NCBI GenBank assembly: GCA_025055435.1 | Contig: JANWWN010000011.1 | Location: forward strand, 1-64,000 | DNA from: Cyclobacteriaceae bacterium | GTDB taxonomy: Bacteria > Bacteroidota > Bacteroidia > Cytophagales > Cyclobacteriaceae | DNA length: 64,000 bases | Direction: 5' to 3' | Shown: positions 1-64,000 of the stretch, piece by piece | Numbering within the stretch: position 1 is the first letter of the stretch | How the letters are laid out: each line of letters opens with the position of its first letter | Position numbers and translations under genes: made by a program | Notes under the pieces: model-generated | The model's input: only the letters and a program-made list of their open reading frames with translations | Told to the model about the DNA's origin: nothing | Databases searched by the model: none

Positions 1-60
1 GAACAGGATTTCGAAAATCCCGGAAAAACCCGGGTTACATTCGTATCAAAAGTAAAATAA
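1..60 (+). CDS. C-terminal end of an upstream CDS (partial), ...EQDFENPGKTRVTFVSKVK*
   Basis: Frame 1 is open from base 1 to TAA at 58-60; too short to identify. Confidence 0.4.
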   Translation, partial: EQDFENPGKTRVTFVSKVK

Positions 61-133
61 AGGCCCAAACGCCCCACGTTTGGTAAAAAAGTTCATTTAA
101 TTTTAGTAATTTGTTTAACTAAACCCTGTTTCT

Positions 134-1177
134 ATGACTAAGACCCAAAAAACCGTAGTGGGAGTAATTGCCCTTTTGGCCGTGGGCGCCTTTGCCTACT
201 TCATCGCCAGTGGAAAATTGAATTTTTCACCGGAAGATGCAGAAGGCTCCGGTATTACCGGTGTGAAAAAAGCAGAAAAGTATAGAAGTGGAAACACTGC
301 ATCGGTTGATTTGCAGGGAGCTGAGGTTCAACAACTGTTGCAGAACGACCAGTTTCAGCAGCTGATGAGTGACCGTAACTTCAGAGAATTGATGAAGTCA
401 CCAACTTTTACGGAGCTGGCCAAAAATCCCGAATTCCTTGAACTGGCACGCAGCGCTGAATTCATGGAGCTCATGAAAAATGATGCGTTTACTGAACTGG
501 CCAAGAATTCGTCTTTCCTGGATTTAGCCAAGAGCGCTGAATTTGCCGAACTGGCCAAGAACGCATCGTTCATGGACCTGATGAAAAGCAGTTCATTTAC
601 TGAGTTAGCTAAAAGCAGCCAGTTTGCTGACCTGATGAAATCAGCGGCATTCATGGAGGTTGCAAAAAATCCGGCATTTGATGACCTGGCCAAGAACCCG
701 GCCATGATGGACCTTGCTAAGCGCGGACAGTTTGCTGAGTTAGCAAAAAATCCTGATTTCGCTGAATTGGCCAAAAGCTCAAGTTTCCAGGAACTGGCTA
801 AAAATCCTGCCTTCACCGCTTTAGCTAAAAATGCCCAATTTATAGATCTGGCGAAAAATCCGGCGTTTGCCGATCTGGCTAAGAACGCAGCCTTTGCCGA
901 CTTAGCGAAGAATGCGCAGTTCATTGATCTGGCCAAAAATCCCGCTTTTGTTGACCTGGCCAAGAATGCTCAGTTTGCTGATTTGATGAAATCTTCTCAA
1001 TTCCTTGAACTGGCTAAATCGCCTGCCTTTGCTGATTTAGCTAAAAATGCCCAGTTTGCCGAACTGGCTAAAAATCCGGCCTTTGCCGACCTGATGAAAA
1101 ATGAAACCTTTACTGAACTGATGAAGTCTTCGCAGTTTGCCGATCTGGAAAAGATGGCAACAGCAGCTGATAACTAA
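134..1177 (+). CDS. Membrane-anchored protein of ~30 tandem nonapeptide repeats ([P/A/S]xFx[D/E]L[A/M]K[N/S])
   Basis: ATG start; N-terminal TM helix VVGVIALLAVGAFAYFIA; uninterrupted 9-aa repeat over ~270 aa. Confidence 0.9.
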   Translation: MTKTQKTVVGVIALLAVGAFAYFIASGKLNFSPEDAEGSGITGVKKAEKYRSGNTASVDLQGAEVQQLLQNDQFQQLMSDRNFRELMKSPTFTELAKNPEFLELARSAEFMELMKNDAFTELAKNSSFLDLAKSAEFAELAKNASFMDLMKSSSFTELAKSSQFADLMKSAAFMEVAKNPAFDDLAKNPAMMDLAKRGQFAELAKNPDFAELAKSSSFQELAKNPAFTALAKNAQFIDLAKNPAFADLAKNAAFADLAKNAQFIDLAKNPAFVDLAKNAQFADLMKSSQFLELAKSPAFADLAKNAQFAELAKNPAFADLMKNETFTELMKSSQFADLEKMATAADN

Positions 1178-1205
1178 ACGATAAACGTTTCATCAGTTTA
1201 ATCGC

Positions 1206-1236
1206 AAGCCGTCATTATGAAAATGACGGCTTTTTG
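1206..1236 (+). terminator. Intrinsic terminator aagccgtcatt-atgaa-aatgacggctt + T-run
   Basis: Perfect 11-bp stem, 5-nt loop, followed by TTTGTTTT, 29 bp after the repeat-protein stop. Confidence 0.9.
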
Positions 1237-1269
1237 TTTTATTTTTCCTAACCAACCTATGTCTGAAGT

Positions 1270-4200
1270 ATGCGGATATATGCAATGATCTTCCTCTTGC
1301 TGCATAGCATTGCAGGCAAGGCACAACTAAACAAAATCGAAACCCAGGATCTACGGTTAATTACATATGACTTCGGCCACAAATACATTTTACCCCATGC
1401 CGGTCGATGCTTTCACAATGCCCTGAATTTTCACAAAAAGCTGTTCGATTATACTCCTTCAGAGAAAATAACCGTGCTTATCCAGGATTTTGGAGATTTT
1501 GGAAACGGAGGCGCAACGGCTGTACCGCGAAATGTAATTACCATGGGGCTGTCGCCTTTCAGCTATACGTTTGAAACCAGTCCGGCAGGCGAACGGGTAT
1601 TCAGTATGATGAACCACGAGTTGGTTCATGTAATAGCACTGGACAACAGCAGCAGTTCTGACCGATTTTTTCAGAAAATATTTTTCGGCAAAGTTGCCCC
1701 CACGAAAGAAAATCCGCTTTCGGGTTTTTACAGTTACCTGACAAGCCCGCGGAGGTACTCACCGCGCTGGTATCACGAAGGCATAGCTTCCTATGTTGAA
1801 ACATGGATGAGCGGAGGTGTAGGACTTGCCATGGGAAGTTATGATGAGATGGTTTTCCGTACCCGTGTTTTGGATAAGGCAAGGATTTATACAGCTCAGG
1901 GTTTAGAAGCCGAAGGCACGACAACCGACTTCCAAGGCAAAACCAATTCTTACTTGTATGGAACTCGCTTTATGGGTTATCTATCCTATCAGTATGGACC
2001 TGAAAAAATCATAGAATGGGTGAGCCGAAGAGATGGCAGCCGTAGGGCGTGGTCAGCCCAGTTTAAAAACGTTTTTGGTAAACCGCTTAATCAATCCTGG
2101 AATGAGTGGATTGATTTCGAAAAAAAATGGCAGCAGGAAAACATCCAGCGCATTAAAGAATATCCGGTAACACCGATGGAAGTTATATCCCATCAAACCA
2201 TTGGCTCGGTCTCGCTGCCACATTACGATAAAAAACGAAATGTAGTTTACATCGCTGTTAACTATCCCGGTCAGGTGCCCCATCTGGCCGCGTTGGATTT
2301 AAAAACCGGAAAGCTTAACCGGTTGCATGACATCAAAGGAGCTGCCTTGTTTTATGTATCATCACTTACATTTGATAAGCATGATAAATTATATTTCACA
2401 ACCGACAATGATGCCTGGCGTGATCTGATGTGCTACGATCTTCAAACCAAAAAAGTAACACGGCTTCAACGGGATTTCCGAACCGGAGACCTTGCATATA
2501 ATCAGAAAGATCAATCCATTTGGGGCATTAAACATCTAAACGGCTACTCCACAATCGTCCAAATACCGCAAACACCCGACAAGTCCGGTAGGCCCTACAG
2601 CGCGTGGCGTCAACGGTACACACTACCATACGGTCATGATATATTCGATATTGACATCTCTCCTGACGGCAAGCTGCTTAGTGCCGCCGTATCTGATTAT
2701 CGCGGCAATCAGTCCTTACTGTTATTCCGGCTTGACAGTCTTGAGGTTAACAAAGTTTCGATGGATACCATCTTCAATTTTGAAATTTCTTCACCCCAAA
2801 GCTTCCGATTCACGGATGATGGCCGTTATCTGATCGGCAGCTCCTATTATTCAGGCGTAAGCAATATTTACCGGGTTGATCTTCAAACTAAAGAGATTGT
2901 GCCGATGAGTAATGCCATTACGGGTTTGTTCAGGCCACTCCAGATTAATGATGAGAAATTACTGGCTTTTAATTTTACGGCCAATGGATTTCAACCCGTA
3001 TTTATTCCAAATCAGCCTGTAGAAGAAATCGGAACCATCGAGTTCCTTGGCAATAAGACGATTGAAAAACATCCCATACTGAAAACATGGGAATTACCCA
3101 TGGCCTCTTCAACCGATATAAACATTGAAGCACTTACCCGGGAACAAGGTCAGTACAGGCCGGGTAAACACATTGCATTAAATTCAGCCTATCCTATCAT
3201 TACGGGCTATAAAAATTTTATTGGAGCCGGATATACTTTCAACCTGGCCGACCCGCTTAACTTCAGGGAATTTGAGTTTACCGTATCCTATACTCCGCGA
3301 AGCTGGCAGAATAAACTGGCCAGCGAAGCCGACACAACGAATTTAATACTGGAAGATGATGAACGATTGCACTTATCGTTAACTGGAAAGATCGGGCGTT
3401 ATAATTTCAGTCTTCATCATAATCCGGCCAGTTTCTACGATTTATTTGGCCCGACACGGGTTTCACGCAGGGGAACGATGGGAAGACTTGAATACACCCG
3501 TCCTTTAATCTGGGATATGCCTCGAAAACTTGATCTGACAGTTGGTACAGGATTTTTTTATGGATTGCAGAAATCACCTTTCTTCCAGCAAATCGACACA
3601 CAGGAATTCACCGATAGCCTGTTCATTAACCTGGATGCTTCATTGGTGTACAGCAATTTACGCAGTTCGATAGGTGCCGTAGATCCGGAAAAAGGATTTC
3701 GCTGGACCTTCCGGACACTCTCGGCAACATCCAACGGAAAGTACTATGCCACACTAGTCGGGTCATGGGATGTAGGTTTTCAACTACCTGTTAATCACCT
3801 GTCGCTCTGGTTGCGGACTGCTGCCGGCAGTTCGCTGAATGATGCGTTTAATCCGTTTACCCGCTTTGGGTTTGCCGCATTTGGAAACAACATTATCGAT
3901 TATCAGGCTGCCCGCAGATACCGAAATATATTTTCGTTTCCAGGTGTTGGGTTTGATGCCAGTCGTTTCATCATAGCCAAAAGTTTCGCCAAAGGCATGG
4001 CCGAACTGGTGCTCCCCCCGATTCGCTTCCGCCATGCAGGAACTTTGAATTTTTATTCAAACTGGATGCAGTTTTCTCTCTTTTCTTCCTTACTGACTAC
4101 CTCCGAACCTGAATTTGGAAAAAGTCGGTTTATTAATGCCGGCGCTCAACTGGATATTAAGCTGGTGATTTTTTCTTTACTTGAATCCACTTTTTCAGTG

Positions 4201-4278
4201 GGCTATGCACGGGCTGCCGACCTCCTTAATAAGGACACTTTCCAGGAATGGATGGTTTCGTTAAAACTTCTTAAATAA
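1270..4278 (+). CDS. Secreted HExxH metallopeptidase-like domain + TolB-like beta-propeller + C-terminal outer-membrane beta-barrel-like region
   Basis: Signal peptide; HELVH followed by YHEGIASYVE (gluzincin-like HExxH...E); propeller-like repeats (SPDGKLLSAAVSDYRG); C-terminal aromatic-rich strands. Confidence 0.75.
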   Translation: MRIYAMIFLLLHSIAGKAQLNKIETQDLRLITYDFGHKYILPHAGRCFHNALNFHKKLFDYTPSEKITVLIQDFGDFGNGGATAVPRNVITMGLSPFSYTFETSPAGERVFSMMNHELVHVIALDNSSSSDRFFQKIFFGKVAPTKENPLSGFYSYLTSPRRYSPRWYHEGIASYVETWMSGGVGLAMGSYDEMVFRTRVLDKARIYTAQGLEAEGTTTDFQGKTNSYLYGTRFMGYLSYQYGPEKIIEWVSRRDGSRRAWSAQFKNVFGKPLNQSWNEWIDFEKKWQQENIQRIKEYPVTPMEVISHQTIGSVSLPHYDKKRNVVYIAVNYPGQVPHLAALDLKTGKLNRLHDIKGAALFYVSSLTFDKHDKLYFTTDNDAWRDLMCYDLQTKKVTRLQRDFRTGDLAYNQKDQSIWGIKHLNGYSTIVQIPQTPDKSGRPYSAWRQRYTLPYGHDIFDIDISPDGKLLSAAVSDYRGNQSLLLFRLDSLEVNKVSMDTIFNFEISSPQSFRFTDDGRYLIGSSYYSGVSNIYRVDLQTKEIVPMSNAITGLFRPLQINDEKLLAFNFTANGFQPVFIPNQPVEEIGTIEFLGNKTIEKHPILKTWELPMASSTDINIEALTREQGQYRPGKHIALNSAYPIITGYKNFIGAGYTFNLADPLNFREFEFTVSYTPRSWQNKLASEADTTNLILEDDERLHLSLTGKIGRYNFSLHHNPASFYDLFGPTRVSRRGTMGRLEYTRPLIWDMPRKLDLTVGTGFFYGLQKSPFFQQIDTQEFTDSLFINLDASLVYSNLRSSIGAVDPEKGFRWTFRTLSATSNGKYYATLVGSWDVGFQLPVNHLSLWLRTAAGSSLNDAFNPFTRFGFAAFGNNIIDYQAARRYRNIFSFPGVGFDASRFIIAKSFAKGMAELVLPPIRFRHAGTLNFYSNWMQFSLFSSLLTTSEPEFGKSRFINAGAQLDIKLVIFSLLESTFSVGYARAADLLNKDTFQEWMVSLKLLK

Positions 4279-4288
4279 GATTTCTGCC

Positions 4289-4990
4289 ATGCAATTGTTC
4301 TTCCTTATATCACTTGCGTTGCTTCCGGGTTTGTTAATTGCCGTTTATCTTTATCTTCATGACAAACATGAACCCGAACCGATAGGGTTGGTTATTATCA
4401 GCTTCTTTTTAGGTGCTGTCAGTTTTTTCCTGAACTTGCTTATTGCCTGGCCGGTAGATAAGCTCATTCCGGTTGATGACCACGACCTTACCGCCCAGGC
4501 TATCCATGCATTTGCTGTTGTTGCCTTTATCGAAGAATTAAGTAAGTTTCTTTTTCTGCGATTCTTTATATATCCCAATAAAAATTTTAATGAACCTTTA
4601 GACGGAATTATATATGCCGTAATGATCGGCATGGGCTTTGCAACCGCAGAAAATGTTCTCTATGTATGGGAAGGCGGCTTCGACACGGCCATTATTCGAA
4701 TGTTTTCTGCTATTCCGGCTCATGCCATGTTCTCGGTAATGATGGGTTACTGGATGGGTCGCGCCAAATTTATCCACCACTTTGAAACGCGGTATGCCCT
4801 GCTGGGTTTGCTTAGTGCGGTATTACTTCACGGTTTGTACGATTACTTTTTGTTTATCTCCTTCCTGCCAGGCATTTGGATTTGGTCGTTTGTTACACTC
4901 GCAATCGGTATTTACCTCGGAAGAAAGGCCATTCAAATTCATATTCACTCATCACCTTTTATTGAAATGAAAAAAGCTTCTCAGGATTGA
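4289..4990 (+). CDS. PrsW family intramembrane metalloprotease
   Basis: Multi-TM; FIEELSKF (EExxK), GFATAENVLYV, HAMFSVMMGYW, LLHGLYDYFLF motifs. Confidence 0.85.
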   Translation: MQLFFLISLALLPGLLIAVYLYLHDKHEPEPIGLVIISFFLGAVSFFLNLLIAWPVDKLIPVDDHDLTAQAIHAFAVVAFIEELSKFLFLRFFIYPNKNFNEPLDGIIYAVMIGMGFATAENVLYVWEGGFDTAIIRMFSAIPAHAMFSVMMGYWMGRAKFIHHFETRYALLGLLSAVLLHGLYDYFLFISFLPGIWIWSFVTLAIGIYLGRKAIQIHIHSSPFIEMKKASQD

Positions 4991-5003
4991 GAAGCTTTTT
5001 TCA
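4971..5003. terminator. Bidirectional intrinsic terminator aaaaagcttctca-ggat-tgagaagcttttt
   Basis: Perfect 13-bp stem with A/T tracts on both sides between convergent genes; contains the prsW stop codon. Confidence 0.9.
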
Positions 5004-5019
5004 TAATCATATTAACAAA

Positions 5020-6315
5020 TCATTTCATCTGCCCGTACTTCCGCGAATACCGTTCGTACAGTTCCTGCTGGTTGCCGGAAAGTGTAATTCTTTTACCGCT
5101 AATGAAAGCCATCAGCAGGTTATTGGTGCGGTAATCCAGCGCATCACCTTCGCTAACGAATAATGTAGCATCCTTCCCTACTTCCAATGAGCCGACACGC
5201 TTGTCAATGCCCAGCGCTTTAGCCGTATTGAGTGTAATAGTTTTGAGCGCTTCCTCTTTATCCATGCCGTAAGCCACGGCCGTGCCGGCAAAGAATGGAA
5301 GGTTTCGCCCGTTGTGAAGTGCTCCGGCACAAAATAAGGACACCTGTACGCCGGCCTGGTGTAAGAGGTACGGAGCCCGGAACGGTAAATCGATGTCATC
5401 ATCGATGCGATCGGGCAAATTATGCGTGTCCTGGATAATCACAGGTATGTTGTTTTCTTTTAAGAAATCAGCTACCCACACAGCGCTGGTTCCGGTAATC
5501 AATGTAATTTTTTGCACACCCTGACGCTGGGCAAAACGCACACTTTCAACGATTTCTTTGGGCGAGCCCGCATGTATGAATAAAATTTTACGGCCATCGA
5601 AAAGACCTTGCATAGCTTCGAATTTAAGGTTGGTTTCGCGGGCCGCCTGCTGACCATACGCCTTGGCTTCGGTAAAGAACTGATGAAGTTCGGTAACCTG
5701 TTTGTCGTATTCGTTATTTGCCTGCTCACTGAAGGTAAAGGTGTTAAAGTCAAATTGCCGGCGCATCATAGATGGCCAGTTCATGTGTATGCCTATATCA
5801 ATGCTGTGCGCTGCATCTTCCCAGTTCCAACCTTCCATCTCCATTACCGATGATGTACCCGAGATGGTACCACCGGTGGGTGTGGCTTCGGCCAACAAAA
5901 CTCCGTTGAAACGGAAAGTCGGTATAAATTCACTGTCCGTATTATAAGCAATTAAAGCGCGAACATTGGGATTCATTTCTCCGCGCTCCTGAAAATCGTT
6001 CATGGCACGGATGGAAGTAACCTCCTGCAAACCAACCTGGGAATTGGGAAGAATAAAACCCGGGTAGATGTGCTTTCCGCTTACATTGATTACTTCATAA
6101 CCAGACAGGTTCGGGTTAGAAGAAGCCGGAGCCACAATGGTAAGCTTTCCTTTATCAAATGCAACAACGGCGTTATTGATTACCTGTCCGTTACCCAAAT
6201 GTGCTGTTGCCCCGGTCAGCGCGATGGGTTTTGATTGTGGGGGCGCAGGAACAGGCGTCTGTGCATAAGCAACACCCAGTAGAAAAAGCAGCGTAATATA
6301 TACGAATGTTTTCAT
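5020..6315 (-). CDS. Secreted amidohydrolase-fold protein, metal site apparently degenerate
   Basis: Signal peptide MKTFVYITLLFLLGVAYAQ; GKHIYPGFILPNSQVG where PGxIDxHxH is expected; LNTAKALGIDKRVGSLEVGKDATLFV C-terminal motif. Confidence 0.8.
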   Translation of the reverse strand: MKTFVYITLLFLLGVAYAQTPVPAPPQSKPIALTGATAHLGNGQVINNAVVAFDKGKLTIVAPASSNPNLSGYEVINVSGKHIYPGFILPNSQVGLQEVTSIRAMNDFQERGEMNPNVRALIAYNTDSEFIPTFRFNGVLLAEATPTGGTISGTSSVMEMEGWNWEDAAHSIDIGIHMNWPSMMRRQFDFNTFTFSEQANNEYDKQVTELHQFFTEAKAYGQQAARETNLKFEAMQGLFDGRKILFIHAGSPKEIVESVRFAQRQGVQKITLITGTSAVWVADFLKENNIPVIIQDTHNLPDRIDDDIDLPFRAPYLLHQAGVQVSLFCAGALHNGRNLPFFAGTAVAYGMDKEEALKTITLNTAKALGIDKRVGSLEVGKDATLFVSEGDALDYRTNNLLMAFISGKRITLSGNQQELYERYSRKYGQMK

Positions 6316-6337
6316 AACTGATTTTCGGTTTTTAAGA

Positions 6338-9300
6338 TTAATGATCATGATCATCGAATTCCACTCCCAATACATCTTCGCAGTGGAACATTACCTGCGA
6401 ACGGCCCTCACCGCGTTGCGTAGGAGCGCCTGCGCGTTTCGCATCCTTCATTTTCTGAATCAGGCGTGCACGCTCCGCTTCCTGCTCTTTACGATTTTGT
6501 GCGTCCTTTTCGATATCGAAGTACACCTTGCCATCGATGATTGTTTTTTCCGCTTTGGCATACACGCTCAAAGGATGGTCGGTCCACAACACCACATCAG
6601 CTGACTTACCTACTTTTATGCTTCCCATCTGATTATCCAGGTGAAGCATTTTGGCTGGATTAAGCGTCACGGTTTTCAGTGCCTCCTCTTCACTCAAACC
6701 ACCGTATTTCACGGTCTTGGCTGCCTCCTGATTCAGGCGTCTTCCCATTTCCGCATCATCCGAATTGATTGCCGTAAGTACGCCGGCCCGGGTAAGAATC
6801 GCAGCATTGTAAGGTATGGCATAACGCACTTCCCACTTATAATTCCACCAGTCGGCAAATGAAGAAGCAGCCACACCGTGTTGTGCCATCTTATCGGCCA
6901 CCTTATAACCCTCAAGAATATGCGTGAACGTGTTAACCCGGAAATTAAACTTTTCGGCAACCTTCATCAGCATATTGATTTCACTTTGCACATAAGAATG
7001 GCACGTGATGAAGAGTTTTTTATTGATGATGTCGAGCATCGCCTCTTCGGCCAGATCCCTGCGCGGTTTAATGGCCGTTGCTTTTTCTTTTGCCGGCAAG
7101 CTGTTGTATGCATCCCATTTCTTCTTGTATTCCAATGCGCTGGTAAAAGCATCCATGTACACTTGCTCTACTCCCATGCGGGTTTGCGGATAGCGTATGG
7201 AATTGGCATTGGCGGTCCGCTTCACATTTTCACCCAGTGCAAACTTGATGAAACGATCCGCTCCCTGAATCTTATAATTTTCCGGTGCTTCGCCCCAGCG
7301 AAGTTTTACAAGTGCCGATTGCCCGCCTATAGGATTGGCCGATCCGTGTAATATCTGAACAGCCACTACACCTCCTGCCAGGGCCCGGTAAACGTTAATG
7401 TTTTCAGCGTCAATATTATCGCCAATGCGCACCATACCCGAATTGGTTGCCACGTCGTTCACACTTGCGGTGGCAATGTGTGAGTGTTCATCAATGATAC
7501 CGGGTGTAAGGTGCTTACCGGTTCCGTCAATAATTTTTGCTCCCGGTTCGGACAGATTTTTTCCGATGCGGGCGATTTTTCCATCTTTTATCAACACATC
7601 CGTGTTCTGTAAAATGCCTTCGGCCTCATTCGTCCATACCGTTGCATTCCTGATGATCATGGTTTCGGCAACGGGCAATGAAGGATAGCCATGCGCTATG
7701 AAAGGATAAATGACCTTACCTACTTCCGGAGTCTTTTTATCCTGGGCACCCGCACGTCCGGCAGTATTTGATTTTACGTCACCGGTGCGGGTAGCTGACC
7801 AGTTCACCCACTGACCGTTGACCAACTGACCTTTGCCTTTCCAACCGTTGTTTTCTGTCCAGCCTGACAGGCGAATGGTACCTGATTCTTTAGGACTGGG
7901 TTTGAAGCTTAACGTAATCAGATTTTCCTTAAAGGTGGCGGTTGCATCCACGGAAGTGGTGTCATTTAATTTTACTTTGGCTTTGTGTGCGCCTGCCTCT
8001 CCACTCACTTCGAGCACGTAGTTGGTTTCGCCTACGGAAAGCTGATAGTTACCACTGAAGTCCTTTGTATCCAGAGGTTTAATGCTGTATGGCTTACCCT
8101 GGATCCAGTTTTCGTAAATGATGGTTTTTTCGTCAAAAATTTTACCTGAGGTAATCAGGAAGTTGGCAATCATCCCTTTTTTAAGACTGCCAATCTGATT
8201 ATCCATGCCAATTAATTGAGCCGGTGTGGCAGTAAGCGCTTTCAGGGCTGCTCCTTCACTCAGGCCGTATTCCATGGCTTTACGGATGTTGGGAATAAAA
8301 TCAGCGACTCTTCGCAAACCATTGGCTGTTATGACAAAAGGAATACCTGCTTTTTCTAAAGCAGCCAGGTTGGTAGGAGCCAGCTCCCAATGTTTCATTT
8401 CAGCTAATGAAACACGGGCAGCATCAAGCGGGTCTTCCACGTCGTAGGCATCGGGGAAGTTTACCGGGACAATCAGTGTAGCCCGCGTTGATTTGATTTC
8501 ATTGATGCGCTTGTATTCATCACCGCCACCCTTGATGATGTACTGCACGCCAAATTCATCGCCTACTTTATCCGCACGCAAAATGTTCATCCAACTGTTG
8601 GCTTCAAAAATCTGCGGCAGCTTTTGATTCTGAATCCAGGCTTCCAACGAATTATCGGCAAAAGGCCGTGGATTATGGCTGCCAAACCACTCGGCATCCA
8701 GATAGGTTTGCCGCAAAAGGGCAATACATCCCATCAGCGATGAAGGATAGTTTTGGGTGGAAGAACCTTTATCAAAAGAGTACAATGCAGCTGCCTTCTG
8801 ACGCAACATCACCTGATTATCCGATGTCTCCCCCAGGGTTACAAAAGCACCGGTACCGCGGGCAATACCATCGGGCTTGTGAGAAAGAACGGCACCAAAA
8901 CCGGCTTTACGCAATTCATCCGCCGATTTGTTGTTAATGGTAAATTCATCGGCCGCGTTATAATGCGAACGAATGGCCTGGTTGGCATTGTAAGCACCTT
9001 TGGTATTCGATTGGATTTGTTCAACCCCGGAAAAGCCGCCTCCTCTGGGCCGTTGTACTTCGGGTAAGCCGTAGTAGGATGACAAGTCAATAAAGGCAGG
9101 ATAAATGTATTTACCCTTCAGGTCATACACCGCATACCCGCGCGGCACGCTGATGTTTGTGCCCACTTGTTCAATCTTGCCATCCCTAACCAACAGGGTG
9201 GCATTGTTCAATGTAGTTTGCGCATCTACCACAACGGTGGCATTGGTAAAGGCAAACAAGCCGGCTCGGGGGTCTTTCACATCATTGCGCGGGAAAGTCT

Positions 9301-9358
9301 CCTGCGCAGCAAGCGGCATAGCCAGAGCCAGTAATAAAACCAGTAGCAGTCTTTTCAT
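6338..9358 (-). CDS. Tandem two-domain amidohydrolase (N-domain degenerate, C-domain with intact HxH)
   Basis: Signal peptide MKRLLLVLLLALAMPLAAQ; N-half GKYIYPAFIDLSSYYG, C-half GKHLTPGIIDEHSH, THILEGY, INSDDAE. Confidence 0.85.
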   Translation of the reverse strand: MKRLLLVLLLALAMPLAAQETFPRNDVKDPRAGLFAFTNATVVVDAQTTLNNATLLVRDGKIEQVGTNISVPRGYAVYDLKGKYIYPAFIDLSSYYGLPEVQRPRGGGFSGVEQIQSNTKGAYNANQAIRSHYNAADEFTINNKSADELRKAGFGAVLSHKPDGIARGTGAFVTLGETSDNQVMLRQKAAALYSFDKGSSTQNYPSSLMGCIALLRQTYLDAEWFGSHNPRPFADNSLEAWIQNQKLPQIFEANSWMNILRADKVGDEFGVQYIIKGGGDEYKRINEIKSTRATLIVPVNFPDAYDVEDPLDAARVSLAEMKHWELAPTNLAALEKAGIPFVITANGLRRVADFIPNIRKAMEYGLSEGAALKALTATPAQLIGMDNQIGSLKKGMIANFLITSGKIFDEKTIIYENWIQGKPYSIKPLDTKDFSGNYQLSVGETNYVLEVSGEAGAHKAKVKLNDTTSVDATATFKENLITLSFKPSPKESGTIRLSGWTENNGWKGKGQLVNGQWVNWSATRTGDVKSNTAGRAGAQDKKTPEVGKVIYPFIAHGYPSLPVAETMIIRNATVWTNEAEGILQNTDVLIKDGKIARIGKNLSEPGAKIIDGTGKHLTPGIIDEHSHIATASVNDVATNSGMVRIGDNIDAENINVYRALAGGVVAVQILHGSANPIGGQSALVKLRWGEAPENYKIQGADRFIKFALGENVKRTANANSIRYPQTRMGVEQVYMDAFTSALEYKKKWDAYNSLPAKEKATAIKPRRDLAEEAMLDIINKKLFITCHSYVQSEINMLMKVAEKFNFRVNTFTHILEGYKVADKMAQHGVAASSFADWWNYKWEVRYAIPYNAAILTRAGVLTAINSDDAEMGRRLNQEAAKTVKYGGLSEEEALKTVTLNPAKMLHLDNQMGSIKVGKSADVVLWTDHPLSVYAKAEKTIIDGKVYFDIEKDAQNRKEQEAERARLIQKMKDAKRAGAPTQRGEGRSQVMFHCEDVLGVEFDDHDH

Positions 9359-9536
9359 AGTATTTTGATTCAAGCGGTCGAAAGGTAAACATTGAAAGCA
9401 CTTACCCAAAAAAGATAGGGATATGCGGTTAAATTGCCTGTTCAGCGACGTATCTTAACCATACGGTATATTTCATCGGAACCGATGTATTTTTCCGGAA
9501 AGAGAGTATTCATTAATTTTTCAATAATCCGATTCA

Positions 9537-9920
9537 ATGCTCCCGTTTCTTAATGCTTTCTTTTTTGTATTTCATACATTATTCACGCTTTTTAATTTGA
9601 CTGGGTGGCTTTTTCCGCGATTACGCAGACTACACCTGTTTACCATAGGTATCACTGCTTTTTCCTGGTTCGTATTGGGTTTATGGTATGGATGGGGTTA
9701 TTGCCTGTGCACCGACTGGCATTGGCAGATAAGGGAAGCGATGGGTTTACACGACCAATCACCTTCGTATATTCATTTTCTGATTTTGAAACTCACGGGA
9801 CTGAACGCCAACCCGGAATGGGTAGATGTTGCCACCGCAGCTGGATTTCTTATTGGTTTAATGGGAACGTTGTGGGCAAATTTCTTTAGAAAGCATAAAA
9901 AGCCAGAGCGTACACGGTAA
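9537..9920 (+). CDS. DUF2784-like small membrane protein
   Basis: 127 aa, 3-4 TM segments, LWYGWGYCLCTDWHWQIR motif. Confidence 0.6.
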   Translation: MLPFLNAFFFVFHTLFTLFNLTGWLFPRLRRLHLFTIGITAFSWFVLGLWYGWGYCLCTDWHWQIREAMGLHDQSPSYIHFLILKLTGLNANPEWVDVATAAGFLIGLMGTLWANFFRKHKKPERTR

Positions 9921-9985
9921 ACCCTAAGTTGTTTATCGGCCCGCAGATTTTCGTCATTTAAAAAGCTGTTGTATAATTGCCTGCA

Positions 9986-10969
9986 ATGAGTACTGCAACC
10001 ACAAGTTCCGCCAAAACCAAATACAGTTTTACAGAGAAAAAAGACACCCGTTCCGGATTCGGTGCCGGCCTGCTGGAGGCGGGTCGCCAAAACGAAAATG
10101 TGGTAGCCTTGTGTGCCGACCTTACCGGTTCACTGAAAATGGATGCCTTTAAGAAGGAATTTCCACATCGCTTTTTTCAGGTAGGCATAGCCGAAGCCAA
10201 TATGATGGGCATAGCAGCAGGTTTAACCATTGGCGGTAAAATTCCGTTTACCGGTACCTTTGCCAACTTTTCTACCGGGAGGGTGTACGACCAAATCAGG
10301 CAGTCTATCGCCTATTCGCATAAAAATGTAAAAATATGTGCCTCGCATGCTGGTCTTACATTGGGTGAAGATGGAGCCACGCATCAAATACTGGAAGACA
10401 TCGGCATGATGAAGATGCTGCCGGGAATGACTGTGATTGTTCCATGCGACTACAACCAGACCAAAGCTGCCACACTCGCCCTGGTCAATCATCACGGGCC
10501 GGCATATTTACGATTCGGACGTCCCTCCTGGCCAGTGTTTACCGCCCCCGATCGCCAATTTGTTATCGGTAAAGCCGATGTGATGATTGAAGGAAGCGAT
10601 GTAAGCATCTTTGCCTGTGGACACATGGTATGGCAGGCCATTGAAGCGGAAGCCATACTTGCCGAACAGGGTATTCGTGCCGAAGTAATCAACATTCATA
10701 CAATCAAGCCGATTGACCGGGAGGCCATTCTGAAATCCGTAGAAAAGACCCGCTGCGCCGTGACTTGTGAGGAACATCAGATTAATGGCGGACTTGGAGA
10801 AAGTGTGGCGCAGATATTGTGCCGCTTCCATCCTGCACCGATTGAAATGGTTGCGGTTAACGACTCATTTGGAGAAAGCGGAACACCGGCACAACTGCTT
10901 AAAAAATATGGTCTGGCCCCCGAAAATATTGTCAGTGCAGTGCAGAAAGTCCTAGCCCGAAAAAAGTGA
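9986..10969 (+). CDS. Transketolase C-terminal subunit-like protein (Pyr + C domains)
   Basis: [29 protein letters not shown]...; [47 protein letters not shown]. Confidence 0.9.
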
Positions 10970-11385
10970 AGCCCAGGATACTTGTTCTGTGCACCGGTAA
11001 CTCCTGCCGCAGCCAGATGGCCGAAGGTTATTTAAAACACTTTGCAGGAAATAAAGCCGAAGTATACAGCGCTGGCATTGAAGCGCACGGAGTTAATCCG
11101 CGTGCCATTGCCATAATGAAAGAAGATGGTATTGATATCAGCATGCATACTTCGAATACGGTTGATGAGTATGCTCATCTTGAATTTGACTATGTGCTAA
11201 CAGTATGCGATAATGCCCGTGAGAACTGTCCGTACTTTCCCGCACGGGTAAAGCAACTGCACCACAACTTTCCCGACCCCGCCAGAGCCAACGGCACAGA
11301 CGAGGAAATCATGCAACAGTTCCGTCAAGTACGCAACCAAATTAAAGAATACATTAAATGGTTCGTGGAAGATAATCTGAAATGA
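10966..11385 (+). CDS. arsC: Arsenate reductase, thioredoxin-coupled LMW-PTPase type
   Basis: [16 protein letters not shown]-loop, [14 protein letters not shown] Cys pair; GTG start overlaps the previous TGA. Confidence 0.85.
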
Positions 11386-11412
11386 GCTCATCCAATAAAC
11401 CCATTGACTATT

Positions 11413-11448
11413 AACCATGGACCAATCAACCATGGACTAACCAACCAT
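11413..11448. repeat. 15-bp direct repeat aaccatggac(c/t)aa(t/c)c, ~2.4 copies
   Basis: aaccatggaccaatc / aaccatggactaacc / aaccat. Confidence 0.6.
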
Positions 11449-11453
11449 TTTTC

Positions 11454-11461
11454 TACATTTG
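11454..11461 (+). promoter_or_regulatory. Candidate Bacteroidota -7 box TACATTTG upstream of serB-serA fusion
   Basis: Matches TAnnTTTG; ends 19 nt before ATG at 11481. Confidence 0.4.
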
Positions 11462-11480
11462 CGATTCATCTTGTTTGCAG

Positions 11481-13373
11481 ATGGATTTCAACAAGTTTAT
11501 CGTAATCGATTTCGATAGCACTTTTACTAAAGTCGAAGCATTAGACCTCTTGGCCGACATCATCTATGACGGGCAGCCGGAAAAGGAATCCATCAAAAAG
11601 CAAATTACCGAAATTACCAACCAGGCGATGGAAGGACACCTCTCCTTCCGCCAGGCCCTCGAAAAGCGCATCGCTTTGCTGAAGCCAAACAAAAAGCACC
11701 TCGAACAACTGGCCGTTAGGCTCAAATACCAGGTCTCCGAATCGTTCAAACGAAACCGCGAGTTTTTTCACAAGTATGCCGACAACATCTATGTTATCTC
11801 CAACGGCTTTCACATCTTTATTGACCCGGTGGTAATGGAATTTGGCATAAAGCCTGAAAACATTTTAGCCAACCGGTTCTTTTTTGATGACCAGGGTAAC
11901 GTAACCGGCTTTGATACAAGTAATCCGTTATCGGATAACCACGGAAAAGTAGAACAGCTGAAGCGACTTAACCTGCCGGGCGACATCTATGTGATTGGCG
12001 ATGGATATACCGACTATGAAATTAAAGCCGCAGGGCTGGCTAATAAATTTTTTGCTTTTACCGAAAACGTGGAGCGAAATGCCATTATGGAAAAAGCCGA
12101 CCATATAACGCCCAGCTTCGATGAGTTTCTCTATCTCAATAAACTGAATACGGCTATTTCCTACCCTAAAAACAGAATCCATGTTTTATTATTGGAGAAC
12201 ATTCACCCGGTAGCTGCACAGATTTTACGGGCCGATGGTTTTACCGTTGAAACACTACCCACCGCACTGACAGAAGAAGAGTTGTGTGAGCGAATCAGGA
12301 ATGTAAGCGTACTCGGTATCCGGTCGAAAACACAAATTACCGAACGGGTTTTGCAACACGCCAACCGGTTGATGGTGATTGGCGCGTTTTGCATCGGAAC
12401 TAACCAGATTGACCTGAAAGCTGCAACCCGAAAAGGTGTAGCTGTATTCAATGCTCCCTACAGCAACACCCGGTCGGTGGTGGAAATGGCCGTTGCCGAA
12501 ATGATTGTTCTGATGCGCAAATTATTTGACAAGTCCAACAAAATGCATCGGGGCATTTGGGATAAGTCGGCTGAAGGAAGTTACGAAGTTCGGGGCAAAC
12601 GTTTGGGAATTGTAGGCTATGGCAGTATTGGTTCGCAGCTATCGGTGCTGGCTGAAGCCCTGGGCATGAAAGTTTATTACTACGACATTGAAGAAAAGCT
12701 GGCATTGGGTAACGCTACAAAATGCAAATCGCTGAAGGAACTGCTGGAGCTCAGCGATATTGTTTCGCTCCACGTTGATGGCCGCGAAAGCAATACTCAC
12801 CTGATTGGCGAACGCGAGTTTTCCTGGATGCGAAACGGTGTGATTCTGCTGAACCTGAGCCGCGGGCACATTGTTGACATCCATGCGCTGAAAAAAGCCA
12901 TAGAAACCGGAAAGGTTGCCGGCTGCGCCATCGATGTATTTCCCTATGAGCCCGTAAATAATAATGAGGAGTTTATATCCGAATTACGCGGACTACCGAA
13001 TACCATCCTCACTCCGCACATTGGCGGCAGTACACGCGAAGCCCAGGAAAATATCGGGCAATTCGTGCCGGCACGCATTCAGGATTACATTAACACCGGA
13101 AGTACTTCCAGCAGTGTAAACTTTCCCAACCTGGCACTACCCACACTCGAAAATGCCCATCGCCTTATTCATATTCACGAAAATGTACCCGGCATACTCG
13201 CACGTATTAACCAGGTATTAGCTAGTCATAATATCAACATCGTGGGACAATATCTGAAAACCAATGAACAAATAGGCTACGTAATTACTGATATTGATAA
13301 GGAGTACAACAAGGAAGTAATTCGGGAACTCCGCGGTATCGAACACACCATTAAATTCCGCGTGCTCTATTAA
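11481..13373 (+). CDS. Fused phosphoserine phosphatase-like HAD + D-3-phosphoglycerate dehydrogenase with ACT domain
   Basis: N-terminal VIDFDSTFTKVEALDLLADI (DxDxT), VIGDGYTDYEIK; C-terminal GIVGYGSIGSQLSVLAEALGM, LNLSRGHIVD, TPHIGGSTREAQENIG, ACT-like tail. Confidence 0.92.
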   Translation: MDFNKFIVIDFDSTFTKVEALDLLADIIYDGQPEKESIKKQITEITNQAMEGHLSFRQALEKRIALLKPNKKHLEQLAVRLKYQVSESFKRNREFFHKYADNIYVISNGFHIFIDPVVMEFGIKPENILANRFFFDDQGNVTGFDTSNPLSDNHGKVEQLKRLNLPGDIYVIGDGYTDYEIKAAGLANKFFAFTENVERNAIMEKADHITPSFDEFLYLNKLNTAISYPKNRIHVLLLENIHPVAAQILRADGFTVETLPTALTEEELCERIRNVSVLGIRSKTQITERVLQHANRLMVIGAFCIGTNQIDLKAATRKGVAVFNAPYSNTRSVVEMAVAEMIVLMRKLFDKSNKMHRGIWDKSAEGSYEVRGKRLGIVGYGSIGSQLSVLAEALGMKVYYYDIEEKLALGNATKCKSLKELLELSDIVSLHVDGRESNTHLIGEREFSWMRNGVILLNLSRGHIVDIHALKKAIETGKVAGCAIDVFPYEPVNNNEEFISELRGLPNTILTPHIGGSTREAQENIGQFVPARIQDYINTGSTSSSVNFPNLALPTLENAHRLIHIHENVPGILARINQVLASHNINIVGQYLKTNEQIGYVITDIDKEYNKEVIRELRGIEHTIKFRVLY

Positions 13374-13382
13374 GCCAAACCA

Positions 13383-13633
13383 TTTCAGAAAATTTTTTCT
13401 AAGGAGAAAGTGTTAAAAAACCCACCGGATTTGGCGAGGTTGTTTCGTGAACCCCGTAAAGACAGGTTTTGAGCTGCATCGCATCCGCAACCTTCCACTG
13501 TTATCCTGCTCCGAAGAACGAGGTCCCGCCGGTGGCGGGATGAGGCCTGATTTTGGACACGTGCTTCACTCGGTATGGTCATACTTGTTAGGTTCAGCAA
13601 ACGTGTCCCAAATCCGGGTGGGATTTTCTGAAA
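13383..13633. other. Strongly self-complementary intergenic element (candidate structured RNA or compound terminator)
   Basis: Nested inverted repeats: tttcagaaaa(13383-13392)/ttttctgaaa(13624-13633); cccaccggatttgg(13421-13434)/ccaaatccgggtggg(13608-13622); ggacacgt(13555-13562)/acgtgtcc(13601-13608); tcccgcc-ggt-ggcggga(13524-13540). Confidence 0.6.
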
Positions 13634-13702
13634 CAAACGTAGAAAAAACCTTATCGTTCGTCAATATTGCTTTTGATGAATTTTTTAATTACCCGCAACC
13701 GC

Positions 13703-13710
13703 TACTTTTG
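13703..13710 (+). promoter_or_regulatory. Candidate Bacteroidota -7 box TACTTTTG immediately upstream of serC
   Basis: Matches TAnnTTTG; ends only 6 nt before the ATG. Confidence 0.3.
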
Positions 13711-13716
13711 TGCACG

Positions 13717-14790
13717 ATGAAACACCTTGTAAGCTTTGCACCGGGTCCCTCACAATTGTACTTCACCGTGCCCGACCACCTGCGTCAGGCACTGCGCGAA
13801 GGAATTCCCTCCATGTCTCATCGCAGCGCAGCATTCGAAAAAATTTTTGCCGGCGCTTCGGAAAATCTGCGTGAACTGCTTAATCTGCCTGACAACTTTA
13901 GCATCTTTTTCTGTTCATCGGCAACCGAGATATGGGAACGCATCATTCAAAATCTTACAGCTGAACATTCCGTGCACCTTTCGACCGGTGCATTCGGCAA
14001 ACGCTTTTACGAAACTGCCCTCCAGTTAAAACGCCATGCCGTGTTGTATGAAAAAGCTTACGGAGATGGATTCACTCAGGCGCCTGACGTGCCCCCTACC
14101 GAACTTATCGCCATAACCCATAACGAAACCAGTACAGGTGTAACAACACCGCATGAAATAATTAAAGCGTTGCGCCTTCAACACCCGCAAAGCATTATCG
14201 CAGTAGATGCCGTGTCGTCACTACCTTACCCGCAATTTGATTTTACCACGATTGATACATTGTTTTTCTCCGTTCAAAAAGGCTTCGGGCTGCCCGCCGG
14301 CCTGGGTGTTTGGATAGTCAATGAACGCTGTATCGAAAAGGAGGAACAACTGCGTAGCACAGGTCAGTCTACCGGAACATATCACAGTCTGACTTCCCTT
14401 CTTCAACATGCACGTAAACACCAAACACCCGAAACACCAAATGTGCTGGGTATTTACCTTTTGGAAAAAGTAACAGCTGATATGCTGCGAAGAGGCATCA
14501 CTGCAATTCGTAAAGAAACCGAATATAAGGCTGCTGTTTTATATCATGCGCTGGAGCAACACCAATCTATCCGGCCGTTTGTAAAAACACCAGCTTTACG
14601 TTCACCTACCGTTATTGTGGCCGAGACCAGTAATCTGACAGACAAGTTGTACACTAAATTATCTGAAAAGGGACTGCTCCCTGGCGAAGGATACGGACCA
14701 CTCAAAGCCTCGACTTTGCGTTTTGCAAATTTTCCGGCTCACTCTAAAGAGCAGTTTGAAAAACTCGCTGACCTTATCAGTAACGGATAA
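13717..14790 (+). CDS. serC: Phosphoserine aminotransferase-like class V aminotransferase
   Basis: FAPGPSQLYFTVPDHL...MSHRSAAFEKIF; SVQKGFGLPAGLGVW (PLP lysine); ATG at 13717 preferred over the longer ORF start at 13447. Confidence 0.85.
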   Translation: MKHLVSFAPGPSQLYFTVPDHLRQALREGIPSMSHRSAAFEKIFAGASENLRELLNLPDNFSIFFCSSATEIWERIIQNLTAEHSVHLSTGAFGKRFYETALQLKRHAVLYEKAYGDGFTQAPDVPPTELIAITHNETSTGVTTPHEIIKALRLQHPQSIIAVDAVSSLPYPQFDFTTIDTLFFSVQKGFGLPAGLGVWIVNERCIEKEEQLRSTGQSTGTYHSLTSLLQHARKHQTPETPNVLGIYLLEKVTADMLRRGITAIRKETEYKAAVLYHALEQHQSIRPFVKTPALRSPTVIVAETSNLTDKLYTKLSEKGLLPGEGYGPLKASTLRFANFPAHSKEQFEKLADLISNG

Positions 14791-14960
14791 CCGAACTAAA
14801 TAAGTGAGACGGTTGCCCGTAGCCTTTCAGAGAGCAGCTTCTTCATGGCCGGTGTTTCCTGTCAGGTTCCGATGAAGCGAAAAAGCAATTGATTAAATGT
14901 GCACCTTTCTATACTTTGCGGCCTTTCAACGGTTAATAGGTCATTTAAAAATTTACCTGT

Positions 14961-16811
14961 ATGAAGCGCCTTTACATGCCTCTGCTTTTCACGTTTATCC
15001 ACATCGTTATCTACTCACAGGACTATCGCTGGCAACAACGGGTTGAATATCAAATGAATGTCCGGCTTGATGTTAAAACCCATAAATTAACCGGAACCCA
15101 AAAACTGGTTTACACCAACAATTCGCCCGACACCCTCAGCAAAGTTTATTATCATTTATACTATAACGCCTTTCAACCAGGTTCGATGATGGACGTGCGC
15201 TCACGAACCATTGCCGACCCTGATGGACGTGTAACTGACCGCATCGCAAAACTTAAGGATGATGAGATCGGATACCAGCGCATTTTAAAATTAACGCAGG
15301 ATGGCAAGGAGGTTCGCTTCAAAGTAAACGGAACCATTCTGGAAGTCGAGTTGAACAAAGCTTTGCTTCCAAAAACCAAAACCACATTCGACATGCAATT
15401 TGAAGCGCAGGTGCCTGTGCAGATAAGACGAACCGGCCGCAACAACCGCGAAGGAATAGCTTACTCCATGACGCAGTGGTATCCGAAAATAGCCGAGTAC
15501 GACCACCAGGGTTGGCACGCTTACCAATATGTTGCCCGTGAATTTCATGGCGTATGGGGCGACTTCGATGTAAAAATTACCCTCGACCCAACGTATGTGG
15601 TGGCAGGAACCGGTCTGCTGCAAAACCCGCTACAGGTTGGACATGGTTATGAAAAACCCGGCTCAAAGGTTAACCGCCCGACAGGTGAACTGACCTGGCA
15701 TTTCCTTGCAAAAGATGTAATTGACTTTGCATGGGCAGCCGATCCGGACTACACCCATACCATCGCGCAGGTTCCCGATGGTCCGGAAGTTCACTTCTTC
15801 TATCAAAAAAACGAAAAGACAGCCGATAACTGGAAGCGACTTGAGGAGTATGTAGTTAAACATTTCCAGTTCATGAACCGTACGTTTGGAAAATATCCAT
15901 ACCCTGCCTATTCGGTAATTCAGGGCGGAGACGGAGGCATGGAATACCCGATGTGTACGCTGATATTGGGTGAAGGAAACTTCAACGGCCTGGTAAGTAC
16001 CGCCATACACGAAATTTCCCACAGCTGGTATCAGGCTGTTCTGGCAAGTAATGAGTCACTCTATCCGTGGATGGACGAAGGTTTTACCTCCTTTACACAG
16101 GATGAATCGCTTGCCAAATTTTCCAACACCGAAAATCCGCATACCTCAACCTATGCAAGCTATTTTGCGCTGGTGCGCAGCGGTTTGCAGGAGCCGGCCA
16201 GCCAGCACTCCGACCACTTCACTACGAATCGCGCCTATAGCACCGCTGCCTATAGCATGGGCAGTATGTTGCTTAATCAACTAAAGTACATCATGGGAGA
16301 TGAAACATTTTACCGCGCCATGCGCAACTACTACAACACATGGAAATTTCGGCATCCCGAACCTAACGACTTCATCCGCGTGATGGAAAAGACCTCGGGC
16401 CTAAGCCTGAGCTGGTTCATGCGCTATTGGATCAACACCACCAAACGCATTGATTATGGAATCAAACAGGTGCTTCAACAAAATGGCAAAACCTTTGTTG
16501 TCCTTGAACGCCTGGGTGAACTGCCCATGCCGGTCGAACTTACTGTTACCTACCGCAACGGTGCGCGCGAAGTGTACTACCTGCCGCTAAATGAAATGAT
16601 TGGAAGTAAAAAGCTGCCAACCTCCGGATGGTTCGCGCTTACTCCCTGGCCTTGGGTTAACCCAACATATACAATTGAAATCAACAAACCACTCTCCGAC
16701 ATCGTTGCGATGGAAATTGATGCCGCGCAACAAACTGCCGATATCGATCGGAAAAACAACAAGCTCGATTTGAGCAGCGAATTAAAAGGATACACCGACC
16801 CTACCCGGTAA
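14961..16811 (+). CDS. M1 family metallopeptidase, secreted
   Basis: HEISHSWYQAVLASNESLYPWMDEGFTSF (HExxH-18-E), GGMEYPM. Confidence 0.93.
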   Translation: MKRLYMPLLFTFIHIVIYSQDYRWQQRVEYQMNVRLDVKTHKLTGTQKLVYTNNSPDTLSKVYYHLYYNAFQPGSMMDVRSRTIADPDGRVTDRIAKLKDDEIGYQRILKLTQDGKEVRFKVNGTILEVELNKALLPKTKTTFDMQFEAQVPVQIRRTGRNNREGIAYSMTQWYPKIAEYDHQGWHAYQYVAREFHGVWGDFDVKITLDPTYVVAGTGLLQNPLQVGHGYEKPGSKVNRPTGELTWHFLAKDVIDFAWAADPDYTHTIAQVPDGPEVHFFYQKNEKTADNWKRLEEYVVKHFQFMNRTFGKYPYPAYSVIQGGDGGMEYPMCTLILGEGNFNGLVSTAIHEISHSWYQAVLASNESLYPWMDEGFTSFTQDESLAKFSNTENPHTSTYASYFALVRSGLQEPASQHSDHFTTNRAYSTAAYSMGSMLLNQLKYIMGDETFYRAMRNYYNTWKFRHPEPNDFIRVMEKTSGLSLSWFMRYWINTTKRIDYGIKQVLQQNGKTFVVLERLGELPMPVELTVTYRNGAREVYYLPLNEMIGSKKLPTSGWFALTPWPWVNPTYTIEINKPLSDIVAMEIDAAQQTADIDRKNNKLDLSSELKGYTDPTR

Positions 16812-16823
16812 TCGTCAAAACTT

Positions 16824-16831
16824 TATTTTTG
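16824..16831 (+). promoter_or_regulatory. Candidate Bacteroidota -7 box TATTTTTG upstream of ligA
   Basis: Matches TAnnTTTG; ends 19 nt before ATG at 16851. Confidence 0.4.
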
Positions 16832-16850
16832 CTGCCCAACAACCCTTTTC

Positions 16851-18872
16851 ATGACGGCTGAGCAGGCAAAAAAGGAAATTGAACGCCTAACGGAGCTGAT
16901 TAACTACCACAACGACCTGTACTACCAGCAGCACCGCACCGAGATTAGCGACTACGAATTTGACCAGTTGCTCGAAAAGCTGGTTAAACTGGAAAACCAA
17001 TTTCCTCAGTTCCGCCTGCCCGACTCACCCTCGCAACGCGTGGGCGGCACCGTGACCAAAGATTTTCCACAGGTAGATCACCGCTATCCCATGCTTTCGC
17101 TGAGCAATACGTATAGCGAAGAAGAGGTCAGGGAATTTGATAACCGCGTGGCAAAAGGACTGGGCGGTCAACCCTACGAGTACGTCTGCGAACTAAAGTT
17201 CGATGGCGTTTCAATCAGCCTGATTTATGAAAACGGGTTGCTCGTTCGGGGCGTAACCCGTGGTGATGGTGTTCGGGGTGATGACGTTACCACCAATGTA
17301 AAAACCATCCGTAGCATCCCGTTGCGCGTAAAAGGTACAGACGTACCGGCATGGTTTGAAGTTCGCGGAGAAATATTCATGCCGAAAGATGTATTTGAAC
17401 AGCTGAACAAAGAACGTGAAGATATCGGTGAAGAAACCTACGCCAACGCCCGGAATACCACATCAGGAACATTAAAAATGCAGGATTCTTCGATCGTTGC
17501 CCGACGCAGGCTCGATTGTTATGCTTACTACCTGTTAGGAGAAGAAACCGGGATACAAACGCACGAAGAAGGATTAAAAAAGCTTGCCCGTTGGAAATTC
17601 AACGTATCGCCTACCTGGCGTAAATGCAAAAATCTCAATGAGGTGTTGACTTACATTAAGGAATGGGAGGACAAACGCTTTAACCTGCCGGTTGAAACCG
17701 ATGGCGTGGTAATCAAAGTAAACCGCATTGACCAGCAGGAAGAACTGGGCCTGACCGCCAAAAGTCCGCGCTGGGCTATTGCTTTTAAATACAAACCTCA
17801 GTCGGTAAGCACAAAGCTCAATGGTATAACCTATCAGGTAGGCCGCACCGGAGCCATTACTCCCGTGGCCGAATTACAACCGGTTTTCCTTTCGGGGACC
17901 ACAGTAAAGCGGGCCTCGCTACATAACGCTAATGAAATTGCACGACTCAACCTGCATGAAGGCGACTATGTGTTTGTGGAAAAAGGCGGTGAGATTATTC
18001 CGAAAGTTACTGGTGTTGACCTGAGCAAACGCTCCCCCTACGCAAAGCCTATACAATACATCACGCACTGCCCGGAGTGCGGCACAAAATTGATTCGCGA
18101 AGAAGGTGAAGCAGCGCACTATTGTCCTAATACAACAGGTTGCCCACCCCAAATCATGGGTCGCATCGAGCATTTTATCCAGCGGAAAGCCATGGATATT
18201 AACGCACTCGGTGAAAAAACAATTGAACAACTTTACCGCAGGGGTATGGTGAAAACTCCTGCGGATTTATACGAACTGAAACTTGCCGATTTGCTGCAGC
18301 TCGAAGGCTTTAAGGAAAAATCCGCCAAAAATGTGCTGGAAGGTATTGAAGAAAGTAAAAAGGCACCTTTTGAAAATGTGTTGTTCGCTTTGGGTATCCG
18401 GTACGTCGGAAAAACAGTAGCCGAAAAGCTGGCCCGTCATTTCAAATCGCTCGAAGCATTGGCTGCGGCTTCGTATGAAGAACTGGTAAATGCTCCGGAG
18501 GTTGGCGAAAAAATTGCCCAAAGCATAATCCGGTTTTTCCGTAACCCGGAAAATCAAAATGAAATTGAACGTCTGCGCAAAGCAGGACTAAACTTTGCGC
18601 TGGACAAAAATAGCTTCGTACCCGAAAGCACGGTACTGAACAACAAATCGTTTGTCATCTCGGGTGTGTTTAAAAAATACGGTCGCGATGAGCTGAAAGA
18701 ATTGATTATCCGAAACGGAGGCCGTGTTCTTTCGGGAGTTTCGGGAAAATTGGATTATTTAGTGGCCGGCGAAAACATGGGCCCTGCCAAACTGGAAAAA
18801 GCCCGTCAACTGGGCATTCGGATAATTTCCGAAGAAGAACTAGAAAGGCTGCTAAACGGTGAAGCCATCTGA
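16851..18872 (+). CDS. ligA: NAD-dependent DNA ligase
   Basis: CELKFDGVSISLIYENG (KxDG), zinc-finger CPECGTKL...CPNTTGCPPQ, HhH repeats, BRCT-like C-terminus. Confidence 0.98.
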   Translation: MTAEQAKKEIERLTELINYHNDLYYQQHRTEISDYEFDQLLEKLVKLENQFPQFRLPDSPSQRVGGTVTKDFPQVDHRYPMLSLSNTYSEEEVREFDNRVAKGLGGQPYEYVCELKFDGVSISLIYENGLLVRGVTRGDGVRGDDVTTNVKTIRSIPLRVKGTDVPAWFEVRGEIFMPKDVFEQLNKEREDIGEETYANARNTTSGTLKMQDSSIVARRRLDCYAYYLLGEETGIQTHEEGLKKLARWKFNVSPTWRKCKNLNEVLTYIKEWEDKRFNLPVETDGVVIKVNRIDQQEELGLTAKSPRWAIAFKYKPQSVSTKLNGITYQVGRTGAITPVAELQPVFLSGTTVKRASLHNANEIARLNLHEGDYVFVEKGGEIIPKVTGVDLSKRSPYAKPIQYITHCPECGTKLIREEGEAAHYCPNTTGCPPQIMGRIEHFIQRKAMDINALGEKTIEQLYRRGMVKTPADLYELKLADLLQLEGFKEKSAKNVLEGIEESKKAPFENVLFALGIRYVGKTVAEKLARHFKSLEALAAASYEELVNAPEVGEKIAQSIIRFFRNPENQNEIERLRKAGLNFALDKNSFVPESTVLNNKSFVISGVFKKYGRDELKELIIRNGGRVLSGVSGKLDYLVAGENMGPAKLEKARQLGIRIISEEELERLLNGEAI

Positions 18873-18875
18873 ACC

Positions 18876-19382
18876 ATGAAACTGAACTTCCTCAAACTGC
18901 GAACAAAAAACCAGCTCCGGAAAAACAAAACTCAGCGCAGCAGCATACCATTTAAAAAAGCCGAGCGCATAGGCTTACTGTTTACCATTGAAGACCGCAA
19001 CAAGCACGACCATATTAAGCAGTTTATCCATAAGCTGGAGCAGGAAGGAAAGAAAGTTCAGGCCTTTGCATTTCTTCCGCCCAAAAAAGAAAACTACGAG
19101 TTTCTGTTCGACTTCTTTACTCCGCAGGAAGTTTCCTTCTGTGGAAGTATCAAATCAGATCATGCCCTTCGTTTTGCCGATACCGCGTTCGATTATCTGT
19201 TTTGTCTGGATAAAAATCCGAATGACTACATCTGCTACCTGCTTGCACGGAGCAAAGCCCGGTGTCGGGCTGGCATTTACAGTGAACAGTTGCAACCCTA
19301 TTTCGAACTTATGGTGAACGGCGTTAAAAGCACATCGGCTTTAATTGAACACATTCATCAATACACACAAAAGCTCAAGTGA
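18876..19382 (+). CDS. DUF6913-like Bacteroidota conserved protein
   Basis: 168 aa, SIPFKKAERIGLLF...FDYLFCLDKNPNDYICYLLARSKARCRAGIY. Confidence 0.6.
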   Translation: MKLNFLKLRTKNQLRKNKTQRSSIPFKKAERIGLLFTIEDRNKHDHIKQFIHKLEQEGKKVQAFAFLPPKKENYEFLFDFFTPQEVSFCGSIKSDHALRFADTAFDYLFCLDKNPNDYICYLLARSKARCRAGIYSEQLQPYFELMVNGVKSTSALIEHIHQYTQKLK

Positions 19383-19383
19383 C

Positions 19384-20268
19384 ATGAAAAAACTGGAAGG
19401 CACCGGTGTGGCTTTGGTTACACCTTTTCAGCCAAATGGTGAAATTGATTTTCCGGCTCTGAAGAAACTGCTCCGTCATACGGCTAAAGGAGTTGACTAC
19501 TATGTGGTGATGGGTACCACAGGCGAATCGGTTACGGTAAGCACAGACGAAAAAAAGAGGATACTTCAATTTGTTAAAGAAAACAACTCCGCTGGTTTGC
19601 CCATTGTGTATGGCATCGGAGGTAACAACACCCGCGCTGTATTGGAAACCATTAAGGAAACCGATTTCACCGGAGTGGATGCCCTTCTCTCGGTAAGCCC
19701 GTATTACAACAAGCCTTCTCAGGCAGGAATCATCGGGCACTTTCAGGCGGTAGCCAATGCCAGTCCGGTGCCGGTTATCTTATATAACGTTCCGGGAAGG
19801 ACCTCATCAAATATCACTGCCGAAACAACGCTGAAACTGGCCATGCATCCCAACATCATCGGCATCAAGGAAGCATCGGGAAACATCGAGCAGTGCATGA
19901 AAATTGCCCGCTACAAACCCAAAAATTTTATGCTGATATCGGGCGAGGATTTACTTACGGTCGTGTTGTACAGTATGGGTGCACGCGGGGTAATATCGGT
20001 ACTCGCCAATGCTTTTCCTGAAATATTCCGTAAAGCAAAGGAGGCGGCTTTTGCTTCGAAGTATGACAAAGCCTCTCAACATATGTTCAGTTTGATGGAC
20101 ATCAACCAACTGATGTACGAAGAAGGAAATCCGGTGGGCATTAAACAACTGCTGGCTGAGATGGGCATCTGCGGCAATATGGTTCGTTTACCGCTGGTTC
20201 CTGCTTCGGCTTCACTGCGCGAGCGCATAGCCCGCACATGGGCTGATATGAAAAAGAAAAAAGGGTAG
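19384..20268 (+). CDS. dapA: 4-hydroxy-tetrahydrodipicolinate synthase
   Basis: GTGVALVTPF, GTTGES, YNVPGRTSSNI, IIGIKEASG. Confidence 0.97.
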   Translation: MKKLEGTGVALVTPFQPNGEIDFPALKKLLRHTAKGVDYYVVMGTTGESVTVSTDEKKRILQFVKENNSAGLPIVYGIGGNNTRAVLETIKETDFTGVDALLSVSPYYNKPSQAGIIGHFQAVANASPVPVILYNVPGRTSSNITAETTLKLAMHPNIIGIKEASGNIEQCMKIARYKPKNFMLISGEDLLTVVLYSMGARGVISVLANAFPEIFRKAKEAAFASKYDKASQHMFSLMDINQLMYEEGNPVGIKQLLAEMGICGNMVRLPLVPASASLRERIARTWADMKKKKG

Positions 20269-20284
20269 CAGGCTACCCTTTTCT
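20259..20284 (+). terminator. Intrinsic terminator aaaagggtag-cagg-ctaccctttt
   Basis: Perfect 10-bp stem, 4-nt loop; dapA TAG stop lies inside the left arm. Confidence 0.85.
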
Positions 20285-20307
20285 ACCGCGACCTGAGGCG
20301 CGCAGTA

Positions 20308-20484
20308 TTAACCTTTGCTTTTCAGCTCCTGAACTTCGATACGGATTTGCTGAGCCATGTTTTTCAGCTCCTGCATTCCTTTTCTCAGGCGGGTTCCTGC
20401 TGCACTGTTGCCTTTGTTGTAAAATTTGTCAGCATCGGCTTCCAGCGAAGCAATGAGGTTTTTAAGTTCCTGAAATTTTTGCAT
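20308..20484 (-). CDS. Histone H1-like small basic coiled-coil protein (58 aa), not in the supplied ORF track
   Basis: Minus-strand ATG at 20484, TAA at 20308: MQKFQELKNLIASLEADADKFYNKGNSAAGTRLRKGMQELKNMAQQIRIEVQELKSKG. Confidence 0.85.
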   Translation of the reverse strand: MQKFQELKNLIASLEADADKFYNKGNSAAGTRLRKGMQELKNMAQQIRIEVQELKSKG

Positions 20485-20570
20485 TGTCCTGATATTTAAG
20501 GGGTTAACAATTTTTTCAATATGCCAATTTAGCTAAAAACCCACAAAATCAACGAAAAACGGCATTTTTT

Positions 20571-21827
20571 TTATAAAACCTTGGTAACGGCAACCAGCTC
20601 CTCGTTGCGGTAAAAGCCGCTGTCAAGTTTGGATTTCAATGCCGAAAATGCGTTGAGCGTCCGCTCCACATCCTCCAATGAATGGGCCGCTGTAGGAATT
20701 ATCCTGAACATGATAACATCCTTAGGCACAACAGGATAGATAACTACGGAACAGAAAATATTGAAGTTTTCACGCAGATCCATAGCCATGTTGGCAGCCT
20801 CGCCTACACCACCTTTAAAGAGCACGGGAGTAACAGGCGAAGAGGTCTGTCCGATGTTAAAGCCGCGTTCGCGAAGACCGTTTTGCATGGCACGAACTAT
20901 CTGCCATAATTTTTCCCTTAGTTGCGGCTGCGTACGTAAAAGTTCAAGTCGCTTTATCGCGCCGATAACCAACGGCATAGGCAGGCTCTTGGCATAAATT
21001 TGCGAGCGAACCGAATAACGCAGGTATTTGATGATGCGTGCATCGCCACCTACAAAAGCCCCGATGCTGGCCATGGACTTGGCAAACGTTGAAAAGTACA
21101 GGTCGATGCCGTCCTGAACACCTTGCTCTTCACCTGTTCCCGCACCGGTTTTACCCATGGTTCCGAAACCATGCGCATCGTCAACAAACAAGCGAAAGTT
21201 GTATTTTTTCTTCAGCTCAACTACGCCCTTCAAATCACCCTGACGGCCACTCATGCCAAAAACACCTTCGGTAATAACCAGAATGCCGCCTCCGGTTTCG
21301 TTGGCCAGTTTTGTGGCACGCTGCAGTTGTTTCTCCAGGCTTTCCATATCGTTATGCGCATACACAAAGCGCTTGCCCATATGCAGGCGCACTCCATCAA
21401 TAATGCAGGCATGCGACTCCGCATCGTAAACAATTACGTCTTTGCGGTCAACCAGCGCATCAATAATCGACACCACACCCTGGTATCCGTAGTTCAGCAG
21501 CATTACGTCCTCTTTTCCGATAAATTCAGCAAGCTGCTTTTCAAGTTCGATATGGTGCACCGAATTGCCCGACATCATACGGGCTCCCATCGGGTGACCT
21601 AATCCAAATTGTGCTGCCGCTTCCGCGTCGGTTTTGCGTACCTCCGGATGATTGGCCAAACCCAGGTAATTATTCAGGCTCCAGTTCAACACGGTACGGC
21701 CATTGAACTTCATATGTGGGCCAATATCGCCCTCCAGTTTAGGGAAAAAGAAATAATCATCCGGCAGATGGGAATATTTGGCCAGCGGGCCGGCTTCCAT
21801 CTTGAGCTTCTCAAATAAGTCGATCAT
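20571..21827 (-). CDS. Alpha-oxoamine synthase family PLP enzyme (serine palmitoyltransferase / KBL / CFAT-like)
   Basis: LNYGYQGVVSIIDALVDRKDVIVYDAESHACIIDG, VDDAHGFGTMGKTGAG, STFAKSMASIGAFVGG. Confidence 0.85.
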   Translation of the reverse strand: MIDLFEKLKMEAGPLAKYSHLPDDYFFFPKLEGDIGPHMKFNGRTVLNWSLNNYLGLANHPEVRKTDAEAAAQFGLGHPMGARMMSGNSVHHIELEKQLAEFIGKEDVMLLNYGYQGVVSIIDALVDRKDVIVYDAESHACIIDGVRLHMGKRFVYAHNDMESLEKQLQRATKLANETGGGILVITEGVFGMSGRQGDLKGVVELKKKYNFRLFVDDAHGFGTMGKTGAGTGEEQGVQDGIDLYFSTFAKSMASIGAFVGGDARIIKYLRYSVRSQIYAKSLPMPLVIGAIKRLELLRTQPQLREKLWQIVRAMQNGLRERGFNIGQTSSPVTPVLFKGGVGEAANMAMDLRENFNIFCSVVIYPVVPKDVIMFRIIPTAAHSLEDVERTLNAFSALKSKLDSGFYRNEELVAVTKVL

Positions 21828-21964
21828 GAAGATTGAACAGTTTAAAATTGCGGCAAAAATAGCGAAAAATGCGCACTTTCAAGTTTGTCCTGTCAGCGGT
21901 TGTGTTGTTGCAGCCGCATTAAATCCTTAGCATTGCAGTTTTTCTGCAGTATCAACTACCTTAC

Positions 21965-23263
21965 ATGGCTGAAATTTTACCGCTCCGCGCCTGGCGTTAC
22001 AATCCATTACTGGCTCAGGAAATCGAGCTCCTCATTGCGCCCTTGTTCGATGTGGTATCGGAAAAGCAACGTCAGGTACTTTATCAGCACCCTTTTAACT
22101 CCATCCACCTGTCCGTTCCGCGTGGCAGCGCCATTGATGCTGCTCATTTGCTTGAGGTATGGAAAAAAGAAGGCGTATTGGTACAAGACAGCCTTCCGGG
22201 CATTTATGTGTACTACCAGTATTTTCGTTTGCCGGGAAATCCGAAAGAATTTTGCAGGAAAGGCTTCATTTGCCATATCCGGACTTACGATTGGGAAGAA
22301 AAAGTAATTCTGCGGCACGAAAACACGATACCCGGAGCGGTGAACGATCGAACCGAACTACTCGATGCAACCGAATTTCACAGCAGCGCCACACACGGCA
22401 TGTACGAAGATACCGCATGTGAACTTGAGTCTTTTATGGATGAAGCTATTCAATCACCGGTTTATGAAACGGAAGACTATCAGGGTGTTCGCGATGTATT
22501 GGCCGTAATCCATGATGCCTCTGCTATACGAAAATTTATTCAGGTATTACAGAAAAAAACCATCATATTGGCTGACGGTCACCACCGGTACGAAGCTTCC
22601 ATCGCGGTAAAGAAAAAAAGAGCGGCAGCCAACACCATTCATACCGGCAAGGAAGGTTACAATTACCACCTGATGTACCTTACCAACATGCACGGCAACG
22701 ACCTATGTATTCTGCCAACCCATCGCCTGGTACGAAATTTTCCGGGTTTCGATGAGAAAGTTATTTTGGAACGGCTGGAACCTTATTTTACCATCCGGCA
22801 ACTGGAAGAGGCTGACACCATTCCGGAGATTATTGCAGGAAAGCGCTGGGCCTTCGGTTTGCTCTTCAGGGATAATGCCTACAAAATCCGGTTAAAACCC
22901 GAAGCGCTCCGTGAAATGAAATGGCCCTTTCCACCGGAAGTGCTCCACCTTGACCTCACGGTTATGCATTACTTTGTTTTAGAAAAAGCGCTCGGAATAC
23001 CGGGACGAGAACAACGCACCACGCCTTATATTGGCTACGACCGCAGCTTTTCGGATTGCTTACAGAAAATTATAAAGTCTGAAGCCCAGATGGCCGTAAT
23101 TACTAACGAGGTTACCATCGAACAAATAAAACAAGTTTGTTACAGCGGATACACCATGCCGCAAAAGTCAACCTATTTTTATCCGAAAACCATCAGCGGA
23201 TTTGTTTTCAGTTCCATCAGGGAAGACGAATTCCGCACACCAGGCTTTGATCCTTTTCATTAA
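21965..23263 (+). CDS. DUF1015 family protein
   Basis: PLRAWRYNP start, ILADGHHRYEASIAVKKKR, LPTHRLV. Confidence 0.9.
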   Translation: MAEILPLRAWRYNPLLAQEIELLIAPLFDVVSEKQRQVLYQHPFNSIHLSVPRGSAIDAAHLLEVWKKEGVLVQDSLPGIYVYYQYFRLPGNPKEFCRKGFICHIRTYDWEEKVILRHENTIPGAVNDRTELLDATEFHSSATHGMYEDTACELESFMDEAIQSPVYETEDYQGVRDVLAVIHDASAIRKFIQVLQKKTIILADGHHRYEASIAVKKKRAAANTIHTGKEGYNYHLMYLTNMHGNDLCILPTHRLVRNFPGFDEKVILERLEPYFTIRQLEEADTIPEIIAGKRWAFGLLFRDNAYKIRLKPEALREMKWPFPPEVLHLDLTVMHYFVLEKALGIPGREQRTTPYIGYDRSFSDCLQKIIKSEAQMAVITNEVTIEQIKQVCYSGYTMPQKSTYFYPKTISGFVFSSIREDEFRTPGFDPFH

Positions 23264-23278
23264 TTTTCCGTCATCATC

Positions 23279-23845
23279 ATGTTACAAGGTATTAAGCTGA
23301 TACTTGCTTCAAGCTCACCACGCAGGCAGTACCTGATGCGCGAAGCCGGTTTCTCCTTCATCGTTGAAAATCCGGATACTGATGAATCATTTCCAGTCGA
23401 ATTACCTGTTACACAGGTTGCCCGTTACCTTGCTGCAAAAAAAGCCGAAAGTTTCCGGATGAAAATTCACGATGAAGTGGTGCTTACTGCAGATACGGTT
23501 GTGTTGCTTGATGATAAAATTTTAAACAAACCCAAAAGCCGGAAGGAAGCCATCGATATGCTTCAACAACTCAGTGGCCGCACGCACTTAGTAATGACCG
23601 GCGTATGCATACTTTCGGCAGATAGGGAAGTAAGCTTTGACGATACAACTGAAGTAACCTTCGGCCAACTAACTTCAGATGAGATTCATTACTACGTGGA
23701 TACATTTAAACCATTCGACAAAGCCGGTTCGTACGGAGCCCAGGACTTTATCGGAATGATTGGCATTGAGAAAATCACGGGTTCCTATTTTAACGTCATG
23801 GGCCTTCCCATCCATAAGGTTTATCAGGTGCTTAAAAACTGGTGA
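23279..23845 (+). CDS. maf: Maf family nucleotide pyrophosphatase
   Basis: LILASSSPRRQYLMREAG, TADTVV, KPFDKAGSYGAQ. Confidence 0.95.
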   Translation: MLQGIKLILASSSPRRQYLMREAGFSFIVENPDTDESFPVELPVTQVARYLAAKKAESFRMKIHDEVVLTADTVVLLDDKILNKPKSRKEAIDMLQQLSGRTHLVMTGVCILSADREVSFDDTTEVTFGQLTSDEIHYYVDTFKPFDKAGSYGAQDFIGMIGIEKITGSYFNVMGLPIHKVYQVLKNW

Positions 23846-24765
23846 TGCGCAAAATCTGGCATTATCTTACTGAGCACGTTAAACAGGACTTTCACGCCAA
23901 AGCCTATGCAACCATAACTTTGTTTCTGGCTATTTCCATCACCTTTAATTACCGCTTTGACTTTGAAGACACTTTCCTCGACACGTTACCTGATCTGCCG
24001 CGCCTCCTTGCTTACTTTGGCTGGCATGTCTTTGCTTATTTCATACCCGTTCTGATACTTTTTACAGCAGGGCGCCATCGGGCACTTCAGCATGCGGGGT
24101 TTTATAAAATCATTCTTCCTGCCTTGTTTTTGCTTAGCCTTGACCGTTCATTACCATTTGTTAACATACTGATAACCTCATCAGCAAATCCGATGATTCA
24201 GTATTGGCTAATCAAAATCGCACATAACGTTTCCGGAATTATTATCCTGATACTGCCACTCTTGATAGGGTACACATTGACCCATTCCGATAAGGACAAA
24301 CATTATTATGGTTTAATACCCCGACAATTTGATGCAGGACCTTATTTTGTTATGTTACTCATCATGCTTCCGCTCCTGCTGTTCGCTTCAACCCTGCCGG
24401 GATTTCAGGCGCAGTACCCGATGTATGAAAAGACCGCTGCCGCATCATACTGGCACCTTCCCGAGTGGTTAATGGCCCTACTGTACGAGCTGGCTTACGG
24501 ATTAAACTTCGTAGGTGTGGAATTTTTTTATCGTGGCTTTTTGATTCTGGCACTGGTACCCTATCTTGGTCGTTCATCTGTACTAACAATGGCCGTGCTG
24601 TATTGCTTTTTGCATTTTGGTAAGCCCATGCCTGAGGCGATAAGTTCTGTTTTCGGAGGTTACATTCTGGGTGTAATCGCCATGGAAACGCGGAGTATCT
24701 GGGGCGGAATTATTGTACACGTGGGCATTGCCTGGATGATGGAATTGCTGGGCTATATTTTCTAG
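23845..24765 (+). CDS. CPBP family intramembrane protease-like protein (variant motif)
   Basis: Multi-TM; VGVEFFYRGFLILALVPYLG; ATG overlaps the maf stop (TGATG). Confidence 0.75.
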   Translation: MRKIWHYLTEHVKQDFHAKAYATITLFLAISITFNYRFDFEDTFLDTLPDLPRLLAYFGWHVFAYFIPVLILFTAGRHRALQHAGFYKIILPALFLLSLDRSLPFVNILITSSANPMIQYWLIKIAHNVSGIIILILPLLIGYTLTHSDKDKHYYGLIPRQFDAGPYFVMLLIMLPLLLFASTLPGFQAQYPMYEKTAAASYWHLPEWLMALLYELAYGLNFVGVEFFYRGFLILALVPYLGRSSVLTMAVLYCFLHFGKPMPEAISSVFGGYILGVIAMETRSIWGGIIVHVGIAWMMELLGYIF

Positions 24766-24845
24766 CTCTGAAACCAACCAAACCGAAAGATTGCCTGTCT
24801 AAGATGCGATCATAAATCCTATTCCGAGCCATTTGAAGCTGTATC

Positions 24846-25658
24846 ATGAAAAAACCTCAAATCTCACTGATCATCACCACCTACAACCGGCCCGATGCAC
24901 TTGCGGTAGTGATAAAAAGTGCACTCGATCAAATGGATTTACCTGATGAAATTATTGTTGCCGACGACGGTTCCGGTGAAGAAACCCGAAAAGTTGTTGA
25001 GCAATTCCGGCCGATCAGTCCCGTTCCGCTTATTCATTGCTGGCATGAAGATTTGGGATTTCGGTTAGCTGCTATCCGCAACCGCGCCATAGCCATGGCC
25101 CGCTTTGAATACATTGTAATGATTGACGGAGATATTGTTTTGCCGCGGCACTTTATCAAATCGCACCGTAAACATGCAAGACCCGGCTACTTTATTCAGG
25201 GTTCGCGCGTGATGCTGGGCGATAAACTAACCCATCGCGTTATCTCAACCCACCAGTACGATATCTCGGTATTTAGTTTGGGTATAAAAAGCAGCCGGTT
25301 TAACGCATTGTATATTCCTTTCCTATCAGGATACATTTCTTACCCGGTAACATCGTGGCAAAAGGTTCGCGGCTGTAATCAGGCATATTGGCGCGATGAT
25401 GTGATTAAAATAAACGGATTCAATGAGGATTTTATCGGATGGGGACGTGAAGATTCCGAGTTTATGGTGCGCATGCAAAATGCGGGCATTAAATGCCTGA
25501 AGGTAAAAATGGAAGCATACGGTTACCATCTTTACCATCCGGAAAGCTGCCGTAAGATGGAGCAAAAAAATCATGATATTCTGGAAGAGGCCATCCGGAA
25601 TAAGTCGGTTCGCTGTACAAACGGCATTTCGAAGTATTTAGTCAATACGAAAATCTGA
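24846..25658 (+). CDS. Glycosyltransferase family 2
   Basis: SLIITTYNRPDALAVVIKSAL, VADDGSGEET, MIDGDIVLP, GWGREDSEFMVRM. Confidence 0.93.
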   Translation: MKKPQISLIITTYNRPDALAVVIKSALDQMDLPDEIIVADDGSGEETRKVVEQFRPISPVPLIHCWHEDLGFRLAAIRNRAIAMARFEYIVMIDGDIVLPRHFIKSHRKHARPGYFIQGSRVMLGDKLTHRVISTHQYDISVFSLGIKSSRFNALYIPFLSGYISYPVTSWQKVRGCNQAYWRDDVIKINGFNEDFIGWGREDSEFMVRMQNAGIKCLKVKMEAYGYHLYHPESCRKMEQKNHDILEEAIRNKSVRCTNGISKYLVNTKI

Positions 25659-25720
25659 ATTTCTTTAGCTAACCGAAATTAAAATTTACAGTTTACAATC
25701 ACAGGCTATTTGCAGTAATC

Positions 25721-26587
25721 TTACCTGAGCAGCCTGTAGTTCCGATACTCAAATGGAATCCATCCGGTGACTTTGGCAACAAGTCGTTTAAACTTGTCCT
25801 TTAGTGAGGCATATTTAATCGTTAAATCGGGTTGGAAATCCCAGTTCTTCCTTCGTATTCTTTCCTGCATTACGGCAGGGTGTGTTCCATCGAAGCGCTT
25901 TAAGGGTTCCTTGAACGCTTCATAACGAAATATCTCCGGTTCATTTGCAGGCGTTGTCGAACCGTACAGTTGGGCACTGGACAGTCGTTTATCGCGCATG
26001 GCCTGTGGCTCCCTCACGTATCCGTAATGATAAATCCATGCATCAATCAGTTTCACTCTTAGCTTGTTGTTGGGCAGTTTTCTGAAGCCCTGTGCATCGC
26101 GATAGGAAAAAATATCTTTCCGGTTTCTTATGATCCGTATCTCCCTCCGGTACCAGGAATGCTTTAATCCGACATAATCGTAGGAGCCAAAAAAGTGAAG
26201 ATAATTAAACAACAACCCTTCAACCTCTTCATGAGGCAGCCACCTTTTCATTTCTTCCCTGACAACAGGGATATATTTTTCGTGGAGTACCTCATCCCCC
26301 TGAATGTAAAATGCCCAGTCATATTCTTCCGGAATAGCCCGAAAAGCTTTGTTGGTTTCATCAGCAAATACCCGTCCGCCTGTCCTAAGACTTTCATCCC
26401 ACACAGTTTGGAGTATTTCAATTTTTTCCTTGTTCATATTCTTTACAACCTCCAGGGTATTATCATCTGAATTACCAACAGCAACAATAAACTTATCGCA
26501 CAGTGGAAGAACGGACTGTATTGCCTCTACAAAAGGGTAATCAAACTTTACACCGTTTCTGACAAAAGAAAAACCACAAACCTTCAT
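25721..26587 (-). CDS. Glycosyltransferase family 2-like protein
   Basis: GFSFVRNGVKFDYPFVEAIQSVLPLCDKFIVAVGNSDDNTLEVV, FYIQGDEVLHE. Confidence 0.8.
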   Translation of the reverse strand: MKVCGFSFVRNGVKFDYPFVEAIQSVLPLCDKFIVAVGNSDDNTLEVVKNMNKEKIEILQTVWDESLRTGGRVFADETNKAFRAIPEEYDWAFYIQGDEVLHEKYIPVVREEMKRWLPHEEVEGLLFNYLHFFGSYDYVGLKHSWYRREIRIIRNRKDIFSYRDAQGFRKLPNNKLRVKLIDAWIYHYGYVREPQAMRDKRLSSAQLYGSTTPANEPEIFRYEAFKEPLKRFDGTHPAVMQERIRRKNWDFQPDLTIKYASLKDKFKRLVAKVTGWIPFEYRNYRLLR

Positions 26588-26599
26588 ACTTGCCGAGTA

Positions 26600-27724
26600 T
26601 TAAATTTCTTCGGAATATACGCGCATCAATTCACGGGCAATTGTTTCCGGCCTAAACCGCTGCACATGGCCGAGCGATCCTTCCACCATTTCCTTTCTCA
26701 AGTCTTCATCACTCAAAACCTTTTCAATCGCATCACTCCAGGCCCCCGGATCGTGAGGTGAAACATACAGGGTATAAGGCCCTCCGGCTTCGGAAAAGCA
26801 TGATCCGGTTGAAGTGATGACCGGGACACCCGACCAAATCGCTTCAATAATCGGAATACCAAAACCTTCGAAAACCGATGGATACAAAAATACTTGAGCC
26901 GATTGATAAAGAGCCGGTAGATCGGAAAAAGCAACCTGATCCAACTGCAGTACCAAATCGGATACACCGAGTTTTTCTGCCTGTTCAGCCACCGTATGCG
27001 CATACTTCGTTTTTCTGCCAATAAGCACCAGCGGCAGTTGTAAGCTTTGCGGAAGTCTGGCCAGGGCCTGAACGGTTACCATTGCATTTTTACGCTGCTC
27101 AATTGTGCCAACAACCAATAAGTACTGTTTGGGCAAACGGTATTTGCGTTTTACCTGTTCGATTTCAGCGTCCGACTTGCGCAACCTGAACTGCTCATGG
27201 CAACCCTGATAGACCACGGAAATTTTATGGTCAGGAACTTTAAGAAAAGAAGAAATATCATCCGCAGTCTGGCGGCTAATGGCAATGATGCGGTCAGCTC
27301 GCTTGCAGGCGCTTTTCAGTTTCCACTTATAAATGCGCACGTCAACCGGATTATAATATTCAGGAAACCGATAGAAAATGAGATCGTGCACAGTGAGCAC
27401 CTTTTTGACCCGCGCAGGAAGCAGATGAGGTAACTCATGACTTAACCCATGGTAAATGTTGAGTCTCTTTACCTCCTCGGTAAACGATAATCCGGCCGTT
27501 CGCCACAAGGAAGGAAGAGCGCGCCAGGCACCAGTCGGCATTACAACCGAATATTCTCCATTTAAGAAGGGTTGCACATCCGGGCGGTTAACTATTTTGG
27601 GAGTAAAGAGAACGTAATCGTGTTGGGGAAAAGACTTTTGAAGTGCATTTACTACAAACCGGCTGTAGTTACCCAGCCCGGTGAAATTCTGAAACAAACG
27701 TTTTGCATCGAAGCCAATTACCAT
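26600..27724 (-). CDS. Glycosyltransferase family 4 (GT-B)
   Basis: MVIGFDAKRLFQNFTGLGNYSRF, VGTIEQRKN, FLYPSVFEGFGIPIIEAIWSGVPVITS. Confidence 0.93.
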   Translation of the reverse strand: MVIGFDAKRLFQNFTGLGNYSRFVVNALQKSFPQHDYVLFTPKIVNRPDVQPFLNGEYSVVMPTGAWRALPSLWRTAGLSFTEEVKRLNIYHGLSHELPHLLPARVKKVLTVHDLIFYRFPEYYNPVDVRIYKWKLKSACKRADRIIAISRQTADDISSFLKVPDHKISVVYQGCHEQFRLRKSDAEIEQVKRKYRLPKQYLLVVGTIEQRKNAMVTVQALARLPQSLQLPLVLIGRKTKYAHTVAEQAEKLGVSDLVLQLDQVAFSDLPALYQSAQVFLYPSVFEGFGIPIIEAIWSGVPVITSTGSCFSEAGGPYTLYVSPHDPGAWSDAIEKVLSDEDLRKEMVEGSLGHVQRFRPETIARELMRVYSEEI

Positions 27725-27734
27725 GTTACGGGGT

Positions 27735-28268
27735 TCATGCAAAAGTTTGCCGATAAGCAGCCCGGGCGGACTCAATAACCTGAAAGGCCTCCTCTTTCGA
27801 CAGAAAATCGTTTACCACTACCTTTTTGTTTTCCAGGGTTTTATAGTTTTCAAAAAAATGCCGCAATTCCGACTGCAGATATCCCTCTAACTGATTAATA
27901 TCGTGGATGTGGTTTACGCTTGCATCATCTTCAGCCACGGCAATAATCTTTTCATCATTTTCTCCGCGGTCAATCATTCGCATAACGCCGATAACCCGTG
28001 CAGGGATGATGCACAACGGAACAACCGATACCTGAGTCAAAACTACGATATCCAAAGGGTCCTTATCCTCTCCCAGGGTTTGGGGTATGAAGCCGTAATT
28101 CAAGGGGTAATACATGGAGGCATAAATTACCCGATCGAGCTTTATTAAACCGCTTTCCTTATCCACTTCGTATTTAGCCCGAGAGCCGCGCGGTATTTCA
28201 ATAACGGCATTCACCTGTGCAGGAGGGTTTTTACCTACAGAAAGCTCATGCCAGGGATGGGCAACCAT
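27735..28268 (-). CDS. ppa: Inorganic pyrophosphatase
   Basis: VIEIPRGSRAKYEVDKESG, YPLNYGFIPQTLGEDKDPLDIVVL. Confidence 0.96.
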   Translation of the reverse strand: MVAHPWHELSVGKNPPAQVNAVIEIPRGSRAKYEVDKESGLIKLDRVIYASMYYPLNYGFIPQTLGEDKDPLDIVVLTQVSVVPLCIIPARVIGVMRMIDRGENDEKIIAVAEDDASVNHIHDINQLEGYLQSELRHFFENYKTLENKKVVVNDFLSKEEAFQVIESARAAYRQTFA

Positions 28269-28369
28269 ATTTTGGTTCAGAATTACGGGTTTCTACTTGA
28301 ACGTTGAAAGTTAAAAATTTAAAAGTTGTTTGGAGAAGTGATTATTTTAAATTGTGATTACTCTACGAA

Positions 28370-29737
28370 TCATTCCGCTTTAACTTCCTTTTTACTGTCC
28401 TTTTTCGGAACCGCTTTTCGGATTTTATCACCGTCTTTCAGCCGTTTGGAAACCACCAGGAAAGGTCCGGTTACTACCTCGGTGCTGTCGGTGATTCCGG
28501 AAGTAATTTCAATGAAATCGTAATCGCTAATGCCGGTTTTAACTTCAACCATTTTGGCTGTCCCGTTTTCATGAGCAAAAACAACCACTTTATTTTCTTC
28601 TTTTTTTGCGGGTTGAGTCGTGGAGGCAGGGGCAGCCGGCGTACCCTGGTTGAATTTCATTTCTTCTGAACGGGTGGTAACAGCTGCCAACGGAACAGCC
28701 AACACATTTTCTTTCCGATTCGTGAGTATTTCTACACTGGCTGTCATGCCGGGACGAAAAGGATATTTTTTGCCATCTTTTACCAGATCTTTATACGAAT
28801 CCGGAAGAACAAGTATCCGGACTTCAAATTCTGTTATCGCATCAGCTGATACTTTATCCTTTGCCGTGTTGGCTATGTGGGTAACAATCCCTTTAAACTT
28901 TTTACCTGTGTTGGCATAAGCATCCACATCAATAACAGCCGAATCGCCAATATGCACGCGCACAATATCGTTTTCATTCACATTAACACGAACCTCCATT
29001 TTACTTAAATCGGCAATGCGCATCATCTCCGTACCCTGCATCTGAGCAGTTCCCACAACCCGTTCACCTTTCTTCACACTCAGTTTTGAAACGATGCCAT
29101 CCATAGGCGCAACCACGCTGGTTAACCGTACATTTTCGCGGGCTTCGCGCACAGTTGCTTCACTGCTCCGTACGATAAACTTAGCCGCCTCAACCTGCTG
29201 ACGGGCCGACTTTAAATCGTTCTCGGCTACTTTGAAATTTTGCTCTGCAACCTGCCATTCGGCTTCTGAGATTACTTTCTCATTCCATAGCTTTTGCTGA
29301 CGTTCATACTCCTGCCTGGCCCGAATGTACGTTGCCTCGGCACGGGCCAGCGATGCCTCGGCTGCCACCAGATTAGCGCGTTGCTGATTTAAAGAGGCTT
29401 CAGCCCGCTCCAGTTGCGACAACCAGGTATCCGGACGGATTTTTACCAAAAGCTGTCCGCGCACAACCGAATCACCATCTTCTACCAACAACTCACGTAT
29501 CTCACCCGAAACTTCTGGCGCCAGTTTAACCTCGGTAACCGGTTGTACTGTCCCCGAGGCGCTGACCTTTTCAACGATGGTAACACGCGATGCCTTGGCC
29601 AGTTCTACTTCAATATCCCGTGGTTTACCAATCCATCCTGCCTGTCTTCCTGCAATCAGGAATAGCAGCAACACCACGACCGTACCAATTAAATAATACA
29701 ATAACTTATTGTTGGTTTTTTTTCTTGTTTTAGCCAT
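28370..29737 (-). CDS. HlyD/MacA-type periplasmic adaptor of an efflux system
   Basis: N-terminal TM; ASGTVQPVTEVKLAPEVSGEIRELLVEDGDSVVRGQLL, long coiled coil, barrel-sandwich motif. Confidence 0.93.
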   Translation of the reverse strand: MAKTRKKTNNKLLYYLIGTVVVLLLFLIAGRQAGWIGKPRDIEVELAKASRVTIVEKVSASGTVQPVTEVKLAPEVSGEIRELLVEDGDSVVRGQLLVKIRPDTWLSQLERAEASLNQQRANLVAAEASLARAEATYIRARQEYERQQKLWNEKVISEAEWQVAEQNFKVAENDLKSARQQVEAAKFIVRSSEATVREARENVRLTSVVAPMDGIVSKLSVKKGERVVGTAQMQGTEMMRIADLSKMEVRVNVNENDIVRVHIGDSAVIDVDAYANTGKKFKGIVTHIANTAKDKVSADAITEFEVRILVLPDSYKDLVKDGKKYPFRPGMTASVEILTNRKENVLAVPLAAVTTRSEEMKFNQGTPAAPASTTQPAKKEENKVVVFAHENGTAKMVEVKTGISDYDFIEITSGITDSTEVVTGPFLVVSKRLKDGDKIRKAVPKKDSKKEVKAE

Positions 29738-29772
29738 GCGATTTTCAGTTCAAAAAATTCAGTGATTAGTTT

Positions 29773-31206
29773 TTAAAATTCCAGCGGAAGTCCCTGGTAA
29801 AAATCAAGTACCTTCTTACGGAATATGAAATCGTAGCGCGCGCGCAACAGGTCTGACTGCGCCTGATACAGATCATTTTCGGCTACCTGGTATTCTACAT
29901 AATTGGCAGCCCCCAGTTCAAATCGTTGTTTGGTCATGCGATAGGCCTCATCGCGTGCCTGTACCTGTTTTTTTGCTGATTCATAGGTTTTTGCGGCCGC
30001 AACAGCATCGTTGTAGGCTGATTCAACAGACTGTCGCAACCGGTTTTCGTTCTCGATATAGCTAATGTCGGCCAGTTCGCGGCTGATGGCCGCACGCTGT
30101 ACGGCAGAACGGGTAGCAAATCCGTTGAAGATGGGGATGGATAAATTGATACCTAACCCTTTACCCAGGTTATTGCGAAACTGATCCTGATATCCTACTT
30201 CACGTACAGAATACTGCGGTACCACAACATCTGAAAAAACCAGTTCCGCAGGGTTGCTCTGTAAGTAACCGATTTGAGTTGGAACCACAGTCGTTCCCTC
30301 CAGAATTCTCTCCTTTCGGGCGCTGGAGTACAGGGTTGTTATGTTACCATTTAAACTTAAGCGAGGATAATAATTGCCCCGTGCCGACCGGAGCGCAAAC
30401 ATCGCACTGCGTTGCCGCGAACGCGCAGCCTGGATTTCGGGCATTTGTAACATGGCGATTTCAAAAATCTCATCCGCTGTTTTGTTAATCGAAGGCTCGG
30501 CATCCACTCCTGCCGGCACATCGGCCACGTCCAGCGGCTGCGACGCAGGCAACTGAAGCGCCTGCTTTAGCTGAAGCAGGGAGAGGTTGTATGCATTCTC
30601 GCGCTGTACTACGTTCAGTTCGTTTGTGGCCAGCTGGGCTTCAAGGCTCAGCACGTTACCCATAGGTACCGATCCGGCTGCAGCCAGTTTACGCGTGCGC
30701 TCGAGTTGCTCACGGGTAGAAGCCACCTGCAGCTCGGCAACACGCTTCAACTCCTTATTAAACACCACATTGAGATAGAGCGTAATGACATTCAGAATGA
30801 CGTCGTTGCGCGCCCTGACTAAATCGTGATTAAGCGCCTCCAGCTCGGCCTCATTTTGCTTCATGGCATAAAAAAGGCGAAATCCGTTCCATAGCAGCCA
30901 TGAGCTTGTAACACTGGCATTAATGGAATTAATCCGCTCTTCAACGAACAGGTTAGTTACCGGGTCAATGGTACGGCCCCAGTTAAAACCATAGTTGCCC
31001 GATGCATTGAGGTTAGGAAGCATGGCCATCTTCGACTGAAGGTAGTTCACTTCGCCTCCGCGAACACCGTACATACTTCTTTTAACGGTAAGATTACTGC
31101 TTACGGCATGATCGATAAGTTCACGCAAAGTCCAAACCTTACGTGCCTCCTGTGCCCAGGCACTCGCACCGATTAACAGAAAAACCGGGAAAATTTTCTT
31201 TATCAT
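29773..31206 (-). CDS. TolC family outer membrane efflux protein
   Basis: Signal peptide; LRELIDHAVSSNLTVKRS; duplicated coiled-coil OEP pattern. Confidence 0.93.
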   Translation of the reverse strand: MIKKIFPVFLLIGASAWAQEARKVWTLRELIDHAVSSNLTVKRSMYGVRGGEVNYLQSKMAMLPNLNASGNYGFNWGRTIDPVTNLFVEERINSINASVTSSWLLWNGFRLFYAMKQNEAELEALNHDLVRARNDVILNVITLYLNVVFNKELKRVAELQVASTREQLERTRKLAAAGSVPMGNVLSLEAQLATNELNVVQRENAYNLSLLQLKQALQLPASQPLDVADVPAGVDAEPSINKTADEIFEIAMLQMPEIQAARSRQRSAMFALRSARGNYYPRLSLNGNITTLYSSARKERILEGTTVVPTQIGYLQSNPAELVFSDVVVPQYSVREVGYQDQFRNNLGKGLGINLSIPIFNGFATRSAVQRAAISRELADISYIENENRLRQSVESAYNDAVAAAKTYESAKKQVQARDEAYRMTKQRFELGAANYVEYQVAENDLYQAQSDLLRARYDFIFRKKVLDFYQGLPLEF

Positions 31207-31211
31207 AGGCA

Positions 31212-31886
31212 TTAATCTATATTGGGCAGATACACTACTTCACGCACCCAGGTAAGGCTGCGCAGATATTCCAACGACACCGGTTTAATTCCGGAATCCA
31301 TTTCAAAAACCAGACAGGCCAGATCGTGCTTACCTTTTCGGGTAACCGACATGGTAGCAATGTTACAATCATCATGGGCCAACACGCTGGCAATAAAGGC
31401 CACGCTTCCTTTCACATCATCAGCGTAAATGATCAGGGTATGCAAACTGGCACTGAAATCAGCTTTAAATCCGTTTACTTCGGCTATGTTGATGAGTCCT
31501 CCTCCCCGGCTCTCACCCAGTACTTCAAGCGATTTATCGCCCCGCTTTAACCGGATCCGAATCGTGTTAGGATGAAAGGTTGAGGCATTGGCTACCGACT
31601 TAAATGTGTACGATAAGCCTGCCTCTTTAGCAAGGCTTAATGCATCTTTGATGCGCTTATCATCCGTTTTAAAATCGAGCAGTCCGCCAATTACGGCCCG
31701 ATCACTTCCATGACCTTCATAAGTGCGGGCAAAAGAATTGTAAAATGTAATTTCAGCGTGCTCCGGAATACCACCCAGTAATTTCATGGCGGTTCGACCG
31801 ATACGCACCACACCCGCGGTGTGGGAGCTCGAGGGTCCGATCATAACCGGACCAATCATATCAAACACGCTGCTCTTTTCGTGCAT
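31212..31886 (-). CDS. sdaAB: L-serine ammonia-lyase, iron-sulfur-dependent, beta subunit
   Basis: SVFDMIGPVMIGPSSSHTAGVVRIG, GHGSDRAVIGGLL, C-terminal ACT domain. Confidence 0.9.
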   Translation of the reverse strand: MHEKSSVFDMIGPVMIGPSSSHTAGVVRIGRTAMKLLGGIPEHAEITFYNSFARTYEGHGSDRAVIGGLLDFKTDDKRIKDALSLAKEAGLSYTFKSVANASTFHPNTIRIRLKRGDKSLEVLGESRGGGLINIAEVNGFKADFSASLHTLIIYADDVKGSVAFIASVLAHDDCNIATMSVTRKGKHDLACLVFEMDSGIKPVSLEYLRSLTWVREVVYLPNID

Positions 31887-31952
31887 ACTACAAACGCCTC
31901 CATTTGTCGCACAAACGGAGATTGCGTTACACCACTATCGGATAAAGTTTCG

Positions 31953-32747
31953 CTATACGGCTATTGGCGCTTTGATAGCAGGATGCGCCTGATAATTCAG
32001 GATTTCAAAATCCTCAAGGGTGTAGTCGAATATAGAGGGTGGTTTACGCAAAATACGCAGCTGCGGCAAAGGATACGGTTGGCGGCTTAATTGCAATCGC
32101 GCCTGTTCGATATGGTTGGTGTACAGATGAACATCCCCTCCCGTCCAGATAAACTCACCGGGTTTATAGCCGGTTTGCTGGGCTACCATGTGCGTAAGCA
32201 AGGCGTAGCTTGCAATGTTAAAAGGAACGCCCAGAAAAAAATCAGCCGATCGCTGATACAACTGACAGGAAAGCTTTCCGTCGGCCACATAAAACTGAAA
32301 CAAGGCATGGCACGGGGGTAGTGCCATCTTTTCCACATCGGCCGGATTCCATGCAGTAACAATGTGCCTGCGTGAATCGGGTTTGGTGCGTATTTGCTCG
32401 ATTACCTGACTGATCTGATCAATGGATCGTCCATCGGGTGTTGGCCATGACCGCCATTGGTAACCGTAAACAGGTCCAAGATTGCCTTCGGCATCGGCCC
32501 ACTCGTCCCAGATGGTTACGTTGTGATCATGAAGAAATTTAATATTCGTATCTCCACGCAAAAACCATAACAGTTCAACGATAATAGATCTGATGTGAAG
32601 TTTCTTTGTGGTAACCAGCGGAAAACCTTCTTCAAGATTGAAACGCATCTGGCGTCCGAAAACGGACAAGGTACCTGTCCCTGTACGATCTGTCTTTCGG
32701 GTTCCGTTATCCAGAATATCGCGCATCAGGTCATGATATTGTTTCAT
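31953..32747 (-). CDS. thyA: Thymidylate synthase
   Basis: [30 protein letters not shown] active site, [20 protein letters not shown]. Confidence 0.98.
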
Positions 32748-32806
32748 AGGTTGGCTTTTATGCAAAATAAATGAATTACGGCCGACCGGTGCATTAAAAA
32801 ATAAAA

Positions 32807-32832
32807 AACGTCTCGCATTCGTGCGGGACGTT
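32807..32832 (-). terminator. Intrinsic terminator (minus strand) aacgtctcgca-ttcg-tgcgggacgtt
   Basis: 11-bp stem with one G-T pair, TTCG loop; T-run on the minus strand (TTTTTTATTTTTT). Confidence 0.85.
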
Positions 32833-32898
32833 CCTCAAGCAATAACCAAAACCATTCGCGTTAAACTCTACTGTATCAGATTGGAATCAGCATGGGCC

Positions 32899-33807
32899 TC
32901 AGCCTCTTCGGTTTATCTCAAAGCTGCGGGTTTGTCCGTTTACCGATATCGTTACCGTCCGGTCGCAACTGCCATCACCATAATCCACGGTAATTACTTT
33001 GCCACTGGTTACATCCGTGAATTCTTTTGTTCCTGAAACCGCCACAGGACATCCGCGTTTGTAAATCAGAGGCTGAATAATTTTCATGGTGTACGCACGG
33101 CCTCTGCGATTGGTGCCCGACGCAGCGTTGGTAACTCCGCTGCATTGGGTAACAACCAACTGGTCATTTACCGGATTGGCAGCGCGAATCCATTGCCTTA
33201 CCAGGCAATGTTCACGGGTGGCAACTGTACCATCGGGCCATTCGGCCTGACCGTCTTCCAGTTCAATTTTAAATTTCGGAGAAGTTTCCGTGCTTTCATT
33301 CAATGTGGTGAGCGTACGCACACCGCTAATTCCAATGTCATTAAATGAATACCCATTGAATGTCGTAACTACCGATGAGCCGGGCATAAAACGTCGGCCG
33401 GAAAAATTGATGATGATTTTTCCTTTCCGGACATTCCCGATTAAATCGGTGCAACCTGACCCAAAATCAATGACAATTGTACCTACCGGATGAGCGGGAG
33501 TGGAATTGGATGCAAGTTCAATAGTAACATTCAGGTTTTCGCACTGGCAACGCGGGTCATTAATTGTGATGTTACGCGGGCCATCGGCCATCCTGCCACC
33601 TCCCGGTGCTGCGTCGGCAAGAAGAGCCAGGGAAGTAAGGTCATCGGCATCTTCCAGCGCAAAATCTGAAACGACATCTTCAGCCACATAAGCAGCTTCC
33701 TCCTGCAGCGGCTTTTCTTCCACCTGGCAGGAAACCAGACCAAAAAGCAATATCAATGCAAAAATGGGAAGGGTGCTTTTTAAGCGAACGTTATTCATAT
33801 TATTCAT
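32899..33807 (-). CDS. Predicted lipoprotein, unknown function
   Basis: LILLFGLVSC lipobox; no recognisable domain. Confidence 0.75.
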   Translation of the reverse strand: MNNMNNVRLKSTLPIFALILLFGLVSCQVEEKPLQEEAAYVAEDVVSDFALEDADDLTSLALLADAAPGGGRMADGPRNITINDPRCQCENLNVTIELASNSTPAHPVGTIVIDFGSGCTDLIGNVRKGKIIINFSGRRFMPGSSVVTTFNGYSFNDIGISGVRTLTTLNESTETSPKFKIELEDGQAEWPDGTVATREHCLVRQWIRAANPVNDQLVVTQCSGVTNAASGTNRRGRAYTMKIIQPLIYKRGCPVAVSGTKEFTDVTSGKVITVDYGDGSCDRTVTISVNGQTRSFEINRRG

Positions 33808-33922
33808 CGGTTAATTTGATTTTGATTATTGGACATGGAAAAAATCATAAGGTTTAATGGTGGTCACTGACTTTAATCAGAAAAATGATAACTTAGACCA
33901 AGTATTTTTCCAAACAAATTCC

Positions 33923-34453
33923 ATGCCTATGAAAAAATTCATCATCCTTCTTTCGGGTTTACTCCTTGTAACAACCCTCAAAGCTCAGGTACTTAAGTTA
34001 AACATCTTGAGCCCGATTTTTAAAACAGCCAACTTGTCGTATGAACACGCTATTTCCAAAAACGGAAGTATTCAGATCGGATTTTTTTACACCGGATACA
34101 AAGCTGACGTCACCATATTCAACGGATTTGGCATTACGCCAGAGTATCGCTTTTATTTATCCGAAACTGAAGCACCGGAAGGCGTTTATGCAGCTCCTTT
34201 TGTCAGGTACCAATCGTTTACTGTTGAAAATACCGATACCTCCGGCACAGGAAAATTTTCAGCAATTGGCGGTGGCCTGATACTCGGTAAACAATGGATC
34301 TTCAAAGAAAAAATTGCTTTAGATGCTTTCCTTGGGCCGGCTTACTATTCAGGAAAAGTAGAAGCCGATTCCGGTGACGAATCTGATTTCGATGTGGGTT
34401 TCTTTGACGGATTTGGTTTGCGTTTCGGAGTTTGCTTTGGAGTAAAATTTTAA
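33923..34453 (+). CDS. Secreted beta-barrel-like protein (DUF3575-like)
   Basis: Signal peptide MKKFIILLSGLLLVTTLKAQ; LKLNILSPIFKTANLSYEHAI; GITPEYRFYLSETEAPEGVYAAPFVRY; paralogous to the next gene. Confidence 0.7.
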   Translation: MPMKKFIILLSGLLLVTTLKAQVLKLNILSPIFKTANLSYEHAISKNGSIQIGFFYTGYKADVTIFNGFGITPEYRFYLSETEAPEGVYAAPFVRYQSFTVENTDTSGTGKFSAIGGGLILGKQWIFKEKIALDAFLGPAYYSGKVEADSGDESDFDVGFFDGFGLRFGVCFGVKF

Positions 34454-34476
34454 AAAATTAACCTTGTTTTACCAGA

Positions 34477-34510
34477 CAAAACCTGCTTTTAGGCAGGTTT
34501 TGTTATTTTT
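34477..34510 (+). terminator. Intrinsic terminator caaaacctgc-ttttag-gcaggttttg + T-rich tail
   Basis: Perfect 10-bp stem followed by TTATTTTT. Confidence 0.88.
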
Positions 34511-34516
34511 ATCAGC

Positions 34517-35020
34517 ATGAAACATGGTGTTAAGTGGATTCTATTCATCCCGCTGCTTTTTACCATGAAAGTCGCAGGGCAAAGTCAGTCTGATATACCT
34601 GATTTCAGGCGGGCAAAAGTTCTAAAACTGAATATCCTCAGTCCGGTTGTTGAAACAATTACCCTGGCCTATGAAAATGTCCTGACTCCCGAAAAAAGCC
34701 TGCAACTTACCGTTAGCTTCATCATGGGTGCGGGCGGCTTTGTCATAACGCCTGAATTCCGGTACTATATTTCCGAAACGCCTGCACCGCAGGGAGTATA
34801 TTTAGCGCCGTTTTTGCGGTACTACCAGCTGGAAGGTGGCGGCATTCTGGGTGGCGGACTGGTGCTGGGTAAACAAGCGATTTTTAAGAACAAAATTACT
34901 GTTGATGGTTTCTTTGGTCCTTCGGTTAACACCATTGATGTGATTGATGAAAATGAAGTAATTTTCGGACTTCGGGCCGGTGTTACCATAGGTATTAACC
35001 TTGCCCGGACAAGAAAATGA
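34517..35020 (+). CDS. Secreted beta-barrel-like protein (DUF3575-like), paralog of upstream gene
   Basis: LKLNILSPVVETITLAYENVL; VITPEFRYYISETPAPQGVYLAPFLRYYQ. Confidence 0.7.
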   Translation: MKHGVKWILFIPLLFTMKVAGQSQSDIPDFRRAKVLKLNILSPVVETITLAYENVLTPEKSLQLTVSFIMGAGGFVITPEFRYYISETPAPQGVYLAPFLRYYQLEGGGILGGGLVLGKQAIFKNKITVDGFFGPSVNTIDVIDENEVIFGLRAGVTIGINLARTRK

Positions 35021-35676
35021 AATACATATTGTCTATCAGTTGTTTTGTTTTGTCCGGGTTGGGTCTATATGCCCAGCCGCAGATAAAAATTGCCAAGCTG
35101 AAGTATGGTGGTGGAGGCGACTGGTATGCGGCAAAGACCGCGTTGCCTAACCTCATCGCGTTTTGCAACCGCGAACTGGGAACAAACATTGCACCGGAAG
35201 AAGATATTGTTGAGGCAGGAAGCAAAGACATCTTCCTATACCCTTACGTGTTTATGACCGGCCACGGCAACGTAGTATTTACTCCATCAGAAGCACAGAA
35301 TCTACGCAATTATCTCATCTCAGGCGGCTTCCTGCATATTGACGATAATTACGGCATGGACAAATATATCCGCCCGGAACTGAAAAAAATTTTCCCGGAG
35401 CTGGAACTGATTGAACTCCCGTTTGACCATCCCATCTACCATCAGAAATTCAAATTTCCCAATGGCCTACCGAAAATTCACGAACACGATGGAAAACCAC
35501 CACAGGGTTTTGGCCTGATTTACGAAGGCCGACTGGTTCTTTTTTATTCCTATGAAACCGATCTGGGCAACGGCTGGGAGGACCAGCGCATTCACAACGA
35601 CCCGGAAGCCAAACGGCAGGAGGCGCTTCGCATGGGCGCCAATATCATCAGTTATTGTTTTACACTTGCTTTTTAA
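35017..35676 (+). CDS. DUF4159 domain protein
   Basis: Signal peptide; IKIAKLKYGGGGDWYAAKTALPNL; FLHIDDNYGMDKYIRPELKKIFPE. Confidence 0.85.
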   Translation: MKYILSISCFVLSGLGLYAQPQIKIAKLKYGGGGDWYAAKTALPNLIAFCNRELGTNIAPEEDIVEAGSKDIFLYPYVFMTGHGNVVFTPSEAQNLRNYLISGGFLHIDDNYGMDKYIRPELKKIFPELELIELPFDHPIYHQKFKFPNGLPKIHEHDGKPPQGFGLIYEGRLVLFYSYETDLGNGWEDQRIHNDPEAKRQEALRMGANIISYCFTLAF

Positions 35677-35744
35677 AGATAGTCCCTCCGCCTTTCTTAT
35701 TCTTAGTTTTGCGGAAAAAATTTCATAAAAAATTTGGAATTATC

Positions 35745-35760
35745 AACTAAATATTTAGTT
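35745..35760. promoter_or_regulatory. Perfect 16-bp palindrome aactaaatatttagtt, candidate BlaI-type operator
   Basis: Self-complementary; 21 bp upstream of the BlaI/MecI-like start codon. Confidence 0.65.
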
Positions 35761-35781
35761 TTACATCTAAATTTATAGTAA

Positions 35782-36156
35782 ATGAGAAAAATCAGGGAAC
35801 TGACCAAAGCAGAGGATCAGGTGATGCAGGTATTGTGGAAGCTGGAGCGCGCTTTTGTGAAAGACATCATTGAACATCTCCCTCCTCCCAAACCGGCCTA
35901 CACTACGGTTAGCACCATCATCCGCATATTGGAGCAAAAGGGGTTTGTCGGGCATAAAGCCTATGGGAAAACGCATGAATACTTTCCGCTTATATCGCGT
36001 GAAAATTACACCCGTTTCTACCTCAATGAAGTCGTAAACGACTACTTCGAGGGTTCCATACGCAACCTGGTGTCTTTCTTCGTGAAAGAGAAAAAACTTT
36101 CAGAAAAGGAATTGAATGATCTGTTGAAAGAACTCAAAACCGGTAAAAATTTATGA
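35782..36156 (+). CDS. BlaI/MecI/CopY family transcriptional repressor
   Basis: LTKAEDQVMQVLWKLERAFVKDIIEHLPPPKPAYTTVSTIIRILEQKGFVGHKAYGKTHEYFPL. Confidence 0.93.
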   Translation: MRKIRELTKAEDQVMQVLWKLERAFVKDIIEHLPPPKPAYTTVSTIIRILEQKGFVGHKAYGKTHEYFPLISRENYTRFYLNEVVNDYFEGSIRNLVSFFVKEKKLSEKELNDLLKELKTGKNL

Positions 36157-38255
36157 ACACGCATCTGCTGAACTACCTGTTGGAAGCGAATCTCGGAATC
36201 GTATTGTTTTTTGCTTTTTACCAGCTGCTGCTGAAAAACGAGACACAGTTCAGTTACCGGAGGTTATATCTGCTGGCCGGCATGGTGCTTTCGTTGCTTT
36301 TTCCCCTCATCAAACTCACTGATCTGAAAACCGTGCCCAGTTTAAGTGAGGCATTGCCGGTAATCCGGATTGATGAACCGGAGGTAACGATAACGACAAC
36401 CCAATCTTCCGCCTGGAGTACTACTGACCTGATCATTTCTGCGTATCTTATTGTATGTGCACTGCTGGCCCTTCGACTTATCTACCAGCTTGTCACCGTT
36501 TTTCGGTTGATGCGTGTTTATTCTGACCAACGGGTAATTGAAATACCTTCTTCTTCATTCCTCGCATTTTCATTTTTCAACCGCATCTTCATCAGCTCAT
36601 CTTCCGGCCTGTCTGAAAAAGACAAAGAAAAAATTGTTCGTCATGAAGAGGTTCACCGTAAAAAACTTCATTCGCTCGACATACTCCTGATTGAAATTGT
36701 GCGGGTATTCTTTTGGTTTAACCCGGTGTTGCCGGCTTACAAAAAAGAAATCATGATGGTACACGAATTTGAAGCCGATGAAGCTGCGGCCGGTGATAAG
36801 GACACTTACTGCGAACTGCTGGCACGCGCTGCCTTACAGTCGGCCGGGTACCATCTCGGTAATCACTTCAACAACTCACTCACTTTAAAACGAATAGCCA
36901 TGATACGGACCATGAAACAAAACATCCGCAAGTGGAAAGTTTTCAGCACTTTTCTGTTTGCCACTGCACTATTTACCATCATCTCCTGCCGCGACCAGGT
37001 GATGGAAGAAATTCAGGAGGCATCAAAAACCACGACCATTGCAGGCGATTTTCCCGATCATCTTAAGCCGCATGTCGAGCGCATACTGGCCGAAAATCCC
37101 GGCGTTAAAGTTATATACATTGAAGCCGAATCGTTAACTGCTGAGAAAGTAAAAGAAATTGAAGCAAACGATATTCTTTTCATGAACGTGGTGAAAGATG
37201 GCAATATTGGTGATGCCCACCGGGTGGAGATGATTGTTCGGGCTGATGGTACACTTTCAAAAGTTGCCGGAACAACCGTTATGGAAGGCGATATCTATCT
37301 GGTAGTCGAAGAACCAGCCTCGCCACAAGGCGGCATGACAGCCTTTTATGAAGCCATAAAGCAGGAAATGAAATACCCGGCTGCTGCAGTACAAATGAAT
37401 ATTCAGGGGAGAGTTTTCATTGAGTTTGTTGTGGAAAAGGATGGCACTTTAAGTAACCACCGGGTGGTTAAAGGAATCGGGGCCGGATGCGATGAAGAAG
37501 CACTGCGTGCCTTGCAATCCATCAACATACGCTGGAACCCGGGACGAAATAAAGGTGTGCCGATGCGTACCAGGTTTGTCGTGCCCATTACTTTCAAGTT
37601 GGATAATACGCCGGGCAACAATATCAACCGACCGGATACGCCCGTACCGGCAGCCTCACAAAGTGGAGAAATTTTCATGGTTGTTGAACAACCCGCAACT
37701 CCGGAAGGCGGCATGAAGGCATTCTATCAGAAGTTGGCTGAATCAATCAAGGTTACGCGCCAGGCGACACAGAATCGCGTTGAAGGAAAAATTCTCATTG
37801 AGTTTGTAGTAGAACCCGATGGCACCACCAGCAATCACAGGATAATGCGTGGAATTGATGCGGAATTGGACAGATTAGCACTCGAAGCGGTGAAGTCGGT
37901 CAATGTGAAATGGAATCCCGGAACACAACGCGGAACACCGGTACGGTCCAGATTAATTATTCCCATCACTATCACTAACGGAAACACCGTTGTCGGAATG
38001 GAACCGCCAATTTCGGAAGGTGAAAATATGAAAGTTGACTTCAAAACCAGGCGTTCTGCCGACCGTACCATTGTCGAAGGCTTTGTTTTTGGTAGAGACG
38101 GATCACCTCTGCCAAACGTAAACGTAATTGTTGAAGGAACAACACAGGGCACCGTGACCAAACCAAATGGAAGTTTCAGGATTGAGTTTCAGGGTAATAA
38201 AACCCTTCATCTATCCCATACCGGCTATAAAAGTTTCCGCATTATTCCTCATTAA
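36153..38255 (+). CDS. M56/BlaR1-like membrane peptidase with two TonB C-terminal-like domains and a carboxypeptidase-regulatory-like domain
   Basis: HEEVHRKKLHSLDILLIEIVRVFFWFNP; two PEGG/PQGGM...AFYxxI...GRVFIEFVVExDGT...NHRxxxG copies; C-term DGSPLPNVNVIVEGTTQGTVTKPNGSFRIE. Confidence 0.9.
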   Translation: MNTHLLNYLLEANLGIVLFFAFYQLLLKNETQFSYRRLYLLAGMVLSLLFPLIKLTDLKTVPSLSEALPVIRIDEPEVTITTTQSSAWSTTDLIISAYLIVCALLALRLIYQLVTVFRLMRVYSDQRVIEIPSSSFLAFSFFNRIFISSSSGLSEKDKEKIVRHEEVHRKKLHSLDILLIEIVRVFFWFNPVLPAYKKEIMMVHEFEADEAAAGDKDTYCELLARAALQSAGYHLGNHFNNSLTLKRIAMIRTMKQNIRKWKVFSTFLFATALFTIISCRDQVMEEIQEASKTTTIAGDFPDHLKPHVERILAENPGVKVIYIEAESLTAEKVKEIEANDILFMNVVKDGNIGDAHRVEMIVRADGTLSKVAGTTVMEGDIYLVVEEPASPQGGMTAFYEAIKQEMKYPAAAVQMNIQGRVFIEFVVEKDGTLSNHRVVKGIGAGCDEEALRALQSINIRWNPGRNKGVPMRTRFVVPITFKLDNTPGNNINRPDTPVPAASQSGEIFMVVEQPATPEGGMKAFYQKLAESIKVTRQATQNRVEGKILIEFVVEPDGTTSNHRIMRGIDAELDRLALEAVKSVNVKWNPGTQRGTPVRSRLIIPITITNGNTVVGMEPPISEGENMKVDFKTRRSADRTIVEGFVFGRDGSPLPNVNVIVEGTTQGTVTKPNGSFRIEFQGNKTLHLSHTGYKSFRIIPH

Positions 38256-38282
38256 AGTATTCAGATAGGTTAGACAGGTGTC

Positions 38283-38314
38283 AGGCCACCGGCCGCTGTT
38301 GCGGCCGGTGGCCT
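38283..38314. terminator. Strong GC-rich hairpin ggccaccggccgc-tgtt-gcggccggtggcc (possible terminator)
   Basis: Perfect 13-bp stem, 4-nt loop, 28 bp after the M56 stop; no clean T-run. Confidence 0.65.
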
Positions 38315-38530
38315 TGATTTATGTTTACCTCTCAGGTAACTGATGGATGATGAACTCATTAAGCACCGTTGACCTGTTACATTTTTTCTAACTTTGTTAA
38401 AAAGCCATTCCATGTGGCTAAAAAGAAAGTGGCAGCGAGCCGAAGGTGTAAGGATAAACTGCGCGGCAGATAAGTTGTTAAACATAATGGTCGCAAAGAA
38501 AGCTTCACTCATTGAATAATTTCTCCAATT

Positions 38531-40819
38531 ATGGTTCAATCAAACTGGCTGAAAGAAAATCCCAATCTTTTCGTATTCCTTCCTTTGTTTTACGTGGTTT
38601 GGTCGGATAACGTGTTATCGGATGATGAATTAAATGTGCTTCAACACCGCATCAGCCGGCAAAAATGGCTGTCTGAAAGTGAAAAAGATTTTTTATTCCG
38701 ACAGATTAATCCGCAGAATCCGCCAACCCCTAACGAGCTGAAGCAATGGCTTGAAACCGTTCATAAAGTTCCCCTCTCTCCTGCCGACTCGCTGGCGGAA
38801 ATAGGAAGAAAAACCGTGGCGTTTTATGCCGGTAAAAATCCCGATGCAGATGTTATCAGGGCGCTGGAAGGCATCGAAGATGAACTGGGCTTTATCGGTC
38901 GTGAAGCTACCTATGCCTTTCATCCGGAGTTCCGGCATTCCATCACACAGCAGTTGCGCACGCGTGAAACTTTTGACGTGCAGCGAATGACGCAATTACT
39001 CGAAGGAGCGGATGCCCCGCTTATTCATCGCGTTAAGCAAATTATTTCTTCACCCGAATTTGCGTATATCGAAACGGATAACCTGAATGAATACCGTGAG
39101 CAGATACTGAGCTGGGCTAAAATCCTTGCACGCGAAGGGCTTGGCGCCATAGCCTATCCGAAAGAATACGGTGGCCAGAACGACATGGCTGCCTATTTCA
39201 CCGTAATGGAAACCCTCAGCTACCACGATTTGAGTCTGGTGGTAAAATTCGGTGTGCAGTTCGGGCTGTGGGGTATGAGCGTATATTTTCTTGGCACGGA
39301 AAAACATCATAAAAAATATCTGAAGGACATCGGAACCCTTACCCTTCCGGGGTGCTTCGCCATGACCGAAACCGGACACGGGTCGAATGTGCGCGGCATC
39401 GAAACCACGGCAACTTACAACCATGCCGACCGCACGTTCATCATCCACACCCCCAACCCTTTGGCACAAAAGGAATACATCGGCAACGCGGCCCTTCATG
39501 GACGCATGGCCACTGTATTTGCCAAACTGATTATCAATGGAACCGATTACGGTGTTAATGCTTTCATCGTTCCCTTGCGCGATGAAAACGGAAATGTGCT
39601 CCCGGGCATAACAATAAAAGACTGTGGACGCAAGCTGGGTCTGAATGGTGTGGACAACGGCATCATCCGTTTCGAACATGTACTGATACCCAAAGACAAC
39701 ATGCTTGACCGCTTTGCTAAAGTAAACGATAAAGGTGAATTTGAAAGTCCGATTACCAGCGATAACCGCAGGTTTTTTACCATGCTGGGTACACTGGTAG
39801 GTGGCCGCATTGGCATACCCCGTTCGGGTAATGCAGCAAGTAAATCGGCTTTAACCATTGCCATCCGGTATGGTGATAAGCGTACGCAGTTCGGACCGGA
39901 AGGCGCTCCTGAAGTCCCCATACTGAATTACCGGACACATCAGCGAAGGCTCATACCCTTGCTGGCTAATGCTTATGCACTTCACTTTGCATTGCAATAT
40001 CTCACAAAGCGGTTCATCAACCGGACGGAAAAAGAAATGCAGGAGATTGAGGCACTGGCTGCCGGACTTAAAGCATGGGGCACCTGGAATACCACGGCAA
40101 CCATTCAGGAATGCCGCGAAGCCTGCGGCGGCAAAGGCTACCTGTTTGAAAATCGCCTTGGCACATTGAAAAACGACACCGACATCTACACAACCTTTGA
40201 AGGCGACAACACCGTACTTATGCAACTGGTGGCCAAAAGCCGGCTTACGGAGTTTAAACAGGAGTTCAGCAGCATGAATGCTTTCGGATTGCTGAACTAC
40301 CTGGCAGGCCAGGCAGCAACGGCCATCACCGAAATGAACCCGCTCATCGTTCGCAATACGGATGAAACGCATCTACTTGACCCGGAATTTCACCTGAATG
40401 CATTTCGCTACCGCGAACGCGACATCCTGATATCCGCTGCCCGCCGGCTGAAGCGTCATATAGATTCGGGTATGGATTCATTCGATGCGTTTAACGTTTG
40501 TCAGCATCATTTGGTACAGGCAGGTTTTGCCTACATTGAGCGCATCATACTGGAACAATTCCTTGAAGCCGTCGAGCAGGCGGAAGACGATGGATGTAAA
40601 ACGGTATTAAAACAATTGTATCGCATCTTTGCGCTGAATCTGCTCGATAAACACAAAGGCTGGTACCTGGAGCAAGGCTATATGGAAGGTGTCAAAACAA
40701 AAGCCATCCGCAAACTGCTCAATCAACTGTGCTGGGAGGTTCGTCAGGATGCCGTACCGCTGGTTAATGCCTTTGCCATTCCTGATGCGTGCCTGGCTGC
40801 TCCGATTGCTTTGAGTTGA
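38531..40819 (+). CDS. Acyl-CoA dehydrogenase/oxidase family protein with ~110-aa N-terminal extension
   Basis: CFAMTETGHGSNVRGIETTATY, GTLVGGRIGIPRSG, CREACGGKGYLFENRLGTLKNDTDIYTTFEGDNTVLMQ. Confidence 0.92.
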   Translation: MVQSNWLKENPNLFVFLPLFYVVWSDNVLSDDELNVLQHRISRQKWLSESEKDFLFRQINPQNPPTPNELKQWLETVHKVPLSPADSLAEIGRKTVAFYAGKNPDADVIRALEGIEDELGFIGREATYAFHPEFRHSITQQLRTRETFDVQRMTQLLEGADAPLIHRVKQIISSPEFAYIETDNLNEYREQILSWAKILAREGLGAIAYPKEYGGQNDMAAYFTVMETLSYHDLSLVVKFGVQFGLWGMSVYFLGTEKHHKKYLKDIGTLTLPGCFAMTETGHGSNVRGIETTATYNHADRTFIIHTPNPLAQKEYIGNAALHGRMATVFAKLIINGTDYGVNAFIVPLRDENGNVLPGITIKDCGRKLGLNGVDNGIIRFEHVLIPKDNMLDRFAKVNDKGEFESPITSDNRRFFTMLGTLVGGRIGIPRSGNAASKSALTIAIRYGDKRTQFGPEGAPEVPILNYRTHQRRLIPLLANAYALHFALQYLTKRFINRTEKEMQEIEALAAGLKAWGTWNTTATIQECREACGGKGYLFENRLGTLKNDTDIYTTFEGDNTVLMQLVAKSRLTEFKQEFSSMNAFGLLNYLAGQAATAITEMNPLIVRNTDETHLLDPEFHLNAFRYRERDILISAARRLKRHIDSGMDSFDAFNVCQHHLVQAGFAYIERIILEQFLEAVEQAEDDGCKTVLKQLYRIFALNLLDKHKGWYLEQGYMEGVKTKAIRKLLNQLCWEVRQDAVPLVNAFAIPDACLAAPIALS

Positions 40820-40835
40820 AGATTAATAAGCAAAA

Positions 40836-40898
40836 AGCTGCAGGCTTCAGGCTACAAAGTAAAAGCCACGAGCCATGAGCTGCGAGCTTCGAGATGTA
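40836..40898. repeat. Degenerate 7-bp tandem repeat (consensus RGCTRCR), 9 units
   Basis: agctgca ggcttca ggctaca aagtaaa agccacg agccatg agctgcg agcttcg agatgta. Confidence 0.8.
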
Positions 40899-40975
40899 CA
40901 ACCAAATGTAACTCAGAAATATTATCCCCTTTATCCAAAAAATTAGTCTTGAAATGGAATGCTTGTTGAAAAGCA

Positions 40976-41971
40976 TTAAAAAGCTTTTTCACCTTTGCGC
41001 ACTGCCTGTTCAACGGCTTCGTCAGTGATATTGTCAAACCGAAACTCATGTACCTCGTTGCTTTCCACCCATTCCTGAATAGCCGGCAGGCGTTTCTTTT
41101 TTATATTTTTTAAAACCGGAACACCCAGTGTACGCAGGGCTTCGGCATTGTAATGCTGTTCGTACTGCGACTTCATGGGGACAACCATCAGCTTTTTTCC
41201 GAGGTAGAGCGCTTCGGCCGGGGTTTCAAAGCCTGCACCGCACAATATGCCTTTGGCGCTTACCATGCTGGCTACGAACTCCTCGTTATTAACCGGGTAA
41301 ACCGATACCCGACCGATGTGGTACGGTTTGCGGGCGTGTTTGGAGAACACATGCCATTTGATTAAAGGTATCTTGAGTAACAGGAGAACCAGTTTACGGT
41401 CATCATAAGCAGGAAGATAAACAGTGTAGTGGTCGGCTGGTTTAACCAAAGCCTCACGTATTCTTTTGCGAATTACGGGCGTAAAAATGTTTTTATCGAA
41501 CCGTGCAAAATGGAATCCTACGGCATCATCGCCCGGGGCATAATGATGGAGTATCCACTCGCCAACCGGATCGTAATGTTTAGGTTTGGGAACTTTTTTA
41601 CTCAACAACGCAGCCTGATGGCTCAGCGATATACAGGGTATTTTCTTTTTCCTGGCAGCCCATGCTGATATCGGTTCAAAATCATTGATCACCAAATCAT
41701 ATGCTTCAACCGGAAAGTTCCGAATCTCGCGCAGCACATCTTTGGATGAATTCTGCATAAAAGTTTTCATGATATCCACACCGCCCTTCTTTCCAAAATA
41801 GAAGCTTAAGCCTTTTGACCGGTATTTTACCGGGAAGGGCAACGCGATATCGGCCTGGACTCCGCTTACAAAAAGGTCAACCTGTCCGTGTTTGCGTAGC
41901 GCAGGTACAACGTCCTCGGCCCTGGCCAGGTGGCCATTGCCTGTTCCCTGAATGGCATAGAGAATCTTCAC
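40976..41971 (-). CDS. Glycosyltransferase-like (GT-B) family protein
   Basis: MKILYAIQGTGNGHLARAEDVVPAL; GILCGAGFETPAEALYLGKKLMVVPMKSQYEQHYNAEAL. Confidence 0.85.
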   Translation of the reverse strand: MKILYAIQGTGNGHLARAEDVVPALRKHGQVDLFVSGVQADIALPFPVKYRSKGLSFYFGKKGGVDIMKTFMQNSSKDVLREIRNFPVEAYDLVINDFEPISAWAARKKKIPCISLSHQAALLSKKVPKPKHYDPVGEWILHHYAPGDDAVGFHFARFDKNIFTPVIRKRIREALVKPADHYTVYLPAYDDRKLVLLLLKIPLIKWHVFSKHARKPYHIGRVSVYPVNNEEFVASMVSAKGILCGAGFETPAEALYLGKKLMVVPMKSQYEQHYNAEALRTLGVPVLKNIKKKRLPAIQEWVESNEVHEFRFDNITDEAVEQAVRKGEKAF

Positions 41972-42822
41972 TTGCGCGGACTGAGAAATTCGTTTACAAG
42001 ATCACGGAAAATTTCTTCATTGTCCAGTTTTTCGCGTAACCGCTTGGGTAACTTAACGGTCTGGGCCACCGGATCATCGGCATAGCGATAGAGCGACCAT
42101 TTTTCGCCATCGTATTCCAATGCCGTAAGGTTTTCAACCCAGTCGCCCGAATTCAGGTAAGTTACCGAGCCTTTTTCGGTATGAATGGTTCGGATTTCGG
42201 GCTGGTGAATATGCCCGCAGATAACATAGTGATAACCGTTTTCAATGGCTATACCCGCGGCAGTTTGTTCGAAGTCGTTGATAAATTTAACCGCCGTCTT
42301 TACACTGTCTTTTACGCGCTTTGAAAGCGATATGCGCTCGCGACCTATTTTCTTTAAGCACCAGTTAACAAACGTGTTGATGAGAATGAGCATGTCATAA
42401 CCGATAGCGCCAAGGCGTGCGAGCCATTTGGAATACTTCATGGTAACATCGAACACATCGCCATGGAATATCCACGCTTTCTCTCCATTGAGCTTAAGAA
42501 CCAATTTGTTGTCAATCTGAAGTGAACCGATTCTGAATCCGGCAAACTTTCGCAGCATTTCATCGTGGTTACCGGTAAGGTAAATCACTTTGGTTCCTTT
42601 GGCCAGCAGGCCCGTAATGTGCTTAATAACCTGCATATGCGACTTAGGCCAATAACGCTTGCTGAACTGCCACATGTCGATAATGTCGCCATTGAGAATG
42701 AGTTTCTCCGGTTTAATAGATTTCAGGTAGCGCAACAATTCTTCGGCGTGACAGCCATAGGTACCCAGATGAACATCGGATAAGATGACGATTTGAGGCC
42801 TGCGCTTTTTTCTCGATCCCAT
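41968..42822 (-). CDS. LpxH-like metallophosphoesterase (UDP-2,3-diacylglucosamine hydrolase-like)
   Basis: VILSDVHLGTYG, LILNGDIIDMW, LTGNHDEMLR, ICGHIHQPEIR, LNSGDWVENLTALEYD. Confidence 0.88.
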   Translation of the reverse strand: MGSRKKRRPQIVILSDVHLGTYGCHAEELLRYLKSIKPEKLILNGDIIDMWQFSKRYWPKSHMQVIKHITGLLAKGTKVIYLTGNHDEMLRKFAGFRIGSLQIDNKLVLKLNGEKAWIFHGDVFDVTMKYSKWLARLGAIGYDMLILINTFVNWCLKKIGRERISLSKRVKDSVKTAVKFINDFEQTAAGIAIENGYHYVICGHIHQPEIRTIHTEKGSVTYLNSGDWVENLTALEYDGEKWSLYRYADDPVAQTVKLPKRLREKLDNEEIFRDLVNEFLSPRK

Positions 42823-43105
42823 ATTTAAAAGTAATCCTGAAGACCCTAAAGCCTTCAGGAAAACCTAAACCACTCTAAGAAGCTTTACAGTGCAAAAGTA
42901 ATACGGCAAGATTACGGGCTTTTATCGGCCATGTTACGGAATTGTTAGTTCGTTGATTAAGCCGCGCGTTTATGTTCAAAGCTTATGATTACCGGCCTGG
43001 TCAACCAGCTTTTATCAAATTCCAAAGCGGTTCTCAACCGTGTTACAGGATTTAAAATGGAAAAAGAAAAAGTTGTTCGTAAATCTTTCGAATCAAAGTG
43101 TTAAA

Positions 43106-43759
43106 TTATATGAACCGGAAACGAAGGTACTTTATGGTTTCACCCTTGGCCGCAAATTCCTCCTCATATCGGGTTTTGATGTCAAAACATTCAGGCCGGA
43201 GCCCGGAGTTATACAAGTCATGGGTAAAGGCGAAGTCGTCAATGTCGGTTCGTTTGGCTAATTCTTCCAGCGTGTAATCAAATAAAATGGTGTTATCGGT
43301 TTTTAACCGCACGTAACCACCCGGAGTAATAAGGTTACGGTAAAACTGCATGAACCTTGGACTGGTAAGCCTGCGTTTGATATCGCGTTTGCGCGGGCGC
43401 GGGTCCGGAAAGGTTAACCAGATTTCATTGATTTCCCCGGGTGCAAAAAAGTTTTCAAGGGTAAGAATATGCGTTCGCAAAAAAGCCGCATTGGTTAATC
43501 CCTGCTCCAAAGCCCAGGTGCTGCCTTTCCAGATGCGCTCGCCTTTGATATCCACACCAATGTAGTTACGCTGCGGAAAAAGACGGGCAAGATTTACGGT
43601 GTACTCACCCCTACCACAGGCCAGCTCTACGGTTATCGGATTGCTGTTGCCAAAAAACTCATGCCACTTCCCTTTGATGTTCTGGTACAAGGGTTTGGTC
43701 GGCTCAATCACGTTGGCCCGTTCTTCAATAATGCGAAAGCGTTCCTGCTTTTTTTTCAT
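43106..43759 (-). CDS. trmB: tRNA (guanine-N7-)-methyltransferase
   Basis: VELACGRGEYTVNLARLFPQRNYIGVDIKGERIWKG, EIWLTFPDPRPRKRDIKRRLTSPRFMQFY. Confidence 0.97.
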   Translation of the reverse strand: MKKKQERFRIIEERANVIEPTKPLYQNIKGKWHEFFGNSNPITVELACGRGEYTVNLARLFPQRNYIGVDIKGERIWKGSTWALEQGLTNAAFLRTHILTLENFFAPGEINEIWLTFPDPRPRKRDIKRRLTSPRFMQFYRNLITPGGYVRLKTDNTILFDYTLEELAKRTDIDDFAFTHDLYNSGLRPECFDIKTRYEEEFAAKGETIKYLRFRFI

Positions 43760-43760
43760 T

Positions 43761-45044
43761 CTACAGTTCGTTCAGTTCGGCCACTACAAAGGTACTTCCG
43801 CCAATGAAAATAAAATCATCAATGTGCGCCAGACTGCGGGCATGGGCCAGCGCCTCATTGACATTTTTGACTACCTCACCTGTAAGTCCGTGCATCGAAG
43901 CCTTTTGGGCTAATTGTTCGGCAGGTAATGCACGTGGGATATTGGCTTCACAAAAAATATAATGTGCTTGTCGCGGTAAAAGTTGCAGAATCTTGTCGTG
44001 TTGTTTATCGGCAACCATTCCCAAAACGATGAACAAACGGCTAAAGGGCTGTTGGGCTATCAGCTGTACCACTTCGCGTATGCCGTCTTCGTTATGCGCC
44101 GTATCACAAATAACCAGCGGCTTTTCACTGATGGTCTGCCAACGTCCTTTAAGACCGGTAAGTTCAGTGGTCTTTTCCAATCCCTGAATTATCGCTTCAT
44201 CGCTGATTTGAAATCCCTGTTCCCGCAAAACATCGATAGTTTTCATTACACCGGGAATGTTTTTTTTCTGATACGCTCCTTTCAGCGACAGGTTGATACC
44301 GGTGAACAATACATTTTTGTTTTTATACAACGAGAGGCAGTTTACCGGTCCCTCGGCATAATATTCATCTTCGGCAAAAAAAACCGGAGCTTGTTGCTGT
44401 GCAGCTTTGTGTTTAAAGACTTCATCAGTTTCGCCATGGTGTTTGCCGATTACCGCAGGTGTATTTTGTTTGATTATTCCCGCTTTCTCAAAAGCAATTT
44501 TATCAAGCGTATCTCCCAACATATCCATATGGTCGAACCCGATGTTGGTAATGAGCGAAACCACCGGGCTGATAACATTTGTTGAATCGAGCCTGCCGCC
44601 AAGCCCTACCTCAATTACAGCAACATCAACCTGTTCGGTTGCAAAATAATCGAATGCCATGGCCACGGTAGTTTCGAAAAATGATGGCTTCACGCGTTCG
44701 AGAACTGGCTGCATGCGATTGACCCAGCTAACGACATACGCCTCTGCAATTTCCTTACCGTTAATTCGAATGCGCTCGGTGAAGGATTTAAGATGCGGAG
44801 ATGTGTATAGGCCTGTTTTGTAACCAGCCGATTGCAGGATGGCCGCAAGCATGTGTGAACTGGAACCTTTGCCGTTGGTGCCGCCAACATGAACGGATTT
44901 AAACTTATGATGTGGATTACCCAGTACTTCACACAATGCCCGCGTATTGGTAAGGTCTTTTTTATACGCAATAGCGCCCACGCGCTGGTACATGGGCAGC
45001 GTACTGAAGAGGTATTCTAATACCTGCTTATAACCGGTGAACAC
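43761..45044 (-). CDS. folC: Bifunctional folylpolyglutamate/dihydrofolate synthase
   Basis: HVGGTNGKGSSSHMLAAILQSAGYKTGLYTSPHL, VIEVGLGGRLDSTNVI, CDTAHNEDGI. Confidence 0.97.
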   Translation of the reverse strand: MFTGYKQVLEYLFSTLPMYQRVGAIAYKKDLTNTRALCEVLGNPHHKFKSVHVGGTNGKGSSSHMLAAILQSAGYKTGLYTSPHLKSFTERIRINGKEIAEAYVVSWVNRMQPVLERVKPSFFETTVAMAFDYFATEQVDVAVIEVGLGGRLDSTNVISPVVSLITNIGFDHMDMLGDTLDKIAFEKAGIIKQNTPAVIGKHHGETDEVFKHKAAQQQAPVFFAEDEYYAEGPVNCLSLYKNKNVLFTGINLSLKGAYQKKNIPGVMKTIDVLREQGFQISDEAIIQGLEKTTELTGLKGRWQTISEKPLVICDTAHNEDGIREVVQLIAQQPFSRLFIVLGMVADKQHDKILQLLPRQAHYIFCEANIPRALPAEQLAQKASMHGLTGEVVKNVNEALAHARSLAHIDDFIFIGGSTFVVAELNEL

Positions 45045-45126
45045 GGGCGCAATATTATCGGTTTTGGTTCACAACCTGCAAGTTTTTACACCCATAGGGA
45101 GCTCTGCTTATTGCCTGATGTGTTAA

Positions 45127-45233
45127 AAGCGAAAGCTTCAAGCTTCTGGCTGTACGAGATGGGTAAAAAAAGCTACAAGCTGCAGGCTACAAGCTACAGG
45201 CAGTAAGTTAAAGGCTGCGAGTTACGAGCCTGG
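45127..45233. repeat. Degenerate 7-bp tandem repeats, 5 + 9 units separated by 9 nt
   Basis: aagcgaa agcttca agcttct ggctgta cgagatg / agctaca agctgca ggctaca agctaca ggcagta agttaaa ggctgcg agttacg agcctgg. Confidence 0.8.
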
Positions 45234-45295
45234 TGGAAGGGTTTTTGGCTTACTAATTTTTTTCCTTTTTTCCGACGGATGAACCGATTAGAAAA

Positions 45296-45330
45296 AGCTA
45301 CAGGCTGCAAGCCTTAAGCTCTTAGCTAAT
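45296..45330. repeat. Degenerate 7-bp tandem repeat, 5 units, overlapping the end of the AarF-like gene
   Basis: agctaca ggctgca agcctta agctctt agctaat. Confidence 0.7.
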
Positions 45331-46633
45331 TATGCACGGATTTCACGTTGTGTACAATTTCTGCACCGAGGTCGTGAAGCATATTGTACAAACCAAAGTA
45401 AGTTCGGTTAATGTACAGGGCATCACGCACGCCGCGCGCTTTTTTCGATTGGCGCAGTTCCTTCATGTTAGCCAGGCGCTCACCGAGTGCAAACAAAGAT
45501 TCAAAATAGGCATTATCGGCAAAGTTGAAGCGGTCGGTCCGAAATGGCCTCGCCAGCATTTCTACTAATTCACAGAAAAGGTCGGTAAAAAACTTCTTTT
45601 CGTAAGCGCTGTCATCCGGATAAATAAATCGCAGCTTGCGAAAAACTGCATCTCTTCGTTTATCATCGGATAACAAATCGTTATCCAGTAGTTGGAAATA
45701 CACATCGTAAAATTCTTCGGGAATCACCTTCACACAACCGAAATCAATCACTCCGAGTTTGCCTTCACGGGTAAGTATAAAATTCCCGGGATGCGGGTCG
45801 GCATGTACCGCTTTTAAAACATGCATCTGATAGTGGTAGAAATCCCACATCGCCTGCCCTATGCGCTGGGCAGTGTTGCGGTCGGTGCCCTTCTTTAGCA
45901 CCTCTCCCAACGGCTCCCCTTCAATCCAATCCATGGTTAGCACCCGCGATGAGGACAGCTCAGGATAATAGGTTGGAAATATGAGATTGGGAATATGCGC
46001 ACAGGCTTTGGATAAATCCATCGAGCGCTGCAGCTCCAACTTATAATCGGTCTCTTCCATCAGCCGGTGCTCCACTTCCTGAATAAATTCATCATACTCT
46101 GCCGGATTCAGATTAAACATCGACAGCGCGATGGGCTTCACCATGGCCAAATCCGATTTCACACTTTCGGCAACGCCCGGATACTGAATCTTGACCGCCA
46201 GCTTCCGGTTATTCAGCACAGCCTGATGAACCTGTCCCATGGAAGCTGCATTCACTGCCCTTCGTGTGAACGAATCGAACAGTTCATCCGGTGCTTTACC
46301 CAGCGTTGAGCGAAAGGTTTTGACCACAAGCGGATAGGATAATGGCGGTGCGCTGTATTGTGCCATCGCAAAGCGCTGCTGATACGCCGCAGGCAGCAGG
46401 TTTTTATCCATGCTGAGCATCTGCGCCACCTTCAGGGCACTGCCCTTGAGTTCGCTTAGCGAATTGTAAATATCGCGGGCATTGTCTTCGTGCAGCGGTT
46501 CTTTGCCGATTTCGGGATTTACCAGCTTGCGTCCGAAATGTTTCAGATAGTTGGTTCCGATTTTTGCGCCTGTTGCAATAAATTTTCCTGCCCGCTGTAC
46601 TTTGGTAACAGGTATACTGCTATACTCCTTCAT
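45326..46633 (-). CDS. AarF/UbiB (ABC1) family atypical kinase
   Basis: LKGSALKVAQMLSMD (KxGQ-like), AASMGQVHQA, LAVKIQYPGV, HADPHPGNFIL, VIDFGCVK. Confidence 0.95.
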   Translation of the reverse strand: MKEYSSIPVTKVQRAGKFIATGAKIGTNYLKHFGRKLVNPEIGKEPLHEDNARDIYNSLSELKGSALKVAQMLSMDKNLLPAAYQQRFAMAQYSAPPLSYPLVVKTFRSTLGKAPDELFDSFTRRAVNAASMGQVHQAVLNNRKLAVKIQYPGVAESVKSDLAMVKPIALSMFNLNPAEYDEFIQEVEHRLMEETDYKLELQRSMDLSKACAHIPNLIFPTYYPELSSSRVLTMDWIEGEPLGEVLKKGTDRNTAQRIGQAMWDFYHYQMHVLKAVHADPHPGNFILTREGKLGVIDFGCVKVIPEEFYDVYFQLLDNDLLSDDKRRDAVFRKLRFIYPDDSAYEKKFFTDLFCELVEMLARPFRTDRFNFADNAYFESLFALGERLANMKELRQSKKARGVRDALYINRTYFGLYNMLHDLGAEIVHNVKSVHN

Positions 46634-46641
46634 CCGCTCCG

Positions 46642-47310
46642 TTAATTCATTCCCGACTGATACAAAAATTTGGCAAAATCCAGGGCTGAATCGACCGCAC
46701 CTTTACCGATTAAATCAAAGGCGAGATTGACTGACTTTTCAATCGCGGCATCAGTTTGTTCAAAATTGGCACTGCCATCATTCATCCAGAAGATAAGCAG
46801 GAAGCAGAGATGCAGCCAGAACAATTGCGGGTAGGTTTTTTCCAGATAAGGACGGCTGGCAATATCGCCCGACTGGCGGCCCTGATTAATCAGTTCATTG
46901 ATGAATTGAAGAAACGATTTTCGGAAAGGCTTAAGGAAGGCCGGCACTGCCTCAGGTCGCAGGCGCGGCTTTGCCGCATGCAGCACAAAGCTGCGGTTTA
47001 GTTTAAGTTCTTCGAACAATGCAAAGTAAAAGGTAAGCAGCTTTTCGCGGGTGGTGAATCCTGCATACTCCGCATCGGTTGAAAGACGTTGAATGGTCCC
47101 GCTGATGAAATCGTTCCAGATAATTCCCTCCAGCGCATCGAACGACCCGGCAACCGCGTAGAAGTCGGCCTCCCGCAAGCCCAAATCTTTACAAAATTTA
47201 AATACAGATGAAGGCCGCTTGCCTTCAGTTAAGATGTAGTCAATATAGGCCTGTCGGATATCCGTAACCGACCTGGCTTTTTTGCCGGAAGAAGTTTTTG
47301 TGTTACTCAT
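46642..47310 (-). CDS. TetR-like transcriptional regulator
   Basis: N-terminal HTH-like region, helical C-terminus; adjacent to the AarF gene. Confidence 0.7.
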   Translation of the reverse strand: MSNTKTSSGKKARSVTDIRQAYIDYILTEGKRPSSVFKFCKDLGLREADFYAVAGSFDALEGIIWNDFISGTIQRLSTDAEYAGFTTREKLLTFYFALFEELKLNRSFVLHAAKPRLRPEAVPAFLKPFRKSFLQFINELINQGRQSGDIASRPYLEKTYPQLFWLHLCFLLIFWMNDGSANFEQTDAAIEKSVNLAFDLIGKGAVDSALDFAKFLYQSGMN

Positions 47311-47369
47311 ACATTGTTCTCAACAACCACGCACCAAAAAGGTTTCCGGCTCTGGTTTTATCCGGCTGC

Positions 47370-48212
47370 CTAATCATCATTATCTACTTCGGCCCAACGG
47401 GAGCGAATCCAGTCGGTCATTTCCAGAAATGCCGGCAGGGCCGTGCCCACCGCATGGCGGACGTGCAGCGGTATATTCCTGTGAAGCCACACTTTGGGAA
47501 CAAGGGTAACATCCTCACTCAACTGAAGTGCAGCTACCTGCCTGCCTTGGTGTATGAAATGATATCCCACAAAATGGCTTACATCTCTACGGAAAATAAA
47601 ATCAGAGCTGTCATTCAAATCATAAACCAATGCCACTGAAATGGTATCCTGTTGGTTGTAGATATATCCGAAAAAATCAACATAGCCCTTATCTTTAAGT
47701 TTGGTTCCATAAGAGTGCGTGGATTCTATCCGCCACATTCCCTGATTGGTGTTGGGCAGGATTTCAGCCGTCATGGTAACGCTGAATTCCCGATAGGGCG
47801 CCTTAAAACCAAGAATTTCTGTGTTTGAGCGCTCCCAGTAATTCTGATAAACCAGTTTGGTTACGGAACCGTATCCATCCGGGCCCTGTGTGGAATAATG
47901 AAAAGCACTGGCCCGAAAATCGCGCTCAACAAATATTTCGGAAATAAATACCGGACGGAAATCCAACACGTTTCTTATCGGGCGAATTTGTTTTGAGTCA
48001 ATAACCACATAATCACCCATATTCCAAAAGGGAAAAGCCCTTCCACCTTTGCTTCTAACATACCGGAAGCCCTCGCTGTTGGCCAACAGGTCTTCATCAA
48101 TTTTGATGATATTATTTCTCCATTCATTACGCCAGGATGATCGCTTTTTTTGAGCGCTTACTTGTAAAGCAAATCCGCTCAGAAGAATAAAAATGATAAT
48201 AGATTTCATCAA
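47370..48212 (-). CDS. Secreted protein of unknown function
   Basis: Signal peptide MMKSIIIFILLSGFALQVSAQ; no recognisable domain. Confidence 0.7.
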   Translation of the reverse strand: MMKSIIIFILLSGFALQVSAQKKRSSWRNEWRNNIIKIDEDLLANSEGFRYVRSKGGRAFPFWNMGDYVVIDSKQIRPIRNVLDFRPVFISEIFVERDFRASAFHYSTQGPDGYGSVTKLVYQNYWERSNTEILGFKAPYREFSVTMTAEILPNTNQGMWRIESTHSYGTKLKDKGYVDFFGYIYNQQDTISVALVYDLNDSSDFIFRRDVSHFVGYHFIHQGRQVAALQLSEDVTLVPKVWLHRNIPLHVRHAVGTALPAFLEMTDWIRSRWAEVDNDD

Positions 48213-49027
48213 TAATCTGTCTTGATGGTCTTGTCAAATGGAATTTTCATCTGATACGCTACATCCTCCGCTTTGGCGTCATCAAGTACATCAAGTCCGT
48301 ACCGGATTTTATGCGGGTCATCATAAACAAAGGTACCGAACAGTCGATCCCAGATGGAAAACATATTTCCGAAGTTGCTGTCGGTCCAAGGCCTCTCATA
48401 ATGGTGATGAAACTTATGCACGTTGGGCGTGATGAAGATGTAACTTAAAGGCTTATCGAGCCACACCGGAAGGTAGATGTTAGCATGGGTAAAATAGGTA
48501 AAGAATACCGTGCAGATGCGATAGAAGAAATAAAAGGCCGGCGGCGAACCGGTAATAATCACGGCAACAAGCGCAAACACCTCACGTATGGCAAAGTCGC
48601 CCGGATGGTGACGGGTGCCACTGGTTACATCCAGGTGCGTATCGCTGTGGTGCACCATGTGCAGCTTCCACATCCACTTGTATTTGTGCAGCAGGTAATG
48701 GGCAAAATACTGAGCGATGAGTTCAAATATTAAAAGCGCTATAATCAGGTGGGCCCAGACGGGCAGATCAATCCAATATCTCAAACCGATTTTATTATGA
48801 CCGATCCACTCAAACACGCCCACCGTGGCCAGTCCGAAAAGTGTGTTGATAATTAACGTAGTACCCAGAAAAACAAAGTTAACTCCGGCATGGCGCCACT
48901 TGCGGTAATTGTGATTAAACAAAGGGAAATTTCCTTCCAGAACCCAACACACCGAAAGACAAATGATAATCCATACAGCACGTTGCCAGGTGGGCATATC
49001 TTCGAAAAAAGCCAGAAACTTTTCCAT
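48209..49027 (-). CDS. Sterol desaturase / fatty acid hydroxylase family protein
   Basis: HYLLHKYKWMWKLHMVHHSDTHLDVTSGTRHHP, HKFHHHYERPWTDSNFG His clusters. Confidence 0.95.
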   Translation of the reverse strand: MEKFLAFFEDMPTWQRAVWIIICLSVCWVLEGNFPLFNHNYRKWRHAGVNFVFLGTTLIINTLFGLATVGVFEWIGHNKIGLRYWIDLPVWAHLIIALLIFELIAQYFAHYLLHKYKWMWKLHMVHHSDTHLDVTSGTRHHPGDFAIREVFALVAVIITGSPPAFYFFYRICTVFFTYFTHANIYLPVWLDKPLSYIFITPNVHKFHHHYERPWTDSNFGNMFSIWDRLFGTFVYDDPHKIRYGLDVLDDAKAEDVAYQMKIPFDKTIKTDY

Positions 49028-49233
49028 ATCCTGTTAACTGATTTTTTACTTAAAGATAATCGGGACCAGGAAGCCGGAAAAATGCTTTTCCAAAGAAGAG
49101 GTTAAACACACTCAGCAGGCAGAAAATCTAAAAGCTGCAGCATTAGATGCAACTACCCAATCCAGTTAACAAGTATTCCCGGCCACCAGCACAGTCTGCA
49201 AATCAGTATCTTTACCATCGTTTAAAAGGTTGT

Positions 49234-50115
49234 ATGAAAAAGATAACAGCAGTTCTCTTTGTTCTATCGGGTATTTCAAGTGCGCAGGTGCCGGTGCTGG
49301 TAGATGCAGCCTGGCTGAAGGATAATCTGAATAATCCGAATGTTATTGTACTACAGGTTAACCAGCTGCGACTTGACTTCGAGCGGGAGCATATACCCGG
49401 AGCGCGTTTTCTGTGGCCGGGCTGGCTTGCGCCCGACACACCCGAAGGCAATCTTAACGCGCCTGATCTAAAGACGGCCACATCGGTTTTGCAAAACTTA
49501 GGCGTAAACAACAATTCGCACGTTGTGTTGAGCTATTTCCGCAACGAACTACCTGCAGCCGCCCGTATGTTTGTAACACTCGAACATTTAGGATTAAGCG
49601 GAAAAGTATCCGTGCTCAACGGAGGTCTGGAAGCATGGAAAAAAACCGGATATGACACCGAAAAGGGTCCTGTACCTGCGGTGCGTAAAGGCAACTTTAA
49701 AGCAGTACCACAAAACCTGCTGGTTGATCGAAATTATGTTCAGCAAAACCTCAAGTCGGGCAATGCTGTCCTGATCGATGCTCGGTTGAAACGGCTGTAC
49801 GATGGCGAGCCATCCGGAAACCCGCGTGACGGCCACATTCCCGGTGCATTGAACATTCCTTATACCGAGCTGATCGATGCCGAAACATCAGGACTGAAAA
49901 ACAAAGAAGCAATCAGCAATTATTTTACTCCGGTAATTCCGGTACCGGATAAGGAAGCAGTTACTTATTGCAACACCGGCCAAACGGCCAGCGTGGTTTA
50001 CCTTGCCGGAAGGGCATTGGGCTACCGGCTCAAGGTTTATGACGGCTCCATGCAGGAGTGGAGCCGATCGGAAGGATGCGAAATGGAAAAATCAACTCCG
50101 CAGGAAAAGCGTTAA
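49234..50115 (+). CDS. Secreted two-domain rhodanese/sulfurtransferase
   Basis: Signal peptide MKKITAVLFVLSGISSAQ; HIPGARFLWPGW, GHIPGALNIPYTELID, TYCNTGQTAS (active Cys). Confidence 0.92.
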   Translation: MKKITAVLFVLSGISSAQVPVLVDAAWLKDNLNNPNVIVLQVNQLRLDFEREHIPGARFLWPGWLAPDTPEGNLNAPDLKTATSVLQNLGVNNNSHVVLSYFRNELPAAARMFVTLEHLGLSGKVSVLNGGLEAWKKTGYDTEKGPVPAVRKGNFKAVPQNLLVDRNYVQQNLKSGNAVLIDARLKRLYDGEPSGNPRDGHIPGALNIPYTELIDAETSGLKNKEAISNYFTPVIPVPDKEAVTYCNTGQTASVVYLAGRALGYRLKVYDGSMQEWSRSEGCEMEKSTPQEKR

Positions 50116-50546
50116 CGTAAACGCCTGCCTGAAGTAGTTTTTACTTTAACCGGCGCAAAGAAGTCGCGCACAAATTTTCGCTTTTGATTAAGCGTTGCCT
50201 TATCGTGCGGCTTTACGGCCAGCACTACAACGCCGCGTTTCTCCAGACAGGCTTTTTCCAGATGATGTTTTACTTCGCCCGGACCGAAAATCAGCACCTC
50301 GGCAGGTGCCCGAAGCGTCGCAATGGTTTGGCGAATGTACTTTTTTAATGCTTCACTGAAATGTGCCTCCTGACTGCTCTCATAATCAAAGCCTTTAGAT
50401 GCGCGGGTGGTTTTACGCGATTTTTCTCCCGGAAAGCGTGGTTTGCGTTCAGCTTCTGATTGAATTGTTGTTTCAATCAGTCCGGTTTCTGTCACCTCGG
50501 CCACCCAGGCTGCTTTAGAGTCAATCCAAATACCGTATTTTTTCAT
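50112..50546 (-). CDS. Possible bacterial eRF1-like / Host-like family protein
   Basis: MKKYGIWIDSKAAWVAEV; EVLIFGPGEVKHHLEKACLEKRGVVVLAVKPHDKATLNQK. Confidence 0.5.
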   Translation of the reverse strand: MKKYGIWIDSKAAWVAEVTETGLIETTIQSEAERKPRFPGEKSRKTTRASKGFDYESSQEAHFSEALKKYIRQTIATLRAPAEVLIFGPGEVKHHLEKACLEKRGVVVLAVKPHDKATLNQKRKFVRDFFAPVKVKTTSGRRLR

Positions 50547-50744
50547 ATGTCAAATGTACCCGTTGCCTGGTTGTAAAAACTATGATGCTAACCAGCCAGT
50601 ATCCTTGATGAATATCATCTGGTGGAAATGGCCTCAGCTGATTTTTTGATAAAACAAAACAAGCAAAGGCCAAGCTGAAAAAGAAGCACCGATGAAATGG
50701 TTAAAAAAATTTCCATAGGAGAAACAGTTAGATTAAAAAATTAA

Positions 50745-50762
50745 GTACTTAATATTAAGTAC
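50745..50762. promoter_or_regulatory. Perfect 18-bp palindrome gtacttaatattaagtac upstream of the DUF3667 gene
   Basis: Self-complementary; also a direct repeat of ttaagtac (50741-50748, 50755-50762). Confidence 0.55.
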
Positions 50763-50836
50763 CTATAAATCAGCTGTATAAATATATAAAACAAATTGCA
50801 TTAGCAAGCCTGGAAAACAATTATTTTGCATCGCCT

Positions 50837-51697
50837 ATGGAAAATCCAGCTCTGTCGGAGGAGCATATCTGCAAAAGCTGCGGGCACCGCTTTACCGGCC
50901 TGTACTGCAACCTGTGTGGTGAAAAGGTAATCGAAGCAAAAGACCGTACTTTCCGGACTTTTCTCTCCAACATTCTTATAGCCATAACATTTGCCGACAG
51001 CAAGTTTGTCAAGACACTCTGGATTATCCTTTCCCGCCCAGGTTTCCTGTCGGCTCAATATTCCGAGGGCATTCGGGTTAAGTATGTGCGCCCTCTTCAG
51101 ATGTTTTTCATCCTTAATCTGATTTATTTCCTTTTTCCGGTTCTTCAGCTCTTCAATTCATCGCTGCGCACCCAAATGTATTACCTGGCCCACGGCCGCC
51201 TCATCAGGCAACTGGTCGTAGACCGTTTACTGGCTGAAAATTTAAGTCTCGAAGGCTTTGAATTGATGTATAATGCCAAATCGGCCAGCCTGGCCAAACT
51301 GCTTGTGGTAGTTTATGTTATTCTTGCTGCCATACCGTTGGCCCTGCTGTTTATCCGGAAAAGAAACCGGTATTTCACCGACCACGTTACGCTCTCGGTA
51401 GAGCTGGCATGCTTTAACATGTTTGTTAACGCCATCTTTCTCTCGGCCTTGTTGTGGGCAATCAGTAAACTTTTCAAAATCAGCCACCTGAACTGGAGTA
51501 ACTACCTGAACGATACCACCCTGACGTTAATTTTTGTTGTTACCAACCTGTACTTTGTTTACCGGGCAGCCTTGACATTTTACAACCAGCGCGGCTGGAA
51601 ACGTATTGCCAAATCAATAGTCATGATTATCGGCTTGTTTCTGGCACTGGAAACGTATCGCATCATCCTGTTCTTTGTAACCTTCTGGTCGGTTTAA
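50837..51697 (+). CDS. DUF3667 family zinc-ribbon membrane protein
   Basis: ICKSCGHRFTGLYCNLCGEKVIEAKDRTFRTFL; SRPGFLSAQYSEGIRVKYVRPLQMFFILNLIYF. Confidence 0.9.
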   Translation: MENPALSEEHICKSCGHRFTGLYCNLCGEKVIEAKDRTFRTFLSNILIAITFADSKFVKTLWIILSRPGFLSAQYSEGIRVKYVRPLQMFFILNLIYFLFPVLQLFNSSLRTQMYYLAHGRLIRQLVVDRLLAENLSLEGFELMYNAKSASLAKLLVVVYVILAAIPLALLFIRKRNRYFTDHVTLSVELACFNMFVNAIFLSALLWAISKLFKISHLNWSNYLNDTTLTLIFVVTNLYFVYRAALTFYNQRGWKRIAKSIVMIIGLFLALETYRIILFFVTFWSV

Positions 51698-52290
51698 GCA
51701 GATATGGCCTGAAGATGACGAATGATTTCCATAGCCTGTTCATGCTCAGAACTGGCGGTAAGGCGGCAGTAGGTGGTCAGGCAGTCAATGGCCTGTACGT
51801 ACGATTTCTGTAAGGCCAAGGTAAGCCCCAGGTTATAGTAGCTATTGGGAAAGTCGGGGGCGATGTCAATAGCCAGGCGGTAGTGTATTTCGGCAAGCGC
51901 GTAATTACCTGCCTCGGCATAGGCATTAGCCAGGTTGTAGTGAGCTTCCAGGTGCCGGGGCTCCAGGCTCAGCGCATGGGTAAATGCAGCGATGGCCTTA
52001 ACTGCATCCCCCTGTTTAGCTTCGATAATGCCAAGGTTACACCAGGCATCGGCGGGATTTTCATTGACCGAAATGGCCTGTTCGTAAAGTTGCTTCGCTT
52101 TGACCACATCGCCTTCCTCATCAGCGGCAAGGGCAGCATCAAAAACACCCGTTTGGTGAAGGGATACCAGGCGACCGGTAAACAGGCTTAGTTGAGCGGG
52201 ATTTTCTTTCTTTCTGGATGGCCTTCTGCGAACCTTTTGTGGTCCCAGTTTTTCAGGAGCCAAACCAGGGAATTGCACTACCTTAGCCAT
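51694..52290 (-). CDS. TPR repeat protein
   Basis: AWCNLGIIEAKQGDAVKAIAAFTHALSLEPRHLEAHYNLANAYAEAGNYALAEIHY. Confidence 0.85.
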   Translation of the reverse strand: MAKVVQFPGLAPEKLGPQKVRRRPSRKKENPAQLSLFTGRLVSLHQTGVFDAALAADEEGDVVKAKQLYEQAISVNENPADAWCNLGIIEAKQGDAVKAIAAFTHALSLEPRHLEAHYNLANAYAEAGNYALAEIHYRLAIDIAPDFPNSYYNLGLTLALQKSYVQAIDCLTTYCRLTASSEHEQAMEIIRHLQAISA

Positions 52291-52320
52291 ATATGGCAAA
52301 AATATGGAGGAAAGCACGCC

Positions 52321-53163
52321 TTAGCCTGCTTTTCTTCGTAAAGTTTTCGATGAAACCTTCTCGGCGGTTTTGCCTTTCGCCTTTTCCATGGGCTTTTGTT
52401 TTGCCCGGGCAATGCTCTCCTTCAGGGCAGTCATGATATCCACCACCTCCGGTTCCGGCTCTTCAACCGATACAATCTCCCGGCCTTCAATCTTGGCTTT
52501 AATCAGTTTCTTCAACTCCACCAGGTAATGATCTTCCAGTTTTATTGAACTGAACTTCACGCTCATTGAATCAATAAGCGATTTGGCCAGTTTAAGTTGT
52601 TCTTTATCGGCTTTGGCCTCAATAAGTTGTGGTACTTCGCGAATGCTGCGCAGTTCGTCCGGGTAACGCAATTTGTACATCAGAATACCCCCTTCATGCG
52701 GATTAAGCAGTACGGGCGTTTCGCGGTCGCGCAACACAACCCGTCCCACTCCCACCTTTCCTGTTTCCTTTAACGCGGCTGTAAGCAAAGCATAGGTTTT
52801 TGCTGCTACCTCGCCATCCGGTCCGATAAAATACGGCGTTTCGTACAGCGTAGGGTGAACTTCGTTTGCCTGAACAAAACCTTCGATTTCGATGATTCGG
52901 GTGCTCTTGAGTTTAATCTTATCCAAATCCTCCTGCTCAATGATTACATACTGACCCGGCTCATATTGATATCCTTTTACAATATCTTCGTTTCGCAGAA
53001 CTTTACCGGTAACCTTGTCCTTCTTTTCATAAGCAACCGGATGATGACCCTCACGAGTTAAGAGATTAAAGCTGATGGCTTGTGCAGAGTCGAGTGCATT
53101 ATATATCCGCACAGGAATGGTTACTAAAGAAAACCGTATATGACCTTTCCAAATGGCACGCAT
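52321..53163 (-). CDS. ku: Non-homologous end joining Ku protein with Lys-rich C-terminal tail
   Basis: MRAIWKGHIRFSLVTIPVRIYNA, GKVLRNEDIVKGYQYEPGQYVIIEQEDLDKIKLKSTRIIEIEGFV. Confidence 0.96.
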   Translation of the reverse strand: MRAIWKGHIRFSLVTIPVRIYNALDSAQAISFNLLTREGHHPVAYEKKDKVTGKVLRNEDIVKGYQYEPGQYVIIEQEDLDKIKLKSTRIIEIEGFVQANEVHPTLYETPYFIGPDGEVAAKTYALLTAALKETGKVGVGRVVLRDRETPVLLNPHEGGILMYKLRYPDELRSIREVPQLIEAKADKEQLKLAKSLIDSMSVKFSSIKLEDHYLVELKKLIKAKIEGREIVSVEEPEPEVVDIMTALKESIARAKQKPMEKAKGKTAEKVSSKTLRRKAG

Positions 53164-53234
53164 GATATTTATTTTAAAAATTTAAGATAAAGGTAGTAAA
53201 TAATTGATTTAAAGATAATTATTAGAAATATTTT

Positions 53235-54434
53235 ATGCGGTTTTTCCTGGTTTATATACTGATTGGCCTGCGACTGGCCTTGTATGGACAAGGGAATCCG
53301 CAACTTGCTGAGCAGCATTACCAAAATGCGCTGCAACTCCATCGGAACGGCAACTATGAAGAGGCCCTCAGGGAGGTAAACCGCTGTCTTTTCCTGAACG
53401 CCTCCCAAATTGCCCCTTACCTGCTTCGCGCAGATATTTGGGAGCGCCTGCAACGCACCGACCAGGCGCTGACGGATGTTGAAACAGCTATCTTGCTTAC
53501 CACAGAAAGCCGTGAGCTGATATTTCGCAAGGCCTTGTTGTGCTTTCAGTTACAAAAATGGGATGATGCCCATGAAGCATTTCGAAAGGTGTTGCGGCTT
53601 CAGGCGGGTGAAACCAACACACTTTACTATGCACAACTTCCTAATACGAATGCAACCGTCGGAATAATTACTGCACAAAGTGATGTTCGCACAATGGTAT
53701 TTCAACACCTCGGCGCGATTTCCCTTCATTTGCACCGGTGCGAAGAAGCTTTGGCGTGGTTTGATTCTGCGCTTAGTCTGCAAAAAGACCTAATTGATGT
53801 ACAGGTCTGTCGTGCTGAAGCACTCGCACAGTGCGGTAACAAAACAGCTGCAGTTAAAGAACTTCAGAAGGCGCTCGAAGTCGAACCCGAAAATGCACGG
53901 GCGCTTCGTCAACTGGCCCTGTTAACGAACCATCGCGAAGAACTATTAACCCTGGCCATTCGTGCCGATTCTCTCCTGCCCGACTCCTGGCTCGAACGGG
54001 CTAACTACAGGATGAATGTAAAAAATTACGAAGGTGCAGAACTCGACTATACCCGGGCATTAGCCATACTGCGCCATGATGCAGAAATCTGGCTGAACCG
54101 AGGCATGGCACGCGAACAACTGGGCAATTATTCCGGTGCCTATGAAGATTTTTCCACTGCCTTACAGCTTGATGAGCAACTGGTTGCCGCCTGGTTGCAT
54201 CGTGGAAATGTGCAGGTGCAATTAAAGCAATACAAAAACGCAGTTGAAGATTACTCAGCTGCCATAGCTATAGCGCCGGATTACGGAAAGGCCTATTTTA
54301 ACCGTGGCGGTGTCTTTTTAAAACTCAACGAAAAGCAAAAAGCCTGTAGCGATTTTCATCGGGCCAGCGAACTTGGCTTGATGCTACCGGAAAAGATAAA
54401 GCGCATTTGCGCGAATTCAATGCTTGCTGATTAG
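53235..54434 (+). CDS. Secreted TPR repeat protein
   Basis: N-terminal signal; repeated AEQHYQNALQLHRNGNYEEAL-type TPR units. Confidence 0.87.
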   Translation: MRFFLVYILIGLRLALYGQGNPQLAEQHYQNALQLHRNGNYEEALREVNRCLFLNASQIAPYLLRADIWERLQRTDQALTDVETAILLTTESRELIFRKALLCFQLQKWDDAHEAFRKVLRLQAGETNTLYYAQLPNTNATVGIITAQSDVRTMVFQHLGAISLHLHRCEEALAWFDSALSLQKDLIDVQVCRAEALAQCGNKTAAVKELQKALEVEPENARALRQLALLTNHREELLTLAIRADSLLPDSWLERANYRMNVKNYEGAELDYTRALAILRHDAEIWLNRGMAREQLGNYSGAYEDFSTALQLDEQLVAAWLHRGNVQVQLKQYKNAVEDYSAAIAIAPDYGKAYFNRGGVFLKLNEKQKACSDFHRASELGLMLPEKIKRICANSMLAD

Positions 54435-54442
54435 GGAGGAAA

Positions 54443-54491
54443 AGCTACAGGCTACAGGCTACAGGCTACAGGCTACAGGTTGCAGGCTACC
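54443..54491. repeat. 7-bp tandem repeat (GGCTACA)n, 7 units, near-perfect
   Basis: agctaca ggctaca ggctaca ggctaca ggctaca ggttgca ggctacc. Confidence 0.93.
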
Positions 54492-54530
54492 AGTGGCGTG
54501 CTTCGAATTCCTGTGGTGATAAAATATTTC

Positions 54531-55694
54531 TCATTCCCTCTGTCGGAAATAAAAGGTAAATAATATCAACAGAAAGCGAATAAGACGGTAAGATGCCAGT
54601 TGTATAAACCGGCTCCACCATGGAAAAACTTCCCACGTAATTACCCGATCGCAGTCGCGGCTAATGATTTCTTCCAGGCGATGACGAACGTGTCGTGCAA
54701 AGTTTTCATCCGCTATCTCGAGGTTCAACTCTACGCTGGCGCGCTCGCTGATTTCGTTCAGGTTATATGATCCAACCGTAACGACCCGGTCATCGCACAC
54801 AGCCACTTTGGCATGCAACACGTTGCGCCGGTATTCATATATTTCCATACGGTTTTTCAGCATCCATCGGTACATGTAGCGCTCCGCGTGTTTGGCCAGC
54901 CCTACATCGGAATATCCCGCCACCACCACCCTTACCCGAATACCACGTTGTGCCGCTTTAACCAAAAACCTGCGAATCTTCCGGCCAGGAAAAAAATAAC
55001 TGGACATGATTAGCAATTCCTTGTTCGCCTGCTCAATCATTTTCAGGTAGCACCCGGTAATTTCGTTTTTGCGCCTTACCCAGTCGTTTACACGTATGCC
55101 GGTGAGTATGATTTGATCAGGCAGTGGAAATGCGGGAGGACGAGGCAACCTGGCCGGGTTAATGCGCCACGCCGATAAGGCACGCGCAGCGCAGATGTTG
55201 TGCAAGCCGGTAGCAGCTTCTCCCTCAACCCATACAGCCCAATCGAGCCAGGCCGCACGCTCCACCGTGTCATTATACCGGTTGCTAATATTGATTCCCC
55301 CAACCAAAGCCCACCTACCATCAGCTACGGTTACCTTGTGATGCAACCTGCGGCCAAAGTAAAAGTACCGGCTCCGGTAGATGGGTTCAAAAAAGCGAAA
55401 ATGAACTCCCGCCAGGAGCATGGACTGAATAAACGTGAGAGGCAGATTTTGTGATGCATAGCCATCCACCAGTACGTGAACAAATACCCCGCGTGCGGCC
55501 GCTCTTTCCAAAGCCTTTCTTATGCGTTGGCCGGTTTCATCGGCTTCGAATATGTACACCTGAAGATACAGGTAATAGCGGGCCCGATGGATGAGATTTT
55601 CCAGCTCATCGAAGTACGCTGCACCTCCTTTGATTAGCCGGACATGGTTGCGTTCGTAATAATCCGGGTAGGTAAAGGGTGAGGTCTTATTCAT
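54531..55694 (-). CDS. Phospholipase D family / cardiolipin synthase-like protein
   Basis: Two HxK motifs: LHHKVTVADGRWALVGGIN and LHAKVAVCDDRVVTVGSYN. Confidence 0.92.
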   Translation of the reverse strand: MNKTSPFTYPDYYERNHVRLIKGGAAYFDELENLIHRARYYLYLQVYIFEADETGQRIRKALERAAARGVFVHVLVDGYASQNLPLTFIQSMLLAGVHFRFFEPIYRSRYFYFGRRLHHKVTVADGRWALVGGINISNRYNDTVERAAWLDWAVWVEGEAATGLHNICAARALSAWRINPARLPRPPAFPLPDQIILTGIRVNDWVRRKNEITGCYLKMIEQANKELLIMSSYFFPGRKIRRFLVKAAQRGIRVRVVVAGYSDVGLAKHAERYMYRWMLKNRMEIYEYRRNVLHAKVAVCDDRVVTVGSYNLNEISERASVELNLEIADENFARHVRHRLEEIISRDCDRVITWEVFPWWSRFIQLASYRLIRFLLILFTFYFRQRE

Positions 55695-58485
55695 CTTTTA
55701 CACATCGGAAACCAACCGTAGCGTTGCGCTCAAAGCCCTGACTTACGCGCAAAAGCGCTTGCCGGTAATGCAGTTCGCGCGGCCCACCCTGCACATACCA
55801 CCAGCTGGATGAAGGTTTGAAGTAGCTTCCGCCCTTTAAGATAATATACCGGTAACTGCTGCTCTCATACACATCGTTGGTCAATTGCCATACACACCCG
55901 GTTAAATCAAGCAGTCCGTATGGATTGGCCCCGCGCGGATATTTTCCTACCGGATACAGTTTACCATCGCCCAGGTTAGCGCGGCCAGGGTCGATTCCTT
56001 CAATGGCAGTCACCGATAATGTTTCGGTAACATACTGGGTTTTGCGTGTTACTGGCTTCGTTTGTTTCCAGGGCCACTCATTCAGCTTCTCGGTTTGTGC
56101 AGCATATTGCCATTCGGCTTCTGTGGGCAGCCGCTTTCCTGCCCAACGCGCATAAGCCTGTGCATCTTCATATGAAACGTATATAACCGGATGGTTTTCC
56201 ATGCCTGGTGGTATTTGTCCATTTTTCCAATGCTTCAGAAAGTTGGTTGTATCAGTTGGCCGATATCCGGTGGCGCGGAGAAATTCAAAGAACTGCAGGT
56301 TAGTAACGGGCGTGCGATCCATCCAAAACGATTGCATAGTAAGTGTTTCACCGGCACCGCTTTCCGGATAAGGGATAAAGGCATCACCATGAGTTGTTTT
56401 GAACACAAATTTTCCGGGCGGAATACGCACCATACCAGAAGGTTTGGAGGACGCGGATGAGGTGTGTTCTACACGACTGATCAACCGCGCTGTGCCAGGC
56501 TTAATCTCCACAATACGTTCATCAATCAGTTCGTCATGATCCAACAATTGAATGATCACTTTTCCTTCATAACGACCGATGATGTCGGGTAGAAAAAATT
56601 CATGATGACCGCGCGGTTTTGCCAGGTAACTTTTTTCATATGACGGGTTACCCGCCCATATGCGTATTTCGGTTCCGGTGCCGGCCTCCACTTTTAAATA
56701 ATTTTGTTGCCGGCTTACGCGAAGCAAAACAGGAAACCGGGCTACACATCCAACCATGCCTTCGTTGTTGGTTCCGATGTCGTAGCTGTTAAAACTTTCC
56801 ACCTTTACCGGTACGTACAGCCTGTTATTAACCGAAACCGGCTCTATTTCTTCGTGGTTCCATAAGTCAACCAAATGATAAGCGGCATCCTGCTCAATTT
56901 CAAATAACGGGCCTTTAAAACCTTCCGGCTTCAGACTGAAAATAGTCCACAGCGTTTTCTTCGGACTGAACACGGAATACACCGAGCGGTCACGGGCAGG
57001 CCACTGGTTTACCCAGATGCTGTCCCGAAGGGTTGCAATAAGCGGTGTCCAGTCGGGCGTGGTAAATGCCGTGTTATTTTCGCGTAAAATTCGGGTGGCG
57101 CGCCCCAGGAACCGGTATTGCTCCTCTTCCCAGTCCGGGTGTCCGGGTGCAAACTGGTTGATTTCGGTGCCGTATCCGTTAAAAAAAGCCACGCCATATT
57201 CCCTTTTAACCGGCTCTTTGAATACTTCGGTTACACGAAAAATGGCAAAGTCGGGTCGTATAAGTTTATTCAGGTTTAACATGGGCGGATAGTATAGCGC
57301 ATTATGTACACGTCCGCTGATGATGCCAGGCATATTTTTAGGCACAGCCATGCCTTCGCTGTACATAATCACGCCAGGTCGTGCGCGGTCGGCCGCTTCC
57401 TGTAATTCCTTACTCGATTCACCCCGGGTATCCAGTATCACCCCATCGGCACCCGTTTGGCGGATCAGCTCTTCCAGTCCGGCCAAGTGGTCTTCCTTGC
57501 GTGTACTTTCATCCCACGGATTGTAGGCAATAAAGAAGCGCACCCCATTTGCGCGTAGTGAGTCGGCAAGTGATTTTAAGCCTGGTAATCCACCCGGCAG
57601 ATCGCGGTACATATCAAACTGATTGCGCTGGTCTAATCCCAGCGTGGGCCAAGTTGGCCACAGCCCGATAACATCATCACCGCCATATAATTTTTTTCCG
57701 CGTTTGACAAACTGCATCAGATTGAACTGGCTTGCTGTGTAATCGTAATAATCTTTATCCCACGCCATGATTAGATGCATAACGTAGGCCTTTTTTATCC
57801 ACTGCAAGTCAGGCCGTTTGTACAAGGTGTCATCGAAAGCGGTAAGATCGTATAAATACCGATTTTGAAAGACTTCCCGAAGGCCCTCCTGCCAGTTTCC
57901 GCGGTACAAATCAGCATACAAGGTGTAGGTAACCGAACCGCCGGGATATAATACAGTTTCAAATCGCCTGCGTTGACCTTTTTGAATGCTGGCGGCATCC
58001 CGGCGTGTCAAACCAAAAACCGACCAATTTTTATCAAGCCTGTAGGCTGAGTACCCCAGCTCCCAGGCATTATCGGGAACAATGATATTTACGGGTCTGC
58101 GACCGGGAAGAAAAAGATGGGTGCGTGAAAGCCGGTGTTCACCAAGACCCGTTATAAACACTTCCTTATCGTTTCTCCCAAACGGAAGAACATTGCTGAG
58201 CACCAGCGTATCCTTACCGGCATTATGAAATGTTATGAAACAATGGTAACCCTGATCGGAAGACGGTGCATTGCTGATTGTTAAGGTAAGCGGTGCCGGT
58301 TGATAAGATGAATAAATTTTGCCGTTAACTGTGAATTCAACCAACGGTGTATTTCCAATATCCCAGGTGCGCGAAGCATCCCGGATTTGAACAACCTTAA
58401 ACTGATTGAGGGTAATATCACGTATCTGACTCCAGGTTTTAGTAATAATAAGAACCTGTATTGAAAGAATTAACCATCTTCTCAT
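55687..58485 (-). CDS. Secreted glycoside-hydrolase-like (TIM-barrel) protein fused to a C-terminal SUMF1/FGE-like domain
   Basis: Signal peptide; DDVIGLWPTWPTLGLDQRNQFDMYRDLPGG, ADGVILDTRGES; C-term GMVRIPPGKFVF...WMDRTPVTNLQFFEFL...WAGKRLPTEAEWQYAA...NPYGLLDLTGCVWQLTNDVY. Confidence 0.8.
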   Translation of the reverse strand: MRRWLILSIQVLIITKTWSQIRDITLNQFKVVQIRDASRTWDIGNTPLVEFTVNGKIYSSYQPAPLTLTISNAPSSDQGYHCFITFHNAGKDTLVLSNVLPFGRNDKEVFITGLGEHRLSRTHLFLPGRRPVNIIVPDNAWELGYSAYRLDKNWSVFGLTRRDAASIQKGQRRRFETVLYPGGSVTYTLYADLYRGNWQEGLREVFQNRYLYDLTAFDDTLYKRPDLQWIKKAYVMHLIMAWDKDYYDYTASQFNLMQFVKRGKKLYGGDDVIGLWPTWPTLGLDQRNQFDMYRDLPGGLPGLKSLADSLRANGVRFFIAYNPWDESTRKEDHLAGLEELIRQTGADGVILDTRGESSKELQEAADRARPGVIMYSEGMAVPKNMPGIISGRVHNALYYPPMLNLNKLIRPDFAIFRVTEVFKEPVKREYGVAFFNGYGTEINQFAPGHPDWEEEQYRFLGRATRILRENNTAFTTPDWTPLIATLRDSIWVNQWPARDRSVYSVFSPKKTLWTIFSLKPEGFKGPLFEIEQDAAYHLVDLWNHEEIEPVSVNNRLYVPVKVESFNSYDIGTNNEGMVGCVARFPVLLRVSRQQNYLKVEAGTGTEIRIWAGNPSYEKSYLAKPRGHHEFFLPDIIGRYEGKVIIQLLDHDELIDERIVEIKPGTARLISRVEHTSSASSKPSGMVRIPPGKFVFKTTHGDAFIPYPESGAGETLTMQSFWMDRTPVTNLQFFEFLRATGYRPTDTTNFLKHWKNGQIPPGMENHPVIYVSYEDAQAYARWAGKRLPTEAEWQYAAQTEKLNEWPWKQTKPVTRKTQYVTETLSVTAIEGIDPGRANLGDGKLYPVGKYPRGANPYGLLDLTGCVWQLTNDVYESSSYRYIILKGGSYFKPSSSWWYVQGGPRELHYRQALLRVSQGFERNATVGFRCVKDE

Positions 58486-59597
58486 TGCGTGAAGAACTGA
58501 TATAGGATGGTTTGCCGGTACGTTTGACCGGGATTAAGTAATGTGGAAGGAAAGGACGGCTGGTTGGGCGAATCCGGAAAGTGTTGCGGTTCGAGGCACA
58601 AGCCTGCGTACTTCGGATATTTTATGCCATTCCGGCCGGTTAGGGTTCCATCCAGAAAATTACCCGAGTAAAACTGAATACCCGGTTGCGTGGTGAATAT
58701 ACGTAAACCGCGACCGCTCGAGCGATGAATGAGCTCGGCCGCGGGTTGAAGTTTATCATCATTTCGGTTCAAAACAAAATTATGGTCGTATCCGCCAGGT
58801 ACTTTTTCAATATCAGCTCCCACTGGCTTTAAAGATGTAAAATCAAAGGGAGTATTTCGGGCGGACCGGATTTCACCGGTGGGGATTAATAATTCATTTA
58901 CAGGTGTGTAGCTGTCGGCAAACAACCTGAGTTCATGATTGAGAATGGTGGCCTCCTCTCCTGCCGAAAGGTTAAAATACGAATGCCCGGTGAGGTTTAC
59001 ATGGGTAGGTGAATCGGTTGCGGCTGTAAAATCCATGCGCAACTCGTTGGCTGACGACAATGAAAAAATTACCTGCACATTCAGATTACCGGGAAAGCCT
59101 CCTTCACCATCTGGACTTACGTACGAAAATTTAACGCTGCTGTCGGACTGCATTTCGGCATTCCAAATCACTTTATCAAATCCTTTGAATCCGCCATGCA
59201 GCATATTTCCGTTGTTATTGGCATCCAACGTGAAAATTTTTCCGTTAAGGGTAAACCTGGCCTTTGCAATCCTGTTGGCGTAGCGTCCAATCGTGGAACC
59301 GAAGTAAGGATTTTCAGGTAAAAGGTAACCGGCCAGCGAATCAAATCCCAACACCACGTTACCCGGTTTACCGTTTCGGTCAGGCACGATAATGTCGGTA
59401 ATGGTGGCCCCGTAACTGATGATTTTCACTTCCATGCCGGAAGCGTTTTTTAAACGGAATTGACGTACCGGCTCATTGGCGATGTAACCGTAAATGGATT
59501 CTTCAACAGAAAGTGTAGATTCGGTTACTGCCGGCTTTTCCATGCGACAGGTGCAAAGTAAAGCACTCACGGCCATGAGTGCCAGAATATTTTTCAT
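58482..59597 (-). CDS. galM: Aldose 1-epimerase, lipoprotein signal
   Basis: SALLCTC lipobox; ISYGATITDIIVPDRNG, NPYFGSTIGRYANRIAKARF, GHSYFNLS. Confidence 0.95.
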   Translation of the reverse strand: MKNILALMAVSALLCTCRMEKPAVTESTLSVEESIYGYIANEPVRQFRLKNASGMEVKIISYGATITDIIVPDRNGKPGNVVLGFDSLAGYLLPENPYFGSTIGRYANRIAKARFTLNGKIFTLDANNNGNMLHGGFKGFDKVIWNAEMQSDSSVKFSYVSPDGEGGFPGNLNVQVIFSLSSANELRMDFTAATDSPTHVNLTGHSYFNLSAGEEATILNHELRLFADSYTPVNELLIPTGEIRSARNTPFDFTSLKPVGADIEKVPGGYDHNFVLNRNDDKLQPAAELIHRSSGRGLRIFTTQPGIQFYSGNFLDGTLTGRNGIKYPKYAGLCLEPQHFPDSPNQPSFPSTLLNPGQTYRQTILYQFFTQ

Positions 59598-59614
59598 GTT
59601 TCTGATTAAAATCA

Positions 59615-61573
59615 TCAGTTCTCGGGGTTAACTCGGATGATTTCAAATTTACGCGGCAGCCAAACCTGCATGGGATTTTGACCGCGGTTGCACCAGGTAA
59701 AATACGGGATGGCCGTAATGGTCTTTTCGACTGTTTCTACTTTGGTTTCGGACGCCGCATCCAGTGCCGGAACGGTAAATTGTATTTTAACAATTCCTCC
59801 CAACGTGTTGCTATCCTGAACTGACGTGTATACTGTATTTTCAGGCACGATAAAATGAAAAGCATTGCCGCCATTATCCGCTCCTTCCACACAATACACC
59901 AGCGGACCGCGTTGCAAGGCTATGCGGTTACGGTTGTATTTAACCTGCTCATTGGCCTTAAGCTCCATAACGTCCATGGGGAACTGAATTTCTATGCGGT
60001 CGCCTTTTCTCCACTTTCGCGACAACACCACATAACCCTTATCCATCACCAAAGGGGGCTCTGCTCCATTCAGTCTAATGATCGGTTTTTTTTCTGTTGA
60101 GCGCACAGTTTGATATAAGTCACCGGGAACCGGCTGACCCACCGACCAGCCCGGCATGCGGAGATACAAGGCGAATAGTGCGGGTTTTGAGGGATTTATC
60201 GCGATGGTAACCTTACCATTCCACATGTAGTCACTAACCATTTCAACATCCACATTTTGCCTGCCGATACTTAAACTGGTTTTACTACCGATGTATTGGT
60301 TTACCCATATACCCTGTTGTGACACACCGTAAATGTAATCACCCACCGAAGCGGTGAGGCGGGCAATATTGGCCGGGCAGCAGGCCGTACCAAACCATGC
60401 CCGTCGGTAATGCGTGCCGGTTGAAGCCAGCGGATTGCCGTAAAAAAACCGATCACCACTTAATGACAACCCAGACTGTGCGCCGTTAAACAAACTGCGC
60501 TCGAGGACATCAGCATATTTTGCTTCGCCCGTGAGTTTATTCATGCGAAGGTTCCAGAATACCATCCCAACCGATGCACAGGTTTCGCAATAGGCCTGCA
60601 GGTTGGGTAAATCATAGTCTTGCGAAAAGCCTTCATTTCGGCCGGATGAGCCAATACCGCCGGTGATGTACATATTCCGGTAAACCACATCTTCCCAGAC
60701 AGCCTTCATGGCATTGATGTAGTCCTGATCGCCTGTTTGTGCGGCTACATCGGCAGCGCCGGTGTACAGGTACATGGCCCGCACCGCATGGCCGGTTATT
60801 TCGCGTTGTTGCTTAACAGGTACCACATCCTGCGCATAGGCCGTGTCGCGCCATTGCGACCATGTATAGCCAACAGCCAGTTTACGGCCTCGTTGGTCCA
60901 ATAACCAGTCGGCCAGGCGCAGGTACTTCTGTTCGCCGGTTATTTTATAGAGCTTGACCAGCGCCAGTTCGAGTTCCTGGTGACCGGTAACCCAGGGGCG
61001 TTTACCAGGACCAAACAACGAATCAAAGTGGTCGGCAAATCGAATGGCCACATCCAGCAGTTTGCGTTTGCCGGTAGTTTGGTAATAGGCTATGGCAGCC
61101 TCAATCAGATGCCCACCGTTGTAGTCTTCGTGCATGCTCATGTCGGTCCAGCGCTTATCAAGGCCGTTCAGGGTATAGTAGGTATTGATGTACCCATCCG
61201 GAAGCTGGGCTGCGGCAATTTTATCAATCCAGCTATCGGTGCGGGCTTCCAGTTCAGGGTTTGGGTTGTTACGCAGCGAGTAAGCAATGGCCTCAATGGC
61301 CTTATAAACATCCGAATCATCGTAAAATATGCCTTCAAACTTGCCTGGCTTTAGTTTGGCAGCTACTTCGAAATTCTGAATGCGGGGAGTTTTGATCTCC
61401 GTTTGCTCAACACAAGCGGGAATGGTTGAAGAAGAAACGATACCAATACGTGCCTTCCAAAACGGGTCGGTGATGGTTACATTGGAAAAACTTACCGGCT
61501 CAAAATAAGCCGGTTGTGCAGCCGTGAGCCGAATGATTGCTATGAGTGAAGTTGCTAAAACGATACTTTTCAT
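59615..61573 (-). CDS. Glycoside hydrolase family 127-like protein (beta-L-arabinofuranosidase family)
   Basis: DPFWKARI start region, YETCASVGMVFWNLRM-like (YCETCASVGMVFWNLRM), TACCPANIARLTASVGDYIYG. Confidence 0.93.
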   Translation of the reverse strand: MKSIVLATSLIAIIRLTAAQPAYFEPVSFSNVTITDPFWKARIGIVSSSTIPACVEQTEIKTPRIQNFEVAAKLKPGKFEGIFYDDSDVYKAIEAIAYSLRNNPNPELEARTDSWIDKIAAAQLPDGYINTYYTLNGLDKRWTDMSMHEDYNGGHLIEAAIAYYQTTGKRKLLDVAIRFADHFDSLFGPGKRPWVTGHQELELALVKLYKITGEQKYLRLADWLLDQRGRKLAVGYTWSQWRDTAYAQDVVPVKQQREITGHAVRAMYLYTGAADVAAQTGDQDYINAMKAVWEDVVYRNMYITGGIGSSGRNEGFSQDYDLPNLQAYCETCASVGMVFWNLRMNKLTGEAKYADVLERSLFNGAQSGLSLSGDRFFYGNPLASTGTHYRRAWFGTACCPANIARLTASVGDYIYGVSQQGIWVNQYIGSKTSLSIGRQNVDVEMVSDYMWNGKVTIAINPSKPALFALYLRMPGWSVGQPVPGDLYQTVRSTEKKPIIRLNGAEPPLVMDKGYVVLSRKWRKGDRIEIQFPMDVMELKANEQVKYNRNRIALQRGPLVYCVEGADNGGNAFHFIVPENTVYTSVQDSNTLGGIVKIQFTVPALDAASETKVETVEKTITAIPYFTWCNRGQNPMQVWLPRKFEIIRVNPEN

Positions 61574-61593
61574 ATTTCCGAAAATAAAAACAA

Positions 61594-61624
61594 AAAGCCG
61601 GAAGCGAACAACACTTCCGGCTTT
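61594..61624 (-). terminator. Intrinsic terminator (minus strand), 11-bp stem aaagccggaag/cttccggcttt
   Basis: Minus-strand tail TTTTTGTTTTTATTTT; downstream of the TPR gene at 61650. Confidence 0.88.
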
Positions 61625-61649
61625 GTGGAACATAACTTATGTCAGTGGA

Positions 61650-62831
61650 TTAATTATCGAGACCGAGTTCTTTGTAACGCTTTTCGATACGCTTTACCTG
61701 AGCCTCCATGCCCAGATCAACATAAATCAGGTACAACGCGTCGAGCACTTCAGTATCGGAAGGATTGAGCTGCTCGGCCTTTTCCCAATACGGCAAAGCA
61801 GCCTTCAGTTTTTCCACATAAACTTTATCTAGTTCATACCGCTTTTTCTTGTCGGCTTCACTTATGCCAAGGCTGGCCATTTCTTTTTTGATCTTTTCAG
61901 CATCTACATAATAACACTTGGCCAGTAGTATCTGTGCATCGAATGATTTCGGGTCAATTTGCAAAGCGCGCTGTGCACTGGCCTTGGCTTCATCGTATTC
62001 CTTCGATTGGAAGTGGGTATAAGCAAGGTAATAGTGCAGGATAAAATTGTTGGGCTCCGATTTAATGGCTTCCTGTAATCCGGCCTTGGCTTCGTTTATC
62101 CGGTTTAGTTCGAGCAAATACTGAATTTCCAGCTTCGGTATCTCCATATTGCGCGGAAATTTGACTTTAGCCTGACGCGCAACTTCAACTGCTTTATCTT
62201 TCTGATTGTTTAAAGCGTACGCATTGATGATAACATAGTAGGCCTCAACCATTTTGCCTCCATTTTTCAGATAGGTTTCCATATAGGTCCTGGCCTGCTG
62301 ATAGTTTTCATCGGCGTTAGCGGCTACTCCGGCATAAAAGTACGAGGTAGTGTCATCCGGCTTGAGCTGCTGACTTTTTTCAAAGTTTTTGATGGCCGTT
62401 TTAAAGTCATCCTCCTGATAAGCCATCGCACCTTTATTCAGGTAATAACCGGCAAGTTGGTCGATGGCCAAAGTTTTCGGCACCGGAAAACCACCCTGAT
62501 TGGTATAGAACAAATCGCTTTTATTACCCTTAAGTTCATCGGCCTTTTTAAAGGCATCGCGTGCTTTTTCAAAGGCATTGGGATCTAGGTTGTGAACAGC
62601 CGGGTTTGATGAAGTATCAATGGTGGCATAAATCAGGCCCGCATATAGCCATGTTTTCGGATCGAGCGAAAGCTTCGGATCGGTCATGCTCACGTCAATA
62701 ATTTCCTTGGCTTCCTTGTATTTGCCGTAGTTCCAGGAATTAAAAGCTTTGTTAATGTTTGGCTTTACCGGCTTTTGAGCAAATACCACAGCCACTGCAC
62801 ATACAAGATACAAAGTGAGTAATCGTTTCAT
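61650..62831 (-). CDS. Secreted TPR repeat protein
   Basis: Signal peptide; GAMAYQEDDFKTAIKNFEKSQQLKPDDTTSYFYAGVAANADENYQQA. Confidence 0.88.
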   Translation of the reverse strand: MKRLLTLYLVCAVAVVFAQKPVKPNINKAFNSWNYGKYKEAKEIIDVSMTDPKLSLDPKTWLYAGLIYATIDTSSNPAVHNLDPNAFEKARDAFKKADELKGNKSDLFYTNQGGFPVPKTLAIDQLAGYYLNKGAMAYQEDDFKTAIKNFEKSQQLKPDDTTSYFYAGVAANADENYQQARTYMETYLKNGGKMVEAYYVIINAYALNNQKDKAVEVARQAKVKFPRNMEIPKLEIQYLLELNRINEAKAGLQEAIKSEPNNFILHYYLAYTHFQSKEYDEAKASAQRALQIDPKSFDAQILLAKCYYVDAEKIKKEMASLGISEADKKKRYELDKVYVEKLKAALPYWEKAEQLNPSDTEVLDALYLIYVDLGMEAQVKRIEKRYKELGLDN

Positions 62832-62851
62832 GGTTAAAATTTAATTGTTTA

Positions 62852-64000
62852 TTAATCGTTGTTGATGGACTCCATCCGTTGAATTTTTTCAACCGAGGAT
62901 ATCCGGTCATCCTCATTCAATTTAATCAACCGTACGCCCTGCGTGGCACGTCCCATCACACGCAGCTCGCTTACTTTTATGCGAATGGTTATGCCCGACC
63001 GGTTGATAATCATCAGCTCATCCTCATCACTTACTTCCTTGATTGCAACAAGCCTGCCAGTTTTTTCGGTGATGTTGATGGTTTTAACGCCCTTTCCTCC
63101 TCGTTTGGTTATTCGGTAATCCTCCAGTGCAGAGCGTTTTCCGTAACCTTTTTCGGAAACTACGAGCAAATTTACATCGGGACGGGTTATGCACACCATA
63201 CCTATTACGCGATCGGAGGAAGAATCGAGCGTAACACCGCGCACACCTGCAGCTGTCCGTCCCATGGGTCGCACATCGCTTTCGTGAAAGCGAACGGCTT
63301 TACCTTCTGATTTTGCTATGACAATCTCGTTATCGCCATTGGTAAGCGAGGCATTGATCAGGCGGTCGCCTTCCTTGATGGTGATAGCCTGAATGCCACC
63401 CTGCCGGGGCCGTGAATACGCTTCGAGGGCTGTTTTCTTGATGGTGCCTTTCTCCGTACAGAGGATAACGAAATTATTATTGAGGTAACTTTCATCTTCC
63501 AGGTTCTGCACATTGATAATGGCTTTAACGGCATCGCCCGGGTCAATCTGAATAAGATTTTGAATGGCCCGCCCTTTCGATGCCTTGGTACCCTCCGGAA
63601 TCTCGTATGCTTTTTTCCAGTAAACTTTTCCCTGCTCCGTGAAAATCAACAGATAGTTGTGGGCCTGGGCGATGAAGAGGTGCTCGGTAAAGTCATCTTC
63701 TTTGGTGGCCGCTCCGCGCGAACCTACTCCTCCACGGCCCTGCGTGCGGTATTCGGAAAGAGAGGTGCGTTTAATGTACCCCTGATTGGATATGGTGATC
63801 ACCATATCTTCGTTGGGGATGATGTCTTCAATGGTGATATCCTCTTCGGTCTGAACGATTTCGGTCCTGCGCTTATCGCCATAACGTTCTTTAAGTTCTT
63901 TCAGCTCATCCTTGATGATCTGCATGCGCAGTTTCTCATCACCCAGAATGGCGGTAAGTTTGGCTATGAGTTCTTTTACCTCTTTATACTCCTGCTGAAT
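62852..64000 (-). CDS. gyrA: DNA gyrase subunit A, C-terminal part (runs off the window)
   Basis: Frame stays open to base 64000 (IQQEYKEVKELIAKLTAILGDEKLRMQIIKDELKELKERYGDKRRTEI); GyrA beta-pinwheel repeats. Confidence 0.95.
   Translation of the reverse strand: MQQEYKEVKELIAKLTAILGDEKLRMQIIKDELKELKERYGDKRRTEIVQTEEDITIEDIIPNEDMVITISNQGYIKRTSLSEYRTQGRGGVGSRGAATKEDDFTEHLFIAQAHNYLLIFTEQGKVYWKKAYEIPEGTKASKGRAIQNLIQIDPGDAVKAIINVQNLEDESYLNNNFVILCTEKGTIKKTALEAYSRPRQGGIQAITIKEGDRLINASLTNGDNEIVIAKSEGKAVRFHESDVRPMGRTAAGVRGVTLDSSSDRVIGMVCITRPDVNLLVVSEKGYGKRSALEDYRITKRGGKGVKTINITEKTGRLVAIKEVSDEDELMIINRSGITIRIKVSELRVMGRATQGVRLIKLNEDDRISSVEKIQRMESINND

Follow-up and report, generated by a model that had tools for sequence, protein, structure and literature searches.

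A membrane-anchored array of thirty nonapeptides, predicted to form an alpha-solenoid, is encoded with a peptidase-like partner and a PrsW-family protease in Cyclobacteriaceae

Regulated proteolysis through SigW, RsiW and PrsW has been described in Bacillus subtilis, and what PrsW and RsiW do in Bacillus is established; carrying these roles over to the cluster described here is a step that we infer. In Bacteroidota, Dma carries anti-sigma logic from the cytosol to the outer membrane within one protein, whose domains run from the outer membrane into the cytosol. To our knowledge, the sensing of outer-membrane damage in Bacteroidota-type bacteria is poorly known. A second point of comparison is structural. 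The STI1/DP domains of Sti1/Hop and the ubiquilins (PF17830, PF23195) are compact domains of about six helices in cytosolic co-chaperones. Published STI1 structures have six short helices joined by turns of roughly 90° at conserved prolines, and a Met-rich groove that binds transmembrane segments (PMC13083928).

We analyzed a 64,000-nucleotide stretch of a Cyclobacteriaceae genome (contig JANWWN010000011.1), called the window throughout. Its first complete gene encodes a protein built largely of nine-residue repeats, followed by a large partner protein and a PrsW-family protease (Table 1). The window begins at the contig start, which truncates a gene whose end lies at base 60, so the local upstream context is incomplete.

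Table 1. Positions of the features discussed, in window coordinates.
Feature	Position	Strand	Description
Repeat protein gene	134..1177	+	347 aa, with one transmembrane helix (TM) after a short N-terminus, then a juxtamembrane segment, the array of 30 nonapeptides and a short C-terminus
Single transmembrane helix, residues 7-25	152..208	+	Hydropathy; low-confidence helix 11-26 in AlphaFold2 model
Juxtamembrane motif GSGITGVKKAEKY, residues 38-50	245..283	+	Counterpart of GTIG/GTMG..KAE(K/R)Y in relatives; putative PrsW-related site
Array, exactly 30 nine-residue units, residues 72-341	347..1156	+	Predicted two-turn helices with 2-residue turns
Intrinsic-terminator-like hairpin and T tail	1206..1242	+	Between repeat gene and partner gene
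Partner protein, 1002 aa	1270..4278	+	N-terminal peptidase-MA-like domain, TolB-like propeller (~300-580), C-terminal antiparallel strands (~627-1001)
Partner HELVH	1615-1629	+	Motif of peptidase-MA-like domain
Partner WYHEG	1768-1782	+	Motif of peptidase-MA-like domain
PrsW-family intramembrane protease, 233 aa	4289..4990	+	PF13367, 5e-38

The repeat gene has an ATG start and an unbroken reading frame. Its single membrane segment (mean hydropathy 2.4) is followed by 46 juxtamembrane residues (26-71) and then by the array, whose units run in register with zero insertions between them and leave six residues at the C-terminus; the original prediction of one membrane segment and some 270 residues of uninterrupted 9-mers was thus confirmed. 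The unit consensus is [P/A/S]xFx[D/E]L[A/M]K[N/S]. Position 3 is Phe in 29 of 30 units (Met once) and position 6 is Leu in 29 (Val once), while Lys at position 8 and Glu or Asp at position 5 each occur in 28. Position 7 is Ala or Met except in the final unit, and positions 9 and 1 are mostly Asn/Ser and Pro/Ala/Ser, respectively. At the DNA level the regularity fades: Leu-6 is spelled CTG 18 times, TTA 6, TTG 3, CTC once and CTT once, Ala-7 is spelled GCC 8, GCT 8, GCA 3 and GCG 2 times, and Tandem Repeats Finder picks up fragments only, at about 60-77% match. A separate class of DNA repeat, (GCTACAG)n tandem heptamers, occupies intergenic positions 54444-54490 and 45172-45201, with scattered related copies in both gaps.

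Six further genomes of the genus have an orthologue of the repeat gene. Each of the six full-length copies in the genus (the window, G014, G003, G004, G015 and G007) carries exactly 30 in-register units, as do G119 and G167, two species of another genus, and the first of two copies in G022; copy number has therefore been stable for a long time. Exceptions exist, since g64 has about 12 units and G022 copy 2 about 36. Units match best to the unit of the same index in 18 of 29 cases between the window and G014 and in 28 of 29 between G014 and G003. For the window and G014 the array dN is 0.149 with dS saturated, and closer pairs give dN/dS of 0.012 to 0.13. Because 30 in-register units are shared across genera and synonymous sites are saturated, the array is old and under protein-level selection, in line with the earlier argument from synonymous codons against slippage. 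The perfect period and the patchy distribution (7 of 17 genomes of the genus and, in two further families, 7 of 15 and 18 of 97) could suggest a recently expanded low-complexity repeat with no specific function. That reading is already contradicted by the conserved unit number, the orthology of units by index, the dN and dS values, and the co-inheritance of the array gene with the partner gene, and we consider it very improbable. The patchy distribution does mark the module as accessory.

An AlphaFold2 model of the repeat protein, built from 21 aligned sequences, reaches a pLDDT of about 90 over the array, with low confidence for the TM and linker; such confidence is to be read with caution, as AlphaFold can be over-confident for perfect repeats, and the remaining four models are lower (mean pLDDT 63-71). 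The model consists of 31 consecutive two-turn helices, most of them seven residues long, and the two-residue turns between them fall at the N/S-P steps. Two folds had been offered at the outset, a continuous helix with Phe residues on opposite faces and a tight solenoid in which N/S-P steps cap very short helices. The first is absent from the prediction, and the second is what AlphaFold2 gives. We therefore describe the array as a predicted alpha-solenoid with one helix per unit. A Foldseek search of the model against the PDB, which the original prediction had proposed as a check, returned nothing significant (best E 0.9, TM-score to the query no higher than about 0.13) and so no similar solved structure.

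Named families also fail to account for the window protein, as originally stated, whether Pfam, NCBIfam or PDB profiles are compared. No Pfam family scores above its cut-off, and the sole NCBIfam match that does, TIGR04519 (22.9 against 20.6), was rejected, as no stretch passes alone. The proposed analogy to STI1 fared better in relatives than in the window. PF17830 (STI1-HOP_DP, cut-off 29.1 bits) is exceeded in four divergent relatives, G022 copy 1 (35.1), G982 (44.7), G756 (33.5) and G821 (68.2), and the UBQLN1 profile (cut-off 27) in G119, G821 and G982, in no case through a single stretch that passes alone. The window protein scores 23.4 with UBQLN1 and is absent from the listed PF17830 matches. 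As controls we permuted the columns of the array in eight versions, leaving composition and period unchanged; neither PF17830 nor UBQLN1 matched any of the eight, and several matched other random families above cut-off. Because shuffled arrays yield this kind of stray match, matches between relatives and families such as Plasmodium HRP, ribosomal L4, Med31 and OSCP were set aside as repeat artefacts. Matches in G026 and G055 and on the minus strand were also dropped, being compositional, off-frame or in unrelated proteins.

The array shares with STI1/DP domains very short helices, tight turns at N/S/D-P steps, and amphipathic faces rich in Phe, Leu and Met, and the profile matches recur in relatives. 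It differs in its 30 units of equal length, its membrane anchor, its predicted periplasmic location and the lack of a domain-level match in the window protein. The pattern thus appears truly STI1-like, and homology by common descent is putative. A rival reading is an STI1-like periplasmic holdase, in which the array would form a long groove lined with Met, Phe and Leu that takes up exposed hydrophobic segments, for example of unfolded outer-membrane proteins, and PrsW and the partner protease would serve quality control. The above-threshold matches in relatives (none among shuffled arrays), the yeast STI1 DP domain (2llw) as the best PDB profile match, and the short helices, proline turns and Met-rich groove of STI1 (PMC13083928) all speak for it. 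Weighing on the other side, that PDB match has an E-value of 0.23, no single stretch passes alone, the window protein stays below cut-off, Foldseek against the PDB found no STI1 structure, and the groove geometry is hypothetical. We consider the holdase unlikely.

The gene next to the array offers a different view of its function. The repeat ORF stops after the array, and the predicted barrel is encoded by the partner gene. In an alignment of 16 partner sequences, HELVH and WxHEG are invariant, giving the HExxH and downstream Glu of a gluzincin; PF13485 matches weakly (E 0.0026) in one relative. A model of moderate confidence (mean pLDDT 68) shows an alpha/beta N-terminal domain, a propeller and long C-terminal antiparallel strands, which we read as a predicted outer-membrane barrel. 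The nearest solved propeller is that of TolB (TM-score about 0.5 of the target), although the overall architecture differs. The PrsW-family protein combines its PF13367 match with E82, E83 and K86 (EExxK, residues 82-86), E121, N122, H145 and H181, invariant in 14 proteins.

The order repeat protein, ~1000-residue partner, PrsW is kept in g1, g7, g64 and g103 of the family and in families f8 and f9 of the order, where the f8 sample consists of draft genomes of 1.0-1.6 Mb, some incomplete, and one f9 locus (L089) has just two of the genes, the repeat gene and PrsW. Among genomes of the genus, all seven that carry the repeat gene have a partner orthologue (71-77% identity), and the ten that lack it have none. 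A scan of a genome collection returned a single match, the record of G022 (a MAG, Flammeovirgaceae bacterium), and a search of a limited literature collection found no description of the module. The original prediction, right about the repeat itself, had missed this context and the sigma-factor link outside the class described below. A hairpin and T tail separate the repeat gene from the partner gene in 12 of 12 folded loci, with differing sequences. The two proteins therefore need not be made in equal amounts, and the repeat protein may be produced in excess over the partner.

Several irregularities accompany the trio. The partner gene of G309 (L095:9818-13032) is split into two ORFs of 808 and 207 aa, a sequencing error or a pseudogene. 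Two f8 arrays (L091:8304-9470 and L093:8532-9710) are broken by a hydrophobic stretch resembling FMITLGVFVTAPVIASTFF that could be a second membrane segment and that L092 and L095 lack. In f114/f96, distant partner homologues are preceded by genes for short secreted proteins of near-identical SQLEELGSRYGF(L/V)R-type repeats of ~15-16 residues (L154:5762-6238, L156:7468-8319, L157:5520-6089, L159:5515-6000); the partner family therefore seems to travel with several kinds of repeat protein.

A fixed number of units next to a TolB-like propeller raises the possibility of a periplasmic tether or ruler of fixed length, spanning from the inner membrane to the outer-membrane partner with no signalling, much as TolA bridges to TolB/Pal. 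Exactly 30 units in the six genus copies, G119, G167 and G022 copy 1, with saturated synonymous sites, would fit such a ruler, as would the propeller itself and the lack of a linked sigma factor in the window's lineage. A ruler sits poorly with the different unit numbers of g64 and G022 copy 2, with the Gly/Ser-rich linker that precedes f8 arrays, and with the other repeat types found in relatives of other classes; we judge it improbable.

In those relatives the module is linked to sigma factors. Among 398 genomes sampled across the phylum, the partner profile matches in 30, mostly of other classes. We read twenty partner neighbourhoods. In the close group, the upstream sequence is readable at 11 loci from other classes (L141-L149, L151 and L160; L150 is cut by its contig end). 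All 11 have an ECF sigma gene directly upstream together with an anti-sigma, as a gene or as a domain, and partner-switch genes (STAS and HATPase, domains checked for L143) often precede them. A PrsW gene follows downstream in nine of the ten loci where this is visible and is missing from L148. In L141, L143, L145 and L160, anti-sigma domain, TM and nonapeptide array form one protein; a fifth fusion, in L148, joins the anti-sigma to another repeat type. L142 and L144 encode the anti-sigma and nonapeptide protein separately, and L146, L147, L149, L150 and L151 retain the TM and the juxtamembrane motif but continue into other sequence or repeats. In G022 copy 2 an anti-sigma-like N-terminus, matching sigma-linked proteins in g58, is fused to TM and array, and an ECF sigma gene overlaps it by 4 bp.

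In the window protein, by comparison, about six residues precede the TM, and the cytosolic sigma-binding domain of a membrane anti-sigma factor is absent; such a domain before the TM is present in relatives only. No linked sigma/anti-sigma pair was found beside orthologues in the window's lineage, and a search of the rest of the genome for an anti-sigma of the module type gave generic weak matches only. In a partner tree with midpoint root and partly supported deeper branches, the window's class forms one clade (100/100) among sigma-linked lineages; the simplest reading is therefore that the linked sigma arm was probably lost in the window's clade. Some genus members have other genes in the upstream position. 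A protein with a TIR-like N-terminus and TPRs is encoded directly upstream of the repeat gene in three loci (L022:8522-10639, L024:8870-10990, L025:6434-8551), and further TIR/DUF4062 and large ATPase-like genes lie nearby and are not conserved outside the genus. The TIR/TPR gene was considered as a system part and rejected, since it too is not conserved outside the genus; the cut-off upstream gene of the window has no match to it.

Separate anti-sigmas and repeat proteins share a feature just outside the membrane. The pattern G[ST][IMLA], with variants GTIG, GTMG and GSAI, lies 10-16 residues past the TM in both. Of 106 single-TM ORFs in the retrieved loci, 22 carry it at that distance, each of them a module protein, and nine unrelated anti-sigmas all lack it. 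The anti-sigma alignment has three invariant columns, one of which is this glycine. As written the pattern misses the GSGI of the window's genus, which was placed by alignment. The simplest explanation would be that the motif is a common PrsW-related site.

Gene order, intact catalytic motifs, the membrane anchor, conservation of 30 units and the shared motif are the observed base of our proposal. From them we infer a proteolytic envelope-sensing system. The 30-nonapeptide solenoid would project from the inner membrane and engage the neighbouring outer-membrane partner (metalloprotease-like domain, TolB-like propeller and barrel), exposed hydrophobic clients, or both. A changed contact would lead the partner protease and then PrsW to cut the repeat protein near GSGI, just outside the membrane. 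Outside the window's class, elsewhere in the phylum, the cleavage module would control an ECF sigma factor, because the operon's anti-sigma either bears the juxtamembrane motif as well or is fused to the array. In the window's lineage the output would be either structural or in trans, because no sigma/anti-sigma pair is linked there. Counted against this proposal are the near-absent cytosolic part, the lack of a linked sigma, the patchy distribution and the terminator-like hairpin. We give an even chance to the repeat protein being the inner-membrane-anchored periplasmic partner in a three-gene proteolytic envelope module of this kind, with solenoid-partner contact, cleavage and, in relatives, sigma control. 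More tentatively, and at somewhat less than even chances, the array may represent a new alpha-solenoid class, with a nine-residue unit, a single two-turn helix and no solved relative, serving as sensor ectodomain of an undescribed ECF-sigma/PrsW/outer-membrane-protease envelope system across several classes of the phylum, with a juxtamembrane cleavage motif common to sensor and anti-sigma.

A cluster that joins an outer-membrane protease-like barrel, PrsW, an anchored solenoid and often an ECF sigma/anti-sigma pair lays out a specific cascade that can be tested gene by gene. The nine-residue unit would rank among the shortest alpha-solenoid repeats, useful to structural biology and repeat-protein design, and the array offers a bacterial, periplasmic comparison for STI1-type grooves.

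Set against described systems, the module resembles SigW/RsiW/PrsW in that a PrsW-family protease, its residues intact, is encoded with an ECF sigma/anti-sigma pair in relatives. It differs in its Gram-negative envelope, its outer-membrane metalloprotease-like partner and its solenoid ectodomain and, in the window's lineage, in the absence of the sigma arm. As in TolA/TolB/Pal, a helical protein anchored in the inner membrane is encoded alongside a protein with a TolB-like propeller, but the partner has a peptidase-like domain and a barrel, and the repeat protein has no sequence match to TolA. With Dma it would share an anti-sigma logic reaching from the cytosol to the outer membrane; where Dma does so in one protein, the module places its inner-membrane solenoid and predicted outer-membrane barrel on separate genes.
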